Shown one piece after another: positions 1-64,000 of a stretch of DNA of 64,000 nucleotides; within the stretch, counting starts at the first letter, position 1; each line of letters opens with the position of its first letter. The notes under the pieces were generated by a model. The model saw nothing but the letters and a program-made list of their open reading frames with translations. It was not told where the DNA came from and searched no databases. Source of the stretch: an uncultured Oceanospirillaceae bacterium. GTDB lineage: Bacteria; Pseudomonadota; Gammaproteobacteria; Pseudomonadales; Balneatricaceae. The translations under genes were made by a program, and so were the position numbers. The DNA lies in NCBI GenBank assembly GCA_913057435.1, contig CAJXNY010000023.1:19801-83800 (forward strand). The letters are read 5' to 3'.

Positions 1-174
1 GTGATCGAAGGGCCGATCCGCAAAGGTCAGATCTACGGTAAAGCACGGGTGATGCTGGGCGGCAAGCTGGTGGCGGAACAGTCGCTGGTGGCACTGGAAG
101 ATATCCCCCAGGCCGGCGTGATGAAGCGTATCTGGCACTCAATTATGATGTTCTTCCTCAGCCTGATGGGTTGA
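1..174 (+). CDS. dacA: D-alanyl-D-alanine carboxypeptidase, C-terminal end (partial)
   Basis: Frame-1 translation VIEGPIRKGQIYGKARVMLGGKLVAEQSLVALEDIPQAG...FFLSLMG* resembles the PBP5/6 C-terminus with membrane anchor; upstream of dat/ybeD/lipB as is common. Confidence 0.8.
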   Translation: MIEGPIRKGQIYGKARVMLGGKLVAEQSLVALEDIPQAGVMKRIWHSIMMFFLSLMG

Positions 175-268
175 TCAAGGCCAGTTTGCACAAAAATGCC
201 TACATTTAGAGGGGGCGTCCGTCGACGTTCTGCCTGATGTGGGCATTTTCGGTTTACAGGACAGGTGT

Positions 269-1132
269 ATGAATATCGTTTATCTCAATGGTGTTTTTTT
301 ACCCGCGCAGGATGCACATATTTCTGTATTCGATCGGGGCTTTCTGTTCGGTGACAGCGTGTATGAGGTCATCCCCTTTTATCAGGGGCAGGGCTTTCAG
401 CTGAGCCATCACTTGCAACGGTTGCGTCATAGCTTGCGCGCAGTACGGATTCATAGCGAACTGGACTGGGCCGATATACTGAAGGAACTGGTTGAGCAAA
501 ACGGCGGTGGTAACCTGTCGGTGTATCTGCAGGTCAGTCGTGGTGATGTGGGTGAGCGCTCACATAGTTTTGATGAGGCAATGGCGCCGACGGTGTTTGC
601 CTGTTGCCAGCCGATCCGGGATATCTATTCGCTGGATGTCAGCGAAGTCGAGTCGATCAAAGCGATTGTGACGGCGGACATGCGCGGCCATCGTTGCGAT
701 ATTAAATCCACCTGCCTGCAGCCGAATATCATGGAATTGCAGCAGGCCCGTGCCCAGGGGGCGGGGGAAGCATTGCAGATGCGTGATGGATTGCTGACTG
801 AGGGTACCTCCAGCAATCTGTATGTGGTGCGTCAGAATGTGATTTATACGCCCAAACTGGGCTCTGAAATTTTAGGTGGGGTGACCCGCCAGCTGGTGCT
901 GGAACTGGCCGATGAACATGGCATCCAGCTTCAGGAAAAGGATTTGGATTACGAACAGCTACTTGATGCGGATGAAGTCTGGATCTCCAGCTCGACCCGG
1001 GCAGTGGTGCCGGTGGTTGAAGTGGATGGCGAACTGATTGGCGAGGGTACGCCGGGCCCTCTCTGGCAGCAGATGTATCAGTTGTTCGTTGAGTATCACC
1101 AGGTATTGATGACAGGTCGAAAAGATGGCTGA
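269..1132 (+). CDS. dat: D-amino-acid aminotransferase (class IV PLP aminotransferase)
   Basis: MNIVYLNGVFLPAQDAHISVFDRGFLFGDSVYEVIPFYQG and LTEGTSSNLYVV motifs; start refined from the ORF track. Confidence 0.88.
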   Translation: MNIVYLNGVFLPAQDAHISVFDRGFLFGDSVYEVIPFYQGQGFQLSHHLQRLRHSLRAVRIHSELDWADILKELVEQNGGGNLSVYLQVSRGDVGERSHSFDEAMAPTVFACCQPIRDIYSLDVSEVESIKAIVTADMRGHRCDIKSTCLQPNIMELQQARAQGAGEALQMRDGLLTEGTSSNLYVVRQNVIYTPKLGSEILGGVTRQLVLELADEHGIQLQEKDLDYEQLLDADEVWISSSTRAVVPVVEVDGELIGEGTPGPLWQQMYQLFVEYHQVLMTGRKDG

Positions 1133-1397
1133 GCAAGACGCACCAAAGATTGAATTTCCATGCGCTGATTATCCAATCAAGGTGCTGGGTAAAAACGAAG
1201 ATAACTTCCGCGGTTTCGTGATTGAAACCCTGCAAAAATATGACCCGCAACTGGCACTGGACAAAGTGACTGTCAATGACAGCAGTAAAGGCACCTTTAC
1301 TTCCGTGACGCTGTTTATCACGGCTGCCAGTGAGGAACAGCTGAAAACGCTGCATCAGGAGCTGATGGCCTCGGGTCGTGTGAGAGTCGTATTCTGA
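1125..1397 (+). CDS. ybeD: DUF493 / YbeD family protein
   Basis: 90 aa, [16 protein letters not shown]...VRVVF, located between dat and lipB. Confidence 0.9.
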
Positions 1398-2047
1398 TGG
1401 CACTGGCTGAGCAACTGGTGATCCGGCAGCTGGGCCTGCAGCCTTATCTGCCCATCTGGGAGCGGATGCAGAAGTTTACTGCTGAGCGTCATGCCGATAC
1501 CGTCGATGAAATCTGGCAGCTGGAACATGAACCGGTCTTTACCCAGGGTCATGCGGGGAAAGCTGAGCACCTGATCGCGACCGGTGATATACCGGTCGTC
1601 GAGGTGGACCGTGGCGGTCAGGTAACGTACCACGGGCCGGGTCAGTCGGTGGTGTACCTGATGATCAACATTCGCCGTAAGAAACTGGGCGTGAAACACA
1701 TTGTTGCTCAGATGGAGCAGAGTGTGATTGCGCTGCTTAACGATTACGGTATTGAAGCCTTTGCCAAGCCGGATGCCCCTGGCGTCTATGTGGGTAACGC
1801 CAAGATCGCTTCGCTAGGGTTGCGGGTGCGCCATGGCTGCAGCTTCCATGGCCTAGCCTGTAATATCGATATGGATATGACACCGTTTATGCGGATCAAC
1901 CCCTGTGGCTACGCTGGCATGCCGATGACGCAGCTGGCTGAGCTGGTGCCGGGTCTGGATGCTGCTCAGGCCCATCGACGGCTGGTGGTCCATCTGGCGG
2001 AGAAGCTGGGCTATACCCAGCTGAGTGAATACCAGACGCTGGATTAG
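1397..2047 (+). CDS. lipB: Octanoyltransferase LipB
   Basis: [57 protein letters not shown]. Confidence 0.95.
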
Positions 2048-2071
2048 GCTATGCAGGTCTGAGTCGGTAAG

Positions 2072-2106
2072 AAACCCTGTACGTGGCAGCATGTACAGGG
2101 TTTTTT
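2072..2106 (+). terminator. Rho-independent terminator after lipB
   Basis: CCCTGTAC-N10-GTACAGGG followed by TTTTTT. Confidence 0.85.
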
Positions 2107-2190
2107 ATACGGTGAAAAGCTTATTTAAACATTGCTAATGTACGATGCCCTCTTTAAATTAGCGTGCTCTTATTTAAGTGGGGTATATCA

Positions 2191-2628
2191 ATGAGCAATC
2201 TGAAAACGGTTTCCGTAACGGCCAGCATGGGTAGTACTGCAATGATTACGGCAGATATTCGTGGCCATAAAGTCGTGATTGATCAGCCGCATGCGGCGGG
2301 TGGTACGGATGAAGGGCCGACACCGCTGGAATACTTTCTGTTCTCGCTGGCTGGTTGCATCGAGTCGATTGCTCGTATCGCGGCAACACAGCGCAAGCTG
2401 GACCTGCGTGGTATGGAAGTGTCTGTTGCAGCCGATCTGAACCCGATGGGACTGATGGGCAAAGCGACGGATGATCGGACAGGTTTTCAGACCATCGATG
2501 TGAAAGCGACGATTGATGCGGATATGACAGACGCGGAAAAAGCACAATTCCTGGATGAAGTCTGCGAGCGCTGTCCGCTGCACGACAATATCCGCCTGGC
2601 AACAACGGTGGCCCACGCGATGGCGTAA
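2191..2628 (+). CDS. OsmC/Ohr family protein
   Basis: GPTPLEYFLFSLAGCIESIAR and CERCPLHDNIR motifs. Confidence 0.85.
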   Translation: MSNLKTVSVTASMGSTAMITADIRGHKVVIDQPHAAGGTDEGPTPLEYFLFSLAGCIESIARIAATQRKLDLRGMEVSVAADLNPMGLMGKATDDRTGFQTIDVKATIDADMTDAEKAQFLDEVCERCPLHDNIRLATTVAHAMA

Positions 2629-2678
2629 AGCCTGCCGGTTACTTGCGGGCGTTGCTGCAGCAACGCCCGGCTCTCCTG

Positions 2679-3062
2679 TTATTCGCTGGCTGCCTGCGCC
2701 GGCTCTGCTACTGTTTCGGTCTCAACAGGTGTCTGTAATTTGACGACGTAGTTGGAAATCAGCTGTAGCTTGTCTGGGTTGGTATCCATAAACGTTGGCA
2801 TATTAAGATGACGTTCCTGAGAACCAAACTGCATCAGCATCATCAGTTCATGGTTTTTCAGTGCAGGCCGGTTCGGGTCACGGTTTTCCAGCATAGCGCC
2901 CGGACCACGAATTTTATGACAGTTGCGACAGTAGTAATTGTACAGATCACTGCCCTTGGTCATACGTTCCGGTGTCAGCACGCCCGCGGGTTCATCTTCA
3001 CCGCAGCCGGTCAGAAGCAGTGCCATCAGTGCAGTGCTCAGGACACTCAGTTTTAAACGCAT
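2679..3062 (-). CDS. Small c-type cytochrome (lipoprotein-like)
   Basis: Signal peptide with LLTGCG lipobox, YYCRNCHKIRGPGA (CxxCH haem site). Confidence 0.8.
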   Translation of the reverse strand: MRLKLSVLSTALMALLLTGCGEDEPAGVLTPERMTKGSDLYNYYCRNCHKIRGPGAMLENRDPNRPALKNHELMMLMQFGSQERHLNMPTFMDTNPDKLQLISNYVVKLQTPVETETVAEPAQAASE

Positions 3063-3164
3063 TGATCATACTCCGTTGTTAAGTCCTGATAGCAAGCGTA
3101 GCGCTGTTTGCCAGGTAATGTTAAGACCTGTCAGGACTAATAGCTGATAACAAAAATAGGGTAG

Positions 3165-4187
3165 TCAGCCTGGTAAGTGCAGGGGCTGGCCAGCCAGAGC
3201 CAGGCTGATACTGGAGAGCTCCAGCCACAGATCACCGGGGCGAGCGCCTTTGATCATCTGGTCGATATGAAAGCAGCGCTCCAGTTGCGCCATCAGCAGC
3301 GTCGCTGGGCTGCGGTTGGCGGCCTGTCGCATCTGCTGTTTACGTTTGCCCCATATCCGCTCTCGCTGACACAGGGTGTCATAGGGCACGCCGTTACTAA
3401 GGCCCTGCTGGATTGTCAGCAGGCTACGAATTTCCCGGCTCAGCGCCCATAGCAGTACCGGTGGTTCGGTGCCTTCCTGGCGCAGCACCTGCAGAATTTT
3501 CTGGGTACGAGCTGCCTGGCCCTGCACTGCGGCATCGGTCAGGCCATAGATGTCGTAACGTGAGCTGTCGGAGACGGCCTCGATGACGGCATCGGCATTG
3601 AGGGTCTGGCCGGGGTAGAGCAGGCTGAGTTTATCCAGTTCCTGCTTGGCGGCCAGCAAGTTTCCTTCCACCCGGTCAGACAGTAACTGAGTGGCGTCTT
3701 TATCCAGCGTCAGCCCCAGGCTGCTGGCCCGGTTGCGTAGCCATTGGGGAAGCTGAGCACTGTCGATCGGCCAGATCTCGACCACCACGCCATGTTGCTC
3801 CACCGACTTGAACCAGGCGCTTTTTTTAACGCCACTGTCGAGTTTATCGGCCAGCATCAGCACGACATTGTCCGGGGCGGGGTTGGCCAGGTATTGTTGC
3901 AGAATCTGGCTGGCAGCCTTATTCAGTTTCTGGCTGCCGAGCCGCAGTTCAATGACTTTTTTCTCGGCAAACAGTGACAGTGCATTGGCACATTCAAGCA
4001 GATACTCCCAGTTGAAACTGGCATCCACATGCATGACCTCGCGCTCGCTGAAACCCTGTTTTTGCAGGGTGGCGCGCAGCAAGTCACTGCTTTCTTCCGA
4101 AATCAGCGGCTCATCACCGGTGATCAGATAAATCGGGGCCAGCCCTTTTTTGAGCTGGCCTGAGAGTTGTTCGGGTTTGATCTTCAT
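3165..4187 (-). CDS. holA: DNA polymerase III subunit delta
   Basis: MKIKPEQLSGQLKKGLAPIYLITGDEPLISEE; holA-lptE-leuS synteny. Confidence 0.92.
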   Translation of the reverse strand: MKIKPEQLSGQLKKGLAPIYLITGDEPLISEESSDLLRATLQKQGFSEREVMHVDASFNWEYLLECANALSLFAEKKVIELRLGSQKLNKAASQILQQYLANPAPDNVVLMLADKLDSGVKKSAWFKSVEQHGVVVEIWPIDSAQLPQWLRNRASSLGLTLDKDATQLLSDRVEGNLLAAKQELDKLSLLYPGQTLNADAVIEAVSDSSRYDIYGLTDAAVQGQAARTQKILQVLRQEGTEPPVLLWALSREIRSLLTIQQGLSNGVPYDTLCQRERIWGKRKQQMRQAANRSPATLLMAQLERCFHIDQMIKGARPGDLWLELSSISLALAGQPLHLPG

Positions 4188-4681
4188 TCAGCGGGCTTGA
4201 TCTTCAGGTAGCGACGGACCAGCTGGCGGGCCAGGTCGTCAGCCATCTCCTGTTTAAGCAGGGTTTCCTGTTCTGCAGCCGCTGTCGCAGCATTGGCATC
4301 ATAGGTGTACACCCGTTCTGTACTGAGGGTCTGTGGTTTGAGTACCAGCTGTTCCTTGTGGTCGGTTACCTGGTAATCAACGGTCAGGGTCAGTTCGTAT
4401 TCATCCACCCGGGCTGCCCGATCCAGGGTGACGGTGCGGCGGCGTTCATCGACTTTCAATAGTTCCAGTCGATAAGGCGCCGTGGTGCTAACCTCCAGCT
4501 GATTGAGACGCAGGGTCTCAACCAGGCTGGCGGTCAGACGGTGGTTCCGGGCATGCTGTACCAGCGAGAGCTGGCGCAGATGCTCAGGGACGTCCAGCTG
4601 GCCACGCAGCTGAAAACCACAACCGGTCAGGCCTGTCAGAAGCAGCGCACCCGCTGCAGTAATCAGTGTTCTGCGTTGCAT
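4184..4681 (-). CDS. lptE: LPS assembly lipoprotein LptE
   Basis: Lipobox LTGCGFQLRG, overlaps holA, downstream of leuS. Confidence 0.88.
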   Translation of the reverse strand: MQRRTLITAAGALLLTGLTGCGFQLRGQLDVPEHLRQLSLVQHARNHRLTASLVETLRLNQLEVSTTAPYRLELLKVDERRRTVTLDRAARVDEYELTLTVDYQVTDHKEQLVLKPQTLSTERVYTYDANAATAAAEQETLLKQEMADDLARQLVRRYLKIKPAE

Positions 4682-4705
4682 CAGTGGTATCCCTTTGCAC
4701 AGGCC

Positions 4706-7369
<2,664 letters not shown>

Positions 7370-7532
7370 TCACCTGACAATCTGTCAGGTTCCCAGTCAT
7401 TCACCCATAATCGCGGTTTAGCTGATGCCGGTTAAGGAATAAAAAGATGCTGCATAGCATACAATATAAGCGACATCGTCAACAGCATCCGAGTGACCAG
7501 GATGCGCTGATGACAGGCTGAAGGAGATTGTC

Positions 7533-8066
7533 ATGGCTGAGCAAAAAAAACCGGGTAGCACAGGCTTTGTTGCTGCTTATGAGCGTGTAGTAAAACGACT
7601 GGGTTCCAGTCTGGAAAATGCTGAAGTACGTAGCTGGGACTTTCTGCAGAAGCAGATTGAAGAAGCGGTGAATGTTGAGCAGACGGCTGAGCAGATGACT
7701 CAGGACGAGCTTGATCTGCTGGGCGCGTATGTACGCCGCGATATGCAGCAACTGGGCCGCTATAGCCACAAGGCGGGAGAAGGGCTGGCAGCGTTTCTGA
7801 AATTCGACCTTAACTATCTGGAAGGTCAGGTGCTGGACGGACTGAAAAACCTGGCGGATCAGACCCGGATTGACCAGGAGTTGCTGCGTGAACAGCTGGA
7901 TCATGAGAGTGAGCAGTACATAGCGGGTGAGCTGGCAACCGTGGGCACGCTGGAGTGCCTGGAGTGCGGTATGCCGCACCGGCTGTTATCAACGGTGATC
8001 ATTGAGCCCTGTCAAAAATGTGGTGGTAACTATTTCCACCGGGTTTCTGGACCAGTGCCGGAATAA
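7533..8066 (+). CDS. Zinc-ribbon protein, YbeL/DUF1451 family
   Basis: C-terminal CLECGMPHRLLSTVIIEPCQKCGGNYFHR zinc ribbon. Confidence 0.75.
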   Translation: MAEQKKPGSTGFVAAYERVVKRLGSSLENAEVRSWDFLQKQIEEAVNVEQTAEQMTQDELDLLGAYVRRDMQQLGRYSHKAGEGLAAFLKFDLNYLEGQVLDGLKNLADQTRIDQELLREQLDHESEQYIAGELATVGTLECLECGMPHRLLSTVIIEPCQKCGGNYFHRVSGPVPE

Positions 8067-8441
8067 CACAGTGTAGGTTGTTATGGGGTTCCAGGGAGTA
8101 CTACCCAGGTGAGCTTGTAGCAGGGATACATTCCCGGCTGCAGGCCGCTTATAATATACTACCGAGTACAATTACCTACTTTCTGTGCATGTACGGAAAA
8201 TGCTCTGCGGCGTAGACTTGGCGGCTTAATTAATAAAGTAGCAATATTATATATACAATCGATATGACGCTGTTTTCAGCTCCCGCCAGCAATGCCTCTG
8301 TCTGGTTATCTCCGGCCTGAAAAAGTGTTATAGCGTCTGTTTTTATCGGCAATCCAGTCTTTCGAACTCGCGATACCATTCCGGTTCCGCCCTTGCGTTG
8401 GCAGCGTTCGCTGATATTTTATATTGTGCATTGGAGCACTT

Positions 8442-9767
8442 ATGTTTTCGTCTCGAATTAAAAAGCAGTTAGCTGACAGTCAGGCTGCTCTGGCGCAGAG
8501 TGAAGCCCGTTTTACTGCTATCAGTCGCTCCATGGCCGTTATCGAGTTCGCCCCGGATGGGCGGGTAAAAACGGCAAATGATAATTTTCTTCGTTTGATG
8601 GGCTATAACCTGGCTGATATTCAGGGCGAGCACCACCGGATGTTCTGTGAGCCGTCTTACACCAGCAACGCAGAATACAGCAACTTCTGGCAGATGCTGA
8701 ACCGGGGTGATTTTTTCTCAGGCCGCTATCTGCGGCTCAATAAACAGGGCCAGACGGTCTGGCTGGAAGCCAGTTATAACCCGGTGTTTGGTGCCGATGG
8801 TAAACTGGAAAGTGTGATCAAGTTTGCCTCTGATGTCACCGAACGCATGGAAAAGACGCAGCGTCAGACCAGTATCATCAACGCGATCGACCGCTCGATG
8901 GCGATGATCGAATTTAATTTGCAGGGCGACATTCTGGTGGCTAACGACAATTTCCTGTCGACCACCGGCTACATGCTCAATGACATCAAGGGCAAACATC
9001 ACCGGATGTTCTGTACCTCGGATGAGGTGAACTCCCAGCAATACAGCCAGTTCTGGCAGCGGCTGAACCGGGGCGAGTATATTGCCGGCCAGTTCAAACG
9101 GGTGAACAAGTTTGGTGATGTGATCTGGCTGGAAGCTACCTATAACCCGGTATTTGATTCGAATGATAAATTGGCCAAAGTGGTCAAGTTTGCCACCGAT
9201 ATTACTGCCAAGGTGAATCGCCAGGCGGCGGAATCGGAAGCGGCTCGCATGGCGTACGATATCTCGGTGACGACGGATGAAACTACCCAGCAGGGTGAAC
9301 AGGCGGTGCAGAACGCCGTTAGTCTGATGAGCGAACTGGCAGATACCACCCGTGCGGCCTCCGATCATATTGAAGCACTGAATGCCCAGTCTGAACAGAT
9401 TGGCTCCATCGTTAGCACCATCAAGGGGATTGCCGAGCAGACTAACCTGCTGGCTCTGAATGCGGCGATTGAGGCGGCCCGTGCCGGTGAAGCCGGGCGT
9501 GGTTTTGCCGTGGTTGCCGATGAGGTGCGCCAGCTGGCGGCCCGTACCAGTGACTCCACCACAGAAATCACCAATGTGGTGAAGAAAAACCACGACCTGG
9601 CTCAGCAGGCCGTATCCACCATGTCATCCAGCCTGGAGCTGGCTGAGAGTGGTCTGGGGATGGTTAATGAAGCCGGTGAAGTGATGCTCGATATTCGTGG
9701 CAAGGCACAGAGCGTAGTCAGCGCTATCGAAGAGTTCGCCCATACTCTGGATGATGTTTCCCCTTAA
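8442..9767 (+). CDS. Cytoplasmic methyl-accepting chemotaxis protein with two PAS domains
   Basis: Two PAS repeats ([24 protein letters not shown] / [24 protein letters not shown]) and MCP hairpin [38 protein letters not shown]. Confidence 0.92.
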
Positions 9768-9792
9768 GGTCGTCCCCGCCGACGCTGGCTGT

Positions 9793-11175
9793 TCAGGGCT
9801 GGCGTCGGTAATTCCCCAGATCGCTCTGCCAGTACATTTCCCCCTTATCGACAAAGAATAGATGCGTAGCACCGCCATCCTCTGCGGTTCTGAAACGCCG
9901 TTCGCTAACGGCGAGCAAGGCGGTGCTACGCCCCTCCTCGATATAACTTAACTGACCATTTTGTACGCGCGTTGTCAGCGTAGCAGGCTGATGCTTGCGA
10001 CCCGTAAAACGTGAGGTGACAGCCTGCCAGCGGCCGACCAGCGGGGCCAGTTGCTCTGTGGTCAGCGGTAGTACGTCAATGTCTGGTGCGGGCAGCGGTG
10101 CGGTGACCCACTTTTCCAGTGGCGCGCGCAGTGCCTGCAAGGCGCGGTAGTGGTAAGCATTAATCACCACAAACATGCCGCGTTGACTGTCGGGGTTGTA
10201 GGCAAAATGAGCCAGATAGCCATCACCATCACCACCATGCCCGAGTAACAGTTTTCCATTGCGATACCAGCGGTAGATTCCGGCACCATAGCCGTAGTCA
10301 TGCCCCAGCCTGGCGGCATGGGTTGATTGTGGCTGCTCCATCCGTTGAATCTGTTTTGAACTCAGCAATAATTGACCCTCGTACTGGCCCCGGTTGATCA
10401 GTAGCTTCAATAGCTGACTGAAATCTGCAGCGCTGGTATTGAGCGCGCCGAAAGGCCGAAACAGGGTGTGCCAGTAGGGGATGGGCGTGGTGCGGTCAGT
10501 ATCATAGCCGGTGACAAGTTGTTGTTGCAGCAGGTCGCTGTACTCAGTGCCGGAATCAGACATGTGCAGAGGCGTTAGCAGATTATCGGCGACCCAGCGG
10601 TCCCATGGCTGGCCCGTCACCTGTTCCAGCACCCGCCCGGCATAGCCTGCACCGGCATTGCTGTAGCTGTGATGTAACCCCGGTGGCCATTGAACCTGGC
10701 GGGCTTGAGGGGCAACCTTAAACGCTTCGCCCAGCGATAATGGCTGCGGGTAGTCAAACTCGACCCTGGTCAGGTCTTGCAGCCCGGCGCTGTGTTCCAG
10801 CAACATATTCAGGGTGACCGGTATGGCAGTTGGGTTATGTAACGGTATGTCTGGCAGGTACTGGCGCAGCGGGGCATTCAGCTCGACCAGACCCTGGCCT
10901 GCCAGCTGGTGCAGGCTCAGTCCGGTAATCAGCTTGGTCAACGAACCGACTCGAAATACCGAGTGGGCGGTGACTGGCCGCTGTTTTGTCAGTGAATAAA
11001 ACCCCAGCCCACCTTGCTGTACTGTGGTGTCTGCTTCGACCAGTGCCCAGGCCAGCGCACCGATCTGATACTGCTGGCGTATCTCATTTAACTGGGTCGG
11101 AAGCCTGTTCAGCGCAGCGGCGTTGCTGTGCGTGATATAAAGACATAACAGTAAGGTCAGTGACGCACGGAACAT
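9793..11175 (-). CDS. Serine hydrolase, beta-lactamase/PBP4 family, secreted
   Basis: FRVGSLTKLITG (SxxK), HSYSNAG, LLGHGGDGDGY; signal peptide. Confidence 0.87.
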   Translation of the reverse strand: MFRASLTLLLCLYITHSNAAALNRLPTQLNEIRQQYQIGALAWALVEADTTVQQGGLGFYSLTKQRPVTAHSVFRVGSLTKLITGLSLHQLAGQGLVELNAPLRQYLPDIPLHNPTAIPVTLNMLLEHSAGLQDLTRVEFDYPQPLSLGEAFKVAPQARQVQWPPGLHHSYSNAGAGYAGRVLEQVTGQPWDRWVADNLLTPLHMSDSGTEYSDLLQQQLVTGYDTDRTTPIPYWHTLFRPFGALNTSAADFSQLLKLLINRGQYEGQLLLSSKQIQRMEQPQSTHAARLGHDYGYGAGIYRWYRNGKLLLGHGGDGDGYLAHFAYNPDSQRGMFVVINAYHYRALQALRAPLEKWVTAPLPAPDIDVLPLTTEQLAPLVGRWQAVTSRFTGRKHQPATLTTRVQNGQLSYIEEGRSTALLAVSERRFRTAEDGGATHLFFVDKGEMYWQSDLGNYRRQP

Positions 11176-11226
11176 TAGGCGTTCTCCAGCTTCAAAACAG
11201 GTTCGATCAGACATTGGGGGTTAGCA

Positions 11227-12603
11227 GTGCAGCGAATAATACGGCGTGTCATCGGAGTACTGTGCCTGCTGCTGGCAACGCCGCTGTGGGCGCAGGTGTT
11301 TGATTATCAGGTGCGCTTTAATCGCAGCCTGACCGAATCCGAGACCCGTGTCTGTTTCAGCGATAGCATACCCCGGATGCTGATCACCGGCGATATAGCT
11401 GCGGCTCCGTTGTTAGCCGAGGTGCAGGTCCGTGGCGGCACCGTGCGGCGCAAGGCGAACCGGCTCTATCTGTTCCCGGACTCCGACCAGCTGTGTCTGA
11501 CTCTGGTGCAGCGCGTTAAGGCACAAAGTAGCAGCTATGACTGGCGCCGTCAGCGCAGAGGGAGCATGTGGTTTGGGCGGGATCTGGTGTTGCCCATTGG
11601 CAGCTGGCTCTGGCGTCCAGCGAAACTGACACCCGGGCAGCAGATCCAGCTTAGCTTTGATCTGCCCGCAGGGGTTAATATCTCCGCACCCTGGCCTGTA
11701 ATGGCAGCCAATACTTTTCGTATCGATCACCAGATGCCCTATAACTGGGCTGGCCGCATGGCTCTGGGGCGGTTTACCCCCATTGAGCTGAAGGTGGGAG
11801 AGCAGACGCTGGAAGTGGCAATGCTCGACGGACTGGAGCGACGGCGCAACCTGCTCGACTGGTTACAACAGGCAGCCACAACGGTTGCAGGGGTCTCCGG
11901 TTATTTCCCCACGGCCCGTACCCAGGTGCTGGTGCTGCCTGTCGGTGTGGATAAAGAAGCGGTTCCCTGGGCTGAGATCCAGCGCCAGGGGCGTCCGGCG
12001 GTCCACTTTTTTATTGATCAGCACCGGCCGATTTATGAGTTCACCCGTGACTGGACGGCGGTGCATGAATTCAGTCACCTGTTGCATCCTTATATCCTGC
12101 GTCAGGATGCCTGGCTGTTTGAAGGCATTGCCAGTTATTACCAGAATATTTCCCGTGTCCGTAGTGGTTTGCTGACAGAGCAACAGGCCTGGCAGAAACT
12201 CTATGACGGTTTTCAGCGAGGCAGTAAAAAAATCGGTGGCGCAGTGCTGCGCGACAGTAATGAAATTATGCAGTTTTACTGGGGTGGAGCGGCCTTCGTG
12301 CTGATGGCGGATGTAGAACTGCACCAGCGTTCAGGCCAGTCGCTGGCGGGTGTGCTGCATCGTTTTCGCCAGTGTTGCGGCGAGGATATGGGTCCCTGGA
12401 GTGCCAAAGTCATGTTGCGCCAGCTGGACCAGCTCAGCCAGGGGACAACCTTTATTCAACTATACCGCCAGCAGGTCAGTCGGCGGGCTTTCCCGGCGGT
12501 ATATGGTGTACTCGACCAATTGGGTGTTAAGGTTCGCAATGGCCGGGTATCCCTGGATAATGCTGCCCCGCTGGCAGGTATTCGTCGAGAAATTACACGT
12601 TAA
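11227..12603 (+). CDS. Putative secreted HExxH metallopeptidase
   Basis: Signal peptide; TAVHEFSHLLHPYILRQDAWLFEGIASYYQ = HEFSH with downstream EGIASYY glutamate (gluzincin-like). Confidence 0.6.
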   Translation: MQRIIRRVIGVLCLLLATPLWAQVFDYQVRFNRSLTESETRVCFSDSIPRMLITGDIAAAPLLAEVQVRGGTVRRKANRLYLFPDSDQLCLTLVQRVKAQSSSYDWRRQRRGSMWFGRDLVLPIGSWLWRPAKLTPGQQIQLSFDLPAGVNISAPWPVMAANTFRIDHQMPYNWAGRMALGRFTPIELKVGEQTLEVAMLDGLERRRNLLDWLQQAATTVAGVSGYFPTARTQVLVLPVGVDKEAVPWAEIQRQGRPAVHFFIDQHRPIYEFTRDWTAVHEFSHLLHPYILRQDAWLFEGIASYYQNISRVRSGLLTEQQAWQKLYDGFQRGSKKIGGAVLRDSNEIMQFYWGGAAFVLMADVELHQRSGQSLAGVLHRFRQCCGEDMGPWSAKVMLRQLDQLSQGTTFIQLYRQQVSRRAFPAVYGVLDQLGVKVRNGRVSLDNAAPLAGIRREITR

Positions 12604-12845
12604 GAAAAAACACTTTCGATAATAGATGTGAATGTTTGTTTGATTAGAATAATGAAACTACAAATTAGTCTAATATCATAAACTTCAATCATTAGACTTT
12701 GGCATGATTACTTATGTTTCTCCTGTTTTTTGTTAAAACATTCGCTGCATCCGTATTCAAAGCTGGTGGATATAGTGGTAGGATTGCTCGCCGCTTTAAG
12801 ATGGAAAGCTGCTTCTAATAAGAATTTTTGAGAAAGGATTTCTCT

Positions 12846-13760
12846 ATGAGTAATGAAAAAAACCTTACTTTTTGGGTTAAAGATAGTATAGCGAAAAAAA
12901 TAACCGATGCCGTTTGTTCAATGCAAAATGAAGGTTTGTCTAGAACTCTGGATGCAGCTTTTTTCATAAAAAAAACATTGCCTGAAGAAATAATATTCGC
13001 CTTAGAAAATATTGGTAGCAAGGGTTCTTTACACAATTCTATTGTTATCCATGGGCTATTTGAATCAAATGATCCCGATGTTGCTCTGACCATTCATGAA
13101 TCTGTTTCTCGCTACTTGTGTGGTATCAATGACATTCAATATAGGTATGAAGACCATAAGGCTATCTATCCTAAGTTAGAGGGCAGGATGTCTTCTGAGT
13201 GGGGGAATGGTGTTGGAGAAATATCACCTCACTGCGATGATTTATATGAGAATATTGATTCTGATCTTCTGTCCCTTACCGTTGTTAAGGATAATACCTT
13301 GTGCCCCACACTCATATATAATTCAAATGAACTCGTAGATTCATTGTCGGAAGAAAGTCAGGCGTTATTAAAAGTAGCCCCAGTTAGATACCGATCCGGT
13401 CGAAACGTTGTTGGTGAGAAAATTGAACGTATTCGCCCTGTTATTGAACAAAATGGCGATGATGTTCTATATAACATTGATTTTAGAGTCGAGAGAAACT
13501 ACGGGGACCGGATGGTTGCTGTTGATATTGAAAATCAGTCTCTGATTGATCAGCTAAGATCCAATCTTAATCACGTTAAACCAGTCTCGGCGGATGGTAA
13601 ACCAGGAACCTTTCTTGTGATTAATAATCGAAAAGTTCTGCATTCCAGGGAAAAAATCCCCAAAGAACAGACCTTTTCTAAGCCGGAAGAGTCTGATCGG
13701 TTACTTTTTAGATCAAAAGGTCAAAAAGCCATACTAAAAAGCATCAGCTCATTAGGTTGA
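12846..13760 (+). CDS. TauD/clavaminate-synthase-like Fe(II)/2-oxoglutarate dioxygenase (putative)
   Basis: HxD-type motif SPHCDDLYENID, C-terminal NNRKVLHSREKI...RLLFRSKG; AT-rich gene. Confidence 0.6.
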   Translation: MSNEKNLTFWVKDSIAKKITDAVCSMQNEGLSRTLDAAFFIKKTLPEEIIFALENIGSKGSLHNSIVIHGLFESNDPDVALTIHESVSRYLCGINDIQYRYEDHKAIYPKLEGRMSSEWGNGVGEISPHCDDLYENIDSDLLSLTVVKDNTLCPTLIYNSNELVDSLSEESQALLKVAPVRYRSGRNVVGEKIERIRPVIEQNGDDVLYNIDFRVERNYGDRMVAVDIENQSLIDQLRSNLNHVKPVSADGKPGTFLVINNRKVLHSREKIPKEQTFSKPEESDRLLFRSKGQKAILKSISSLG

Positions 13761-13822
13761 TATTTCCTGTTTCCTGTCGGGAAGGTTAGATCGCTCTGGC
13801 CTTCCAGCTCTAAAGTGTAACT

Positions 13823-14770
13823 ATGAACGGAATAATAAATGCTATACTCCCTATTGTTGGCTTGCTGGCAATAGGTTACTTTTGTAAAAAAAATTGGATT
13901 AAAGATAGCAGTTTCTGGAATAATGTAAATAAACTTATTTATTACATAATGTTTCCTTGTCTTATGGTTAGTTCAATTGGGCGTGCTAACTTTGACGAGA
14001 CCACTGATTTCTCTTTCATCCCTGTTCTTGTCTTTATTGTTATCTTTTTTGTTGCATGTATATGGTTAGCAAAGCCGCTTTTTAAAAGTGAGGGGTTTTG
14101 GGTTGCTTTTATTCAGGGAGGAGTTAGGTATAATAGCTATGTCTTTATAGCAATTACTTTGTTTTATGTTGATGATGATGTTATGCCTGTCATCGCACTT
14201 ATTACAGCCTTTCTGGTTATGACAACAAATGTTATTAGTGTGTTTATTCTTAATAAATATTCTGAAAACAAACTGGGGCAGGTAGATACGATACTTGCTA
14301 CGCTGAAAAACCCTCTTGTCTTTTCTTGCTTGCTTGGACTTGGTGTTAATGCGTTGTCTCACCTGATTCCAATAATCACCCACATTACCTGGATTAATAA
14401 TATGCTAGGGCATATTGGTAAGGCGTCGCTTACCTTAAGTTTGATGTCTGTGGGCGCATCACTAAATTTTGGCGTATTTAAGGATAATTTAATGGAAATT
14501 ATTCTGTGCTCTGGGGTTAAGTTGATTTTGTTGCCATTGACCGTTGTATTCGTATTATTAGTGCTCGATTTTGACCCGTTGCTTACGCTTGTCTGTATGA
14601 TTTATGCGGGTAGTCCCTGTTCCTCTAATGCGACGGCAATGACTCAGGCGATGGGGGGGGATTATGAGTCAATGAGCATGATAATCAGTGTGCAAACTGT
14701 TTTATCAATTCTGACACTACCTGTGCTTATGTACGGTTATTCAGTCTACGTTACTTCCCTGGCGCTTTAG
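13823..14770 (+). CDS. AEC-family transporter (auxin efflux carrier-like permease)
   Basis: IINAILPIVGLLAIGYFCKK, multiple TM helices, YAGSPCSSNATAMTQAMGGD. Confidence 0.8.
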   Translation: MNGIINAILPIVGLLAIGYFCKKNWIKDSSFWNNVNKLIYYIMFPCLMVSSIGRANFDETTDFSFIPVLVFIVIFFVACIWLAKPLFKSEGFWVAFIQGGVRYNSYVFIAITLFYVDDDVMPVIALITAFLVMTTNVISVFILNKYSENKLGQVDTILATLKNPLVFSCLLGLGVNALSHLIPIITHITWINNMLGHIGKASLTLSLMSVGASLNFGVFKDNLMEIILCSGVKLILLPLTVVFVLLVLDFDPLLTLVCMIYAGSPCSSNATAMTQAMGGDYESMSMIISVQTVLSILTLPVLMYGYSVYVTSLAL

Positions 14771-14849
14771 TGACCTGAAAATCGATATCAGGAATCTGTC
14801 GGGTTTTCCGCAGTTGGTCATGTCAAATTCGACAGGTTCCTGGTGGTGC

Positions 14850-15413
14850 TTACTTGTTTGTTTGTATTGATGCTACGCAGCTGGCCAGTAGTGATTCAGC
14901 CAGTTCATCATCATTCAGGGCGCGGGCGACTGCCAGCCCACCGATCATCATTACTGCCGTTTGCAGAGCTTTCTGGGTTACCGCTGTGTTAGTGGCCGTT
15001 TCGGATGAGGTGTCATTCTGCTGTTTGCGTTGTATTAACTGAATGAAACCACGAAATGTCTCCGTCCAGGCGTTACGTACCAGTTCATCCCGCTGGGCAA
15101 CGTCGCTAATCAGAAATGCCAGTGGGCACTGAAATTGCTCACTGTTACGGTGCGCCATGCTGAGATAGCTCTGACAGGTCTGCTCCAAGCTGGATTCCTG
15201 GGCCGCCAGTCGCTGTGCTGTGGCGCGGATGGTTTCACTGTACAGTTGCGACTTTGAATTGAAGTGACTGTAAAAGGCCCCCCGGGTCATGCCTGCTGCC
15301 TGCATTACTTCATTGATACCCACCTGATCAAAGCCCTGTTTACTGAATAACTCACCTGCGGCACGGAGAATGCGTTGTCGGCTGTCGTTTTTGTGCTCTG
15401 GGTGCCAGCTCAT
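14850..15413 (-). CDS. TetR/AcrR-family regulator
   Basis: RILRAAGELFSKQGFDQVGINEVMQAAGMTRGAFYSHFNSKSQLY. Confidence 0.93.
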   Translation of the reverse strand: MSWHPEHKNDSRQRILRAAGELFSKQGFDQVGINEVMQAAGMTRGAFYSHFNSKSQLYSETIRATAQRLAAQESSLEQTCQSYLSMAHRNSEQFQCPLAFLISDVAQRDELVRNAWTETFRGFIQLIQRKQQNDTSSETATNTAVTQKALQTAVMMIGGLAVARALNDDELAESLLASCVASIQTNK

Positions 15414-15553
15414 ATCTGTGCTCCATCTATGTCTGTGGTAAGAACCGGGTATTGTTGCAGTTTGCCAGAGTCCGAAAATATGTTCTTGATCATATTCTGT
15501 TCGGCACGCAGTCTGCCGCTACTAATATGACTGTGAACAGAGAGAAATTGGTT

Positions 15554-16201
15554 ATGCAGCAAGATATTCAGATCCTGGGCCCGACCTTCAGTACCTTCGT
15601 TCGTACGGTGATGCTGTGTTGTGAAGAAAAGGACATTCGTTATCAGGCCGGACTGAGCTGGGATGGAAACGAGATCGGCTTCAAAAGTGCTGAGCGTTAT
15701 GCACTGCACCCCTGGGGCAAGGTTCCGGTGATTAAACATCAGGGGCTGACGCTCTATGAAACCGCCTCAATTCTGCGCTATCTCGACGGCATGTTCGATG
15801 GTATAGCGTTACAGCCTGTGGACCCGGTGCTGCGGGCGCAGGTAGATCAGTGGTGTGGTGCACTGGGTAGCTATGTGGATAAAGCGCTGGTGCGGGATTA
15901 TCTGCTGGAGTTTGCCTTCCCCAAAGGGGAGAACGGTGCGGTCAGGCTGGCTGAGGTGGCCCAGGCTGAACCTGCTGTCAAAGAGACGCTGGCGTTGCTG
16001 AACACTCAGCTGGGTGAGCAGTCATTCCTGTGTGGTGAGCAACTGAGCCTGGCAGATCTGATGGTGCTGCCGATGCTGGATTACCTGGCGGGATTACCTC
16101 TGGGAGGTGGTCTGTTAGCTGAGCAACCCACGTTAAACGCTTACCTTCAGCGCCTGCGTGCACGACCGTCAGCCCGGACGGTCCTTCAAACTGCCAGCTG
16201 A
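15554..16201 (+). CDS. Glutathione S-transferase family protein
   Basis: GPTFSTFVRTVMLCCEEKDIRY, PWGKVPVIKHQGLTLYETASILRYLD. Confidence 0.88.
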   Translation: MQQDIQILGPTFSTFVRTVMLCCEEKDIRYQAGLSWDGNEIGFKSAERYALHPWGKVPVIKHQGLTLYETASILRYLDGMFDGIALQPVDPVLRAQVDQWCGALGSYVDKALVRDYLLEFAFPKGENGAVRLAEVAQAEPAVKETLALLNTQLGEQSFLCGEQLSLADLMVLPMLDYLAGLPLGGGLLAEQPTLNAYLQRLRARPSARTVLQTAS

Positions 16202-17067
16202 GTTGCCAGCCAGGCTTGAAACTTTTCAAATGCAGCGCTCGCCGGGCGCTGCTTCGACCAGAGTAACGCGTAGCCGTAGGGGCTGTCGTTCTCCACGTCA
16301 CAGGCCACTACCAGTGAGCCGTCTGCCAGCTCCCGCTGGATCATCTCCCGGTCAAATAACAGGAACAGATCGCCCAGCATGCAGGCTTCGATTGCCTGAG
16401 CGCCGTTCTGCACCGACATGCTGCACCGTTGCCGGTCGGCCTGAATACCATGGCGGGCAAACCAGCTTTTCCAGCGATCGCTGTGGGCGGCAACATCCAG
16501 CAGAGGTTGATGTTGCAGCTGGTGGGCGCCCAGTGGCTGGCTGAAGCGCTTGAGCAGCGCTGGACGGCAGACAATTACGGATTGTTCGGCCAGTAAAAAC
16601 TGCTGATTGACCTGTGGCCAGCGGTGGTTCCCATGGCGGATCAGGCCATCCACTTGCTGGCTTTCAAGATCAACCTGTTCAGTGGTTGCCTGAACGGACA
16701 GTTCAATATCCGGGTAATGAGACTGGAAATCACTGAGCCGGGGCATCAGCCAGCGGGTAGCAAAGATCGGTGCGCAGCTGATACGGACTACCGGCTGGGT
16801 GGGTTGTAGCGCCAGCTCGGCGGCATGGTGCAGCTGATGCAGGGGCTGGTTGATGCTCTGGTAAAGGGTGCGACCAGGCTCGGTCAGGCGGACCTGCTTA
16901 TCCAGCCGATGAAACAGCTTGTAACCTAGTTGTCGTTCAAGGTTACGGATCTGATGGCTGACAGCCGATGGGCTGATATGCAGCTGTTCGGCGGCCCGCT
17001 GGAAGCTTTCGCCCCGGGCGGTACAGGCAAATGTATTAAGGCTGTTAAGCGGGATTTTGAAATGCAT
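16186..17067 (-). CDS. LysR-family regulator (GcvA-like)
   Basis: N-terminal HTH LNTFACTARGESFQRAAEQLHISPSAVSHQIRNLERQLGYKLF. Confidence 0.92.
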   Translation of the reverse strand: MHFKIPLNSLNTFACTARGESFQRAAEQLHISPSAVSHQIRNLERQLGYKLFHRLDKQVRLTEPGRTLYQSINQPLHQLHHAAELALQPTQPVVRISCAPIFATRWLMPRLSDFQSHYPDIELSVQATTEQVDLESQQVDGLIRHGNHRWPQVNQQFLLAEQSVIVCRPALLKRFSQPLGAHQLQHQPLLDVAAHSDRWKSWFARHGIQADRQRCSMSVQNGAQAIEACMLGDLFLLFDREMIQRELADGSLVVACDVENDSPYGYALLWSKQRPASAAFEKFQAWLATQLAV

Positions 17068-17174
17068 ACAGATGAGTTTAGCTCACCTGTGGTGCGAGGA
17101 TAAGCCTTTTGTCAGATGTCTGGCCTGAACGTAGCCTGTGGGTAAGTTATCTGTCTGGCTGAAGGGGGAACACA

Positions 17175-17387
17175 TTGATTAATAAGATAAAACGTACAGA
17201 GAGTGGGGCCATTGATATGGATTTCTATATTGCTCGCGGACGTTATCTGCGGGCGATAGAAGTGCAGAACCGGTCTGCTGGCAGGATTACTTTGCTCATC
17301 CACTGGCTTCGAGGTATCTTTCCCCGCTGGCGTGCTGCCCTGGTGGGGAGGCCAAAAGTTGCGACAGGTCAACAGGAGCTGAAGTAG
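17175..17387 (+). CDS. Small hypothetical protein, 70 aa
   Basis: IDMDFYIARGRYLRAIEVQ...; short basic protein in an otherwise gene-poor interval. Confidence 0.45.
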   Translation: MINKIKRTESGAIDMDFYIARGRYLRAIEVQNRSAGRITLLIHWLRGIFPRWRAALVGRPKVATGQQELK

Positions 17388-17792
17388 CACAGTAAGTGCC
17401 GGGCTGAAGTGATAGTTTAGCCGGTCGATAACGTGGCAGATTCAAACAGTAATGAGTGTTTCCTGGCAGTGGGGCTTGTCTGTGTTTGTGAATTCAGAAA
17501 TCATGCCTGCTGCCGATACGGTGTATAGAACAACATAAATGATAGTGGCCGGATCTTACCTGATCAGTATGATGTTCGGCGCAATGTGCTTTTTTGCACC
17601 GTCCAGAGTTAACCATGACGCCTGGCGGGCCTTGAAGCGATGATGTAACAGTCTGCAGACAGTTAACTGGCTGTTAATGACAGCACAGATTATGCAGCGC
17701 ACATGGCGCAGCGCTCTGAGAACGCGAAAATTGGTGCAAGGTCTCGGAGATCACGACGTTCATGGGCCGCTAGAATAAGGAGAAAATAGCAA

Positions 17793-18116
17793 GTGGCGAC
17801 ATCCGATAAAGATTGGCAGAGAGCACGAGAGCTTCACCCGGTACTGGTGCAGCGATATCTAAACGGCTTCTTTACTGAAGTGGATTCCATTACCCAGAAT
17901 CGCGGCACGGATCTGCGTTCTCCCTACCGGGATCTGTATAAACTGATCAGTGAGCGGGACAAACTGATTCCCGAACTGTTCGAAGGGATGACTCACAGTA
18001 ATATGTGGGTGCGGGTATTGTCCTGGAAGCGCCATGGGCTGCTGACCAAAGAAGAAGAACGTACCTTTACCTTTGAAATTCAGGAAGCGCTGCGCAAGGT
18101 CTCTGTTGATCGTTAA
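17793..18116 (+). CDS. Conserved hypothetical protein, 107 aa
   Basis: Complete ORF with upstream AAGGAG (GTG at 17793 preceded by ataaggagaaaatagcaa). Confidence 0.6.
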   Translation: MATSDKDWQRARELHPVLVQRYLNGFFTEVDSITQNRGTDLRSPYRDLYKLISERDKLIPELFEGMTHSNMWVRVLSWKRHGLLTKEEERTFTFEIQEALRKVSVDR

Positions 18117-18182
18117 TGCAAGGCTGGGTTGCGGTGTTCACCGCAACTATCCCACCCGCCTCGGATCAGAGGTACTGATGTC

Positions 18183-18785
18183 TCAACGTTGCAGAAACTG
18201 CTGCTGAATCTGGTAATCAGCGATCAGCCGGTTGGCGTACGTAATGGACTCTGCTGGAATGCTGGCCGGTAACTCAGGCAGTGCACAGCCAGATTTAATC
18301 AGGAACTGAATCAGTGGCTGGTCGAACTGTTGCAGCGCGCTGACCAGCAGCGCCGGGTAGCTGTTCAGATCCGCGCCGTGCTGCTGTAACCGGCTCAGGT
18401 GCAGCGGCAGCTGGTTGCTGGCACAGTTATCCACACACAACTGTAGTAGCCCTCGACCTTGCATATCGGGCTGGTGGACATCTGCCCCGGCGGCCAGCAA
18501 CACACTGAGCAGTGGCAGGCTGTTGGTTTGTGCCAGCGCCAGTGCGGTCAGGGGCTCGCCGGTGGAGCTGCGTGTTTCGGCCAGGCCGCCTTTACTGAGT
18601 ATCAGTGCCAGAGCGTGGGGCTGGCTGGCATGGATGGCCAGCTCCATCACCGTCTGCCCCTGGTGAACGGGGCTGTTCAGGCTCTGCTCGTCAAACTTGT
18701 TCAGTAATGGTCCCAGTGTATCCAGCTCACCATTCTCGATCGACTCGATCAGCTTTTGCTCACGGCCTTTCAGAAATTCAAACAT
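18183..18785 (-). CDS. Ankyrin-repeat protein
   Basis: GQTVMELAIHASQPHALALILSKGG, TGEPLTALALAQTNSLPLLSVLLAAGADVHQPDMQGRGLLQL. Confidence 0.8.
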   Translation of the reverse strand: MFEFLKGREQKLIESIENGELDTLGPLLNKFDEQSLNSPVHQGQTVMELAIHASQPHALALILSKGGLAETRSSTGEPLTALALAQTNSLPLLSVLLAAGADVHQPDMQGRGLLQLCVDNCASNQLPLHLSRLQQHGADLNSYPALLVSALQQFDQPLIQFLIKSGCALPELPASIPAESITYANRLIADYQIQQQFLQR

Positions 18786-18834
18786 TCGCTACTCCACTGA
18801 TCGGTTATAAAATCTCGCGCATGGGTCATGGCAG

Positions 18835-19503
18835 TCAGCCGCGCTGTTTACTCAGTATATCGGTCATTTTCTGTTGCCACAGTTCTGACAGGCCGGGCAG
18901 GGCGATGGCGGCTTCCAGCTCGGCAATGGCCGGCGTTTTACTGCGGTAAAGCTGCCAGAAGCGGGCAATACTCCAGTCCGGATTCAGCTGACTGAGACGC
19001 TGGAAGGTATCACCGGCATTGGCTGTACCTTCGTCCAGCACGCGGAAATACCAGCCGCTCAGACCCTGACTGTCGATGAACTTCACCAGCGCCGGTTCTT
19101 CAAAGCGGGCGTTTATTTTCCAGCAGGGTTTACGTGGCTCACTGACCTGCAGACGGGCACTGCCCAGCTGCCAGATATCGCCAATGCAGACATCGTCAGC
19201 ACATAGCTGCGGGGTGCTGAAATTTTCCCCCATGGTGCCGGGACGCAGCTGGCTTTCCAGCGCCGGAAACGCCGCCGCCAGCTGTTGATATTCCAGTGCC
19301 GAGTACTGATGTACGGCTTTATCCGGGCCGCCGTGATTAACAAGGTCAGCCTGCTCATCACCGGCCAGTCCGGCAAAGGTAATGCTGACCGGGCCGCTAA
19401 TAGTTGTTTTCACAATGGCGCTGGGTTTGCCATGGGGGCCCAGTGGCTGTGTTTTGCCCCGGTAGAGGTTGGTGATGGTGGTCTGCATAGCGGATATCCT
19501 CAA
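18835..19503 (-). CDS. MOSC-domain protein (YiiM-like)
   Basis: GLAGDEQADLVNHGGPDKAVHQYSALEY, GENFSTPQLCADDVCIGDIWQLGSARLQVSEPRKPCWKI. Confidence 0.88.
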   Translation of the reverse strand: MRISAMQTTITNLYRGKTQPLGPHGKPSAIVKTTISGPVSITFAGLAGDEQADLVNHGGPDKAVHQYSALEYQQLAAAFPALESQLRPGTMGENFSTPQLCADDVCIGDIWQLGSARLQVSEPRKPCWKINARFEEPALVKFIDSQGLSGWYFRVLDEGTANAGDTFQRLSQLNPDWSIARFWQLYRSKTPAIAELEAAIALPGLSELWQQKMTDILSKQRG

Positions 19504-19639
19504 TCGTCCTGATACGAGGGGCAGTCTACGTGGCAGTGGAAAAAAAGCCAGCCCGGCAAAGGCTGCTGACAGTCATTGTCAGCAGGGGGCAGGCACACTG
19601 CTGTTCGACATAAAAATAGCCCAACAGGAGCTGTAAATA

Positions 19640-19963
19640 ATGACAACCACCGTTATGGAAATGGTTAACTTTACCCTCAAACCCGGTACTGATAATGCGC
19701 AGTGGCTGGCCAGCGCAGCTGAGCTGGAGGGTTTCCTGCACCAGCAGCCGGGGTTTCTGTATCGCGCTTTGACGCAGGATGAACAGGGCCTCTGGTACGA
19801 TGTGGTGTACTGGCGGGATATGGATGCGGCAGTTGCCGGTGGGAAGGCGTTTATGGCCTCCAGTCAGGGCCAGCAGATGTGCCAGTTTATCGAGCTGGAG
19901 ACGGTAAAAGTGCGTCATATGCCGGTCAGTGTTGAGGTGATGAGCTGCCAGGGTGCAGACTGA
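19640..19963 (+). CDS. Antibiotic biosynthesis monooxygenase-like (ABM) domain protein
   Basis: MEMVNFTLKPGTDNAQWLASAAELEGFLHQQPGFLYRALTQDEQGLWYDVVYWRDMDAAVAG. Confidence 0.65.
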   Translation: MTTTVMEMVNFTLKPGTDNAQWLASAAELEGFLHQQPGFLYRALTQDEQGLWYDVVYWRDMDAAVAGGKAFMASSQGQQMCQFIELETVKVRHMPVSVEVMSCQGAD

Positions 19964-19999
19964 CGTAACGTGAATTTGTTGTAAACAGAAAGGATCACC

Positions 20000-20701
20000 A
20001 TGCAAAAAGGCGAGCGCCTGTTTCAGTTACTAACCCTGCTGCGTAGCCGTCGCACCGTGATGACAGCGGCGCAGCTGGCGCAGCGGCTGGAGGTGTCGGA
20101 GCGCACCATTTATCGAGATATGCAGGCGCTATCCCTGTCAGGAATCCCTATTCAGAGTGAAGCCGGGGTCGGTTATCGTCTGCAACCCGGCTTTGCCGTA
20201 CCGCCGCTGATGTTTGATGAAGCGGAGCTGGAAGCGTTGCTGCTGGGGGTGCGGATGGTGCAGGGCTGGAGTGATAAAAGCCTTGGCCAGGCGGCTGACC
20301 GGGCCTTGCAGAAAATCCATGCGGTATTGCCTGAAGCACTACACCAGCGTCACTGCGATCAGCCCGAATGGCTGCTGGTGCCGGATTACTTTCAGCACAA
20401 CAGTCAGTACAGCGATCAGCTGCGGGGTGCGATCAAAGCCTGCCTGCGCGTGTCGATTGATTATCAGCGCGCAGACAACATGCCTTCACAACGAACACTG
20501 TGTCCGCTGGGGCTGGTGTACTGGGGGAAAGTCTGGTGTCTGCTGGCCTGGTGTGAATTACGTGGCCAGTACCGGCAGTTTCGGCTGGACCGGATTCAGG
20601 CACTAGAAGTGCTGGAGATGCACTTCAGCACCGGCCCTGACTGCAACCTGCAACACTGCCTGCAGGTAATGACGGCGGAGGAAGCTGCGAAGCATACTTA
20701 G
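20000..20701 (+). CDS. YafY-type HTH/WYL-domain regulator
   Basis: AQLAQRLEVSERTIYRDMQALSLSGIPIQSEAGVGYRL. Confidence 0.92.
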   Translation: MQKGERLFQLLTLLRSRRTVMTAAQLAQRLEVSERTIYRDMQALSLSGIPIQSEAGVGYRLQPGFAVPPLMFDEAELEALLLGVRMVQGWSDKSLGQAADRALQKIHAVLPEALHQRHCDQPEWLLVPDYFQHNSQYSDQLRGAIKACLRVSIDYQRADNMPSQRTLCPLGLVYWGKVWCLLAWCELRGQYRQFRLDRIQALEVLEMHFSTGPDCNLQHCLQVMTAEEAAKHT

Positions 20702-20742
20702 TTCCGCTGCTCGGTGTGGTTTTACGTCTGCGCCTGTTCCAG

Positions 20743-20804
20743 AACCGGACGCGCATGGAATGCGCTGCTACAGCGGTAGCAGGCTGTCCCACGGGCGTCC
20801 GGTT
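20743..20804. repeat. Imperfect stem-loop / REP-like intergenic element
   Basis: AACCGGACGC...GCGTCCGGTT 10-bp perfect arms with internal GCTGCTACAGCGGTAGC. Confidence 0.6.
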
Positions 20805-20817
20805 ACCAATCGCGGGC

Positions 20818-22104
20818 TCAAAAACCCAGCTGGTCGCGCAGGTTGTAGTACCAGGCGCCCATGGCCGTCAGCGGGATGCGGAATGTCCGGCCCCCTGGGA
20901 AGTTGGGTTGCGGCAGGCGGGTAAATACATCGAAACGTTCAGCCTGGCCTTTAATCGCTTCGGCCATCACTCGGCCTGCCAGGTGGGAGCTGGCCACGCC
21001 GTGGCCGCTGTAGCCCTGGGCGTAGTAGATGTTGCTGCCGATGCGGCCAAACTGCGGCAGGCGCATCAGGGTCAGCAGGAAGTTGCCGGTCCAGGCGTAG
21101 TCCACTTTGACATTGCTCAGCTGCGGAAACGTCTTGATCAGGTTGGGGCGGATCTTCTGTTCGATTTTGTCCGGTTCACGGGCACCGTACGTCACACCGC
21201 CACCGTAGATCAGCCGACCATCGCCAGACAGACGGAAGTAATCCAGCAGGTAGTTACAGTCTTCCACGCAGTTGTCTTTTGGCAGCAGCTCTTTTTGCAG
21301 GGCTTCAGACAGCGGTTCGGTGGTCAGTACCTGGGTGCCACAGGGGATCGCTTTCTGTTCCAGTGTTGGAATCAGATCGCCCAGGTAGGCGTTACCGGCC
21401 ACGATCACATAGTCAGCGGTGACGGAGCCATTTTCGGTGATGACACGGGCTTTATCACCTTCTTTTACTTCGATGACTTTGGAGCCTTCAAAGATCTGCC
21501 CGCCCAGTGATTCCAGCGCGGCGGCTTCGCCCAGCACCAGGTTCAGTGGGTGGAAATGGCCGCCGCTTTTATCCAGCAGGCCACCGACGTAACGTTCGGA
21601 GCCAACGTAGTCTTTAATGCCATCGGCAGACAGCATTTCCAGCTGCTCATGGCCGTAGCGTTCCCACAGCGCTTTTTTGCCTTCCATCTCCTTGAGCTGG
21701 CCCGGGTTACAGGCGGCAAAGATACCGCCGTTTTTCAGATCACAGTCGATGTTGTATTTATCGACGAAGCCACGGATCACCTGACCGCCTTCAAAGGCCA
21801 TACTGCCCATGGCCGTGGCGGTGTCCTGGCCGTAATGGCGTTCGATAAAGTCGATATCACGGCTGTAGCTGTGGACGATCTGGCCACCGTTACGGCCGGA
21901 GGCACCGAAGCCAACCCGGCTGCCCTCCAGAACGGTGACCTTAAAGCCCAGCTCTGCCAGATGAATGGCGGAGGACAGGCCGGTGAAGCCAGCACCGATG
22001 ATGCATACATCGGTGCTGATATCGCCGTTCAGTGCCGGGCGCTGGTTTTTGTCGTTGGCTGACGCCGCGTAGTAAGAGCCGGTGTGGGCAATGGGTGCTG
22101 ACAT
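20818..22104 (-). CDS. puuB: Gamma-glutamylputrescine oxidase-like FAD oxidoreductase
   Basis: DVCIIGAGFTGLSSAIHLAELGFKVTVLE; adjacent to puuA/puuD-like genes. Confidence 0.82.
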   Translation of the reverse strand: MSAPIAHTGSYYAASANDKNQRPALNGDISTDVCIIGAGFTGLSSAIHLAELGFKVTVLEGSRVGFGASGRNGGQIVHSYSRDIDFIERHYGQDTATAMGSMAFEGGQVIRGFVDKYNIDCDLKNGGIFAACNPGQLKEMEGKKALWERYGHEQLEMLSADGIKDYVGSERYVGGLLDKSGGHFHPLNLVLGEAAALESLGGQIFEGSKVIEVKEGDKARVITENGSVTADYVIVAGNAYLGDLIPTLEQKAIPCGTQVLTTEPLSEALQKELLPKDNCVEDCNYLLDYFRLSGDGRLIYGGGVTYGAREPDKIEQKIRPNLIKTFPQLSNVKVDYAWTGNFLLTLMRLPQFGRIGSNIYYAQGYSGHGVASSHLAGRVMAEAIKGQAERFDVFTRLPQPNFPGGRTFRIPLTAMGAWYYNLRDQLGF

Positions 22105-22196
22105 GTTCTGGTTACCTGTTTCAGCCCTCTATGAGGCTGATTTATCTTGAAATTCCGGGCCTTTCTTGCACATTAGCAAGGGCCGTTAATTAAAAA

Positions 22197-22241
22197 GGGG
22201 ATCTGCATCAGATCCCCTGTTGCCCCGGCCTGCGCCGGGGC
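22197..22241. terminator. Tandem stem-loops between NhaC-type antiporter and puuB-like gene
   Basis: GGGGATCTG-CAT-CAGATCCCC then GCCCCGGC-CTGC-GCCGGGGC. Confidence 0.55.
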
Positions 22242-22264
22242 GATGTTGTAGATATGGCTGTCGA

Positions 22265-23743
22265 TCAGGCCATAGAAAAACCCAGAATCAGCAGGCTGAT
22301 AAACGCCAGCGCACCGCCCATCAGGGCATAAGGAATCTGGGTGATGGCATGGTCCATGGTGCTACAGCCTGAGCCTTGCGCCGACAGTACGGTGGAGTCA
22401 CTGAAGAAGCAGGCGTGGCTACCAAATGCGGAGGCCGACAGCAGGGCTCCGATGGTCAGTGGCATGGAGACATCCATGCTCTGCGCCAGCGGGATGACGA
22501 TTGGCAGGGAGATGACAAACACCCCCCAGCTGGAACCGGTGGCGAATACCACCGCCGCCATTACGACGAACACAGCAGCAGGCAGCAGCTCACTCGACAG
22601 GTAAGGGACAAGGGTATCGATGATGTATGGGGTCATGCCCAGCTGATCATTGATCTCTTTGACCATAAAGCCAGCGGCAACCATGGCAATCGGCTGCAGC
22701 ATGATTTTAAAGCCAGTCAGCATGGACTCGACCAGCTCGCCAAAGCTCAGCAGGCGCTGCCAGTAGTACAGCACCATGGTGAAGATTGAGGCTACCAGTG
22801 CGCCTTTAAGCAGATCGATGTCGTAGTACATCGATGCGCCTACCAGTACGGCCATCGGCAGCAGGAAGTTCATCAACCCACGCATCGGCGAGGTTTCAGG
22901 TAAATCACTGGTATCGAAACCGATCTGCTCACCGCCATCGGGAATCGGCTGACCTGCCTGGGCCCGTGCTTCGGCTTTTTTCATCGGACCGATATCCGGA
23001 ATAATATCGGCGACCACCAGCCAGACGATAACCAGCGCTGCCCAGCCATAGGCCATGTACGGAATTGACTCGATGTACAGCATCATGCCCGCGCCTTCAG
23101 CGGCGGCATTGTTCTCTTCCAGCAGCGCGGCAAAGTATACCGCCCAGGTGGAAACAGGCACCAGAATACACACCGGTGCAGCGGTGGAGTCCACCACAAA
23201 GGCCAGCTTCTCACGGGAGATGCGGTAGCGGTCGGTGAGGTTTTTCATCGACGCGGACACGGCCAGTGAGTTGAGGTAGTCATCGATAAACACCGCCAGC
23301 CCCAGCACGGTGGTGCCGATCAGAGTCTGACGTTTGTTTTTCAGCCGATGGACCAGCATGCCACTGAAGGCCAGCACGCTGCCGCCTTTTTCCAGCATGG
23401 TGATCAGGCCGCCCATCATGCCGCAAACCAGAATAATCCAGGCGATGGTTTCATTCATCATTACGCTGGTGGCGGTATCACCCAGGCTGGTGAACACGGC
23501 GTCCGGATTTGGATCAAGTAACAGCAGGCCTGCCATAATACCGGCAAAAATAGACTCCAGCGGCCGCTTGGTAATGATGGCGGTCGCCACGATCAGTAAC
23601 GAAGGTAACAGGCTGAGAATGCCGTAGGCTTCACCTTCCTGCTGCAGGGTGGACATAAAGCCGAACGCGATGGCGATTAATGTACAGGCGCCAACCGTCT
23701 TCCATGGTGGGGTCGTGATTCGAGTTTTTACTGCTGTATTCAT
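22265..23743 (-). CDS. NhaC-family Na+/H+ antiporter-like transporter
   Basis: Multiple TM helices; GLAVFIDDYLNSLAVSASMKNLTDRYRISREKLAFVVDSTAAPVCILVPVSTW. Confidence 0.85.
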   Translation of the reverse strand: MNTAVKTRITTPPWKTVGACTLIAIAFGFMSTLQQEGEAYGILSLLPSLLIVATAIITKRPLESIFAGIMAGLLLLDPNPDAVFTSLGDTATSVMMNETIAWIILVCGMMGGLITMLEKGGSVLAFSGMLVHRLKNKRQTLIGTTVLGLAVFIDDYLNSLAVSASMKNLTDRYRISREKLAFVVDSTAAPVCILVPVSTWAVYFAALLEENNAAAEGAGMMLYIESIPYMAYGWAALVIVWLVVADIIPDIGPMKKAEARAQAGQPIPDGGEQIGFDTSDLPETSPMRGLMNFLLPMAVLVGASMYYDIDLLKGALVASIFTMVLYYWQRLLSFGELVESMLTGFKIMLQPIAMVAAGFMVKEINDQLGMTPYIIDTLVPYLSSELLPAAVFVVMAAVVFATGSSWGVFVISLPIVIPLAQSMDVSMPLTIGALLSASAFGSHACFFSDSTVLSAQGSGCSTMDHAITQIPYALMGGALAFISLLILGFSMA

Positions 23744-23838
23744 AATTCACGTTTCTTATTGATATTAGGGTTTAGCATGAATATCCGCACCGTAATACAG
23801 CTGTTCGCTACGGTGCAGTAAGGCTTCTACACTGTCCG

Positions 23839-25260
23839 TCAGCCCGGCAGTTGCATAGATTTGAGCTCGATGTATTCATCCAGACCGGCGTCGCCCCATT
23901 CGCGGCCATTACCTGACTGCTTGAAGCCGCCAAACGGCGCTTCATAGTTAAAGCCGCCGCCATTCAGGCTGATCTGGCCCGCCTGGATTTTACGAGCCAG
24001 TTGTTGGGCTGCAGGAATATCGGCCGCCCACACTGCTGCAGCCAGGCCGTAAGGGGTGTCGTTGGCGATGGCGATGGCGTCGGCTTCATCAGCATAAGGG
24101 ATCAGGCACAGTACCGGGCCAAAAATCTCTTCGCGAGCGATGCGCATCTGGTTGTTAACATCAGCAAAAACAGTGGGTTGTACATAGGCACCCTGTTCCA
24201 GCCCGGCCGGGCTTGCCGTACCACCGGTGACCAGGGTGGCACCTTCGTTAAGGCCCGTCTGAATGTATTCCAGTACGCGCTCTTTCTGCGCCATGCTGCT
24301 CATCGGGCCCAGGTAGCTGCTGCTATCCATCGGGTCACCCTGTACGACGTTTTCAGCGGCGGCTTTGGCCAGCGCAACGGCGTCGGCGTAGCGACTTTGA
24401 GGCACCAGCATACGGGTCAGGGAACAGCAGATCTGGCCGGAGTTGACCATCACATCCTTAACGCCGAACTCCACCGCAGCGACCAGGTCAGCGTCTTCAG
24501 TGATCAGCAGGGGTGACTTGCCGCCCAGCTCCTGACAGACCCGTTTCAGACTTGGCGCGGCGGCCTGGGCGATATGGATCCCGGCCTGCGTTGAACCGGT
24601 GAAGGACACCATGTCTACGTCCGGGTGGTTACACAGCGGGGCGCCGACATTAAGGCCATCACCGCTGACCAGGTTAAATACCCCGGCAGGCAGGCCGACT
24701 TCATCAGCGACTTCGGCAAAGATGTAAGCATGCAGCGGGCTGATCTCGGAGGGTTTCAGCACCATGGTGCAGCCTGCGGCCAGTGCCGGAGCGACTTTAC
24801 CCACCAGCTGGTGCAGCGGCACGTTCCACGGCGTGATAAACGCACAGACGCCGACCGCTTCACGGTTGATAACGGAGTTGCCGACTTTCTCGATCTCGTC
24901 CATATGGGCTGCGCGGGAGACATAGCTGCGCATACCGGAGATTGGCCCGGCGACCTGCCAGCCACGGGACAGATGCAGTGGCATGCCCATCTCCTGGGTG
25001 ATGGTCAGCGCCAGTTCTTCACTGCGCGCTTCCAGCCCCAGACAGATCTTTTCAATAAAGTCCGCCCGGACTGCTGCCGGGGTGCAGGACCAGTCATAGA
25101 ACGCGGCCTGTGCTGCCTTTACGGCCTGATCAACATCCTGCTCAGTGGCATCGGTTACCTGGGCGATAAAGTCGCCAGTGGCCGGATTGGTCACTGCCCG
25201 TGGGCTGCCGTGGGCTGCACACCACTGGCCATTGATATAAAGCTGTTCTCGAATCTGCAT
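23839..25260 (-). CDS. Aldehyde dehydrogenase (possible gamma-glutamyl-aminobutyraldehyde dehydrogenase)
   Basis: CAFITPWNVPLHQLVGKVAPALAAG, CQELGGKSPLLI, NSGQICCSLTRMLV. Confidence 0.9.
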   Translation of the reverse strand: MQIREQLYINGQWCAAHGSPRAVTNPATGDFIAQVTDATEQDVDQAVKAAQAAFYDWSCTPAAVRADFIEKICLGLEARSEELALTITQEMGMPLHLSRGWQVAGPISGMRSYVSRAAHMDEIEKVGNSVINREAVGVCAFITPWNVPLHQLVGKVAPALAAGCTMVLKPSEISPLHAYIFAEVADEVGLPAGVFNLVSGDGLNVGAPLCNHPDVDMVSFTGSTQAGIHIAQAAAPSLKRVCQELGGKSPLLITEDADLVAAVEFGVKDVMVNSGQICCSLTRMLVPQSRYADAVALAKAAAENVVQGDPMDSSSYLGPMSSMAQKERVLEYIQTGLNEGATLVTGGTASPAGLEQGAYVQPTVFADVNNQMRIAREEIFGPVLCLIPYADEADAIAIANDTPYGLAAAVWAADIPAAQQLARKIQAGQISLNGGGFNYEAPFGGFKQSGNGREWGDAGLDEYIELKSMQLPG

Positions 25261-25280
25261 AACGGTTTTCCTTGGGCCAA

Positions 25281-26651
25281 TTACAGGGTGCTGAGGAACC
25301 ACTGGGTTTCCAGGGTGGTGACATGGCGTTCAAACTCGGCCAGCTCGGACGCTTTACAGGTGGCGAACAGCTCGACGAAGCGGCTGCCAAAATACTCACG
25401 GATCAGGTCACTGTTGCGCAGGGCGTCCAGTGTATCGGGCAGGCGGTTGGGCAGGTTTTCCCGCTCGGTGGCAAAGGCGTTGCCAACGATCGGTGCCGGA
25501 GGCGTAATCTGCGCCGTCAGACCGTGATGAATCCCGGCCAGCAGGGCGGCCATCACCAGATACGGATTGGCATCGGCACCGGAGATACGGTGTTCAATAC
25601 GACGGGCCGCATCAGGGCCAGCCGGAATACGCACGGCCACGGTGCGGTTATCTACACCCCAGGTGGGTGCCATCGCCACGTAGTAACCTGGCTGCAGACG
25701 GCGGTAAGAGTTTACGTTGGGGCAGAACAGCGCCATGGAATCCGCCATCATGGCCAGCAGCCCACCGACCGCATGTTGCAGTTTATCGCTGTACGGCTGG
25801 CCGCTCTGGGCGAAGACATTGTTGCCGTCGCTGTCGAGCAGGCTGATATGAATGTGCAGGCCGTTACCGGCTTCATTTTCATAGGGACGGGCCATAAACG
25901 ACGCTTCCATACCGTGTTTGTCGGCGGTGGCTTTGATTACCCGTTTCAGCAAAATGGCGTTGTCACAGGCGGCCAGTGGGTCATCCTGGTGTTTGAGATT
26001 GATCTCGAACTGGCCCGGTGCGTTCTCGGCCACGGCAGTATCTGCCGGGATGCCCTGGGCGGTGGTGTAGTCAGCGATGTCGTGCAGGAAGTCGGCGTAG
26101 TTATCCAGGTCAGTAATCGAGTACACCTGAGTATGGCCTTCACGCTTGCCGGTTTTTGGCGACAGTGGTGGTTGTGGCTTACCGTGCTGATCACGATTCT
26201 GATCAAGCAGGTAGAACTCCAGCTCAACGGCGACCACCGGAGTCAGCCCCAGTGCCTTGAGGCGGTCCAGCTGCTGCGCCAGCACATGGCGCGGATCAGC
26301 AAAGAATGGACTGCCGTCGCTTTCGTACATATTCATCAGCAACTGTGCCATGGGCCGTTTCTGCCATGGTGTGGTGGTCAGGCTACTGGCGACTGGCTTG
26401 CAGGGCTGATCCGGCTCACCAATCTCCAGCCCCAGGCCGCATTCTTCAATGGTGTTACCGGTGATATCCAGCGAAAAAACGGAGGCAGGCATGGCAACGC
26501 CTTCCTTATACACCTTGCTCAGGGCTTCACGTTCAATGCGTTTGCCGCGTACCACACCGTTGAGGTCGGGTAACAGCAGGTCAATGGCTTCAACGTCCGG
26601 GTGGCTGGCTAAAAAGGTATCGGTTTCAAGGCGTGGGCTATGTGACGACAT
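25281..26651 (-). CDS. puuA: Glutamine-synthetase-family gamma-glutamylputrescine synthetase
   Basis: NENAPGQFEINLKHQDDPLAACDNAILLKRVIK-type GS motif, FMARPYENEAGNGLHIHISL. Confidence 0.9.
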   Translation of the reverse strand: MSSHSPRLETDTFLASHPDVEAIDLLLPDLNGVVRGKRIEREALSKVYKEGVAMPASVFSLDITGNTIEECGLGLEIGEPDQPCKPVASSLTTTPWQKRPMAQLLMNMYESDGSPFFADPRHVLAQQLDRLKALGLTPVVAVELEFYLLDQNRDQHGKPQPPLSPKTGKREGHTQVYSITDLDNYADFLHDIADYTTAQGIPADTAVAENAPGQFEINLKHQDDPLAACDNAILLKRVIKATADKHGMEASFMARPYENEAGNGLHIHISLLDSDGNNVFAQSGQPYSDKLQHAVGGLLAMMADSMALFCPNVNSYRRLQPGYYVAMAPTWGVDNRTVAVRIPAGPDAARRIEHRISGADANPYLVMAALLAGIHHGLTAQITPPAPIVGNAFATERENLPNRLPDTLDALRNSDLIREYFGSRFVELFATCKASELAEFERHVTTLETQWFLSTL

Positions 26652-26670
26652 GCGCTGGTCTCTTCAAAAT

Positions 26671-26855
26671 AGTGATCAGGGCAGTGCTGAAATCAGCAAA
26701 AAACAGCTCAGTGATCAAAATATCGTTAATGTTTTTTATAAATCCTATGCGCCAGGCCCCCTTGTCGTCAATCTGTAATGATAAAAAATGTGATCACTAA
26801 TCTGTATTGTTGGTTTTTATGAGATCTTTTTGTTAATAATTGCCACTAGTGATCA
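26671..26855. promoter_or_regulatory. Cluster of four (A)GTGATCA(C) boxes between divergent puuA and puuD
   Basis: AGTGATCA at 26671, 26710 and 26848; GTGATCAC at 26790. Confidence 0.6.
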
Positions 26856-26945
26856 AAAAAATGATTGCCTTTGCTTGCGCGCCTGGATAGGTTGTTTTTG
26901 CTCAGTCTGTCGGACTGATTAAAAAACAGATCGTTTGGGGTTGTT

Positions 26946-27731
26946 ATGAAACATCACAGTGGTTCGCCGGAAGCTCTTCCATTGGTAGGTATGCCTGCCT
27001 GTAGCCAGCAGGTGGGCATTCACCCTTCGCAGGCAGTGGGTGAGAAGTACATCAATGCCGCAGTTCAGGGCGCGGGTGTTGCGCCGCTGCTGATTCCCGC
27101 ACTGGGTGAGCAGACGCTACAGTTTCTGCCGGGGCTGGATGGCCTGCTGCTGACCGGCAGTTATTCCAATGTTGAGCCGCACCACTACGGTGCTGAGCCA
27201 GAAATTGCCGATGACACCTCAGACCCTAAACGTGATGCCACCACCCTGGCGCTGATCCGGGCCGCCATTGAGCAACAGATTCCGGTGCTGGGCATCTGCC
27301 GTGGTTTCCAGGAGATCAACGTGGCGCTGGGCGGTTCTCTGCATCAGCAGTTGTGGACAGTGCCCGGCATGATGGAACACCGTGAGAAGAAAGGCCTGAC
27401 CCTTGAAGAGCAATACGCCGTTGCCCATCCCGTCAGTCTGAACCCGCAAGGCTTACTGGCGCAGCTGATGAATGGCGAACTGGAGCAGGGAGTGAACTCG
27501 CTGCATGGCCAGGGGGTTGATCGGCTGGCCGACAGCCTGCGTGTGGAAGCTACGGCCCCCGATGGGCTGGTGGAAGCCTTCTCGCTGGCCAGTAATAACA
27601 GCTTTTTACTGGCGGCGCAGTGGCACCCGGAATGGCAGCTGGACCGCCACCCGTTCTATCTGGAAATTTTTCGCGCCTTTGGCGCAGCCTGCCAGCAGCG
27701 CCGTTTGCAGCGTGAGGCATTGCAGCGCTGA
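26946..27731 (+). CDS. puuD: Gamma-glutamyl-gamma-aminobutyrate hydrolase (class I GATase-like)
   Basis: LDGLLLTGSYSNVEPHHY, IPVLGICRGFQEINVALGGSLHQ, AAQWHPEW. Confidence 0.92.
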   Translation: MKHHSGSPEALPLVGMPACSQQVGIHPSQAVGEKYINAAVQGAGVAPLLIPALGEQTLQFLPGLDGLLLTGSYSNVEPHHYGAEPEIADDTSDPKRDATTLALIRAAIEQQIPVLGICRGFQEINVALGGSLHQQLWTVPGMMEHREKKGLTLEEQYAVAHPVSLNPQGLLAQLMNGELEQGVNSLHGQGVDRLADSLRVEATAPDGLVEAFSLASNNSFLLAAQWHPEWQLDRHPFYLEIFRAFGAACQQRRLQREALQR

Positions 27732-27805
27732 GCTGACAGCGTGCGTTACTGAATTACTCTGGAGTAATACAGGCCCGGTGTCGTCCGGGCCTGACGTCGA
27801 CTTGG

Positions 27806-27839
27806 CCGGCCTCCCATATTGGGATGGCCGGTTTTTTTT
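27806..27839 (+). terminator. Rho-independent terminator after puuD
   Basis: CCGGCCTCCCATATTGGGATGGCCGG followed by TTTTTTTT. Confidence 0.85.
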
Positions 27840-28167
27840 GCCTGCTGTTTACTGCCCCCGTTACGGTGGTGCTATTTCTGCTTATGTCTTGATAAATAAA
27901 CTGTACCAAATGTCAGGTTGTTGTTTTTTATATTTCATATAATCATTAATATTGATAATTCCTTTCGTTTTTGTGCGAAATGGCGATAAGAAACGAAAGC
28001 ACATTTCTCCGTCTCCCACCTATACTGAATTTAACAATTTAGCCCGGCGCAATCTTACCCGCCAGGGCCTGGCCACCCCTTAATAATGATAATAACCGTG
28101 ACCGCCGATACACCGCCTGGACCGTTCTATGCTGTGGTGTCGCCGAAGGAACGGACTGGAGACGCCC

Positions 28168-30270
28168 ATGCCAAAGAGCAACCTTGCTGTTATCGCCTCG
28201 CCGACAGATGCTGTCGCTGCCATCGACTGGAATAAAGTCGCCTATCAGATTCAGGTGTCCCGTGCGCTGGATGATCTGGAAGAGGGCACCCTGGTGCCTA
28301 ATAAAGAGGTGCTGTACCAGTTCTCGGCCCGTGGTCATGATCTGAGCCAGATCATTCTGGCCCAGTTGCTGGACCATAAACGCGATGCGGTCAGTGGTTA
28401 TTATCGCTCCCGTCCGCTGATGCTGGGCATTGGCCTGTCGCTGGAAGATGCGCTGGGTGGCCCGCTGATGCGAGCGGGTGGTTATAGTGATGGTCGCGAT
28501 ATTGGCGTAGTGCACAATATGCCCAACCTGGATGGCCCCTGTGGCCTGCCGATGAGTGGCGGTGTTGGCGCGCAATACACGCCGATTGCGGGCTGGGCCC
28601 AGGCGATCCGTTACCATGCAGAAACCCTGAAAGATAACAGTTACGACGGCTCCATCGGGGTCGCCCATGGCGGGGAGGCCTCCTGCTCGACCAACGGTTT
28701 CTGGTCATCACTGACCATCGCCACCACCCAGAAGCTGCCGATGCTGTTTTACATCGAAGACAACGGCTACGGCATCTCCACCACCTCTGATTACCAGACG
28801 CCGGGCCAGAACATTGCGGCTAACCTGGCGTCGTTTAAAAACCTGAAAATTTTTGACGGTGATGGTACTGAGCCTGCCGAAACGGCGCAGCTGATCAGCG
28901 AAGCAGTGGCCTGTGTACGCGCCGGTGAACCCACGCTGATTCGTCTGCAGGTGCCGCGTTTGTGTGGTCACTCGGCTCAGGACACCCAGGGCTACAAAAA
29001 TGCTGCTACGGTGGATGCTGAGAACGCCCGTGACCCGCTGCCAAAACTGAAGGCCTTTATGGTGCCTGCAATGGTGAGCGAAGTGCAGTGGGAGCAGATT
29101 ACCGCCACGGCGCAGGCCGATGTAACGGCAGCGCTGGATGCCGCCCGTGCCCGGCCAGAACCATCTGCGGAAAATATTACTCGCCATGTCTTTGCTGAGC
29201 GCGATGCCAGCGGTACGCTGGAACAGCCACTGCAAGGCGGGCTGGCAGCGAAAGGTATTTTCTCGGCAATGGGCTCGGACCAGCCTCAGCCGGAAGGTCA
29301 GCGAATTAATATGGTCACGGCGATCCGCCGTACCCTGGACAGCGAGCTGGCCAGCAACGACCGCATGGTGGTGTTCGGTGAAGATGTGGGCCCCAAAGGC
29401 GGCGTGCATGCCGTAACGCTGGGCCTGCAGGATAAATACGGTAAAGACCGGGTATTTGATACCTCGCTGTCGGAAGAGGGCATTATTGGTCGCGCACTGG
29501 GCATGGCCCAGGCAGGCATGATGCCGGTGCCGGAAATCCAGTTCCGCAAATATGCCGACCCGGCTGAAGAACAGCTTAACGACACCGGCACCATTCGCTG
29601 GCGCACCAACAACCGCTTTGCTGCACCGATGGTGGTGCGCATGCCCGGTGGATTCTTCAAATGTGGCGACCCATGGCACAGTCAGGCCGCTGAAGTGAAA
29701 TGGGCCCACGCCATTGGCTGGCAGGTTGCTGTGCCATCCAACGCTGCAGACGCCGTGGGCTTGCTGCGCCATGCGCTGCGCGACCACAACCCGACGATCT
29801 TCTTTGAACACCGTAATCTGCTGGACGATATTTCTGCCCGTCGGCCCTATCCGGGCGATGACTACGTGCTGCCTTTTGGCCAGGCCAATGTGCTGACCGA
29901 AGGCACCGAGCTGACCCTGGTGACCTGGGGTGGCATGGTGCCACGGGCACTCAAGGGTGCTGAGATGAGTGGCAAGTCGGTGGAAGTCATCGATCTGCGG
30001 ACGATTTCTCCCTGGGATAAAGACGCTGTTTTTGCCTCAGTGCGTAAAACCAGCCGCTGCATGGTGGTACATGAAGACAACTTCACCGCAGGCTTTGGTG
30101 CCGAAATTGCTGCGGTACTGGCCGATGAATGTTTCTTCGAGCTGGATGCGCCGATTATGCGCGTCACCATGCCGGATGTACCGAGCCCGCACCATCCCGC
30201 GTTGCTGAATGCCGTGGTGCCGACGCCAGAGAAAATTAGCGCACAAATCTGCAAACTGCTGGAGGTGTGA
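28168..30270 (+). CDS. Fused E1 alpha-beta thiamine-diphosphate 2-oxoacid dehydrogenase
   Basis: E1alpha-like half (YYRSRPLMLGIGLSLEDALGG, GDGTEPAE) fused in frame to E1beta-like half (INMVTAIRRTLDSELASNDRMVVFGEDVGPKGGVHAVTLGLQDKYGKDRVFDTSLSEEGIIG). Confidence 0.88.
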   Translation: MPKSNLAVIASPTDAVAAIDWNKVAYQIQVSRALDDLEEGTLVPNKEVLYQFSARGHDLSQIILAQLLDHKRDAVSGYYRSRPLMLGIGLSLEDALGGPLMRAGGYSDGRDIGVVHNMPNLDGPCGLPMSGGVGAQYTPIAGWAQAIRYHAETLKDNSYDGSIGVAHGGEASCSTNGFWSSLTIATTQKLPMLFYIEDNGYGISTTSDYQTPGQNIAANLASFKNLKIFDGDGTEPAETAQLISEAVACVRAGEPTLIRLQVPRLCGHSAQDTQGYKNAATVDAENARDPLPKLKAFMVPAMVSEVQWEQITATAQADVTAALDAARARPEPSAENITRHVFAERDASGTLEQPLQGGLAAKGIFSAMGSDQPQPEGQRINMVTAIRRTLDSELASNDRMVVFGEDVGPKGGVHAVTLGLQDKYGKDRVFDTSLSEEGIIGRALGMAQAGMMPVPEIQFRKYADPAEEQLNDTGTIRWRTNNRFAAPMVVRMPGGFFKCGDPWHSQAAEVKWAHAIGWQVAVPSNAADAVGLLRHALRDHNPTIFFEHRNLLDDISARRPYPGDDYVLPFGQANVLTEGTELTLVTWGGMVPRALKGAEMSGKSVEVIDLRTISPWDKDAVFASVRKTSRCMVVHEDNFTAGFGAEIAAVLADECFFELDAPIMRVTMPDVPSPHHPALLNAVVPTPEKISAQICKLLEV

Positions 30271-30271
30271 G

Positions 30272-31567
30272 ATGGGTACCATGATTGAGGTGATGATCCC
30301 GGACGGCCAGCTTGAGGGCACTGAAGCCACACTGCAGAGCTGGCTGGTGGCGCCAGGTGATTTGGTGAAAAAAGACCAGCCGCTGGCCGAACTGGAAACC
30401 GATAAGGTGACGATGGAAGTGGCAGCCCCGGCCGATGGTGTGGTGGCGCAGCTGATCGCGGGTGAAGGTGAACAGGTGGTGGTTGGCATGTTGCTGGCCA
30501 CGCTGGGCGAGGGCAGTGTTAGCGCTGGACCTGTTAGCGAAAGTGAAAACGAAAGCGTGCCCCAGGTCGTTGTCCCCGCCACCGTGCCTGCCGCGCTCAC
30601 TGAGTCGGTGATTCCTGCCGGAACCCGGCTGAGCCCGGCGGTGCGGCGTATTCTCAGTGAGCACGCGGTGGATCTGAACCAGCTGCAAGGCAGCGGCAAA
30701 GGCGGCCGGGTGACCAAGTGTGATCTGCTGGCCTACCTGAAAACGGTTCCGGCCAGCGTCGCGACGCCGGTGCTGAAGGCCCCTGCTCAGGTTCCTGCAC
30801 AACCGGCCGTACCGGTAACGGTTGCTGCTGCGAAACCCGCCACGCAGGCCGGTCAGTCCGGGCTGGCCTCAACACTGCGTCCGCACAGCAAAATGCGCAG
30901 CCACATTGCCGAGCATATGGTCGACAGCCTGCTGCATACTGCGCCCCATGTGACCAGCATCTTTGAAGCAGACCTGTCGGCGATCCAGCGCCATCGGGCG
31001 AAACACAAAGCGGACTTTGCCGATAAGGGCGTCAAACTGACTTACACCGCCTATTTTGTTGCGGCGGCGGCCAAAGCGCTGCAGGCCGTGCCGGAAGTTA
31101 ACAGCCAGTACCATGACGATGTACTGGAGCTGTTTCACGACTGCAACATTGGTGTGGGTACGGCACTGGGTAATGACGGGCTGGTAGTACCGGTGATTCA
31201 GCAGACGCAGGATCTCAACCTGATGGGCATCGCCCGTCGGCTGCAACAGCTGACCGACGCTGCGCGTGATAACAGGCTCAAGCCTGCAGATATGCAGGGC
31301 GGTACGTTTACCATCTCCAACCACGGCGTCAGCGGTTCGCTGGTGGCCACACCGATCATCATCAACCAGCCACAGAGCGCCATTCTGGGCATTGGCAAGC
31401 TGGAGAAACGGGTGATCGTCAAAGAGATTGAAGGGGTGGATACCATGGTGATCCGGCCGATGTGTTATGTCAGTTTGAGCATTGATCATCGCGCACTGGA
31501 CGGTTTTCAGACCAACAGCTTCCTGGCCACGCTGGTTGATGAACTGGAGAGCTGGCCGCTGGATTGA
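30272..31567 (+). CDS. Dihydrolipoamide acyltransferase (E2) with one lipoyl domain
   Basis: LAELETDKVTMEVAAPADGVV lipoyl site, SPAVRRILSEHAVDLNQLQGSGKGGRVTK binding domain, SIDHRALDGF catalytic motif. Confidence 0.93.
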   Translation: MGTMIEVMIPDGQLEGTEATLQSWLVAPGDLVKKDQPLAELETDKVTMEVAAPADGVVAQLIAGEGEQVVVGMLLATLGEGSVSAGPVSESENESVPQVVVPATVPAALTESVIPAGTRLSPAVRRILSEHAVDLNQLQGSGKGGRVTKCDLLAYLKTVPASVATPVLKAPAQVPAQPAVPVTVAAAKPATQAGQSGLASTLRPHSKMRSHIAEHMVDSLLHTAPHVTSIFEADLSAIQRHRAKHKADFADKGVKLTYTAYFVAAAAKALQAVPEVNSQYHDDVLELFHDCNIGVGTALGNDGLVVPVIQQTQDLNLMGIARRLQQLTDAARDNRLKPADMQGGTFTISNHGVSGSLVATPIIINQPQSAILGIGKLEKRVIVKEIEGVDTMVIRPMCYVSLSIDHRALDGFQTNSFLATLVDELESWPLD

Positions 31568-31613
31568 ACAGCGACCAGGTGTTGATACTGGCCAGATAAC
31601 GATTTGCACTACA

Positions 31614-31648
31614 AACCCGATAGCATCCTGGCGCTATCGGGTTTTTTT
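31614..31648 (+). terminator. Rho-independent terminator after E2 gene
   Basis: ACCCGATAGC-N6-GCGCTATCGGGT followed by T8. Confidence 0.85.
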
Positions 31649-31669
31649 TCGTTATTACGAAACAGCGGT

Positions 31670-33340
31670 TTACGGTTGTTTCAACGGGGCGTTGCGCAGG
31701 CCCTCAAGGTTTTCAATGATGCTGCTCATCAGAGCATTATCACTGTCCTGTTTGGTGCGTACCTGCTCAGAGTGGCTATTCAACCGGGCCAGGATTTCCA
31801 GTCGGGACGCATCAAGTGGCATGAACACGGGTTTTTCTGCAGCCTCCTCGGTGTCCTCTTTTTTAACCGCTATTGTTTCCTCGCTCACACTTAGCACCGT
31901 GGTTTGCGCTATTCGTGACGTCTGTTCAGTTTTACGTTCAGTTGCGCCATCCTGTTGCACTACCGGTAAGATGGCTGGTCGGGAGCCTTCCTCTGCAGGC
32001 TGCAATAGCAATTCGAGCATGGTGGGGGGAGGCGGTTCGGTTGGCTCATCTCGGGTGGCCGGTGCCGGTGCAGGAGAGAGTTGATCAAGCAGCTGCTGAT
32101 AACTGGCGGCAAGGTCTGGCTCAGGCGCATCCGTGGGTGTGTCGGCGAGGGCCTGGTTGTGTATTGCCAGGTCCAGCTCCTGAATGCTGGCGACTTGTCC
32201 CTGTTCGGTTAAAAAGACACCGCTGCGTTTCACCTGGCCCAGCAGGTTGTTCTCGCTATCGGTCAGATCGAAAGAGCTGGCCGTTGAACCCAGGTAGATG
32301 GCACCCACGCCCGCGTCTTTCAGGCTTAATAGCTGATCTTCACCCTGCTCATTGCGGGTCCAGACTTTCAGATCAGCAAAGATCTCATCGTTTTCATCAA
32401 TCCATTTATTGCCATCGCCATCGTAACGGGCCAGATCGGCAAACCCTTCGGTGCCCTGAGTGCCGAACAGCTCTGAGCCATCATTGATCTGGCCATCCCT
32501 GTTCATATCCAGCGCGAGAAAGCCGCTGCCCTGGCTGACAAATGAGATCTCTTCTTCGCTGCCATCAGCATCAAGGTCAAAGCTAAAGCTGCTGCTGGTC
32601 AGCCCGGCGGCCCCGCCATCCAGTGAGATCACCAGTGGGTCGATCAGCGTTCTGGCAGCGACCTGCTGAGTCAGGGACTCTTCCAGTTCAAAGTTACGCG
32701 CCATGTCCAGACCCAGGGCAAAATCGACTTTCCGCCCATCATCGGTGGTGATGGTGCCCATTGCGCCCATCTGCAGCCGTTCAGCTTCCTGGAAAAAGTG
32801 CTGCTGGCGAATATCGACTCTGGCCTCAGTGATCCGGTTACCCTCCCCCAGACTGATCTGATCATCGGCACTGATGGCGTTGATCACCGGGTTGCGCAGC
32901 GCAGAGACGTCAATGGTCTGGTTCTCGGTATCTGGTGCAGGCGTGCCTAGCTCAAGTATCGCCCCATAGCGCTGCACGGAGATCGGGTTCACCGGTGGCT
33001 GCAGGTTAATGATGGGTAAGGGGGAGGTGGTTTGTGCACTCTCGATGGTGATATCCCGTTTGATAATACTGCTGACAACGGTGCTGGTCGCTTTGTTTTG
33101 CTGGTAGGTGGTAGTTTGCTCGCCGTCGGTGACGGCTGACAGGCGGGTGGTATTTACCGACTGTGTCGATTGCATCCGGGCTTCATAGGATAGGTCGACC
33201 GTTTCGCGGCGTCCGGCAACCCGTTCATTTTGTTGCAGGATAACCGGTTGGCCAGATGCTGTTCTTTGCTGGCTGTAATCATGATGACTGGTTTTCTGAT
33301 GGGCGCTGTTAAACAGTACCTGGGAGCTGGAAATCTTCAC
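31670..33340 (-). CDS. Large hypothetical protein with EF-hand/dockerin-like Ca-binding repeats
   Basis: FDLDADGSEEEISF, LDMNRDGQINDGSELFG, YDGDGNKWIDENDEIF (DxDxDG loops); no obvious signal peptide. Confidence 0.7.
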   Translation of the reverse strand: MKISSSQVLFNSAHQKTSHHDYSQQRTASGQPVILQQNERVAGRRETVDLSYEARMQSTQSVNTTRLSAVTDGEQTTTYQQNKATSTVVSSIIKRDITIESAQTTSPLPIINLQPPVNPISVQRYGAILELGTPAPDTENQTIDVSALRNPVINAISADDQISLGEGNRITEARVDIRQQHFFQEAERLQMGAMGTITTDDGRKVDFALGLDMARNFELEESLTQQVAARTLIDPLVISLDGGAAGLTSSSFSFDLDADGSEEEISFVSQGSGFLALDMNRDGQINDGSELFGTQGTEGFADLARYDGDGNKWIDENDEIFADLKVWTRNEQGEDQLLSLKDAGVGAIYLGSTASSFDLTDSENNLLGQVKRSGVFLTEQGQVASIQELDLAIHNQALADTPTDAPEPDLAASYQQLLDQLSPAPAPATRDEPTEPPPPTMLELLLQPAEEGSRPAILPVVQQDGATERKTEQTSRIAQTTVLSVSEETIAVKKEDTEEAAEKPVFMPLDASRLEILARLNSHSEQVRTKQDSDNALMSSIIENLEGLRNAPLKQP

Positions 33341-33564
33341 TGTAGCCTCCTTGCCACCATGGAATTATCTGGTTTTGTTAACCGTTATCGGGCAGCGTTG
33401 TTATAGCTGAATCGGGCGACTGTAACTGAAGGTTATCGGCTGATTCTGTACAAAAATTAAACATAAAAACATAGAGACAGTTGAGTAGCGGTGAATCACG
33501 ACCGGCTGGAGATCATGCTAAGATGACGCTCTTATAAAAACAGAATCAAGGTTGAGGTAGCTGA

Positions 33565-34107
33565 GTGGAAGTTGGTGATCGACTGAAGAAAATTCGTAAG
33601 GTGTATGGCCTGTCGCAGCGTGAGCTGGCCAAGCGTGTCGGCCTGCCTAACAGTACGATCTCGATGATCGAACAGAACCGGGTCAGCCCGTCGGTCAGCT
33701 CACTGAAAAAGATCCTCAGCGGTATCCCAATGTCGGTGACCGAATTCTTCACCGTTGATATGGAAGCTCAGGAAAAAGTGGTGTATCGCTCGGACGAGCT
33801 GGTGGACGTCGGCGGCGAAGGGATCAGTATGAAACTGGTCGGCGGTGCTGAGCGCAAAAACAATCTGGCGTTTCTGATCGAAACCTACGAGCCGGGCTCT
33901 GACACGGGCACCGAGATGGTGGCCCATGAAGGTGAAGAGGCCGGTACCGTGATCGAAGGCTCGGTTGAAATGACGGTCGGCGGTGATGTTTACAGCCTGA
34001 GCACCGGCGACAGTTATACCTTCTCGACCAAAATCCCCCACCGTTTCCGCAATAAAAGCAAAAAAGTCTGCCGTATTATCAGCGCGCACACGCCGCCGAC
34101 ATTCTGA
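33565..34107 (+). CDS. puuR: HTH-XRE/cupin regulator (PuuR-like)
   Basis: GDRLKKIRKVYGLSQRELAKRVGLPNSTISMIEQNRVSPSVSSLKKIL plus cupin EGEEAGTVIEGSVEMTVGGDVYSLSTGDSYTFSTKIPHRFRN; GTG start. Confidence 0.85.
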   Translation: MEVGDRLKKIRKVYGLSQRELAKRVGLPNSTISMIEQNRVSPSVSSLKKILSGIPMSVTEFFTVDMEAQEKVVYRSDELVDVGGEGISMKLVGGAERKNNLAFLIETYEPGSDTGTEMVAHEGEEAGTVIEGSVEMTVGGDVYSLSTGDSYTFSTKIPHRFRNKSKKVCRIISAHTPPTF

Positions 34108-34135
34108 TCCAGCCGCTGGCTCTGCGGGTGCGGTG

Positions 34136-34930
34136 TTAGCTGTGATGATCCCGGCGCATCGCGCCTGGAGAGCAGCCAAACTGCTTTTTAAATGCCCGTG
34201 AGAAACTCGATGCATCATGGAAACCCAGCTCTTCAGCCAGGGTTGCCAGTGTTTTTCGGCTGCTCAGCAGTTGATGTCTGGCGGCTTGCAGCCGTCGGCT
34301 CATCAGGTATTTTTGTGGGCTGATACCGAACTGCTGCTGGAATATCGCATAAAAGTAACTCTCACTCAGGTTTAGCTTCTGTGCCAATGCTGCGTTTGAT
34401 AGCGGCTGAGATAACGACTGATCGATATAGCGATTAAGTGCGTTAGCATCAATATGGCCACGCCTCACCGGTCTGGTCTTTTCCGGTAAATAAAGGCTGC
34501 ATAACTGGGTCATAAATAGCGATACCAGCTGGCAGTTCAGCGCCTGAGCGTGGTGCTGGTTACTTTGTTTTAATTGCTGGGCGGCAAAATCAAGCAGGGG
34601 CAGTGCCTCAGGACTTAACGAGACAAATTCTGGCTGTTTGAACAGGGTGTCTTTAAAGGACAGCCCGCAGGCAAGTTCCAGCGCCTGTATATAAGGGTCT
34701 GTTGCTGAAATATCGATGACCAGCAGTTCACTGTCTTCGCTTAAACCATTAAAGGTATGTACGGCGCTATTCGGGACAATCGCCAGGGTGCCGTTATCCA
34801 GCAGGCTGCCATGTGTCTCGAACTCGCATGCCATCTTGCCGCGCCAGCCAAACAACAATTGCGAAAAATCATGACAGTGCTCCCCGCTTTGCCGGGCGAT
34901 CATATTTCTGCGTGCCTGGCTGTGGGTCAC
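34136..34930 (-). CDS. AraC-family regulator
   Basis: C-terminal HTH LNLSESYFYAIFQQQFGISPQKYLMSRRLQAARHQLLSS...FHDASSFSRAFKKQFGCSP. Confidence 0.92.
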   Translation of the reverse strand: MTHSQARRNMIARQSGEHCHDFSQLLFGWRGKMACEFETHGSLLDNGTLAIVPNSAVHTFNGLSEDSELLVIDISATDPYIQALELACGLSFKDTLFKQPEFVSLSPEALPLLDFAAQQLKQSNQHHAQALNCQLVSLFMTQLCSLYLPEKTRPVRRGHIDANALNRYIDQSLSQPLSNAALAQKLNLSESYFYAIFQQQFGISPQKYLMSRRLQAARHQLLSSRKTLATLAEELGFHDASSFSRAFKKQFGCSPGAMRRDHHS

Positions 34931-35058
34931 CGGACTCTCCTCAAATAACGCTTCCGGCTGCCGGAATAGTCTGGGTCAAAAACTGCATAGCCTGCGCCAA
35001 CGACGAAAAAGCTGCAGCCTTTATCATGGCGGTGAGACTACCAATAAGAGATTCCATT

Positions 35059-36015
35059 ATGCAATTGAATAGCGCGCAAGTCCGGGCCGCGCTGCCATGG
35101 CCTGCTCTGATTGCAGCCCTGCAGACGATATTCACCCGCCAGGTTCATTCACCGATACGCCATCACCATACGTTGCAGGTACCGGACGAACCGGAAGCGA
35201 CACTGCTGTTAATGCCCGCCTGGCTGGAAGGTGAGTTTTATGGTGTTAAGCAGGTAGGTGTATTCCCAGGAAATAGCGCCCGCAACCTGCCCGGACTGAG
35301 CAGTCATTACATGCTGAGTTGTGGTCGTACCGGCCAGCCACTGGCACAGCTCGATGGCAACGAACTGACGGGCCGACGGACGGCCGCTGCCTCCGCACTG
35401 GCATCAGGCTTTCTGTCTCGCGAAGATGCCAGTGAGTTGTTGATGGTGGGTGCTGGCCGAATGGCCCGCCAGCTGATCCCTGCGCATATGTCGGTGCGAA
35501 ATATTCGCCGGGTGCGTATCTGGGCTCGCAATGCTGACGCGGCTGCTACTCTGGCTGCGGAACTGCAAGCGGACGGTATTGATGCACTGGCCTGTGATCG
35601 TGATGGGCTGGAAGCCGCTGCCCGTCAGGCGGACATTATCAGTTGTGCGACGATGGCAACCGTACCGCTGATTCAGGGGGAGTGGCTTAAGCCGGGTGCG
35701 CATCTGGATCTGGTCGGCAGTTTTACCCCGACCATGCGTGAGACTGATGATGAGTCGATGCGGCGCTGCGCTATTTTTGTCGATGTTAAAAATGCAGCCC
35801 TGCAGGAAACCGGTGAACTGATTATGCCGATCCGCGATGGCGTGATTAGCGCTGATCACATTCAGGCCGAGCTGTCGCAGCTGTGCGGCGGGGAGCATAC
35901 CGGCCGTGCCGCGCTGGCCAATCCTGACTCGGCGATCACCCTGTTTAAATCCGTCGGTGATTCCAGAGAGGATCTGGCCGCGGCGATGCTGGCCTACCAG
36001 TCTCTGATGACATAG
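35059..36015 (+). CDS. Ornithine cyclodeaminase / mu-crystallin family protein
   Basis: LLMVGAGRMARQLIPAHMSVRNIRRVRIWARNADAA, HLDLVGSFTPTMRETDDE; start refined to MQLNSAQ. Confidence 0.88.
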   Translation: MQLNSAQVRAALPWPALIAALQTIFTRQVHSPIRHHHTLQVPDEPEATLLLMPAWLEGEFYGVKQVGVFPGNSARNLPGLSSHYMLSCGRTGQPLAQLDGNELTGRRTAAASALASGFLSREDASELLMVGAGRMARQLIPAHMSVRNIRRVRIWARNADAAATLAAELQADGIDALACDRDGLEAAARQADIISCATMATVPLIQGEWLKPGAHLDLVGSFTPTMRETDDESMRRCAIFVDVKNAALQETGELIMPIRDGVISADHIQAELSQLCGGEHTGRAALANPDSAITLFKSVGDSREDLAAAMLAYQSLMT

Positions 36016-36109
36016 CGGACTTGTTCCATCCTTGGGGGTACGTCGGCCCCTTTTTCTGATGGATATTGTGAATAGCAATGAAACCGGCGTGAGCGGGGGA
36101 ATCGGGATA

Positions 36110-37378
36110 ATGGAACATCATGCACAGCCAGAGGCAGTGACACACTCAGTTGCTGTGATCGGGGCGGGTGTGGTTGGCCTCTGTACTGCACTGGAAGCAC
36201 AGCGCTATGGCTATGCGGTCACCCTGTTTGATCGTGACACGCCGGGCAACGGCGCGTCTTTCGGCAACGCAGGCTATCTGGCAACTGAGCTGGTGGCCCC
36301 GCTGGCCACGCCGAAAACTGTGGCCGGGGCTTTGCCTATGCTGCTGGACCCCAACGGCCCGCTGTCTTTGCCATAGAGATACCTGCACCGCAGCCTGCCC
36401 TGGCTGGCGCGCTTTGTTAAAGCGGCCTGGCCAGCGCAGGTCGCCAGAGGCCAGCAGGCGCTGACGCAGCTGAATCAGCGGGCGGTGGAGGCCTGGCAGC
36501 AGTGCCTGGCGGATATTGATGCCAGTGAAATGCTGGTTCAGTCGGGTTACCTGCTGGTCTGGGAGTCTGCATCGAAGCTGGATGACGCGCGCGGTCATGC
36601 GGACTGGCTGCAAGAGCAGGGCATTGAAACCGAGCTGGTGCAGGGGGCACGGCTGGCGATGCTGGAACCTGAACTGGCACCCCAGCTAAGTCATGCACTT
36701 TACTTCCCTGATGCCTGTCAGATCAGTGATCCATTTCAGCTGTGCCAGCGGCTGGCCGCTGCCTTTCAGGCCCGAGGCGGACGTTTTATCCAGCAGCCGG
36801 TTGAGCGACTGGAGCCAGATCAGCATTCGGTGACGGTACACAGCAACATTGACGCTTTCTGCTTTGATCAGGCGGTGGTATGTGCCGGTGCCTGGAGTAC
36901 TGAACTGTTGCAGGGGCTGGGCGTTAAGGTGCCACTGGAAGCGGAACGCGGTTATCACCTGACCTATGCAACAGAGTCGGTGCAGTTAAACCACACCATA
37001 GGCTCAGCCGAGCGGCGGATGGTGATGAGTGCGCTGGGCAGCGGTATTCGGGTGGTGGGCATGACCGAGTTTGGTGGCCTGACACTGGCACCGCTGGCGC
37101 GTGGTTTCAGAGCCTTGCAACATCATGCCCAGGGGCTGTTTCCGGCGCTGGCAGGGCCCGATGTCACTGCGAAACAGTGGATGGGGCCTCGGCCGACACT
37201 GCCCGATTCATTGCCGGTGATTGATCGCCATCCGCAATATCCGAGTCTTTTATTTACCTTTGGCCATCAGCACCTGGGGCTGACCCAGGCGGCTGTCAGC
37301 GCGCAGCTGGTGGTTAGCCTGATGCGACACAAGCCCCCCGCGATAGATACCCAGCCGTTTCGTGTCGATCGTTTTTAA
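36110..37378 (+). pseudogene. DadA-like FAD-dependent D-amino-acid dehydrogenase interrupted by in-frame TAG
   Basis: 36032-36376 (AVIGAGVVGLCTALEAQRYGYAVTLFDRDTPGNGASFGNAG...PLSLP*) and 36485-37378 are in the same frame; readthrough gives ...PLSLP[*]RYLHRSLPWLARFVKAAWPAQ... Confidence 0.8.
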
Positions 37379-37416
37379 CGACTCGGCTTTCACCTCGTCT
37401 GCTGGGTGGCTGATGG

Positions 37417-38319
37417 TTAATTTGCCGCATGGGACAGCAGCCATTGCCGGACCAGCTCGACCCCGGTTTTAGGGCGCAGGGTTTGCGGGGGCTGCAGCAT
37501 ATAGAACTGTGATTCGGTGATCAGGGCGTTATCCACCGGTCGTACCAGCAGGCCGCTGGCCAGATAGTCATCCACCAGATTGGCCCAGGCCAGTGCCAGC
37601 CCCTGACCGTTGAGCGCGGACTGAATCACCAGCGGGTAGTTGTTGATCTTCAGGCGGCGGGCGTTTTCCGTTGGGGCGGGTAACTCGCAACCTTCAAACC
37701 AGTCACGCCAGCTGAGCCAGTCTTCCCGTACTTCCAGTGAGAGCAGGGTGCTGGTGGCCAGTTGCAGTGGGTCAGCAATCTGCGGGTTTTTCGCCAGGTA
37801 GGCCGGGCTGCAAACCGGAAACACCGACTCGCTGAACAGCGGTGTCGCACGCAGGCCATCCGGCGGAGCACGGCAGTAGAACAGCGCCAGATCAAACTCG
37901 TTGTGGCGGATATTGCGCAATGACTCAACCGCCAGAATACGCAGATCAACCTCCGGATGCTGTTCCTGAAATTCGTTGAAACGGGGTAGCAGCCAGAATG
38001 AAGCCATGGCGTTGGTGGTGACAACAGTGACCTGCTGGTCGCCCTGCCATTGCAGAATATCCCCTGTGGCTCCGGCCAGCTGCAGCAACGATTGTTGCAC
38101 GCTGTCGTAGTAGTCGGCACCGGTGTCGGTCAGGCTCAGGGCTCGCTTATCACGGATAAACAGTGCCCGGCCCAGATAATCTTCCAGATGCCGTACCTGA
38201 CGGCTGACCGCGCCCTGAGTCACGCTCAGTTCGTCTGCAGCACGGGTAAAGCTCAGATGACGGGCGGCGGCTTCAAAAGCCACCAGGCTGTTCAATGGTG
38301 GTAGTGGTCTGATTCGCAT
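37417..38319 (-). CDS. LysR-family regulator (GcvA-like)
   Basis: PPLNSLVAFEAAARHLSFTRAADELSVTQGAVSRQVRHLEDYLGRALF. Confidence 0.93.
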   Translation of the reverse strand: MRIRPLPPLNSLVAFEAAARHLSFTRAADELSVTQGAVSRQVRHLEDYLGRALFIRDKRALSLTDTGADYYDSVQQSLLQLAGATGDILQWQGDQQVTVVTTNAMASFWLLPRFNEFQEQHPEVDLRILAVESLRNIRHNEFDLALFYCRAPPDGLRATPLFSESVFPVCSPAYLAKNPQIADPLQLATSTLLSLEVREDWLSWRDWFEGCELPAPTENARRLKINNYPLVIQSALNGQGLALAWANLVDDYLASGLLVRPVDNALITESQFYMLQPPQTLRPKTGVELVRQWLLSHAAN

Positions 38320-38425
38320 TGCCTCACCCTAACGCAATGGCAGAAATGGCTGCGCCGCCAGAAGAGCTCCGGCGGCGCAGGGGTATGCTCCCGTCATGGC
38401 AGGAACTTTCTATAAAAACAGTAGC

Positions 38426-40060
38426 TTAGATGCCGCTAGCTGTCATCTGCTCAGGCTCGGCGTTGTCGTTTCCAGCTACGTTTTCCTCTTTTAAGGCACG
38501 CTGTACTGACATCGCCATCAGCATCACCAGCACCGCTGCTGGCAGTGCTGCACAGATAGTGGCGGTCTGCACAGTTTTGAGCCCGCCAGCCCATAGTAGC
38601 CCGGCGGCGATTGCCCCGATCACCAGTCCCCAGGCGATACGGCTTATCTGCGGTGGCTCCAGGCTGCCGCGTGAGCTGAGGGTGGAGATGACCAGGGTGC
38701 CGGAGTCTGCTGAGGTAACGAAATAGGTCACCAGCAACAGCGTGGCCAGCGCACTGAGCAGGGTGCTAACACTGGCACCGGAGCTCTCTTCGATGGTGTC
38801 GAACAGGGTAAAGATGGCCAGCGTAGAATCTTTTTTCGTTGCCAGCAGAATCTCGCCACCGTTGAATTCAGCGGCGTCACCGCTGAGCTGCTGCTCAGCC
38901 ACCAGCGCCTGATGGGCGATACGGCCTTCGTGTTCGTAGTGGATAGCTGAACCACCGAACGCTGAAATCCACAGGAAACCGAACAGGGTGGGTGCAATCA
39001 GTGCGCCGCCGATCAGTTCACGGATAGTACGACCACGGGAGATACGCGCAATGAACATGCCGACAAACGGTGCCCAGGTCAGCCACCATGCCCAGTAGAA
39101 GGCGGTCCACCAGTTCTGCCATTGAGAATCACCCTGGGCATCACTCCACAGGCTCAGGCCAATCACGTTTTGGGCATAGTCAGCAGTGCCTTCCAGCCAG
39201 GTGTGCAGGATGTAGCGGGTGGGGCCAAACAGCATCACGCCCACCAGCAGCAACAGTGAGAGCACCACGTTACCGATCGACAGCAGGCGGATGCCTTTGC
39301 CGACACCGGACATTACCGACATGATGGCGATCAGTGAGATGACCAGGATCAGCAGTATCTGGCTGCCGATACCGATCTCAACGCCGAACAGCTTTTCGAT
39401 CCCGGTGCTCATCTGCACCACGCCCAGGCCAAACGAAGTGGCGATACCAAATGCGGTAATGGCGACCACCATGATGTCGATGACATTACCGAACCAGCCA
39501 TCCATACGGGCCCGGCCAAACAGCGGCTCCAGGGTGGAACGAATGGTCAGTGGGCGGTCTTTACGGTAGGAGAAATACGCCAGCCCCAGCGCGACCGTGA
39601 TGTACAGTGCCCAGGGGTGCAGGCCCCAGTGGAAGAAACTGATACGTACTGCCGTCTGGGCTGAAGCCTGGCTCAGTCCTTCTGCGGCGAACGGGTTGCT
39701 GGCGTAGTGCCACATCGGTTCCGCAACGGACCAGAACAACAGGCCAATGCCCATCCCTGCGCTGAACAGCATGGAAAGCCATGAACCCAGGCCGAACTCC
39801 GGTTGTTCGTCATCGCGGCCCAGTTTTATGGTGCCGAAACGGCTCATCATTAAATAGATCAGGAATATCAGTACACCGGTAGCCATGGCCAGGTAAAACC
39901 ATTTAAAGCGGTGCAGAATATCGCCAGAAACTTCAGTAAATAGCGCACCGGCCTTATCAGCCAATACACCACAGATCACCACAAAACCGATAATCAGTAT
40001 TTTGGAAATCAGGGTTACCGTGGGATCAATCCCATGGAGTATCCCATTTTTATTATTCAT
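38426..40060 (-). CDS. BCCT-family (betaine/carnitine/choline) transporter
   Basis: FSAGMGIGLLFWSVAEPMWHY, WALYITVALGLAYFSYR, TWAPFVGMFIARISRGRTIRE. Confidence 0.95.
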   Translation of the reverse strand: MNNKNGILHGIDPTVTLISKILIIGFVVICGVLADKAGALFTEVSGDILHRFKWFYLAMATGVLIFLIYLMMSRFGTIKLGRDDEQPEFGLGSWLSMLFSAGMGIGLLFWSVAEPMWHYASNPFAAEGLSQASAQTAVRISFFHWGLHPWALYITVALGLAYFSYRKDRPLTIRSTLEPLFGRARMDGWFGNVIDIMVVAITAFGIATSFGLGVVQMSTGIEKLFGVEIGIGSQILLILVISLIAIMSVMSGVGKGIRLLSIGNVVLSLLLLVGVMLFGPTRYILHTWLEGTADYAQNVIGLSLWSDAQGDSQWQNWWTAFYWAWWLTWAPFVGMFIARISRGRTIRELIGGALIAPTLFGFLWISAFGGSAIHYEHEGRIAHQALVAEQQLSGDAAEFNGGEILLATKKDSTLAIFTLFDTIEESSGASVSTLLSALATLLLVTYFVTSADSGTLVISTLSSRGSLEPPQISRIAWGLVIGAIAAGLLWAGGLKTVQTATICAALPAAVLVMLMAMSVQRALKEENVAGNDNAEPEQMTASGI

Positions 40061-40325
40061 CTATCAGGCTCCGTCTTTTTATTATCAGATAGATTTTGAT
40101 GTCGCGGTTTTTTATTCGGCTGACTCATGCAGCCGAACAGACAACATAAAACCGTGCAGACAAGCGATTGAAGAAAAGACAAATAAGTCCTGCCAGTGCG
40201 CACAGGAGCTATTAGTCTGGGCCATAGAAAGCCCCCGATTAAGAGGGCGAAATGGCAGGGTTGATAATGAAAAAAACACTGACCTGCATCAAACGACTTT
40301 TCAGCCGTGAGCTAATGAGTTTTTG

Positions 40326-41231
40326 TCATGCACCGGTCATATTGGTTGAGGGAGGCTGACGCGATTGTGACCAGACCATTAGCAGGGCTGCGCTGATCAC
40401 CAGCACGACGCCGAACAGGCTGCGCTGGGTCAGGGTTTCCTGCAGCAGTAACCAGGCCCAGAATATCGAGGCGATGGGTTCCGTGGTGGAGAAGATGGCG
40501 ACATCAAACTGGCGTTGCAGTAAACCGATCCCTTTGATCAGCAGCAGGAAAGGGATAAACGTCGAGATGATGCCCAGCGCCAGTACCATCGACCAGCCAT
40601 AGCGGGACGCGGGCAGCTCTGCCTGACCGGCCAGCACCGGCAGGCTGAAGATCAGCGCTGCACCGATTAACGTCCAGCTGGCACCCGCCAGGGCATCATT
40701 GTGCGGCATCCAGCGCTGTGCACCAATGATATAGCCGCTGTAGAACAGGGCCGAGCCAAGCCCGAACAGGATGCCAGCCCAGCTGATCGCTGTGCGACTG
40801 AAATCAGCATCCAGGGTGAAGTAGATCCCCAGCAGTGCACCCATTAATGCCAGAATTTTACTGGTTGAAAATGATTCCTGACGCTGCATAAAGCCAAGAA
40901 AAAATACCATCAATGGAAATAGACTGAACAACATCACCGTCAGACTGACACTGACCTGCGACAGGGCAGCAAAGTAGCACAGTGAGGCCAGCCCGTTGAT
41001 CACCCCCAGCGTGCCGGCCCCTTTCAGTGGTTTACGCACACGGGGAATACACAGCAGTAGCAACAGGCTGGGCACCAGAAAACGCAGCCACACCAGCCCC
41101 AGAGTGTTGGCGCCATCGGCATAAACGGCGCGGGCAAAGATTGGCTGCAGGCTGAAACACAGTGCGGCAATCAGGATCAGCCCGGCACCGTTGAGGTAGT
41201 GCCGGGTTGGGCTGGGGGGGAAAAGGTTCAT
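40326..41231 (-). CDS. EamA/DMT-family transporter
   Basis: Two EamA-like halves, LVWLRFLVPSLLLLL..., TTEPIASIFWAWLLLQETLTQRSLFGVVLVISAALL. Confidence 0.88.
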   Translation of the reverse strand: MNLFPPSPTRHYLNGAGLILIAALCFSLQPIFARAVYADGANTLGLVWLRFLVPSLLLLLCIPRVRKPLKGAGTLGVINGLASLCYFAALSQVSVSLTVMLFSLFPLMVFFLGFMQRQESFSTSKILALMGALLGIYFTLDADFSRTAISWAGILFGLGSALFYSGYIIGAQRWMPHNDALAGASWTLIGAALIFSLPVLAGQAELPASRYGWSMVLALGIISTFIPFLLLIKGIGLLQRQFDVAIFSTTEPIASIFWAWLLLQETLTQRSLFGVVLVISAALLMVWSQSRQPPSTNMTGA

Positions 41232-42487
41232 CGCAACCAGTCTTCCTGCCAGGGGTAACTGGACAGCGGCACACAGCCGTCACGGGTGATCAGCACTTGC
41301 TGCTCCAGCTTGATACCTTCCTCACCGCCACGCTCGCCAATATAGCTTTCGACACAGACCACCATATTCTCCTCAAAATGTCCGTTATAACCGGCGCTAC
41401 GCCAGTCTTCTCCCTGATGTGCCACCGCCGGGAATTCGTCGGCCAGCCCCACACCGTGTACCACGCAGCAATAGCGGTTGGGGTAAAACGGTTCGGGGAT
41501 AGGCCAGGCCTGTTCGCTGAATTCGCGATAGCTGAGCCCGGCTTTAAGCAACCCGCTATTGTGCATAACCTGAGCATGGGCGAGCTGGTATAAGCGACGC
41601 TGTTCGGTAGTGGGTGCGACATGGCCGACCGTCCAGGCGCGGGAGATATCAGCGCAGTAACCGTAGGGGCCGATCAGATCGGTGTCGAAGCTGATAATTT
41701 CACCTGCCTGCATCACCCGGTTGCTGGACTCCTGCATCCAGGGGTTGGTGCGCGGCCCCGAGGCCAGCAGGCGGGTTTCGATCCACTCGCCACCGTTGCG
41801 AATGTTTTCGAAATGCAGCCAGGCCCAGAGTTCGTTCTCGGTCATCCCCGGGCGCTGCTCGTCGTGCATGCGCTGGATACCCTGTTCACAGACACGAATA
41901 GTCCAGCGCATCAGTTCCAGCTCGTCGGCAGACTTTATCCGCCGGGCTTCCTCCATCAGGCTGTGGCCCTCAACCAGTGTCAGCCCCGCTTCACGCAGCA
42001 GGTCCAGCCCTTCAAATTCGGCTTTATCTACCGCCAGTCGCTGGTTGTCCGGGCTGTGCTGGTGCAGCAGCTGGCTGATCTCGGTGGCCCATTGCTGCGC
42101 TTTTTCCTGGATACGGTTACCGGCACCAAAGTAACTCCAGTTGAGGGCGGTGCGGATTTCATCAATCTGCTGATTACCGTCCTGCAGGTGCTCGCAGTTA
42201 TGAAACTCCCATAGAATCACCGGCCCTTCGGCAAATACCAGCGCATAGCGGGCAAAGTTATGCAGCGTCCAGACCTGCATATTGGAACTGTCGGTGGCAT
42301 AGCGAATATTGACCGGGTCATAGAGCAGCATGGCGGCGCAGTCACTGGCCAGCAGCTGCTGACGGACCCGTTGCAGCCGGTAGCTGCAGGCGGCCTGGTG
42401 GGTGTCTGCGGACACCGGGTTCTGTAATGGCTGATCACTGCGGGTTATATATTCGTTATGCGGCTCTGGGTGAATATAGCTGGACAT
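41228..42487 (-). CDS. M24-fold (creatinase/aminopeptidase P/DddP-like) metalloenzyme
   Basis: LYDPVNIRYATDSSNMQVWTLHNFARYA, EARRIKSADELELMRWTIRVCEQGIQRM, ISFDTDLIGPYGYCADISRAW, VVHGVGLADEFP; resembles DddP more than typical prolidases. Confidence 0.78.
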   Translation of the reverse strand: MSSYIHPEPHNEYITRSDQPLQNPVSADTHQAACSYRLQRVRQQLLASDCAAMLLYDPVNIRYATDSSNMQVWTLHNFARYALVFAEGPVILWEFHNCEHLQDGNQQIDEIRTALNWSYFGAGNRIQEKAQQWATEISQLLHQHSPDNQRLAVDKAEFEGLDLLREAGLTLVEGHSLMEEARRIKSADELELMRWTIRVCEQGIQRMHDEQRPGMTENELWAWLHFENIRNGGEWIETRLLASGPRTNPWMQESSNRVMQAGEIISFDTDLIGPYGYCADISRAWTVGHVAPTTEQRRLYQLAHAQVMHNSGLLKAGLSYREFSEQAWPIPEPFYPNRYCCVVHGVGLADEFPAVAHQGEDWRSAGYNGHFEENMVVCVESYIGERGGEEGIKLEQQVLITRDGCVPLSSYPWQEDWLR

Positions 42488-42554
42488 GGCGTTGGGCTCT
42501 TATCGTTTTTTGCGCAACGCTACCTGGCTTATAAACAGGGGTAAAACGACGAAA

Positions 42555-42700
42555 ACTCATAAGTCGATGAGTAATCGGCATGGATTAATGATTCTGCGGT
42601 GTCGTTAAAACCAGCCTTTTATTAACCGGGTTTATATGACGCGGACAGGTATTTTTTCGTCGCAAATAATCATCAAACAAACCTATGAGTTTTTCTCATA
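42555..42700. promoter_or_regulatory. Two ATGAG/CTCAT inverted repeats in the divergent M24/Rieske intergenic region
   Basis: ACTCAT-aagtcg-ATGAGT at 42555-42572; TATGAG-ttttt-CTCATA at 42684-42700. Confidence 0.6.
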
Positions 42701-42831
42701 ACCTCGCACCTTAAAAATCGTTTTTTTGATTTTTCTCAGCTCATTAATATCCGCTTTATCACGCACCGGGTGCGTAAACCAACAATAACAAAAGCCCGTC
42801 AATGCACAGGCCAGAGGTGGAGAGCCCTTCA

Positions 42832-44019
42832 ATGAGCAACGAAATGCAGAAAATCCCGACCGCAACCCTGGACGCTGTCCGCCAGCCAATCGCCGACGCC
42901 AATGGTATGCCGAATGCGGTTTATGCTGATCCGGCGCTGTTTGAGTTTGAACGTGACAACGTACTGGGTAAAACCTGGGCGGGGTTGTCATTTGCCAGTG
43001 AGCTGCCGAAGAACGGTTTTGCCAAGCCGGTGGATTTTATGGGCCTGCCGCTGGCGATCATGCGTAACCGTGATGGCGAGCTGAAAGTGTTCCACAATAT
43101 CTGCAGCCACCGCGGCATGATCATGCTGCGCGAAGAGACTGAAGTTGAAGGCATGGTGCGTTGTCCGTACCACTCCTGGACCTACGACCTGAATGGCAAC
43201 CTCAAGGGCACGCCGCATATCGGTGGTGTCGGTAAACACACGGCAGAAGGCTTTGTCTGCGAAAAACACGGCCTCAAAGAGGTACGCGCTGAAGTCTGGA
43301 TGGGGATCGTCTTTATCAACCTGTCTGGCGATGCTGAGCCGTTTGCCGACTTTATCGCCCCGCTGGTCAGCCGCTGGGAAGAGTTCGCCGGTAAAGGTGG
43401 TTTTGAGAAGGTCCGCGTGGCACCGACGGGCAGCAATATGGAACTGACCGTTGAGGCTAACTGGAAGCTGGCAGTGGAAAACTACTGTGAAGCTTACCAC
43501 CTGCCATGGGTTCACCCGAGCCTGAACACCTACTCGCCGCTGGATCAGCACTACAACCTGATTGTTAACGACTGGATGTCCGGCCAGGGCACTTACACCT
43601 ATAACCTGTCCGATGTTGCGGGCACCAGCCTGCCACAGTTCGGCGACTGGCCAGAAGACAAAATCCGCCAGGGTGAGTATGTCTCCCTGTATCCGAACGT
43701 GTTGCTGGGCATTCAGGCTGACCACGCTTTCGCCATCATCCTGCAGCCACAGGCTAATAACCGCACGCTGGAAAAACTGCAGCTCTCCTATGTTGGCGAT
43801 AAGGCAACCGGTGATGAGTTTGCTGCCTGCCGCTCCGCCGTGCTGGAAAGCTGGAAGGTGGTGTTTGGTGAAGATGTGTTTGCCGTTGAAGGCATGCAGA
43901 ACGGGCGTAAATCACCGGCCTTTACCGGCGGTGTGTTCTCGCCAGTGCTGGATGCCCCGACCCATCATTTCCACACCTGGGTCGCTGACCAGTACGCCAG
44001 AGCGCAATCTGAAGGTTGA
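42832..44019 (+). CDS. Rieske [2Fe-2S] ring-hydroxylating/quaternary-amine monooxygenase alpha subunit
   Basis: HNICSHRGMIML...VRCPYHSWTYDLNG Rieske centre, NYCEAYHLPWVHPSL mononuclear iron site. Confidence 0.93.
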   Translation: MSNEMQKIPTATLDAVRQPIADANGMPNAVYADPALFEFERDNVLGKTWAGLSFASELPKNGFAKPVDFMGLPLAIMRNRDGELKVFHNICSHRGMIMLREETEVEGMVRCPYHSWTYDLNGNLKGTPHIGGVGKHTAEGFVCEKHGLKEVRAEVWMGIVFINLSGDAEPFADFIAPLVSRWEEFAGKGGFEKVRVAPTGSNMELTVEANWKLAVENYCEAYHLPWVHPSLNTYSPLDQHYNLIVNDWMSGQGTYTYNLSDVAGTSLPQFGDWPEDKIRQGEYVSLYPNVLLGIQADHAFAIILQPQANNRTLEKLQLSYVGDKATGDEFAACRSAVLESWKVVFGEDVFAVEGMQNGRKSPAFTGGVFSPVLDAPTHHFHTWVADQYARAQSEG

Positions 44020-44033
44020 TACGCGATAACCAC

Positions 44034-44067
44034 AAGCCCCGGATGGCTTTGCTCTCCGGGGCTTTTT
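44034..44067 (+). terminator. Rho-independent terminator after Rieske gene
   Basis: AAGCCCCGGA...TCCGGGGCTTTTT. Confidence 0.8.
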
Positions 44068-44123
44068 CGCCTCTGATAACAGCATAACCACACAAAAAAT
44101 ACCGATAACAAGAGAGTGCCCCC

Positions 44124-45557
44124 ATGAACCCGACAGATCACTGGCTGAACTTTATTAATGGTGAATGGCTGGATGCCCGCCGCGTTATCGATGTGGATGA
44201 CCCGGCCACCGGCAAGGTGTTTGCAACGGTTGCCTGCGCCGATGATAAGACCGTTGACCGTGCGGTGCAGGCGGCCCGTGCCTGTGCCGATTCTGGCGTA
44301 CTGAGCGACTGCCGTCCGGTAGAGCGTACGGCATTGCTACGCCGTATCGCCGATGAAATTCGCGCGATTGCCGATAAAGCAGCGCCGTTGCTGGCGCGGG
44401 AGAACGGTAAGGCGCTGGATGATGCACGCGAAGAGTTTCTGATGGCGGCGAAGTACTTTGAGTATTACGCCGGTATGGCGGACAAGATTGAGGGCCGCTC
44501 GATTCCACTGGGTAAAGACTATGTGGATTACACCGTTTACGAGCCGGTGGGTGTCTCGGCGCAGATTGTGCCCTGGAATTTTCCGGTGGATATCTGTGCG
44601 CGCTCGCTCGCGCCAGCGCTGGCAGCGGGCAATGCGGTGGTGGTGAAATCACCAGAAATTTCGCCGCTGGCGATGACCTGGCTGGCGACGGCCTGCCAGC
44701 GGGCTGGCTTGCCGAAAGGCGCGTTTAACCTGATCTGTGGTTACGGCCATGAAGTCGGTGCCGCGCTGGTGGCCCATGCGGGGATTGATCAGATTGTCTT
44801 CACCGGCTCGGTACCCACGGGTCAGGCGATTCTGCGCAGTGCGGCTGAGCGTGCCATCCCTTCGGTGATGGAGCTGGGCGGTAAATCAGCGGCGGTGGTG
44901 TTTGCCGATGCCGATATGGAACAGCTGCTCAGCAGTGTGAAGTGGGGCATCTTCTTTAATGCCGGTCAGGTCTGTTCAGCGATGTCGCGCCTGCTGGTGC
45001 AGCGCGAAATCTATGACCAGGTGGTGGATGCGGTGAGCGAGCTGGCGCAGCGTCAGCAGTTGGGCGCCGGGCTGGATAACGCCGAACTGACCCCATTGGT
45101 GTCCCGTCGTCAGCAGCAACAGGTGCTCAGCATGTGCGACCAGGCTGTTAGCGAAGGCGCTCGGCGGGTGACCGGCGGTAAAGCACCAGAGCGTGAGGGC
45201 TACTTTGTTGAAGCCACGGTGTTTGCTGATGTCACGCCCGAGATGAGCCTGTTCTGTGATGAAGTGTTTGGCCCGGTGATTGCGATTACCCCGTTCGATA
45301 CGGAAGAAGAGGCCTGGGCGCTGGCCAATGGCACCGAGTTTGGTCTGGTGGCGGGCGTGTTTACCCATGATCTGACCCGCACCCTGCGTGCCACCCGTGC
45401 GCTGAAAGCCGGTCAGGTGTTTGTTAACGAGTGGTACGCCGGGGGCATCGAGACGCCGTTTGGCGGTATCAAGCTGTCGGGCTTTGGCCGGGAAAAGGGC
45501 CAGGAAGCGCTGTACAGCTATGTGAATACTAAAAATATCGCCATTCGGGTCAGCTGA
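44124..45557 (+). CDS. Aldehyde dehydrogenase family protein
   Basis: [61 protein letters not shown]. Confidence 0.93.
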
Positions 45558-45573
45558 AGTAGAGGAGAAAACC

Positions 45574-46956
45574 ATGCCAATGAAAAAGTGGCTCTGCATT
45601 ATTTGCGGCCTGATTTACGACGAAGCCAAAGGCTGGCCGGCCGATGGTATTGCGCCGGGCACGCGCTGGGAAGATGTGCCGGATGACTGGGTCTGCCCGG
45701 ACTGTTTTGTTGGCAAGTCTGATTTCCAGATGCTCGAAGTGACCGAGCAGCCGGTGGCTGAAGCCGTGGCGGCTGTTATCAGTAAAGAAGACCCCGTCGT
45801 GATTATCGGCACCGGTTACGCCGGTTACCGACTGGCTGAAGCGATTCGCCAGCGTAAGCCGGAGCAGCCCATTGTGCTGTTTACCACCGATGACGGTGCT
45901 GATTACGCCAAGCCGGGTCTGTCCAATGCGCTGGCCCGCGGTAAACACGCTGATGCGTTGATCACCGAAACCGTACTGGAGATCGAACAACGGCTGGATA
46001 TCCGTGTTTACGCGCGCTGTAAGGTAAAGAGCATCGATACCGATGCCCGTCTGCTGCAGACCGATTTTGGTCGCCAGCGTTATACCAGACTGGTGTTTGC
46101 CACCGGTGCCGCGCCGATCCAGCTGTCGTTTGAGGGCAGTGGGGCGGGTGATGTGCTGAGCGTTAATGACCTGCAGGATTACCGTCAGTTCCGCCAGCGT
46201 CTGCAGCCGGGCCAGCATGTCACGCTGATTGGTAACGGCCTGATCGGCTGTGAATTTGCCAATGATCTGGCCGCTGCCGGGCATCCGGTGACGGTGGTGG
46301 GCCTCACCGGCTGGGCGATGGATCGTCTGCTACCGCAGCCGATCGGCGAGCAGCTACAGACGCAGTTATCCACTCTGGGTGTGCAGTGGCAGCTCAATAA
46401 CACCGTGCAGCGTATCGAGCGCCAGGGCGAGGGTTATCAGCTGACACTGGCCGATGGTACAGCGCTGGAAACCTCGCTGGTGCTGTCGGCCGTGGGCCTT
46501 AAACCGCGTACCGAACTGGCTGAACAGGCTGGGATTAACTGCAACCGGGGCATCGTGATTAATGGGGGCCTGCGTACCAGTGCGGCAAACGTTTATGCAC
46601 TGGGTGACTGTGCCGAGATTAACGGCCAGCTGCTGCCGTATATCGCCCCGATCAATTTCGGTATTGCGGCACTGGCGGACTGCCTGCTGGGGCGGCCGAC
46701 CATGGCGCAGTATCCGCTAATGCCAGTGCTGGTAAAAACCCCGGCATTGCCACTGACGTTATTAACAGCGGCTGCCGATGTGGAAGGGCGCTGGCTTGTG
46801 GATAACGTCGCGGGTGGTCTGCGTGGGTTGTTTGTGGATAACCAGGATCAGATTTGTGGATTTGCCCTGGCCGGTGACTGTACTGCCGAGCGTCAGCGCT
46901 GGGTGGATGCCATCAGCCAGAATCAGTTGTATTCGATGTTAGAGGTCAGTGCATGA
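45574..46956 (+). CDS. Rubredoxin / FAD-dependent rubredoxin reductase fusion
   Basis: N-terminal rubredoxin [48 protein letters not shown], then [26 protein letters not shown] and [27 protein letters not shown]. Confidence 0.93.
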
Positions 46957-47178
46957 AACGCACAATCAAGCTGCCAGCAGATGACACCCGTAATGGAGGG
47001 TATGAAATTCTGCCTGCGCAGCCTGAACCACAGTCATGGGTGGGCGCTGGAGGGCAGCAAGGGTGATGGGCTCTGGCTCCCCGATGGCACCGGGTTACAG
47101 TATGAAGGCGAGGACGCGCTGATCTTCTATGCGGTACAGCCTGGCAACGGGAAAGCGCTGCACGGCATTACGCCCTGA
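46953..47178 (+). pseudogene. Short remnant of a gene coupled to the rubredoxin reductase (N-terminus resembling a FAD oxidoreductase)
   Basis: ATGA overlap; [37 protein letters not shown] then a frame change into ...GWALEGSKGDGLWLPDGTGLQYEGEDALIFYAVQPGNGKALHGITP*. Confidence 0.4.
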
Positions 47179-47195
47179 ATAAATTTATTTTCAGA

Positions 47196-47229
47196 TTTTC
47201 AGCTTCGTTTCAGAGCCGTCTCATATTAT
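47196..47229 (+). promoter_or_regulatory. TTTTCAG-N4-GTTTCAG box plus -10-like TATTAT (copy 1)
   Basis: TTTTCAGCTTCGTTTCAG at 47196-47213, 10 nt gap, TATTAT 47224-47229. Confidence 0.75.
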
Positions 47230-47308
47230 TGGTTTCAACAACGGGGCACAGCGCGAAGCGACATGCGAGAGATGCCCGGATTAAGAAACGAATTCTGAGG
47301 ATCACATC

Positions 47309-47521
47309 ATGAAAGCAATCATCACAACCGTCGCTCTGACTTCCGCCCTGATCGCTGGTACTGCTGCGGCAGGTACTGTCAGCGTTGACCAGTCTCAGTA
47401 CGGTAACGGCATTGGCTTCAGCACCACATCTCACTACGACAGCGTAGAGAAAGTGACCATCGATGGCGCGAACCTGGGCTCCAATGCTGGCGAAACAGGC
47501 CTGTATATTGGCAGCAAGTAA
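47309..47521 (+). CDS. Secreted mini-protein, LYIGSK family, paralog 1
   Basis: 70 aa; signal peptide ending GTAAAG; TVSVDQSQYGNGIGFSTTSHYDSVEKVTIDGANLGSNAGETGLYIGSK; GAGGATCACATC RBS context shared by paralogs. Confidence 0.85.
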   Translation: MKAIITTVALTSALIAGTAAAGTVSVDQSQYGNGIGFSTTSHYDSVEKVTIDGANLGSNAGETGLYIGSK

Positions 47522-47556
47522 TACCCGCTATTAATAATAGTCCTGACTGATTAGCG

Positions 47557-47592
47557 AAACCCCGGCATCACACTGATGCCGGGGTTTCTTTT
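47557..47592 (+). terminator. Terminator of mini-protein 1
   Basis: AAACCCCGGCATCA-cac-TGATGCCGGGGTTTCTTTT. Confidence 0.85.
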
Positions 47593-47638
47593 GTCTGGGT
47601 TTAAATAAATGTGAATAAAACTTTAAATTAATATTAGA

Positions 47639-47672
47639 TTTTCAGTTTCGTTTCAGAGCCAGATCATATTAT
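47639..47672 (+). promoter_or_regulatory. TTTTCAG-N4-GTTTCAG box plus -10-like TATTAT (copy 2)
   Basis: TTTTCAGTTTCGTTTCAG at 47639-47656, 10 nt gap, TATTAT 47667-47672. Confidence 0.75.
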
Positions 47673-47749
47673 TACCTCAACGAAACGGCGCAGCACTGAA
47701 GTTCACGCAGAAGACGCCAGCTAATGAAACGAATTTTGAGGATCACACC

Positions 47750-47974
47750 ATGAAAGCAATCATCACAACCGTAGCCCTGACTTCCGCCCTGACTTCCGCC
47801 CTGATCGCTGGTACTGCTGCGGCAGGTACTGTCAGCGTTGATCAGTCCCAGTATGGTAACGGTATTGGCTTCAGCACTGCTTCGCACTACGACAGCGTTG
47901 AAAAAGTGACCATCGATGGTGCGAACCTGAGCTCTAATGCCGGTGAAACAGGCCTGTACATCGGCAGCAAGTAA
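47750..47974 (+). CDS. Secreted mini-protein, LYIGSK family, paralog 2
   Basis: 74 aa; near-identical to paralog 1 with LTSA duplicated in the signal peptide. Confidence 0.85.
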   Translation: MKAIITTVALTSALTSALIAGTAAAGTVSVDQSQYGNGIGFSTASHYDSVEKVTIDGANLSSNAGETGLYIGSK

Positions 47975-48046
47975 ACCGCGTTCAGTCGTACAGCAAGGCT
48001 CCTGACTCTTTTCAGTCGCTCCCCTTCGACTGACTCTATTTTAGAT

Positions 48047-48077
48047 ACCCGGTATCAGACTGATACCGGGTTTTTTT
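48047..48077 (+). terminator. Terminator of mini-protein 2
   Basis: ACCCGGTATCA-gac-TGATACCGGGTTTTTTT. Confidence 0.85.
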
Positions 48078-48080
48078 ATG

Positions 48081-48797
48081 TCAGCCCGGTTCCTGCCATA
48101 TGACCGTTGTCATCAGCATATAGCCCGCTCCGTAAACGGTTTTGATCAGTTGCGGGGCTCTGGGGTCCTGTTCTATCTTTTTGCGCAGCCGTGACATTCG
48201 CACATCGATACTGCGGTCATAAGGAATGCTCTGTTCTCCCAGCAGCTGGTCTCGCGACAGGATCTGTTGCGGGGCGTGCAACAGCGCGCAGAGCATCTCT
48301 GCTTCGGCGCTGCTGAGCGCCGTCTGTTTACCGTTGCTGTGGCTGAGGGTCAGTGTTGCCGGGTCATAGCACCAGCTGGCGAAGTGGGCCTGCTGCAGCC
48401 GGGCAGGTTGCTGCGCCGTGTCGACCTTTTCCAGCCGCCGCAGCAGGCTGTGTACGCGTGCAACCAGCTCCCGTGGGTCGAAGGGTTTGGTGATATAGTC
48501 ATCCGCGCCCAGCTCTAACCCCAGCACCCGGTCCGGCAGGCTGCCACGGCCCGACAGGATCATCACGCCCATCTGCGGATGGTCACAGAGCTGGCGAACC
48601 AGCCCCAGACCGTCCATATCCGGCAGGCCCAGATCGACGATACATAATGCCGGTGCCCGCTGTTTCAACGCCTGGCAGGCCTGCTGCCCGGTATTAAATG
48701 CGTGAGCCGTGTAACCGTAATGCTCCAGTTCTGAGCAAACCAGGTCACAGATATCGGTTTCGTCATCAATTACGTAGATCAGACCAGCGCTACTCAC
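48081..48797 (-). CDS. OmpR/PhoB-family response regulator
   Basis: IYVIDDETDICDLV...IVDLGLPDMDGLGLV...GADDYITKPFDPRELVARV; winged helix SIDVRMSRLRKKIEQDPRAPQLIKTVYGAGYML. Confidence 0.95.
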   Translation of the reverse strand: MSSAGLIYVIDDETDICDLVCSELEHYGYTAHAFNTGQQACQALKQRAPALCIVDLGLPDMDGLGLVRQLCDHPQMGVMILSGRGSLPDRVLGLELGADDYITKPFDPRELVARVHSLLRRLEKVDTAQQPARLQQAHFASWCYDPATLTLSHSNGKQTALSSAEAEMLCALLHAPQQILSRDQLLGEQSIPYDRSIDVRMSRLRKKIEQDPRAPQLIKTVYGAGYMLMTTVIWQEPG

Positions 48798-48834
48798 ATC
48801 AGGCTCTCGTTCCGGTTTGGAGGTTGTCGATCGT

Positions 48835-51627
48835 TTATCGGTTGCAGGCTTCGCCCAGTGCTGTTTTTAAGGCCGCCTGATCGAACGGTTTACGCAGCAT
48901 ATGAAAGCGCTGCTGCTGGCCGCTGGCGGTTTGTTGCTCCCAGGCGTAGCCACTGATCAACAGAGTATGGGCGGTGGGCATTTTCTGCTGCAGCAGGTCG
49001 GCCAGACCAAAACCATTCAGCCGGCCGGGCATGTTGATATCGGATACCATGCCATACAGGCTGTCCAGCACCGGAATCAACTGTTCGGCTTCGTCACTGT
49101 CAGACGCCTCGATCACTGCAAAGCCCAGCCCAACCAGCTGTTCGCGGACGACTGTGCGGACATCGGTATCGTCTTCAACCAGCAATATCAGTTTGCCACG
49201 GTTATCCTGGTCGGTCGATTCTGTCACGGGTTGGGGGTGGGTCTGTGTGATCGGTTGTGGTGGCTCCGCGGCTGGCAGTAGCAGTGAAATCGTTGCGCCC
49301 TGGCCGGGTGTGCTGACGATGCGAATATAACCGCTGGATTGTTTGATAAAGCCATACACCATACTGAGGCCCAGCCCGGAACCCCCGCCGGACATCCGGG
49401 TGGTGAAAAACGGCTCGAAGGCCTGCTGTAACGCGTCTGCGCTGAAACCACAGCCGCTGTCTGTAATATCAATCTGAATATACCGGCCTGGCGGAACAGC
49501 CTCATCATAGTGCTCAGGGTGCTGGATGTTGTGCTCGGCTACGTGAAAAACGATAGCGCCGCCGTCGGGCATGGCATCACGGGCATTAAGCGCCAGATTG
49601 ATCAGTGCGTTCTCCAGCAGGTGAGGGTCAGCAACCAGCATGAGCGTCGGGGGGACCGGCTGGCAGACCAGCTCGATATCGGCAGGAAACGTACTGCTTA
49701 GCAGTTCGATCAGCTCCTGTAGCAGGCTGGCGGGTTTGACACTGCGTGGGCTCAGGGCCTGACGGCGGGAAAATGTCAGCAGCCGTCCGGTGATGTCGGC
49801 CCCGCGCCGGGAGGCACGGATCGCCGGTTTCAGATAGCGGTGCAGGTTGTCATCCTCTGCGTAGTGGTCACTGGCTGCCAGCAGATTCCCCAGGGTAATT
49901 GATAACAGATTGTTAAAGTCATGGGCCAGCCCGCCCGCCAGCTGGCCCGTTGCATTCATGCGCTGAGCTTCTGTCAGGCGGCGTTCGGCTTCTTTCTCGG
50001 CGGTAATATCCAGTGACAGGTTAAGCAGGCCGGTAATCTCACCCGTAATGGTGCGGTCGGGCAGCAGGGTGCGTCGGGTAATAACGGTTTTTCCGTCCCG
50101 CTCGAACGGGTATTCGTAACGGACTTCTTCACCGGCCAGGCATTGCGCGATCGGCTGCTTAATCGTGGCCATCATCTCTGGCCCGATAACAGACGCGATG
50201 GGCTGGCCGATAATCTCGGCTTTGGCTTTGCAGAACTGATCAGCGTAACCCTGATTAACAAACTGATAGTGGAGCTGGTCATCCAGGTAGGCAATCTGGG
50301 CTGGAAGTGCATCCAGAATAAGCCGCTGTCGCTCCTCCAGCTGGGCCAGCTCGGCGGTGCGGCATTTTACCGTTGCGTCCAGGGTGTGAAAGTTATTGCG
50401 TAACTGCAATACCATGCTGTCGAAGGTCTCGGCCAGGGCGCCGAGTTCGTCGTCTCGTACAATGCCACTGCTGGCGCTGAGATCACCGTTGCGAACCTGG
50501 GCGGCCGTGCGGGCCAGTTGTTTTATCGGCGCGGTGATACGCCGGATAAAGAACAGTGCCAGTGAAATAGCCAGCATAATAGAGATCAGCGCAATGGTCA
50601 GAATACGCTGGCTGAGCACAGTGGAGCTGTGGCGTAGCTCGTCGATGTACACCGATGAACAGATATACCAGCCGAAGCCATCCAGTGAACGTACCACCGA
50701 CAGTTTGTCGTAAATATAGTTGCCGGGGTCGGAAGGGCGATCCCACTTGTATTGTAACTCCTGACCGGTGTCGGCGATGGCGACCAGTTCTTTGATGATC
50801 GGCTGCCCGGTGATCGGGTTAAGCAGTTTCAGTGCGCTGGTTTTATCAATCGTGGGGTTGGGGTGTGCCAGAAGGTGGCCTTCACTGTCGAAGATGTAGA
50901 CGTAGCCGGTTTTAGCGATACGGATCTCACGTAAGGCATCACGGACCTCCTGAATAGCGGCCTGTTTGCGCTGCTGAACCTCCGCTTCAATGTCATCCAG
51001 ATAGAGACCTGAGCCGATCACAAACCCCCACCGAGGGAAGTTTTTCACATAAGAGATCTTCTCAATGGGCGTTTCACTGTGCAGGCGTTGCCATGAGTAT
51101 TGATAAAACCCTTCCCCGTCGCGAATCGCGGTATTAATCACGCGCTGAATGGTGGCTGTGCGTTCGCTACCCTGCTCGGTGCGTGCATCAAATTCCTGAT
51201 AGCGCGGGTCCGGGTGGGAGAGCAGCACTGAATCATGGTCGGCCAGCCAGATATACCCGTCGTCGCTATAGGTAAAGTTGCGCAGGCTGTTAAATATCCG
51301 CTGCCGAGCCTGTTCCACACTGATATGGCCCTGTTCGGCTTCCGCGTAGATTTGCTGGACATGGGCTTCGGTCAGGGTGACCACGGCCTTGAGGCGCTGT
51401 TTATGCGCGTCCAGTGCCTGGCGTCGATAGCCTTCAAGGTTGGCGTACATCTTGTTGGCCAGCTGAAACACATTGTTCAGTGCCAGGCGGCTGGAGTTAC
51501 GTTCAATCTCGTACACCTGCTGCTGAATCAGCGGTACGGAGTAGATATAGATAGCGCTAAACATAACGGCGATGATCAGCATGACCACTGCAAAAAAACG
51601 CCGAAACAGTTTGGAGTCCGAGAACAT
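48835..51627 (-). CDS. Hybrid sensor histidine kinase with periplasmic Cache domains, HAMP, PAS, HisKA/HATPase and C-terminal receiver
   Basis: GYIWLADHDSVLLSHPDPRYQ / GYVYIFDSEGHLLAHPNP Cache repeats, LAGGLAHDFNNLLSITLGN H-box, SGLGLSMVYGFIKQ, LILLVEDDTDVRTVV receiver. Confidence 0.93.
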   Translation of the reverse strand: MFSDSKLFRRFFAVVMLIIAVMFSAIYIYSVPLIQQQVYEIERNSSRLALNNVFQLANKMYANLEGYRRQALDAHKQRLKAVVTLTEAHVQQIYAEAEQGHISVEQARQRIFNSLRNFTYSDDGYIWLADHDSVLLSHPDPRYQEFDARTEQGSERTATIQRVINTAIRDGEGFYQYSWQRLHSETPIEKISYVKNFPRWGFVIGSGLYLDDIEAEVQQRKQAAIQEVRDALREIRIAKTGYVYIFDSEGHLLAHPNPTIDKTSALKLLNPITGQPIIKELVAIADTGQELQYKWDRPSDPGNYIYDKLSVVRSLDGFGWYICSSVYIDELRHSSTVLSQRILTIALISIMLAISLALFFIRRITAPIKQLARTAAQVRNGDLSASSGIVRDDELGALAETFDSMVLQLRNNFHTLDATVKCRTAELAQLEERQRLILDALPAQIAYLDDQLHYQFVNQGYADQFCKAKAEIIGQPIASVIGPEMMATIKQPIAQCLAGEEVRYEYPFERDGKTVITRRTLLPDRTITGEITGLLNLSLDITAEKEAERRLTEAQRMNATGQLAGGLAHDFNNLLSITLGNLLAASDHYAEDDNLHRYLKPAIRASRRGADITGRLLTFSRRQALSPRSVKPASLLQELIELLSSTFPADIELVCQPVPPTLMLVADPHLLENALINLALNARDAMPDGGAIVFHVAEHNIQHPEHYDEAVPPGRYIQIDITDSGCGFSADALQQAFEPFFTTRMSGGGSGLGLSMVYGFIKQSSGYIRIVSTPGQGATISLLLPAAEPPQPITQTHPQPVTESTDQDNRGKLILLVEDDTDVRTVVREQLVGLGFAVIEASDSDEAEQLIPVLDSLYGMVSDINMPGRLNGFGLADLLQQKMPTAHTLLISGYAWEQQTASGQQQRFHMLRKPFDQAALKTALGEACNR

Positions 51628-51822
51628 GGCGACGACCTGAACACTGATTACACTGCTCAGTGTATCGACAAACCTCCGGCTGAACTGCCTGTTGTTACAT
51701 TTCGTTAGAATTGCGACAAAGTCTGGCAAAACTCCTGTTGTTGAATGGGTAACCGGGCCGTGCAGGACCTCTCTGCATGCTGGCTACGCATAAAAATAAC
51801 AACGGATGCAGGAGAGTGTGTC

Positions 51823-53025
51823 ATGAAACCAGATCAGAGAAGTGTGCTCGCCGTGGCGCTGGCGGCCTTGCTTGCCAGCAGTGGCACACAGGCCAGTGTG
51901 TCGGATGACCAGGTGAAAATCGGGGTGCTGGCCGATATGGGAGGCGTGTATGCCGATGTCTGTGGCCCGGGGTGTGTGACGGCTGTTGAGATGGCGGTGG
52001 AAGATTTTGGTGGCTCGGTGCTGGGTAAGCCGATCACAATCGTCAGTGCTGATGATCAGAACAAACCGGATGTGGGCTCGGCCAAAGTTCGGGAATGGGT
52101 TGAGGATGATCAGGTGGATATGGTCACCGGTCTGGTCTCTTCGGCGGTAACTGGCGCGGCCACTCAGGTGCTGACGGCAAAGAAGAAAATCGCGTTGATT
52201 ACCGGTTCTGCCTCGAATGCTTTTACCACCAAAGCCTGCTCGCCCTATACCGCACACTGGACGTACAACGTGGTTGCACTGGCTAATGGTACGGTAAAAC
52301 CGATGGTGCAGAGCGGTAAGAAAAAATGGTTCTTTATCACCGCTGACTATGCCTTTGGCCATGCGCTGGAGGGCGTCGCCAGTAAAGTGGTAAACGGCAA
52401 TGGTGGCGAGGTAGTCGGCGCGGTACGTGCGCCACTGGGGACGACAGATTTTTCCTCCTATGTACTGCAGGCACAGGCATCTGGTGCAGATGTGGTCGCG
52501 CTGGCTAATGCTGGTGGCGACTTTGTTAACGCATTGAAAACTGCCGCTGAATTTGGCCTTACAGAAACAGCAGATGTTGCCGGTTTACTGGTGTTCACCG
52601 CGAACGCTCAGGCGCTTGATCCGTCGATTGCTGCCGGTATGAAGCTGACCACCGGCTTTTACTGGGATATGGATGAGGAAACCCGCGCCTGGTCTGCCCG
52701 TTTCAAAGCCCGCCATGGCTCAATCCCGTCGATGGTACATGCCGGGGTGTACTCTGCAACTCACCATTACCTGAACAGCATCAAGGCCAGCGGGAGTGAT
52801 GATTCCGATATTGTGATGAAACAGATGAAGTCGACTCAGCCCAGCGACTTCTTTGCTCGCAAGGCGACTTTGCGCGCGGATGGTCGGCTGATTCACGATA
52901 TGTATCAGGTGCGGATTAAAAAATCCTCCGAGCGTCAGAGCCGTGACGATATTTATGCTGTGGAAAAGGTTGTCAGTGGTGAGCAGGCGTACGCGCCGAT
53001 GCTGAGCCAGTGTGCGTTCCGATAA
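51823..53025 (+). CDS. ABC-type branched-chain amino acid/amide substrate-binding protein
   Basis: Signal peptide; VKIGVLADMGGVYADVCGPGCVTAVEMAVEDFGG...KPITIVSADDQNKPDVGSAKVREWVEDDQVDMVTGLVSSAV. Confidence 0.9.
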   Translation: MKPDQRSVLAVALAALLASSGTQASVSDDQVKIGVLADMGGVYADVCGPGCVTAVEMAVEDFGGSVLGKPITIVSADDQNKPDVGSAKVREWVEDDQVDMVTGLVSSAVTGAATQVLTAKKKIALITGSASNAFTTKACSPYTAHWTYNVVALANGTVKPMVQSGKKKWFFITADYAFGHALEGVASKVVNGNGGEVVGAVRAPLGTTDFSSYVLQAQASGADVVALANAGGDFVNALKTAAEFGLTETADVAGLLVFTANAQALDPSIAAGMKLTTGFYWDMDEETRAWSARFKARHGSIPSMVHAGVYSATHHYLNSIKASGSDDSDIVMKQMKSTQPSDFFARKATLRADGRLIHDMYQVRIKKSSERQSRDDIYAVEKVVSGEQAYAPMLSQCAFR

Positions 53026-53163
53026 ACCTGCCAGCATATTTCACGGATACACAGCGATGCGCAGGCTCCCGCCTGGCCGACTGGTCGCTGTGTGTCCCCT
53101 TGCCGTGGCAGTGAGCAACACTGGTTGTTGCAGTGCCACGGTGTCAGATTCAGGAATTGCACC

Positions 53164-54804
53164 ATGAAAACAAAAATTATTGCACCGGCGGCAAACGCCT
53201 ATCAGTACCCTCTGTTGATCAAAAGCCTGCTGTTATCGGGCAAACGCCATGCACCGGAGCGTGAAATTGTTTACGGTGATCAGTTGCGTTATGACTACCG
53301 GACCCTGTCTGAGCGCATCAGCCAGCTGGCCAATGTACTGACGCAAGCGGGTGTTAGTGCGGGTGACACGGTGGCAGTGATGGACTGGGACAGCCATCGT
53401 TATCTGGAAGCCTATTTTGCCGTGCCGATGATTGGCGCGGTGCTGCATCATGTTAACGTTCGCCTGAGCCCGGACCAGATCGCCTACACCATGAACCACG
53501 CCGAAGATAACCTGGTGCTGGTACATGATGATTTTGTTGCCATCGCTGAGCATATGGCAGACCAGCTGCCAACCGTGCGGGGCTATATCCAGCTGACGGA
53601 CGGTGATCAGCCGGTGTCGACCTGCCTCAATGCTGTGGGTGAATATGAGCAGTTATTGCAGGCCGCCAGTGCGGATTATGCGTTTCCTGATTTTGATGAA
53701 AATTCGGTCGCCACCACGTTCTACACCACCGGCACTACGGGCAATCCGAAAGGGGTGTACTTCACACACCGCCAGCTGGTGCTGCATACGCTGAACATGG
53801 CGACCACACTGGCAGCCTATGATGGCCAGCCGTTATTACGCTCTGACGATGTCTATATGCCAATGACGCCGATGTTTCATGTTCATGCCTGGGGGGTGCC
53901 TTATGTTGCCACCATGCTGGGGGTGAAACAGGTTTATCCGGGCCGTTACGAGCCTGACAAACTGGTCCGCTTGTTCCGTGATGAAGGGGTTACTTTTTCC
54001 CATGGTGTGCCTGCCGTATTACAGATGATTCTGGGCTGTAAAGAAGCCAAAGATACGGACCTGAGTGGCTGGAAACTGCTGACGGGTGGTAGTGCGCCCA
54101 CACTGGGATTAGCCCAGCAGATGGCCGAGCGGGGCATCCTGTTCCATACCGCTTATGGAATGTCGGAAACCTGCCCACTGCTAACGCTGACCTATTTGCA
54201 GCAGGATGAGCGGGACCAGAGCATGGCCGAACAGATGCCCAGCCGGATTAAAACGGGTACTCCCTGTGGGCTGGTTGACCTGCGTATTGTTGACCCTCAG
54301 GGCCAGGACGTTGCCCATGATGGTGAGACCATGGGCGAGGTTGTGGTGCGGGCTCCCTGGCTGACGCAGGGCTATTACAATGAGCCGGATAAGAGTGAAG
54401 AGCTGTGGGAAAACGGCTGGTTGCATACGGGTGATGTTGCCTCGATGGACAAGCATGGTGTCTTGCAGATTAAAGACCGCATCAAGGATGTGATTAAAAC
54501 CGGTGGCGAATGGATCTCTTCACTGGAGCTGGAAAACCTGATCAGCCAGCATGAGGCCGTGGCTGAAGTGGCGGTGGTGGGTGTGCCGGATGATAAATGG
54601 GACGAGCGGCCTTTTGCCATGGTGGTGCTGAAAACGGATACCGAGCTGGAAACGGATGCACTCAGGCAGCATCTGCAGCAGTACGTTAACAGTGGCAAGA
54701 TCAACAAGTGGGCGATCCCACAGCAGATCAGTATCGTGGCAGAAATCCCCAAAACCAGTGTTGGCAAGATCAACAAGAAAGTGATTCGTACGCAGATTGC
54801 TTAG
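53164..54804 (+). CDS. Acyl-CoA synthetase (AMP-binding; medium-chain/AlkK- or DmdB-like)
   Basis: TTFYTTGTTGNPKGVYFTHRQ, GMSETCPLLTL, WLHTGDVASMDKHGVLQIKDRIKDVIKTGGEWISS. Confidence 0.93.
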   Translation: MKTKIIAPAANAYQYPLLIKSLLLSGKRHAPEREIVYGDQLRYDYRTLSERISQLANVLTQAGVSAGDTVAVMDWDSHRYLEAYFAVPMIGAVLHHVNVRLSPDQIAYTMNHAEDNLVLVHDDFVAIAEHMADQLPTVRGYIQLTDGDQPVSTCLNAVGEYEQLLQAASADYAFPDFDENSVATTFYTTGTTGNPKGVYFTHRQLVLHTLNMATTLAAYDGQPLLRSDDVYMPMTPMFHVHAWGVPYVATMLGVKQVYPGRYEPDKLVRLFRDEGVTFSHGVPAVLQMILGCKEAKDTDLSGWKLLTGGSAPTLGLAQQMAERGILFHTAYGMSETCPLLTLTYLQQDERDQSMAEQMPSRIKTGTPCGLVDLRIVDPQGQDVAHDGETMGEVVVRAPWLTQGYYNEPDKSEELWENGWLHTGDVASMDKHGVLQIKDRIKDVIKTGGEWISSLELENLISQHEAVAEVAVVGVPDDKWDERPFAMVVLKTDTELETDALRQHLQQYVNSGKINKWAIPQQISIVAEIPKTSVGKINKKVIRTQIA

Positions 54805-54945
54805 CCCTTCACTTTCTTCTTAACGCCCCCCGTTATGTTCGGGCTTTGACACCTCACGCTGAGTGAGGTGTCTTCTTTTATTTCAGAGGCTCAGCGCTTC
54901 TGTCTGTATATACCTTGCAGTCACTCCGCCTAAGTCTCAGCATTG

Positions 54946-55878
54946 TCAGCCCTGTTCCAGGCTTGCCTGCAGACACGCCAGAAAACAGCGGATAACCGGG
55001 TCTTTTTCCGGCTGTGCGCGGGTGACGGCGTAGTAGCGGTTGCTGTAGCTGTATTGCGCGCTGAATACCGGGCGTAGCTGATCCTGCCAGCCCCAGCTTT
55101 CCACCAGATGGCGGGGCAGGTAACCCAGATAATGGCCGGTGAGAATCAGTGCTGCACGGGCTTCCTGGTGATAGGCGCTACCGTGGCGGTTCCATTGCTG
55201 CATCTCGGGAAAGATCTCCCGGCCCGGTTGCAGGCGAGGGGACTCGACCACCTTGTAATGGTGCAGCATTTCGGCCGAGAGCTGATCGTCGGCCAGATTC
55301 CACAACGGGTGGCCCTTGGCGCAGTACAGCTGCATTTCCTCCTCGAACAACTCAACCTGATGCAGGTGATCGGCGTTCTGGTGCAGTACGGTGATGCCCA
55401 GTTTAATCCGGCCATCGGTGACGGCGGGGATAATATCGTGGGAGGCCATGGTGCTGATCTGCACCTGTACCGCCGAGGCTTTGGCGCTGAAGCGAGTCAG
55501 GCTATCAACCATCAGACTGCGCGGCATGCCCAGCATATGCTCAGCCATGCCGAGCGACAGCTGGCCCAGCACCTGGCCGTGGCTGCTGTTGACCTGATTT
55601 TGAAATTGCTCGATCGCCTGCAGTAATTCCAGACTGGCGTCATACACCCGCTGGCCATGCTCCGTCAGCCTGAAACCACTGCGACCCCGTTCACACAATC
55701 GCATATCCAGCCGTTTCTCCAGATCGGCAATGTAGTTACAGATGGTGGAGTTGGCCAGATTCAGAGTGATCTCGGCATTACTAAAGCCGCCCGCCTCAAC
55801 CACCGCTTTAAACACCCGCAGCAAACGCAGATCCATATCGGCCAGCTGGCCACTGAGTGCGGTTTTACGTCGGCCCAT
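54946..55878 (-). CDS. LysR-family regulator
   Basis: MDLRLLRVFKAVVEAGGFSNAEITLNLANSTICNYIADLEKRLDMRLCERGRSGFRLTEHG. Confidence 0.92.
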   Translation of the reverse strand: MGRRKTALSGQLADMDLRLLRVFKAVVEAGGFSNAEITLNLANSTICNYIADLEKRLDMRLCERGRSGFRLTEHGQRVYDASLELLQAIEQFQNQVNSSHGQVLGQLSLGMAEHMLGMPRSLMVDSLTRFSAKASAVQVQISTMASHDIIPAVTDGRIKLGITVLHQNADHLHQVELFEEEMQLYCAKGHPLWNLADDQLSAEMLHHYKVVESPRLQPGREIFPEMQQWNRHGSAYHQEARAALILTGHYLGYLPRHLVESWGWQDQLRPVFSAQYSYSNRYYAVTRAQPEKDPVIRCFLACLQASLEQG

Positions 55879-55909
55879 TCATCAGTCCCCGTGTGTTGCT
55901 GTTTCTGTC

Positions 55910-55965
55910 TGTAGCAGCGCACTCTGTGCGCGTCAGGTTTTACGCTCGCGGAGCGGGCTGCTACA
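55910..55965. repeat. Intergenic inverted repeat (REP-like)
   Basis: TGTAGCAGC...GCTGCTACA perfect 9-bp arms with GC-rich loop. Confidence 0.55.
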
Positions 55966-56139
55966 GCAGATGCTCGTTCCCACGCCTTACGTGGTAATAC
56001 ATCGCCCGATAATAACCACCAAGTATTTGTATTAACAAATGTAAGATCTTAAAAATCATTATATAAGGCAATGTCAGTTCTATCTATAAAGGTACTCAAC
56101 AGAATCTGCCCGTGAAGGGGCGTGCTTTGGAGAGCAACC

Positions 56140-57606
56140 ATGACGATTCAACTGAACGATATGAGCCTGCTGAAGACTCAGGCCTTTGTAAATGGCGAAT
56201 GGACTGACGGCGACAACGCTGAAACATTTGCTGTCACCAACCCGGCGACCGGTGAACACCTGGCGGATGTGGCCAGCGTGGGCGCGGCAGAAACCCGCCG
56301 TGCCATTGCGGCGGCTGAGGTTGCGATGCAGGACTGGAAAGCACGCCCGGCGGCGGAGCGGGCGAAGTTCCTGCGTCGCTGGTATGAGCTGGTGATGGAA
56401 AATCAGCAGGATCTGGCGAAGCTGATGACCCTGGAACAGGGCAAAGTACTGGCTGAGTCGGTCGGTGAAGTTGCCTACGGTGCCTCCTTTATTGAGTGGT
56501 TCGCTGAAGAAGCCCGCCGGGTGTACGGTGATGTGCTGGCCCTGCCACAGACGGACCGTCGTGGCGTGGTGATCAAGCAGCCAGTCGGTGTTGTGGCGGC
56601 GATCACGCCGTGGAATTTTCCCAATGCGATGATCACCCGCAAGGTTGCACCAGCGCTGGCGGTTGGCTGTGCCATTGTGCTCAAGCCTGCTTCTGAAACA
56701 CCGCTGTCAGCACTGGCACTGGTCGAGCTGGCGAACCGTGCGGGCCTGCCTGCAGGTCTGTTCAGTGTGCTGCCGGGCAGTAATGCCCGTGAAATTGGCG
56801 CTGAGATGACGGGTAACCCGACGGTGAAAAAAGTCACCTTCACCGGTTCCACCCCGGTTGGCAAAATCCTGATGGCGCAGTGTGCGCAGACGGTGAAGCG
56901 GACCTCTATGGAACTGGGCGGCAACGCTCCGGTAATCATCTTTGATGATGCCGACATCGATCAGGCGATCACCGGTGCGCTGATCTCCAAATTCCGTAAC
57001 GCTGGCCAGACCTGTATCTGTGCCAACCGCATCCTGGTGCAGGACGGCATCTACGATGCGTTTATGGCGAAATTTGTCGCCGCCGTACAGGCATTCCAGA
57101 TCGGTAATGGTATGGACAGTGCCAGCACCCATGGCCCGGTGATCACCGCCAAAGCGGCGCGTGATATCGATGCCATCGTCAAAAGCGCCGTTGAGCAGGG
57201 CGCGAAGGTGGTACTGGGGGGGCAGATTGATGAGCAGGGCGAGTGTTTCTATCAGCCCACCATCCTGACCAATGTTGATACCCAGATGCGGGTGTTCCGT
57301 GAAGAGATCTTCGGCCCTGTTGCGCCGGTGTTCAAATTCAGCACCGAAGCTGAAGCGATCGCCATGGCGAACGATACCGAGTTCGGTCTGGCATCCTACA
57401 TTTATACCCGCGATATCGGCCGGGTATGGCGTGTATCCGAAGGCATCGAATACGGCATGGTTGGCGTTAACGAAGTGGCTATTTCAGCAGATGTGATCCC
57501 GTTTGGCGGGGTGAAAGAATCCGGCCAGGGCCGTGAAGGCTCCAAATATGGCCTGGATGATTACCTGGAAACCAAATACATCTGCATGGGCGGCCTGCAC
57601 AGCTGA
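56140..57606 (+). CDS. gabD: NAD(P)-dependent succinate-semialdehyde dehydrogenase
   Basis: ALTLEQGKVLAES-type motif, AAITPWNFPNAMITRKVAPALAVGCAIVLKPASETPLSALAL, FRNAGQTCICANRILVQ. Confidence 0.93.
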   Translation: MTIQLNDMSLLKTQAFVNGEWTDGDNAETFAVTNPATGEHLADVASVGAAETRRAIAAAEVAMQDWKARPAAERAKFLRRWYELVMENQQDLAKLMTLEQGKVLAESVGEVAYGASFIEWFAEEARRVYGDVLALPQTDRRGVVIKQPVGVVAAITPWNFPNAMITRKVAPALAVGCAIVLKPASETPLSALALVELANRAGLPAGLFSVLPGSNAREIGAEMTGNPTVKKVTFTGSTPVGKILMAQCAQTVKRTSMELGGNAPVIIFDDADIDQAITGALISKFRNAGQTCICANRILVQDGIYDAFMAKFVAAVQAFQIGNGMDSASTHGPVITAKAARDIDAIVKSAVEQGAKVVLGGQIDEQGECFYQPTILTNVDTQMRVFREEIFGPVAPVFKFSTEAEAIAMANDTEFGLASYIYTRDIGRVWRVSEGIEYGMVGVNEVAISADVIPFGGVKESGQGREGSKYGLDDYLETKYICMGGLHS

Positions 57607-57678
57607 GCCCGGCAACACTCCCTGAACGCATAACCCTGCAGCGCGAACACACAGCGCGCTGCAGCGGAGGATCTGACG

Positions 57679-59034
57679 ATGAGCGCACTGATCTACCCGA
57701 CCACCAACCTGAAAAACACCGATGAAAAACTCAGCATTGAACGTGGCGAAGGCGTTTACGTTTACGACAGCAATGGCAAGCAGTACCTGGAAGGGATGGC
57801 AGGCCTGTGGTGTACGGCGCTGGGTTACGGCAATCAAGAGCTGATTGATACCACCACCGAGCAGATGAGCAAGCTGGCCTATTCCCATATGTTCGGCGGC
57901 AAAACCCATCAAATGAGCACCGACCTGGCAGATAAACTGGCCGAAATGGTGCCGATGGACAACGCCAAAGTGTTCTTCGGTAACTCGGGCAGTGATGCTA
58001 ACGACACCCACGTTAAATTGCTGCGTTATTACTTCAGTGCGATCGGTAAACCCGAGAAACGTAAGATCATCGCCCGCGAGCGTTCTTACCACGGTGTTAC
58101 GGTGGCAGCGGCGGCGCTGACCGGTCTGCCGGTGAATCACAGCCATTTTGATTTGCCGTTTGATGCGCTGGGCGTGTTGCGCACCGATGCGCCGCACTAT
58201 CTGCGTGGCCATCTGCCAGGTGAAAGCGAAACCCAGTTTGTTGACCGTATCACCGATAATCTGGAGCAGATGATCCTGGCCGAAGGGCCGGATACCATCG
58301 CAGCGTTTATCGCTGAGCCGATTACCGGTGCCAGCGGGGTGATTGTGCCGCCAGCGGGCTACTACGCCAAAGTGCAGGCGATCCTGACTAAATACGACAT
58401 CCTGTTCTGGGCCGATGAAGTGATCACCGGCTTTGGCCGTACCGGTCAGGCATTTGGCTGTCAGACCATGGGCATTGAAAAACCGGCGCTGATGACGCTG
58501 GCCAAGCAGTTGTCGTCGGCGTACATGCCGATCAGCGCGTCGGTGATCAGTGGCGATATCTACGCGGCGATGGTAGATCAGAGTGCTCAGGTGGGTGTGT
58601 TCGGTCACGGTTACACCTACTCCGGCCATCCAGTGGCGGCGGCGGTGGCGCTGAAAACCATGGAAATCTATCAGCGCGACAACATCTTTGGCCATGCCGC
58701 TGAGGTAGGTAACTACATGCAGCAGAAACTGCAGGCCTTACAGGACCACCCGCTGGTAGGTGAAGTGCGTGGCAGCGGTATGATAGCCGCCGTGGAGATG
58801 GTGGCAGACAAAGCCAGCAAAGCGGCATTTGCCGGTGGCGTTGTGGGTGCTTTTGCTCAACAGGCCTGTGAAAAACATGGCCTGATTGTGCGAGCCGTGG
58901 CGGGGTCTTCAATGGCCTTCTGCCCGCCGCTGATTGCGACCACGGCGCAGATTGATGAAATGGTCGATAAATTCAGTAAAGCACTGGACGATACTCTGGG
59001 CTACGTAGTGGCTCAGGGGCTGGTGAAAGGCTGA
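57679..59034 (+). CDS. Class III PLP aminotransferase (GABA/putrescine-type omega-transaminase)
   Basis: VFFGNSGSDANDTHVKLLRYY, IIARERSYHGVTVAAAALTG, FWADEVITGFGRTGQAFG, TLAKQLSSAYMPISA; follows gabD. Confidence 0.92.
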   Translation: MSALIYPTTNLKNTDEKLSIERGEGVYVYDSNGKQYLEGMAGLWCTALGYGNQELIDTTTEQMSKLAYSHMFGGKTHQMSTDLADKLAEMVPMDNAKVFFGNSGSDANDTHVKLLRYYFSAIGKPEKRKIIARERSYHGVTVAAAALTGLPVNHSHFDLPFDALGVLRTDAPHYLRGHLPGESETQFVDRITDNLEQMILAEGPDTIAAFIAEPITGASGVIVPPAGYYAKVQAILTKYDILFWADEVITGFGRTGQAFGCQTMGIEKPALMTLAKQLSSAYMPISASVISGDIYAAMVDQSAQVGVFGHGYTYSGHPVAAAVALKTMEIYQRDNIFGHAAEVGNYMQQKLQALQDHPLVGEVRGSGMIAAVEMVADKASKAAFAGGVVGAFAQQACEKHGLIVRAVAGSSMAFCPPLIATTAQIDEMVDKFSKALDDTLGYVVAQGLVKG

Positions 59035-59062
59035 TTATCTACCTGGTTCTACGTGATTAAAG

Positions 59063-59098
59063 AAAACCCGGCATCAGTCTGATGCCGGGTTTTCTTTT
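59063..59098 (+). terminator. Terminator after aminotransferase
   Basis: AAAACCCGGCATCA-gtc-TGATGCCGGGTTTTCTTTT; same stem as mini-protein terminators. Confidence 0.85.
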
Positions 59099-59150
59099 GT
59101 TGGTTAAAGTTCAAACAGTTTTATAGAAAATAGTTAAAAATTAACAACGT

Positions 59151-59184
59151 TTTTCAGGTTCGTTTCAGTGCTGCCTCATAGTAT
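59151..59184 (+). promoter_or_regulatory. TTTTCAG-N4-GTTTCAG box plus -10-like TAGTAT (copy 3)
   Basis: TTTTCAGGTTCGTTTCAG at 59151-59168, 10 nt gap, TAGTAT 59179-59184. Confidence 0.75.
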
Positions 59185-59250
59185 TACCTCAACAGCAACG
59201 GCACAGTAATTCAGATGCCGGTATGACTAAACATCTTTGAGGATCACACC

Positions 59251-59475
59251 ATGAAAGCACTTAACAGCACACTGACTGCTTCTATCGCCCTGGCCGCTGC
59301 ACTGGCTGCCGGTTCTGTTTCCGCTGCATCTGTTAGCGTACAGCAGTCCCAGTACGGTAACGGCATTGGTTTCAATACTACATCTCACTATGACAGTGTT
59401 GAAAAAGTAACCATCGACGGTGCAAATCTGGGCTCTAATGTTGATGCGACTGGCCTGTATATCGGTAGCAAATAA
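59251..59475 (+). CDS. Secreted mini-protein, LYIGSK family, paralog 3
   Basis: 74 aa; signal peptide ...GSVSAA; SVSVQQSQYGNGIGFNTTSHYDSVEKVTIDGANLGSNVDATGLYIGSK. Confidence 0.85.
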   Translation: MKALNSTLTASIALAAALAAGSVSAASVSVQQSQYGNGIGFNTTSHYDSVEKVTIDGANLGSNVDATGLYIGSK

Positions 59476-59518
59476 ACCTGGCCAGTACCATAGAAAGACA
59501 CCTGAATATATTAGAGAC

Positions 59519-59552
59519 AACCCGGCATCAAACTGATGCCGGGTTTTCTTTT
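59519..59552 (+). terminator. Terminator of mini-protein 3
   Basis: AACCCGGCATCA-aac-TGATGCCGGGTTTTCTTTT. Confidence 0.85.
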
Positions 59553-59602
59553 GTCTGTCTAAACTAAAAATATAAAAAACATTTTATGTAAATAGTTTTA
59601 GT

Positions 59603-59636
59603 TTTTCAGGTTCGTTTCAGTGCTTCTTTATATTAT
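59603..59636 (+). promoter_or_regulatory. TTTTCAG-N4-GTTTCAG box plus -10-like TATTAT (copy 4)
   Basis: TTTTCAGGTTCGTTTCAG at 59603-59620, 10 nt gap, TATTAT 59631-59636. Confidence 0.75.
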
Positions 59637-59702
59637 TACCTCAACAGCAACGGCACAGCAGTTCAGATGCCGATATGACTAAACATCTTTGAGGATCACA
59701 CC

Positions 59703-59927
59703 ATGAAAGCACTTAACAACACACTGACTGCTTCGATCGCCCTGGCCGCTGCCCTGACTGCTGGCTCTGTCTCTGCTGCTTCTGTTAGCGTTCAGCAGTC
59801 TCAGTACGGTAATGGCATCGCCGTCAGCTCTGCCTCTCACTACGACAGTGTTGAGCAGGTGACAATCGATGGCGTTAACCTGACATCGAATGTGGGTAAT
59901 GCCAGCTTGTATATCGGTAGTAAATAA
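59703..59927 (+). CDS. Secreted mini-protein, LYIGSK family, paralog 4
   Basis: 74 aa; SVSVQQSQYGNGIAVSSASHYDSVEQVTIDGVNLTSNVGNASLYIGSK. Confidence 0.85.
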   Translation: MKALNNTLTASIALAAALTAGSVSAASVSVQQSQYGNGIAVSSASHYDSVEQVTIDGVNLTSNVGNASLYIGSK

Positions 59928-59950
59928 ACATATATCTATTCGATATAAGA

Positions 59951-59983
59951 AGCCCGCTGGCAATCTGATGCCACGGGCTTTCT
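59951..59983 (+). terminator. Terminator of mini-protein 4
   Basis: GCCCGctGGCA...TGCCacGGGCTTTCT. Confidence 0.65.
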
Positions 59984-60116
59984 AGTTCAGATTCTAAAAT
60001 TAACCAGGAATTATTTTCAAGTTCAATCTTTAAACAAAAGATGACCTGAAATGATAATTTTCTGGCTTTTGTGGTCTTAGTTTATGAACGACATACCATG
60101 AATTGAGGATGACTCC

Positions 60117-60329
60117 ATGAAAAAGATTCTGACTTCAACTGCACTGATCTCTTTACTGCTGGCAGGTAGCGCTTCAGCCGGGTCTGTTAGCGTACAGCAA
60201 AGTTACCTGGGTGGTGGCACAACCATTCAATCAATGATTGAGTATCAGAATAACCACCAGACCATGGCAACCGGTGCGAACTTACCGTCCAATGCCGCAG
60301 AAAAAGGGCTTTATATCGGTAGTAAATAA
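60117..60329 (+). CDS. Secreted mini-protein, LYIGSK family, divergent paralog 5
   Basis: 70 aa; signal peptide; GSVSVQQSYLGGGTTIQSMIEYQNNHQTMATGANLPSNAAEKGLYIGSK. Confidence 0.8.
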   Translation: MKKILTSTALISLLLAGSASAGSVSVQQSYLGGGTTIQSMIEYQNNHQTMATGANLPSNAAEKGLYIGSK

Positions 60330-60401
60330 GCAGGATTTTTGCTGTGCAGGCAGGGGTTTTGTCAACGTTAAAAATAATTAATTTTAAGGTTTTAGTGATG
60401 G

Positions 60402-60435
60402 TTTTCAGGTTAGTTTCAGACCAAAAAACTATGAT
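60402..60435 (+). promoter_or_regulatory. TTTTCAG-N4-GTTTCAG box plus -10-like TATGAT (copy 5)
   Basis: TTTTCAGGTTAGTTTCAG at 60402-60419, 10 nt gap, TATGAT 60430-60435. Confidence 0.75.
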
Positions 60436-60553
60436 TAAAACTAACAAGAGAGACAGAGTTAGCCCGGCCTTTGTATACCGGCGTCAGATACTTTGCTCCG
60501 AAACAGGTTATTGAACCCTGCCTGCATATTCTAAGGGTCGGGAGGATACGACA

Positions 60554-60865
60554 ATGAAAAATGTAATGAAAACGGCACTGGTTGCCTCGCTTCTTGTTTC
60601 AACGTCAGCACTGGCAGGCCCGCTGACTCACTCGCTGGACCCACAGGTTGGTGTTGAAGTGCCGATGTATGCGACACAGGCAAACACCCCGTTTGATTTC
60701 AGAACCTTGCTGGGCGTTATTATTCCAGGTGTGGGCAAAGAAGTGCACATGGGTGATCTGGTATCAGCTGAAGTTGCTGCTGCCGCATACGACCCGGACG
60801 GTGTACCCAACACCTGGCGCGCGATTACCCCGGCGGTCGGTGTTGAGACAAATATGATGTACTGA
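60554..60865 (+). CDS. Secreted small protein, 103 aa, unknown function
   Basis: Signal peptide MKNVMKTALVASLLVSTSALAG; preceded by gggaggatacgacaATG. Confidence 0.75.
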   Translation: MKNVMKTALVASLLVSTSALAGPLTHSLDPQVGVEVPMYATQANTPFDFRTLLGVIIPGVGKEVHMGDLVSAEVAAAAYDPDGVPNTWRAITPAVGVETNMMY

Positions 60866-60956
60866 GTTCGTCATTTGTTGGAAAGCCAGGGGCAGGCCAG
60901 CGCCCTCTGGCCCGCCGGAGGATGGACAGATTTTTAGCAGTGATCCTCCTGTTATA

Positions 60957-60990
60957 AAGCCCGGTTTCGTTATGATTCCGGGCTTTTTTT
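60957..60990 (+). terminator. Rho-independent terminator after 103-aa protein
   Basis: AAGCCCGG-N13-CCGGGCTTTTTTT. Confidence 0.8.
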
Positions 60991-61044
60991 ATGTGGCCAG
61001 TACTGATCTGCGCTAAAGTCCGTGCTCGATTAAAAGGAGCCGGT

Positions 61045-61824
61045 ATGGAACTGGATTTTGCACTGATTGTTATTCTGTTACTCACCGGACTGGGGGCAGG
61101 CACCGTCGATGCCATGGCCGGTGGTGGTGGCCTGATTACCTTGCCGGTATTGCTGGCCACTGGCATGAGCCCGGTTGAGGCGCTGGCCACCAATAAACTG
61201 CAGGGCAGTTTTGGCACCTTTGCTGCCAGCCGCTACTTCGTCAAGCACCAGCTGGTGGACCTGCGGCAGATGCGCGGGATGATCATCAGCACGTTTATCG
61301 GTGCTGTCGTCGGCACCATACTGGTTCAGCTGCTGGATACCTCAATGCTGGCCAAAGTCATGCCCGGCTTGCTGGTGCTGATTGCGCTGTATTTTATGTT
61401 CTCGCCCCGTATCAGTGATCAGGACAGCGAACGGCGCATCAGCACCGGCCTGTTTACCGGCCTGATCGTTTCAACCATCGGCTTTTATGACGGCTTCTTT
61501 GGCCCTGGCACCGGCACCTTTTTCACCATCGCCTTTGTCTCGCTGGCCGGTTTCAGCCTGGCACGGGCCACCGCCCACACCAAAATACTGAACTTCACCT
61601 CCAATCTGGCCTCGCTGATCTTCTTTGCTCTGGGCGGCCATATCGTCTGGCTGGCCGGAATGATTATGGCCGTGGGCCAGCTGGTGGGTGGCCAGATCGG
61701 TGCAAAACTGGTGGTCAGCAAAGGCACCCGGTTGATCCGGCCACTGATTGTGGTGGTTACGCTGGTGATGTCGGCCAAACTGCTCAACGATCAGTTTGGT
61801 GAACAATTGCTGGGGATATTGTGA
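61045..61824 (+). CDS. TSUP/TauE-SafE family permease
   Basis: GLGAGTVDAMAGGGGLITLPVLLATGMSPVEALATNKLQGSFGTFAASRYF, GFYDGFFGPGTGTFF. Confidence 0.92.
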   Translation: MELDFALIVILLLTGLGAGTVDAMAGGGGLITLPVLLATGMSPVEALATNKLQGSFGTFAASRYFVKHQLVDLRQMRGMIISTFIGAVVGTILVQLLDTSMLAKVMPGLLVLIALYFMFSPRISDQDSERRISTGLFTGLIVSTIGFYDGFFGPGTGTFFTIAFVSLAGFSLARATAHTKILNFTSNLASLIFFALGGHIVWLAGMIMAVGQLVGGQIGAKLVVSKGTRLIRPLIVVVTLVMSAKLLNDQFGEQLLGIL

Positions 61825-61881
61825 TAGAGAGGTTAGCCAGAACAGCCGGTGATGCTGTTCTGGCAGGGGATACAGCAGAGG

Positions 61882-62337
61882 TCAGGGCTTCTCAACAATA
61901 TCGGTACGGGTGCTGTCGAAAAATTCCAGCACTTCTTGTGACTCTCGGGCAGGGACGCTGAATTTACCCAGTGTATTTTTAAGGGCGGTGATCAGTGTAT
62001 CCCAGTCCTGTTGGCTGATACGCATCCCTTTATGAGACAGCTTCATTTCACGGCCGGTGTAGTACAGCGGGCCACCGGCCTTGGCGACAACAAAATCAAC
62101 AATCAACTGCTTCTCTCGGGTAATACCGTCGTCACCCCGGTGCGCCCAGAAACGGCCCAGTTTTTCATCGGCAGCAATCTGTAGCACAACATCATCAACA
62201 ACAGCGCTGATCGCATCAAAGCCACCCAGCCGGCTGTAAAGCGAGCTATCGCTGTCAGCCTGTGCTGTGGCTGTTGTCAGAGTAAAAGCAATGGGAATAA
62301 TACAAAGCAGGGCTGATTTTCTGATACGTTTTAGCAT
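61882..62337 (-). CDS. Exported group 1 truncated-hemoglobin-like protein
   Basis: Signal peptide; SLYSRLGGFDAISAVVDDVVLQIAADEKLGRFW...QLIVDFVVAKAGGPLYYTGREMKLSHKGMRIS. Confidence 0.85.
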   Translation of the reverse strand: MLKRIRKSALLCIIPIAFTLTTATAQADSDSSLYSRLGGFDAISAVVDDVVLQIAADEKLGRFWAHRGDDGITREKQLIVDFVVAKAGGPLYYTGREMKLSHKGMRISQQDWDTLITALKNTLGKFSVPARESQEVLEFFDSTRTDIVEKP

Positions 62338-62468
62338 GATATTTCTCCGGTTTTAACTATATTGCTCTTTGATCGTTAAGCAGAAATATAATGGTATTGA
62401 ATTATGCCGGATGTCAGAAATTATAATTATGAATAGCTATATTTTTAAATATTATAAATGATCACCGT

Positions 62469-63404
62469 TTATACTGTTTTGGTCGATTTGTTTCGAGGAT
62501 TTTTATGGCCTTCCAGCGTGAGTGAGGCCTGAGTTATATACCTGATGAATGACTCTATATGCGCAGGAACAGACCCCTCTCTGGACCAGGCCCACTGGAA
62601 GTCAAACCAGGCGGGTTGGCCTTTTGTAAGAAAGAGAGGGTATTTCTCTTTATAGTCCTTCGAAATTTTGGCAGCGGGCAGAATCCCGGCCCCAATGCCC
62701 AGTGCAGCCCAGTCTTCGATGACCTGGTAGCTCATCGCCTGGCCTGGGTAGGTGCTGTACTGTGCCTGGCGTTGCGTGAAAATTTCATCAAGTGCCGCGT
62801 TGAGCCCACAGCCACCACCGGTCAGAATCACTGGCGTTGCTGGCAGCTCAGATAGCTCGAATGCCACGCGGTTAAAACTTTGTGGGTCATCCAGTGCAGG
62901 CAGGTAGAACAGGTTGTCCTGATAAAACAGACAGCCGTTTTCACCTTCAGCAAGCTGGTTGCCAGGGCGTATCTGGATATCAATCTGCTGTTTCTCACTT
63001 CGCTCTGTCAGCTCCTCAATAAAGCATTCTTTGAAGAATACGGATACCTCGGGGTGGGCTTTCCTGAACGGAATGAGCACTGAATTCAGCCGTTGCATAT
63101 CGACCAGTGGCGAGAAGCCGATGCGTAATAACTGGTGGGATGGATTGTGAAAAGCATGTGCTGCCTGTAATAACTCATCCCGGCTATGCAGTATTTCTTG
63201 CATTCGCGGTAGCATCATATCGCCAAACGGCGTTAATTCTACGCTGCGCGTGGTTCGCTTAAATAACCGCCCGCCTAATTCATCTTCTAACTGAGAGATC
63301 GCATTTGACAGCGTCGGTTGGGTGGCAAAACTGAGTTCAGCCGCCCGGCTGAATGAACAGGTTTCTGCAACATGAATAACAAACTGGAGCTGTTTAAGGT
63401 TCAT
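62469..63404 (-). CDS. LysR-family regulator
   Basis: MNLKQLQFVIHVAETCSFSRAAELSFATQPTLSNAISQLEDELGGRLFKRTTRSVELTPFG. Confidence 0.93.
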   Translation of the reverse strand: MNLKQLQFVIHVAETCSFSRAAELSFATQPTLSNAISQLEDELGGRLFKRTTRSVELTPFGDMMLPRMQEILHSRDELLQAAHAFHNPSHQLLRIGFSPLVDMQRLNSVLIPFRKAHPEVSVFFKECFIEELTERSEKQQIDIQIRPGNQLAEGENGCLFYQDNLFYLPALDDPQSFNRVAFELSELPATPVILTGGGCGLNAALDEIFTQRQAQYSTYPGQAMSYQVIEDWAALGIGAGILPAAKISKDYKEKYPLFLTKGQPAWFDFQWAWSREGSVPAHIESFIRYITQASLTLEGHKNPRNKSTKTV

Positions 63405-63522
63405 AATGCGATCCATTTAATTATCAAATAAATGATATTTATTAATCAAATTTATTAAATAAGCATACTGAGCTTAATCTATTTACCGCTTCCTTTCTAT
63501 TCATGCTCAGGAGATAGAGGCG

Positions 63523-64000
63523 ATGAATGCGCTCACAATCGAGTTTATGGCATACAGCACGCTGGTTGTTACTGCTGGCACCCTGGTGATGGTCGGCCTG
63601 GTGAGAGAGTTGGCCCCTGCTGCCAGAACTCGCTGGCTGTTAAGCGTTGGCCTTGGTACGGGCATGCTGGCAATTGCATTGAAAATTGTATTGGTGGTTG
63701 TATTTACCGCGTTTGCTGTCCCGTTGCTGGATATACTGCCCGAGCCCCGGCGTCCGGTTGCTCAAACCCCGGATAACAGAATTGATAAGAAACTGTTCCG
63801 GGCGCAGCTGATGGCCAGCTGGCAGGCACTGCCGCTGGCCGCTCCGGTGCCTGCAGATAACCCGCAGACAGCGGTTAAAATTGCGCTGGGTAAAGCCCTG
63901 TTCTTTGAGAAGCGACTGTCGCTGGACAGTACGCTTTCCTGTGCCTCCTGCCATGAACTATCGGTGGCTAAAGGTGGGGCTGATGGTCAGGCGGTATCAA
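63523..64000 (+). CDS. Di-haem cytochrome c peroxidase/MauG-like protein, N-terminal part (runs off window)
   Basis: N-terminal TM segment, then VKIALGKALFFEKRLSLDSTLSCASCHELSVAKGGADGQAVS (CxxCH). Confidence 0.82.
   Translation, partial: MNALTIEFMAYSTLVVTAGTLVMVGLVRELAPAARTRWLLSVGLGTGMLAIALKIVLVVVFTAFAVPLLDILPEPRRPVAQTPDNRIDKKLFRAQLMASWQALPLAAPVPADNPQTAVKIALGKALFFEKRLSLDSTLSCASCHELSVAKGGADGQAVS

What the first reader, a model, noticed from the sequence alone, without database searches (positions are those of the whole stretch)
60554..60865. Unrelated 103-aa secreted protein sharing the mini-protein promoter box
Seen: the protein (mature PLTHSLDPQVGVEVPMYATQANTPFDFRTLLGVIIPGVGKEVHMGDLVSAEVAAAAYDPDGVPNTWRAITPAVGVETNMMY) lacks the LYIGSK tail but has the same box 135 bp upstream of its start, and VGVE occurs near both ends. 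Inference: a functional partner (processing, assembly or receptor) of the mini-proteins.
Basis: partly seen in the sequence, partly recalled or inferred. Interest (0 to 1): 0.6.

Follow-up and report, generated by a model that had tools for sequence, protein, structure and literature searches.

The report
Secreted protein of a stress-sensing regulon
The 103-residue protein is a real, exported, taxonomically restricted protein whose gene is switched on from the same promoter element as the neighbouring mini-proteins; that element looks like the binding site of a two-component regulator of the DbfQRS type (envelope-stress sensing in Vibrio), so the protein is one of many fast-evolving secreted products of that regulator rather than a demonstrated partner of the mini-proteins.

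Summary
Gene 60554-60865 encodes a 103-aa Sec-type protein; the box TTTCAGGTTAGTTTCAG (60403-60419) ends 135 bp upstream. A homolog (58% identity, dN/dS about 0.2) exists in one congener, with the same neighbours and its own box.

The box is an 11-bp direct repeat (OmpR/PhoB-type regulator site) followed, 10 nt later, by a TAnnnT -10 element. It occurs 7 times in the 4.76-Mb genome (reversed control 0): four LYIGSK genes, this gene, one likely small RNA, and a PepSY–response regulator–histidine kinase operon. In sister genera (Neptunomonas, Pontibacterium/Marinobacterium, Amphritea) it precedes the same operon, tandem small secreted proteins, or metal-binding bufferin/HvfA peptides. The operon matches the DbfQRS module.

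The protein is a product of that regulon. It shows three VExxL/M motifs at positions seen in Neptunomonas regulon proteins (no shuffle in 20,000 as good), but profile–profile comparison was not significant: common ancestry is probable, not proven.

Molecular role: inferred envelope-stress effector or kinase modulator; no fold could be predicted.

The parts
60554..60865 (+). gene of the 103-aa secreted protein (the finding)
   Evidence: ORF with RBS; 58% identical homolog in G001; dN/dS about 0.2
60554..60616 (+). predicted Sec signal peptide MKNVMKTALVASLLVSTSALA
   Evidence: read from the sequence; no signal-peptide program available
60647..60673 (+). repeat 1, VGVEVPMYA (residues 32-40)
   Evidence: aligns with SVEANL in Neptunomonas proteins
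60731..60757 (+). repeat 2, VGKEVHMGD (residues 60-68)
   Evidence: highest-scoring match to the Neptunomonas/STE..KQC motif matrix
60836..60862 (+). repeat 3, VGVETNMMY, at the C-terminus (residues 95-103)
   Evidence: matches C-terminal STEAQL/SVENHL repeat
60403..60419 (+). box TTTCAGGTTAGTTTCAG, putative response-regulator operator of the finding gene
   Evidence: homolog gene in G001 has TTTCAGTCAGGTTTCAG
60430..60435 (+). -10 element TATGAT, exactly 10 nt after the box
   Evidence: position fixed in 71 collected sites: T 0.90, A 0.96, T 0.96
60957..60990 (+). terminator-like hairpin AAGCCCGG...CCGGGCTTTTTTT after the gene
   Evidence: read from the sequence
59152..59168 (+). box of LYIGSK gene 59251-59475
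59251..59475 (+). LYIGSK mini-protein, 74 aa, co-regulated
59604..59620 (+). box of LYIGSK gene 59703-59927
59703..59927 (+). LYIGSK mini-protein, 74 aa, co-regulated
60117..60329 (+). LYIGSK mini-protein, 70 aa; no exact box found upstream
47197..47213 (+). box of LYIGSK gene 47309-47521
47309..47521 (+). LYIGSK mini-protein, 70 aa
47640..47656 (+). box of LYIGSK gene 47750-47974
47750..47974 (+). LYIGSK mini-protein, 74 aa

Best explanation
The protein is a secreted target of a DbfQRS-like two-component regulon. When the envelope is stressed, the histidine kinase (held in check by a small periplasmic PepSY protein) phosphorylates its OmpR-type response regulator; two regulator molecules bind the two TTTCAG half-sites 11 bp apart, overlapping the -35 region, and recruit RNA polymerase to the -10 placed 10 nt downstream. 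This transcribes the gene together with the LYIGSK genes, the two-component operon itself and probably a small RNA. The product is exported by Sec and acts outside the cytoplasm as a small, probably flexible, fast-evolving envelope-stress protein that presents three VExxL/M motifs. Shown: gene, box, promoter geometry, homolog with conserved synteny, box upstream of the PepSY-regulator-kinase operon in 14 family genomes. Strongly inferred: this regulator binds the box. Inferred only: envelope-stress signal (from the V. cholerae system), export, and the role of the motifs (most likely contact sites for an envelope component or the kinase).
For: Box 7 times per genome against 0 reversed. Fixed -10 spacing in 71 sites, not used to select them. 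Box precedes the PepSY-RR-HK operon, between pgpA and ribA in the operons read in full, in G000, G001 (1 mismatch), G002, G003 and in Neptunomonas and Pontibacterium/Marinobacterium genomes, sometimes with a small secreted protein as first gene. Outside the family the box precedes response-regulator genes 9 times in 81 against 41 in 1649 random positions. Regulator nearest PmrA/QseB models, kinase nearest PhoQ. Homolog with same synteny and box. Three-motif positional score of this protein 22.05, best of 20,000 shuffles 9.36; next best of 92 window ORFs -1.5; G001 homolog 8.04 against 7.96. DbfQRS: PepSY protein binds the kinase, membrane damage activates, module widespread (PMC12714742).
Against: No binding or expression data. 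HMMER on the mature sequence did not beat shuffles and hhalign of mature profiles was not significant (probability 1.2%), so relatedness to the Neptunomonas proteins rests on short motifs; the test windows were set after looking. AlphaFold2 gave no fold (mean pLDDT 43). The regulator could be another OmpR-type protein of this genome, for example the one at 48081-48797. The operator of the G001 homolog has a diverged spacer.
Confidence: 0.6

Rival explanations
1. Feedback ligand: the protein binds the periplasmic sensor domain of the kinase, or its PepSY partner, and tunes the two-component system, as DbfQ or CpxP do.
For: In Neptunomonas a three-motif protein (STE..KQC type) and in Pontibacterium/Marinobacterium a 75-aa VEGHL protein is the first gene of the two-component operon itself, under the same box. 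DbfQ is a precedent for a small periplasmic protein acting on such a kinase (PMC12714742).
Against: In this genome the gene is not in that operon; the first-gene slot is empty in G000 and G001. Common ancestry with those first-gene proteins is not proven.
Confidence: 0.2
2. Metal buffering: the protein binds copper or another metal in the periplasm through its Glu/His/Met motifs.
For: The same box drives BufA2, DUF2282 (bufferin-type) and HvfA metallophore precursors in sister genera and CzcC-like efflux genes in Marinobacter by appearance. Motifs contain E, H and M.
Against: No cysteine; few His; motifs in relatives (SVEANL, STEAQL) lack consistent metal ligands. This genome's own bufferin-type (MNIO) loci examined lack the box.
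Confidence: 0.13
3. One reading: a dedicated partner (processing, assembly or receptor) of the LYIGSK mini-proteins.
For: Adjacent and co-regulated in both genomes that have it.
Against: 13 of 15 genomes with LYIGSK-family genes lack it; the box regulates many unrelated genes; no enzyme-like domain.
Confidence: 0.1
4. The box is read by the cache-domain kinase and OmpR-type regulator encoded at 48081-51729 in the window, next to two LYIGSK genes.
For: Proximity to boxes at 47197 and 47640; OmpR-type regulators bind 11-bp direct repeats.
Against: It is not preceded by the box, whereas the PepSY-linked operon is, in many genomes; in G001 the 16.8-kb stretch read around the LYIGSK cluster holds no such pair.
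Confidence: 0.08
5. The ORF is not a real gene or the box match is chance.
For: No database family matches.
Against: Conserved homolog under purifying selection, conserved synteny and promoter.
Confidence: 0.01

Closest known systems
DbfQRS two-component module of Vibrio cholerae (PepSY protein DbfQ, regulator DbfR, kinase DbfS; PMC12714742) and its P. aeruginosa counterpart BqsRS/CarRS
   Same: Small exported PepSY protein encoded directly beside an OmpR-type regulator and a kinase; likely autoregulated; BqsR also binds an 11-bp-period direct repeat (TTAAG-N6-TTAAG) that can overlap the -35 (PMC4682146).
   Different: Operator sequence is TTTCAG-N5-TTTCAG, not TTAAG repeats; the targets here are small lineage-specific secreted proteins, bufferins and HvfA; no DbfR operator is given in the paper passages read here.
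UzcRS of Caulobacter (Zn/Cu/U-responsive)
   Same: Two-component regulon dominated by secreted and envelope proteins of unknown function (PMC8963506).
   Different: UzcR site is CATTAC-N6-TTAA.
Neptunomonas tandem ~95-aa secreted proteins and 105-aa STE..KQC proteins (no database family)
   Same: Same box; signal peptide; three (S/G)xExxL motifs near residues 10, 40 and the C-terminus of the mature chain.
   Different: Mature identity low; profile comparison not significant; Neptunomonas copies are multigene, this one is single.
LYIGSK mini-protein family
   Same: Same genomic cluster, same box, Sec-exported.
   Different: No LYIGSK tail; no significant motif similarity to the LYIGSK proteins of the window that were tested.

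Membership tests
DbfQRS-like two-component module (the regulator proposed for this box) | small secreted PepSY-domain protein encoded within a few genes of a kinase and regulator | tested here: met
   PepSY match E=0.0035 (bits below the Pfam cut-off) at residues 53-104 of the 106-aa protein, directly followed by regulator and kinase
DbfQRS-like two-component module (the regulator proposed for this box) | OmpR-type regulator and transmembrane kinase | tested here: met
   Response_reg + Trans_reg_C; HATPase_c, nearest model PhoQ
DbfQRS-like two-component module (the regulator proposed for this box) | PepSY protein binds the kinase sensor domain and output responds to membrane damage | not testable with these tools
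   known for V. cholerae only (PMC12714742)
TTTCAG-N5-TTTCAG regulon | exact box with TAnnnT 10 nt downstream | tested here: met
   60403-60419 and 60430-60435; 0-mismatch match
TTTCAG-N5-TTTCAG regulon | binding by the PepSY-linked regulator | not testable with these tools
   inferred from conserved box in front of that operon
Neptunomonas three-motif secreted proteins | three (S/G)xExxL motifs at conserved positions | tested here: met
   positional score beats 20,000 shuffles
Neptunomonas three-motif secreted proteins | significant whole-length profile similarity of the mature protein | tested here: not met
   hhalign probability 1.2%; HMMER mature score not above shuffles
LYIGSK mini-proteins | C-terminal LYIGSK-type tail | tested here: not met
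   protein ends ...VGVETNMMY
Bufferin/HvfA metallophores | Cys-containing core (GHNDC, SCEGT, EGKCG) and an MNIO enzyme gene nearby | tested here: not met
   no cysteine; no ncbifam/pfam match; no MNIO gene next to it

The most novel reading that the evidence does not exclude
Nitrincolaceae-type marine bacteria use one DbfQRS-like system to deploy a rapidly diversifying set of secreted proteins (LYIGSK tails, triple VExxL motifs, PLxAPKD repeats, WGxxVYDY repeats) that feed back on the kinase or coat the damaged envelope: a new kind of regulon-wide secreted effector family of which this protein is one member.
Probability: 0.2. Interest if true: 0.7.

Novelty: new variant of a known kind. Interest (0 to 1): 0.45.

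Why it matters
The targets and operator of DbfQRS-like modules, which occur across phyla, are poorly defined. A 17-bp operator with fixed -10 spacing, read off by comparison here, makes the regulon predictable from sequence, links it to copper-binding bufferins and oxidative repair in sister genera, and gives orphan secreted proteins such as this one a testable context: regulator deletion and promoter fusions would settle it quickly.

Tried and rejected
Family searches of the protein in Pfam, NCBIfam and PHROGs gave nothing credible; one PDB sequence hit (ribosome biogenesis protein NSA2, E=0.026) is taken as chance; no plasmid match. The protein-based scan of genome contigs found no relative (near genomes may be left out there). 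AlphaFold2 on the protein and on a Neptunomonas relative gave pLDDT 43 and 51, so no fold search was run. The weak hits were not pursued except the one in G051 (E=0.026), which proved to be a box-driven Neptunomonas protein. LYIGSK proteins as homologs of this protein: motif test negative. Bufferin-type (MNIO) loci of this genome as regulon members: no box in the loci scanned. FeuNPQ was considered from memory as a parallel and not pursued because no useful full text was found.

Full report
1. Observation. The ORF at 60554-60865 (+) codes for 103 aa with a good ribosome site and a Sec-type leader. The box TTTCAGGTTAGTTTCAG lies at 60403-60419, 135 bp before the ATG. The exact repeat TTTCAG-N5-TTTCAG occurs five times in the window, always on the + strand, upstream of four LYIGSK genes and this gene. 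In the 4.76-Mb genome TTTCAGNTTNGTTTCAG occurs seven times, all exact, and its reversed control not at all, even with one mismatch allowed.

2. The gene is real. One relative was found: 58% identity over nearly the full length in G001, a congener. Differences fall mostly at third codon positions and dN/dS is about 0.34/1.71. The neighbourhood is conserved: aminotransferase - LYIGSK genes - this gene - TauE/SafE-like permease (judged by similarity of the two permease ORFs). The G001 gene has its own box, TTTCAGTCAGGTTTCAG, again with a -10 (TAACAT) 10 nt later. Profile searches found no other homolog in 117 genomes of the family or in 392 of the order, so the protein is lineage-restricted.

3. 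What the box is. Half-sites 11 bp apart on the same face of the helix, overlapping the -35 position, are what OmpR/PhoB-type response regulators bind (general knowledge; BqsR TTAAG-N6-TTAAG is a published example, PMC4682146). In 71 distinct sites collected by the box alone, a TAnnnT element stands exactly 10 nt downstream with frequencies T 0.90, A 0.96, T 0.96: independent evidence of one promoter type. The other two sites of this genome are informative. C30:44701 precedes an operon PepSY protein - OmpR-type regulator - histidine kinase, between pgpA and ribA (pgpA and ribA named by eye). C4:158881 precedes a unit of about 75 nt ending in an intrinsic terminator, conserved in G003 and, with compensatory stem changes, in G002: probably a small RNA.

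4. The regulon in relatives. In the family the exact box is found in 25 of 117 genomes; Neptunomonas carries up to 11. Downstream genes are: the PepSY-regulator-kinase operon, often with a small secreted protein as first gene; tandem ~95-aa secreted proteins in Neptunomonas; BufA2, DUF2282 and HvfA metallophore precursors; a methionine sulfoxide reductase with an apparent leader; and other short secreted proteins. Of the 15 genomes of the three genera g1, g8 and g12 with an exact box somewhere, 14 have a box before the PepSY operon (13 exact, G001 with one mismatch), judged by comparing positions. Outside the family the box precedes response-regulator genes in 9 of 81 cases against 41 of 1649 random positions. 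The simplest reading is that this regulator binds the box and activates itself and the others.

5. Relation to other regulon proteins. The protein carries VGVEVPMYA, VGKEVHMGD and VGVETNMMY at mature positions 11, 39 and 74. Neptunomonas ~95-aa proteins carry SVEANL, SVEAHL and STEAQL at about 10, 39 and 70, and the STE..KQC proteins at about 11, 42 and 75. A matrix trained only on the Neptunomonas proteins and applied to the mature sequence in matching windows gives 22.05; the best of 20,000 shuffles is 9.36 and the next best of 92 window ORFs is -1.5; the G001 homolog scores 8.04 against 7.96. The windows were chosen after seeing the pattern, and whole-length methods fail: hhalign probability 1.2%, HMMER on the mature part no better than shuffles (full-length scores there are carried by the signal peptide). 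I call the relationship probable, not shown.

6. Function. The closest studied system is DbfQRS of V. cholerae: a small periplasmic PepSY protein binds the kinase and shifts it to phosphatase; LPS defects, polymyxin B and thymol activate the regulator; such modules are widespread (PMC12714742). By analogy this protein is made under envelope stress. What it then does is unknown; low AlphaFold2 confidence and rapid evolution fit a flexible protein with three short contact motifs. A feedback role on the kinase is the most interesting rival because three-motif proteins sit as the first gene of that operon in Neptunomonas; a metal role is suggested only by co-regulated metallophores in sister genera.

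7. Co-regulation and linkage are confirmed; partnership is not. LYIGSK-family genes occur in 15 family genomes, up to 10 copies, with the box in Marinobacterium-like and Pontibacterium genomes, and 13 of these lack this protein.

8. Verdict. A new lineage-specific protein in a regulon of a known kind, whose operator and content are described here by comparison; interest moderate, mainly for the regulon.

Noticed in passing
L015 about 1501-1620 (G000 C4:158881 onward); L026 and L028 at the same offset: Box followed by a ~75-nt unit with core CCTCGATGC and an intrinsic terminator whose stem changes are compensatory in G002: likely a small RNA of the same regulon.
   Followed up: partly
L273, L272, L277, L290 (Amphritea); L278, L281, L279, L291: LYIGSK-family proteins form tandem arrays (up to 10 copies in one Amphritea genome); boxes found upstream in Marinobacterium-like and Pontibacterium genomes but not in the Amphritea loci read.
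   Followed up: partly
L074 (Neptunomonas sp. OB1) and L025 (G002): First gene of the two-component operon encodes repeat proteins of quite different sequence: PLxAPKD repeats (215 aa) and DHWGKSVYDYQ repeats (314 aa).
   Followed up: no
window 48081-51729 (-): Cache/PAS-domain hybrid kinase and OmpR-type regulator beside the 47-kb LYIGSK pair; not preceded by the box.
   Followed up: partly
window 61882-62337 (-): Bac_globin (truncated haemoglobin-like) protein with an apparent signal peptide, unusual for this family.
   Followed up: no
L261 (G000 C21:30334-34119): Bufferin-type operon (small Cys protein, MNIO, DUF2063-like partner) with an ECF-type sigma gene on the opposite strand and no TTTCAG box, whereas sister genera put bufferins under the box.
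   Followed up: partly
L115, L122, L144, L155, L164, L201, L220: Clostridial response-regulator genes preceded by the same TTTCAG repeat and -10 spacing, suggesting a DNA-binding specificity conserved across phyla.
   Followed up: partly
L123, L134, L138, L148, L172 (Marinobacter and relatives): Box 5' of genes that look like CzcC-type outer-membrane efflux proteins (judged by eye).
   Followed up: no
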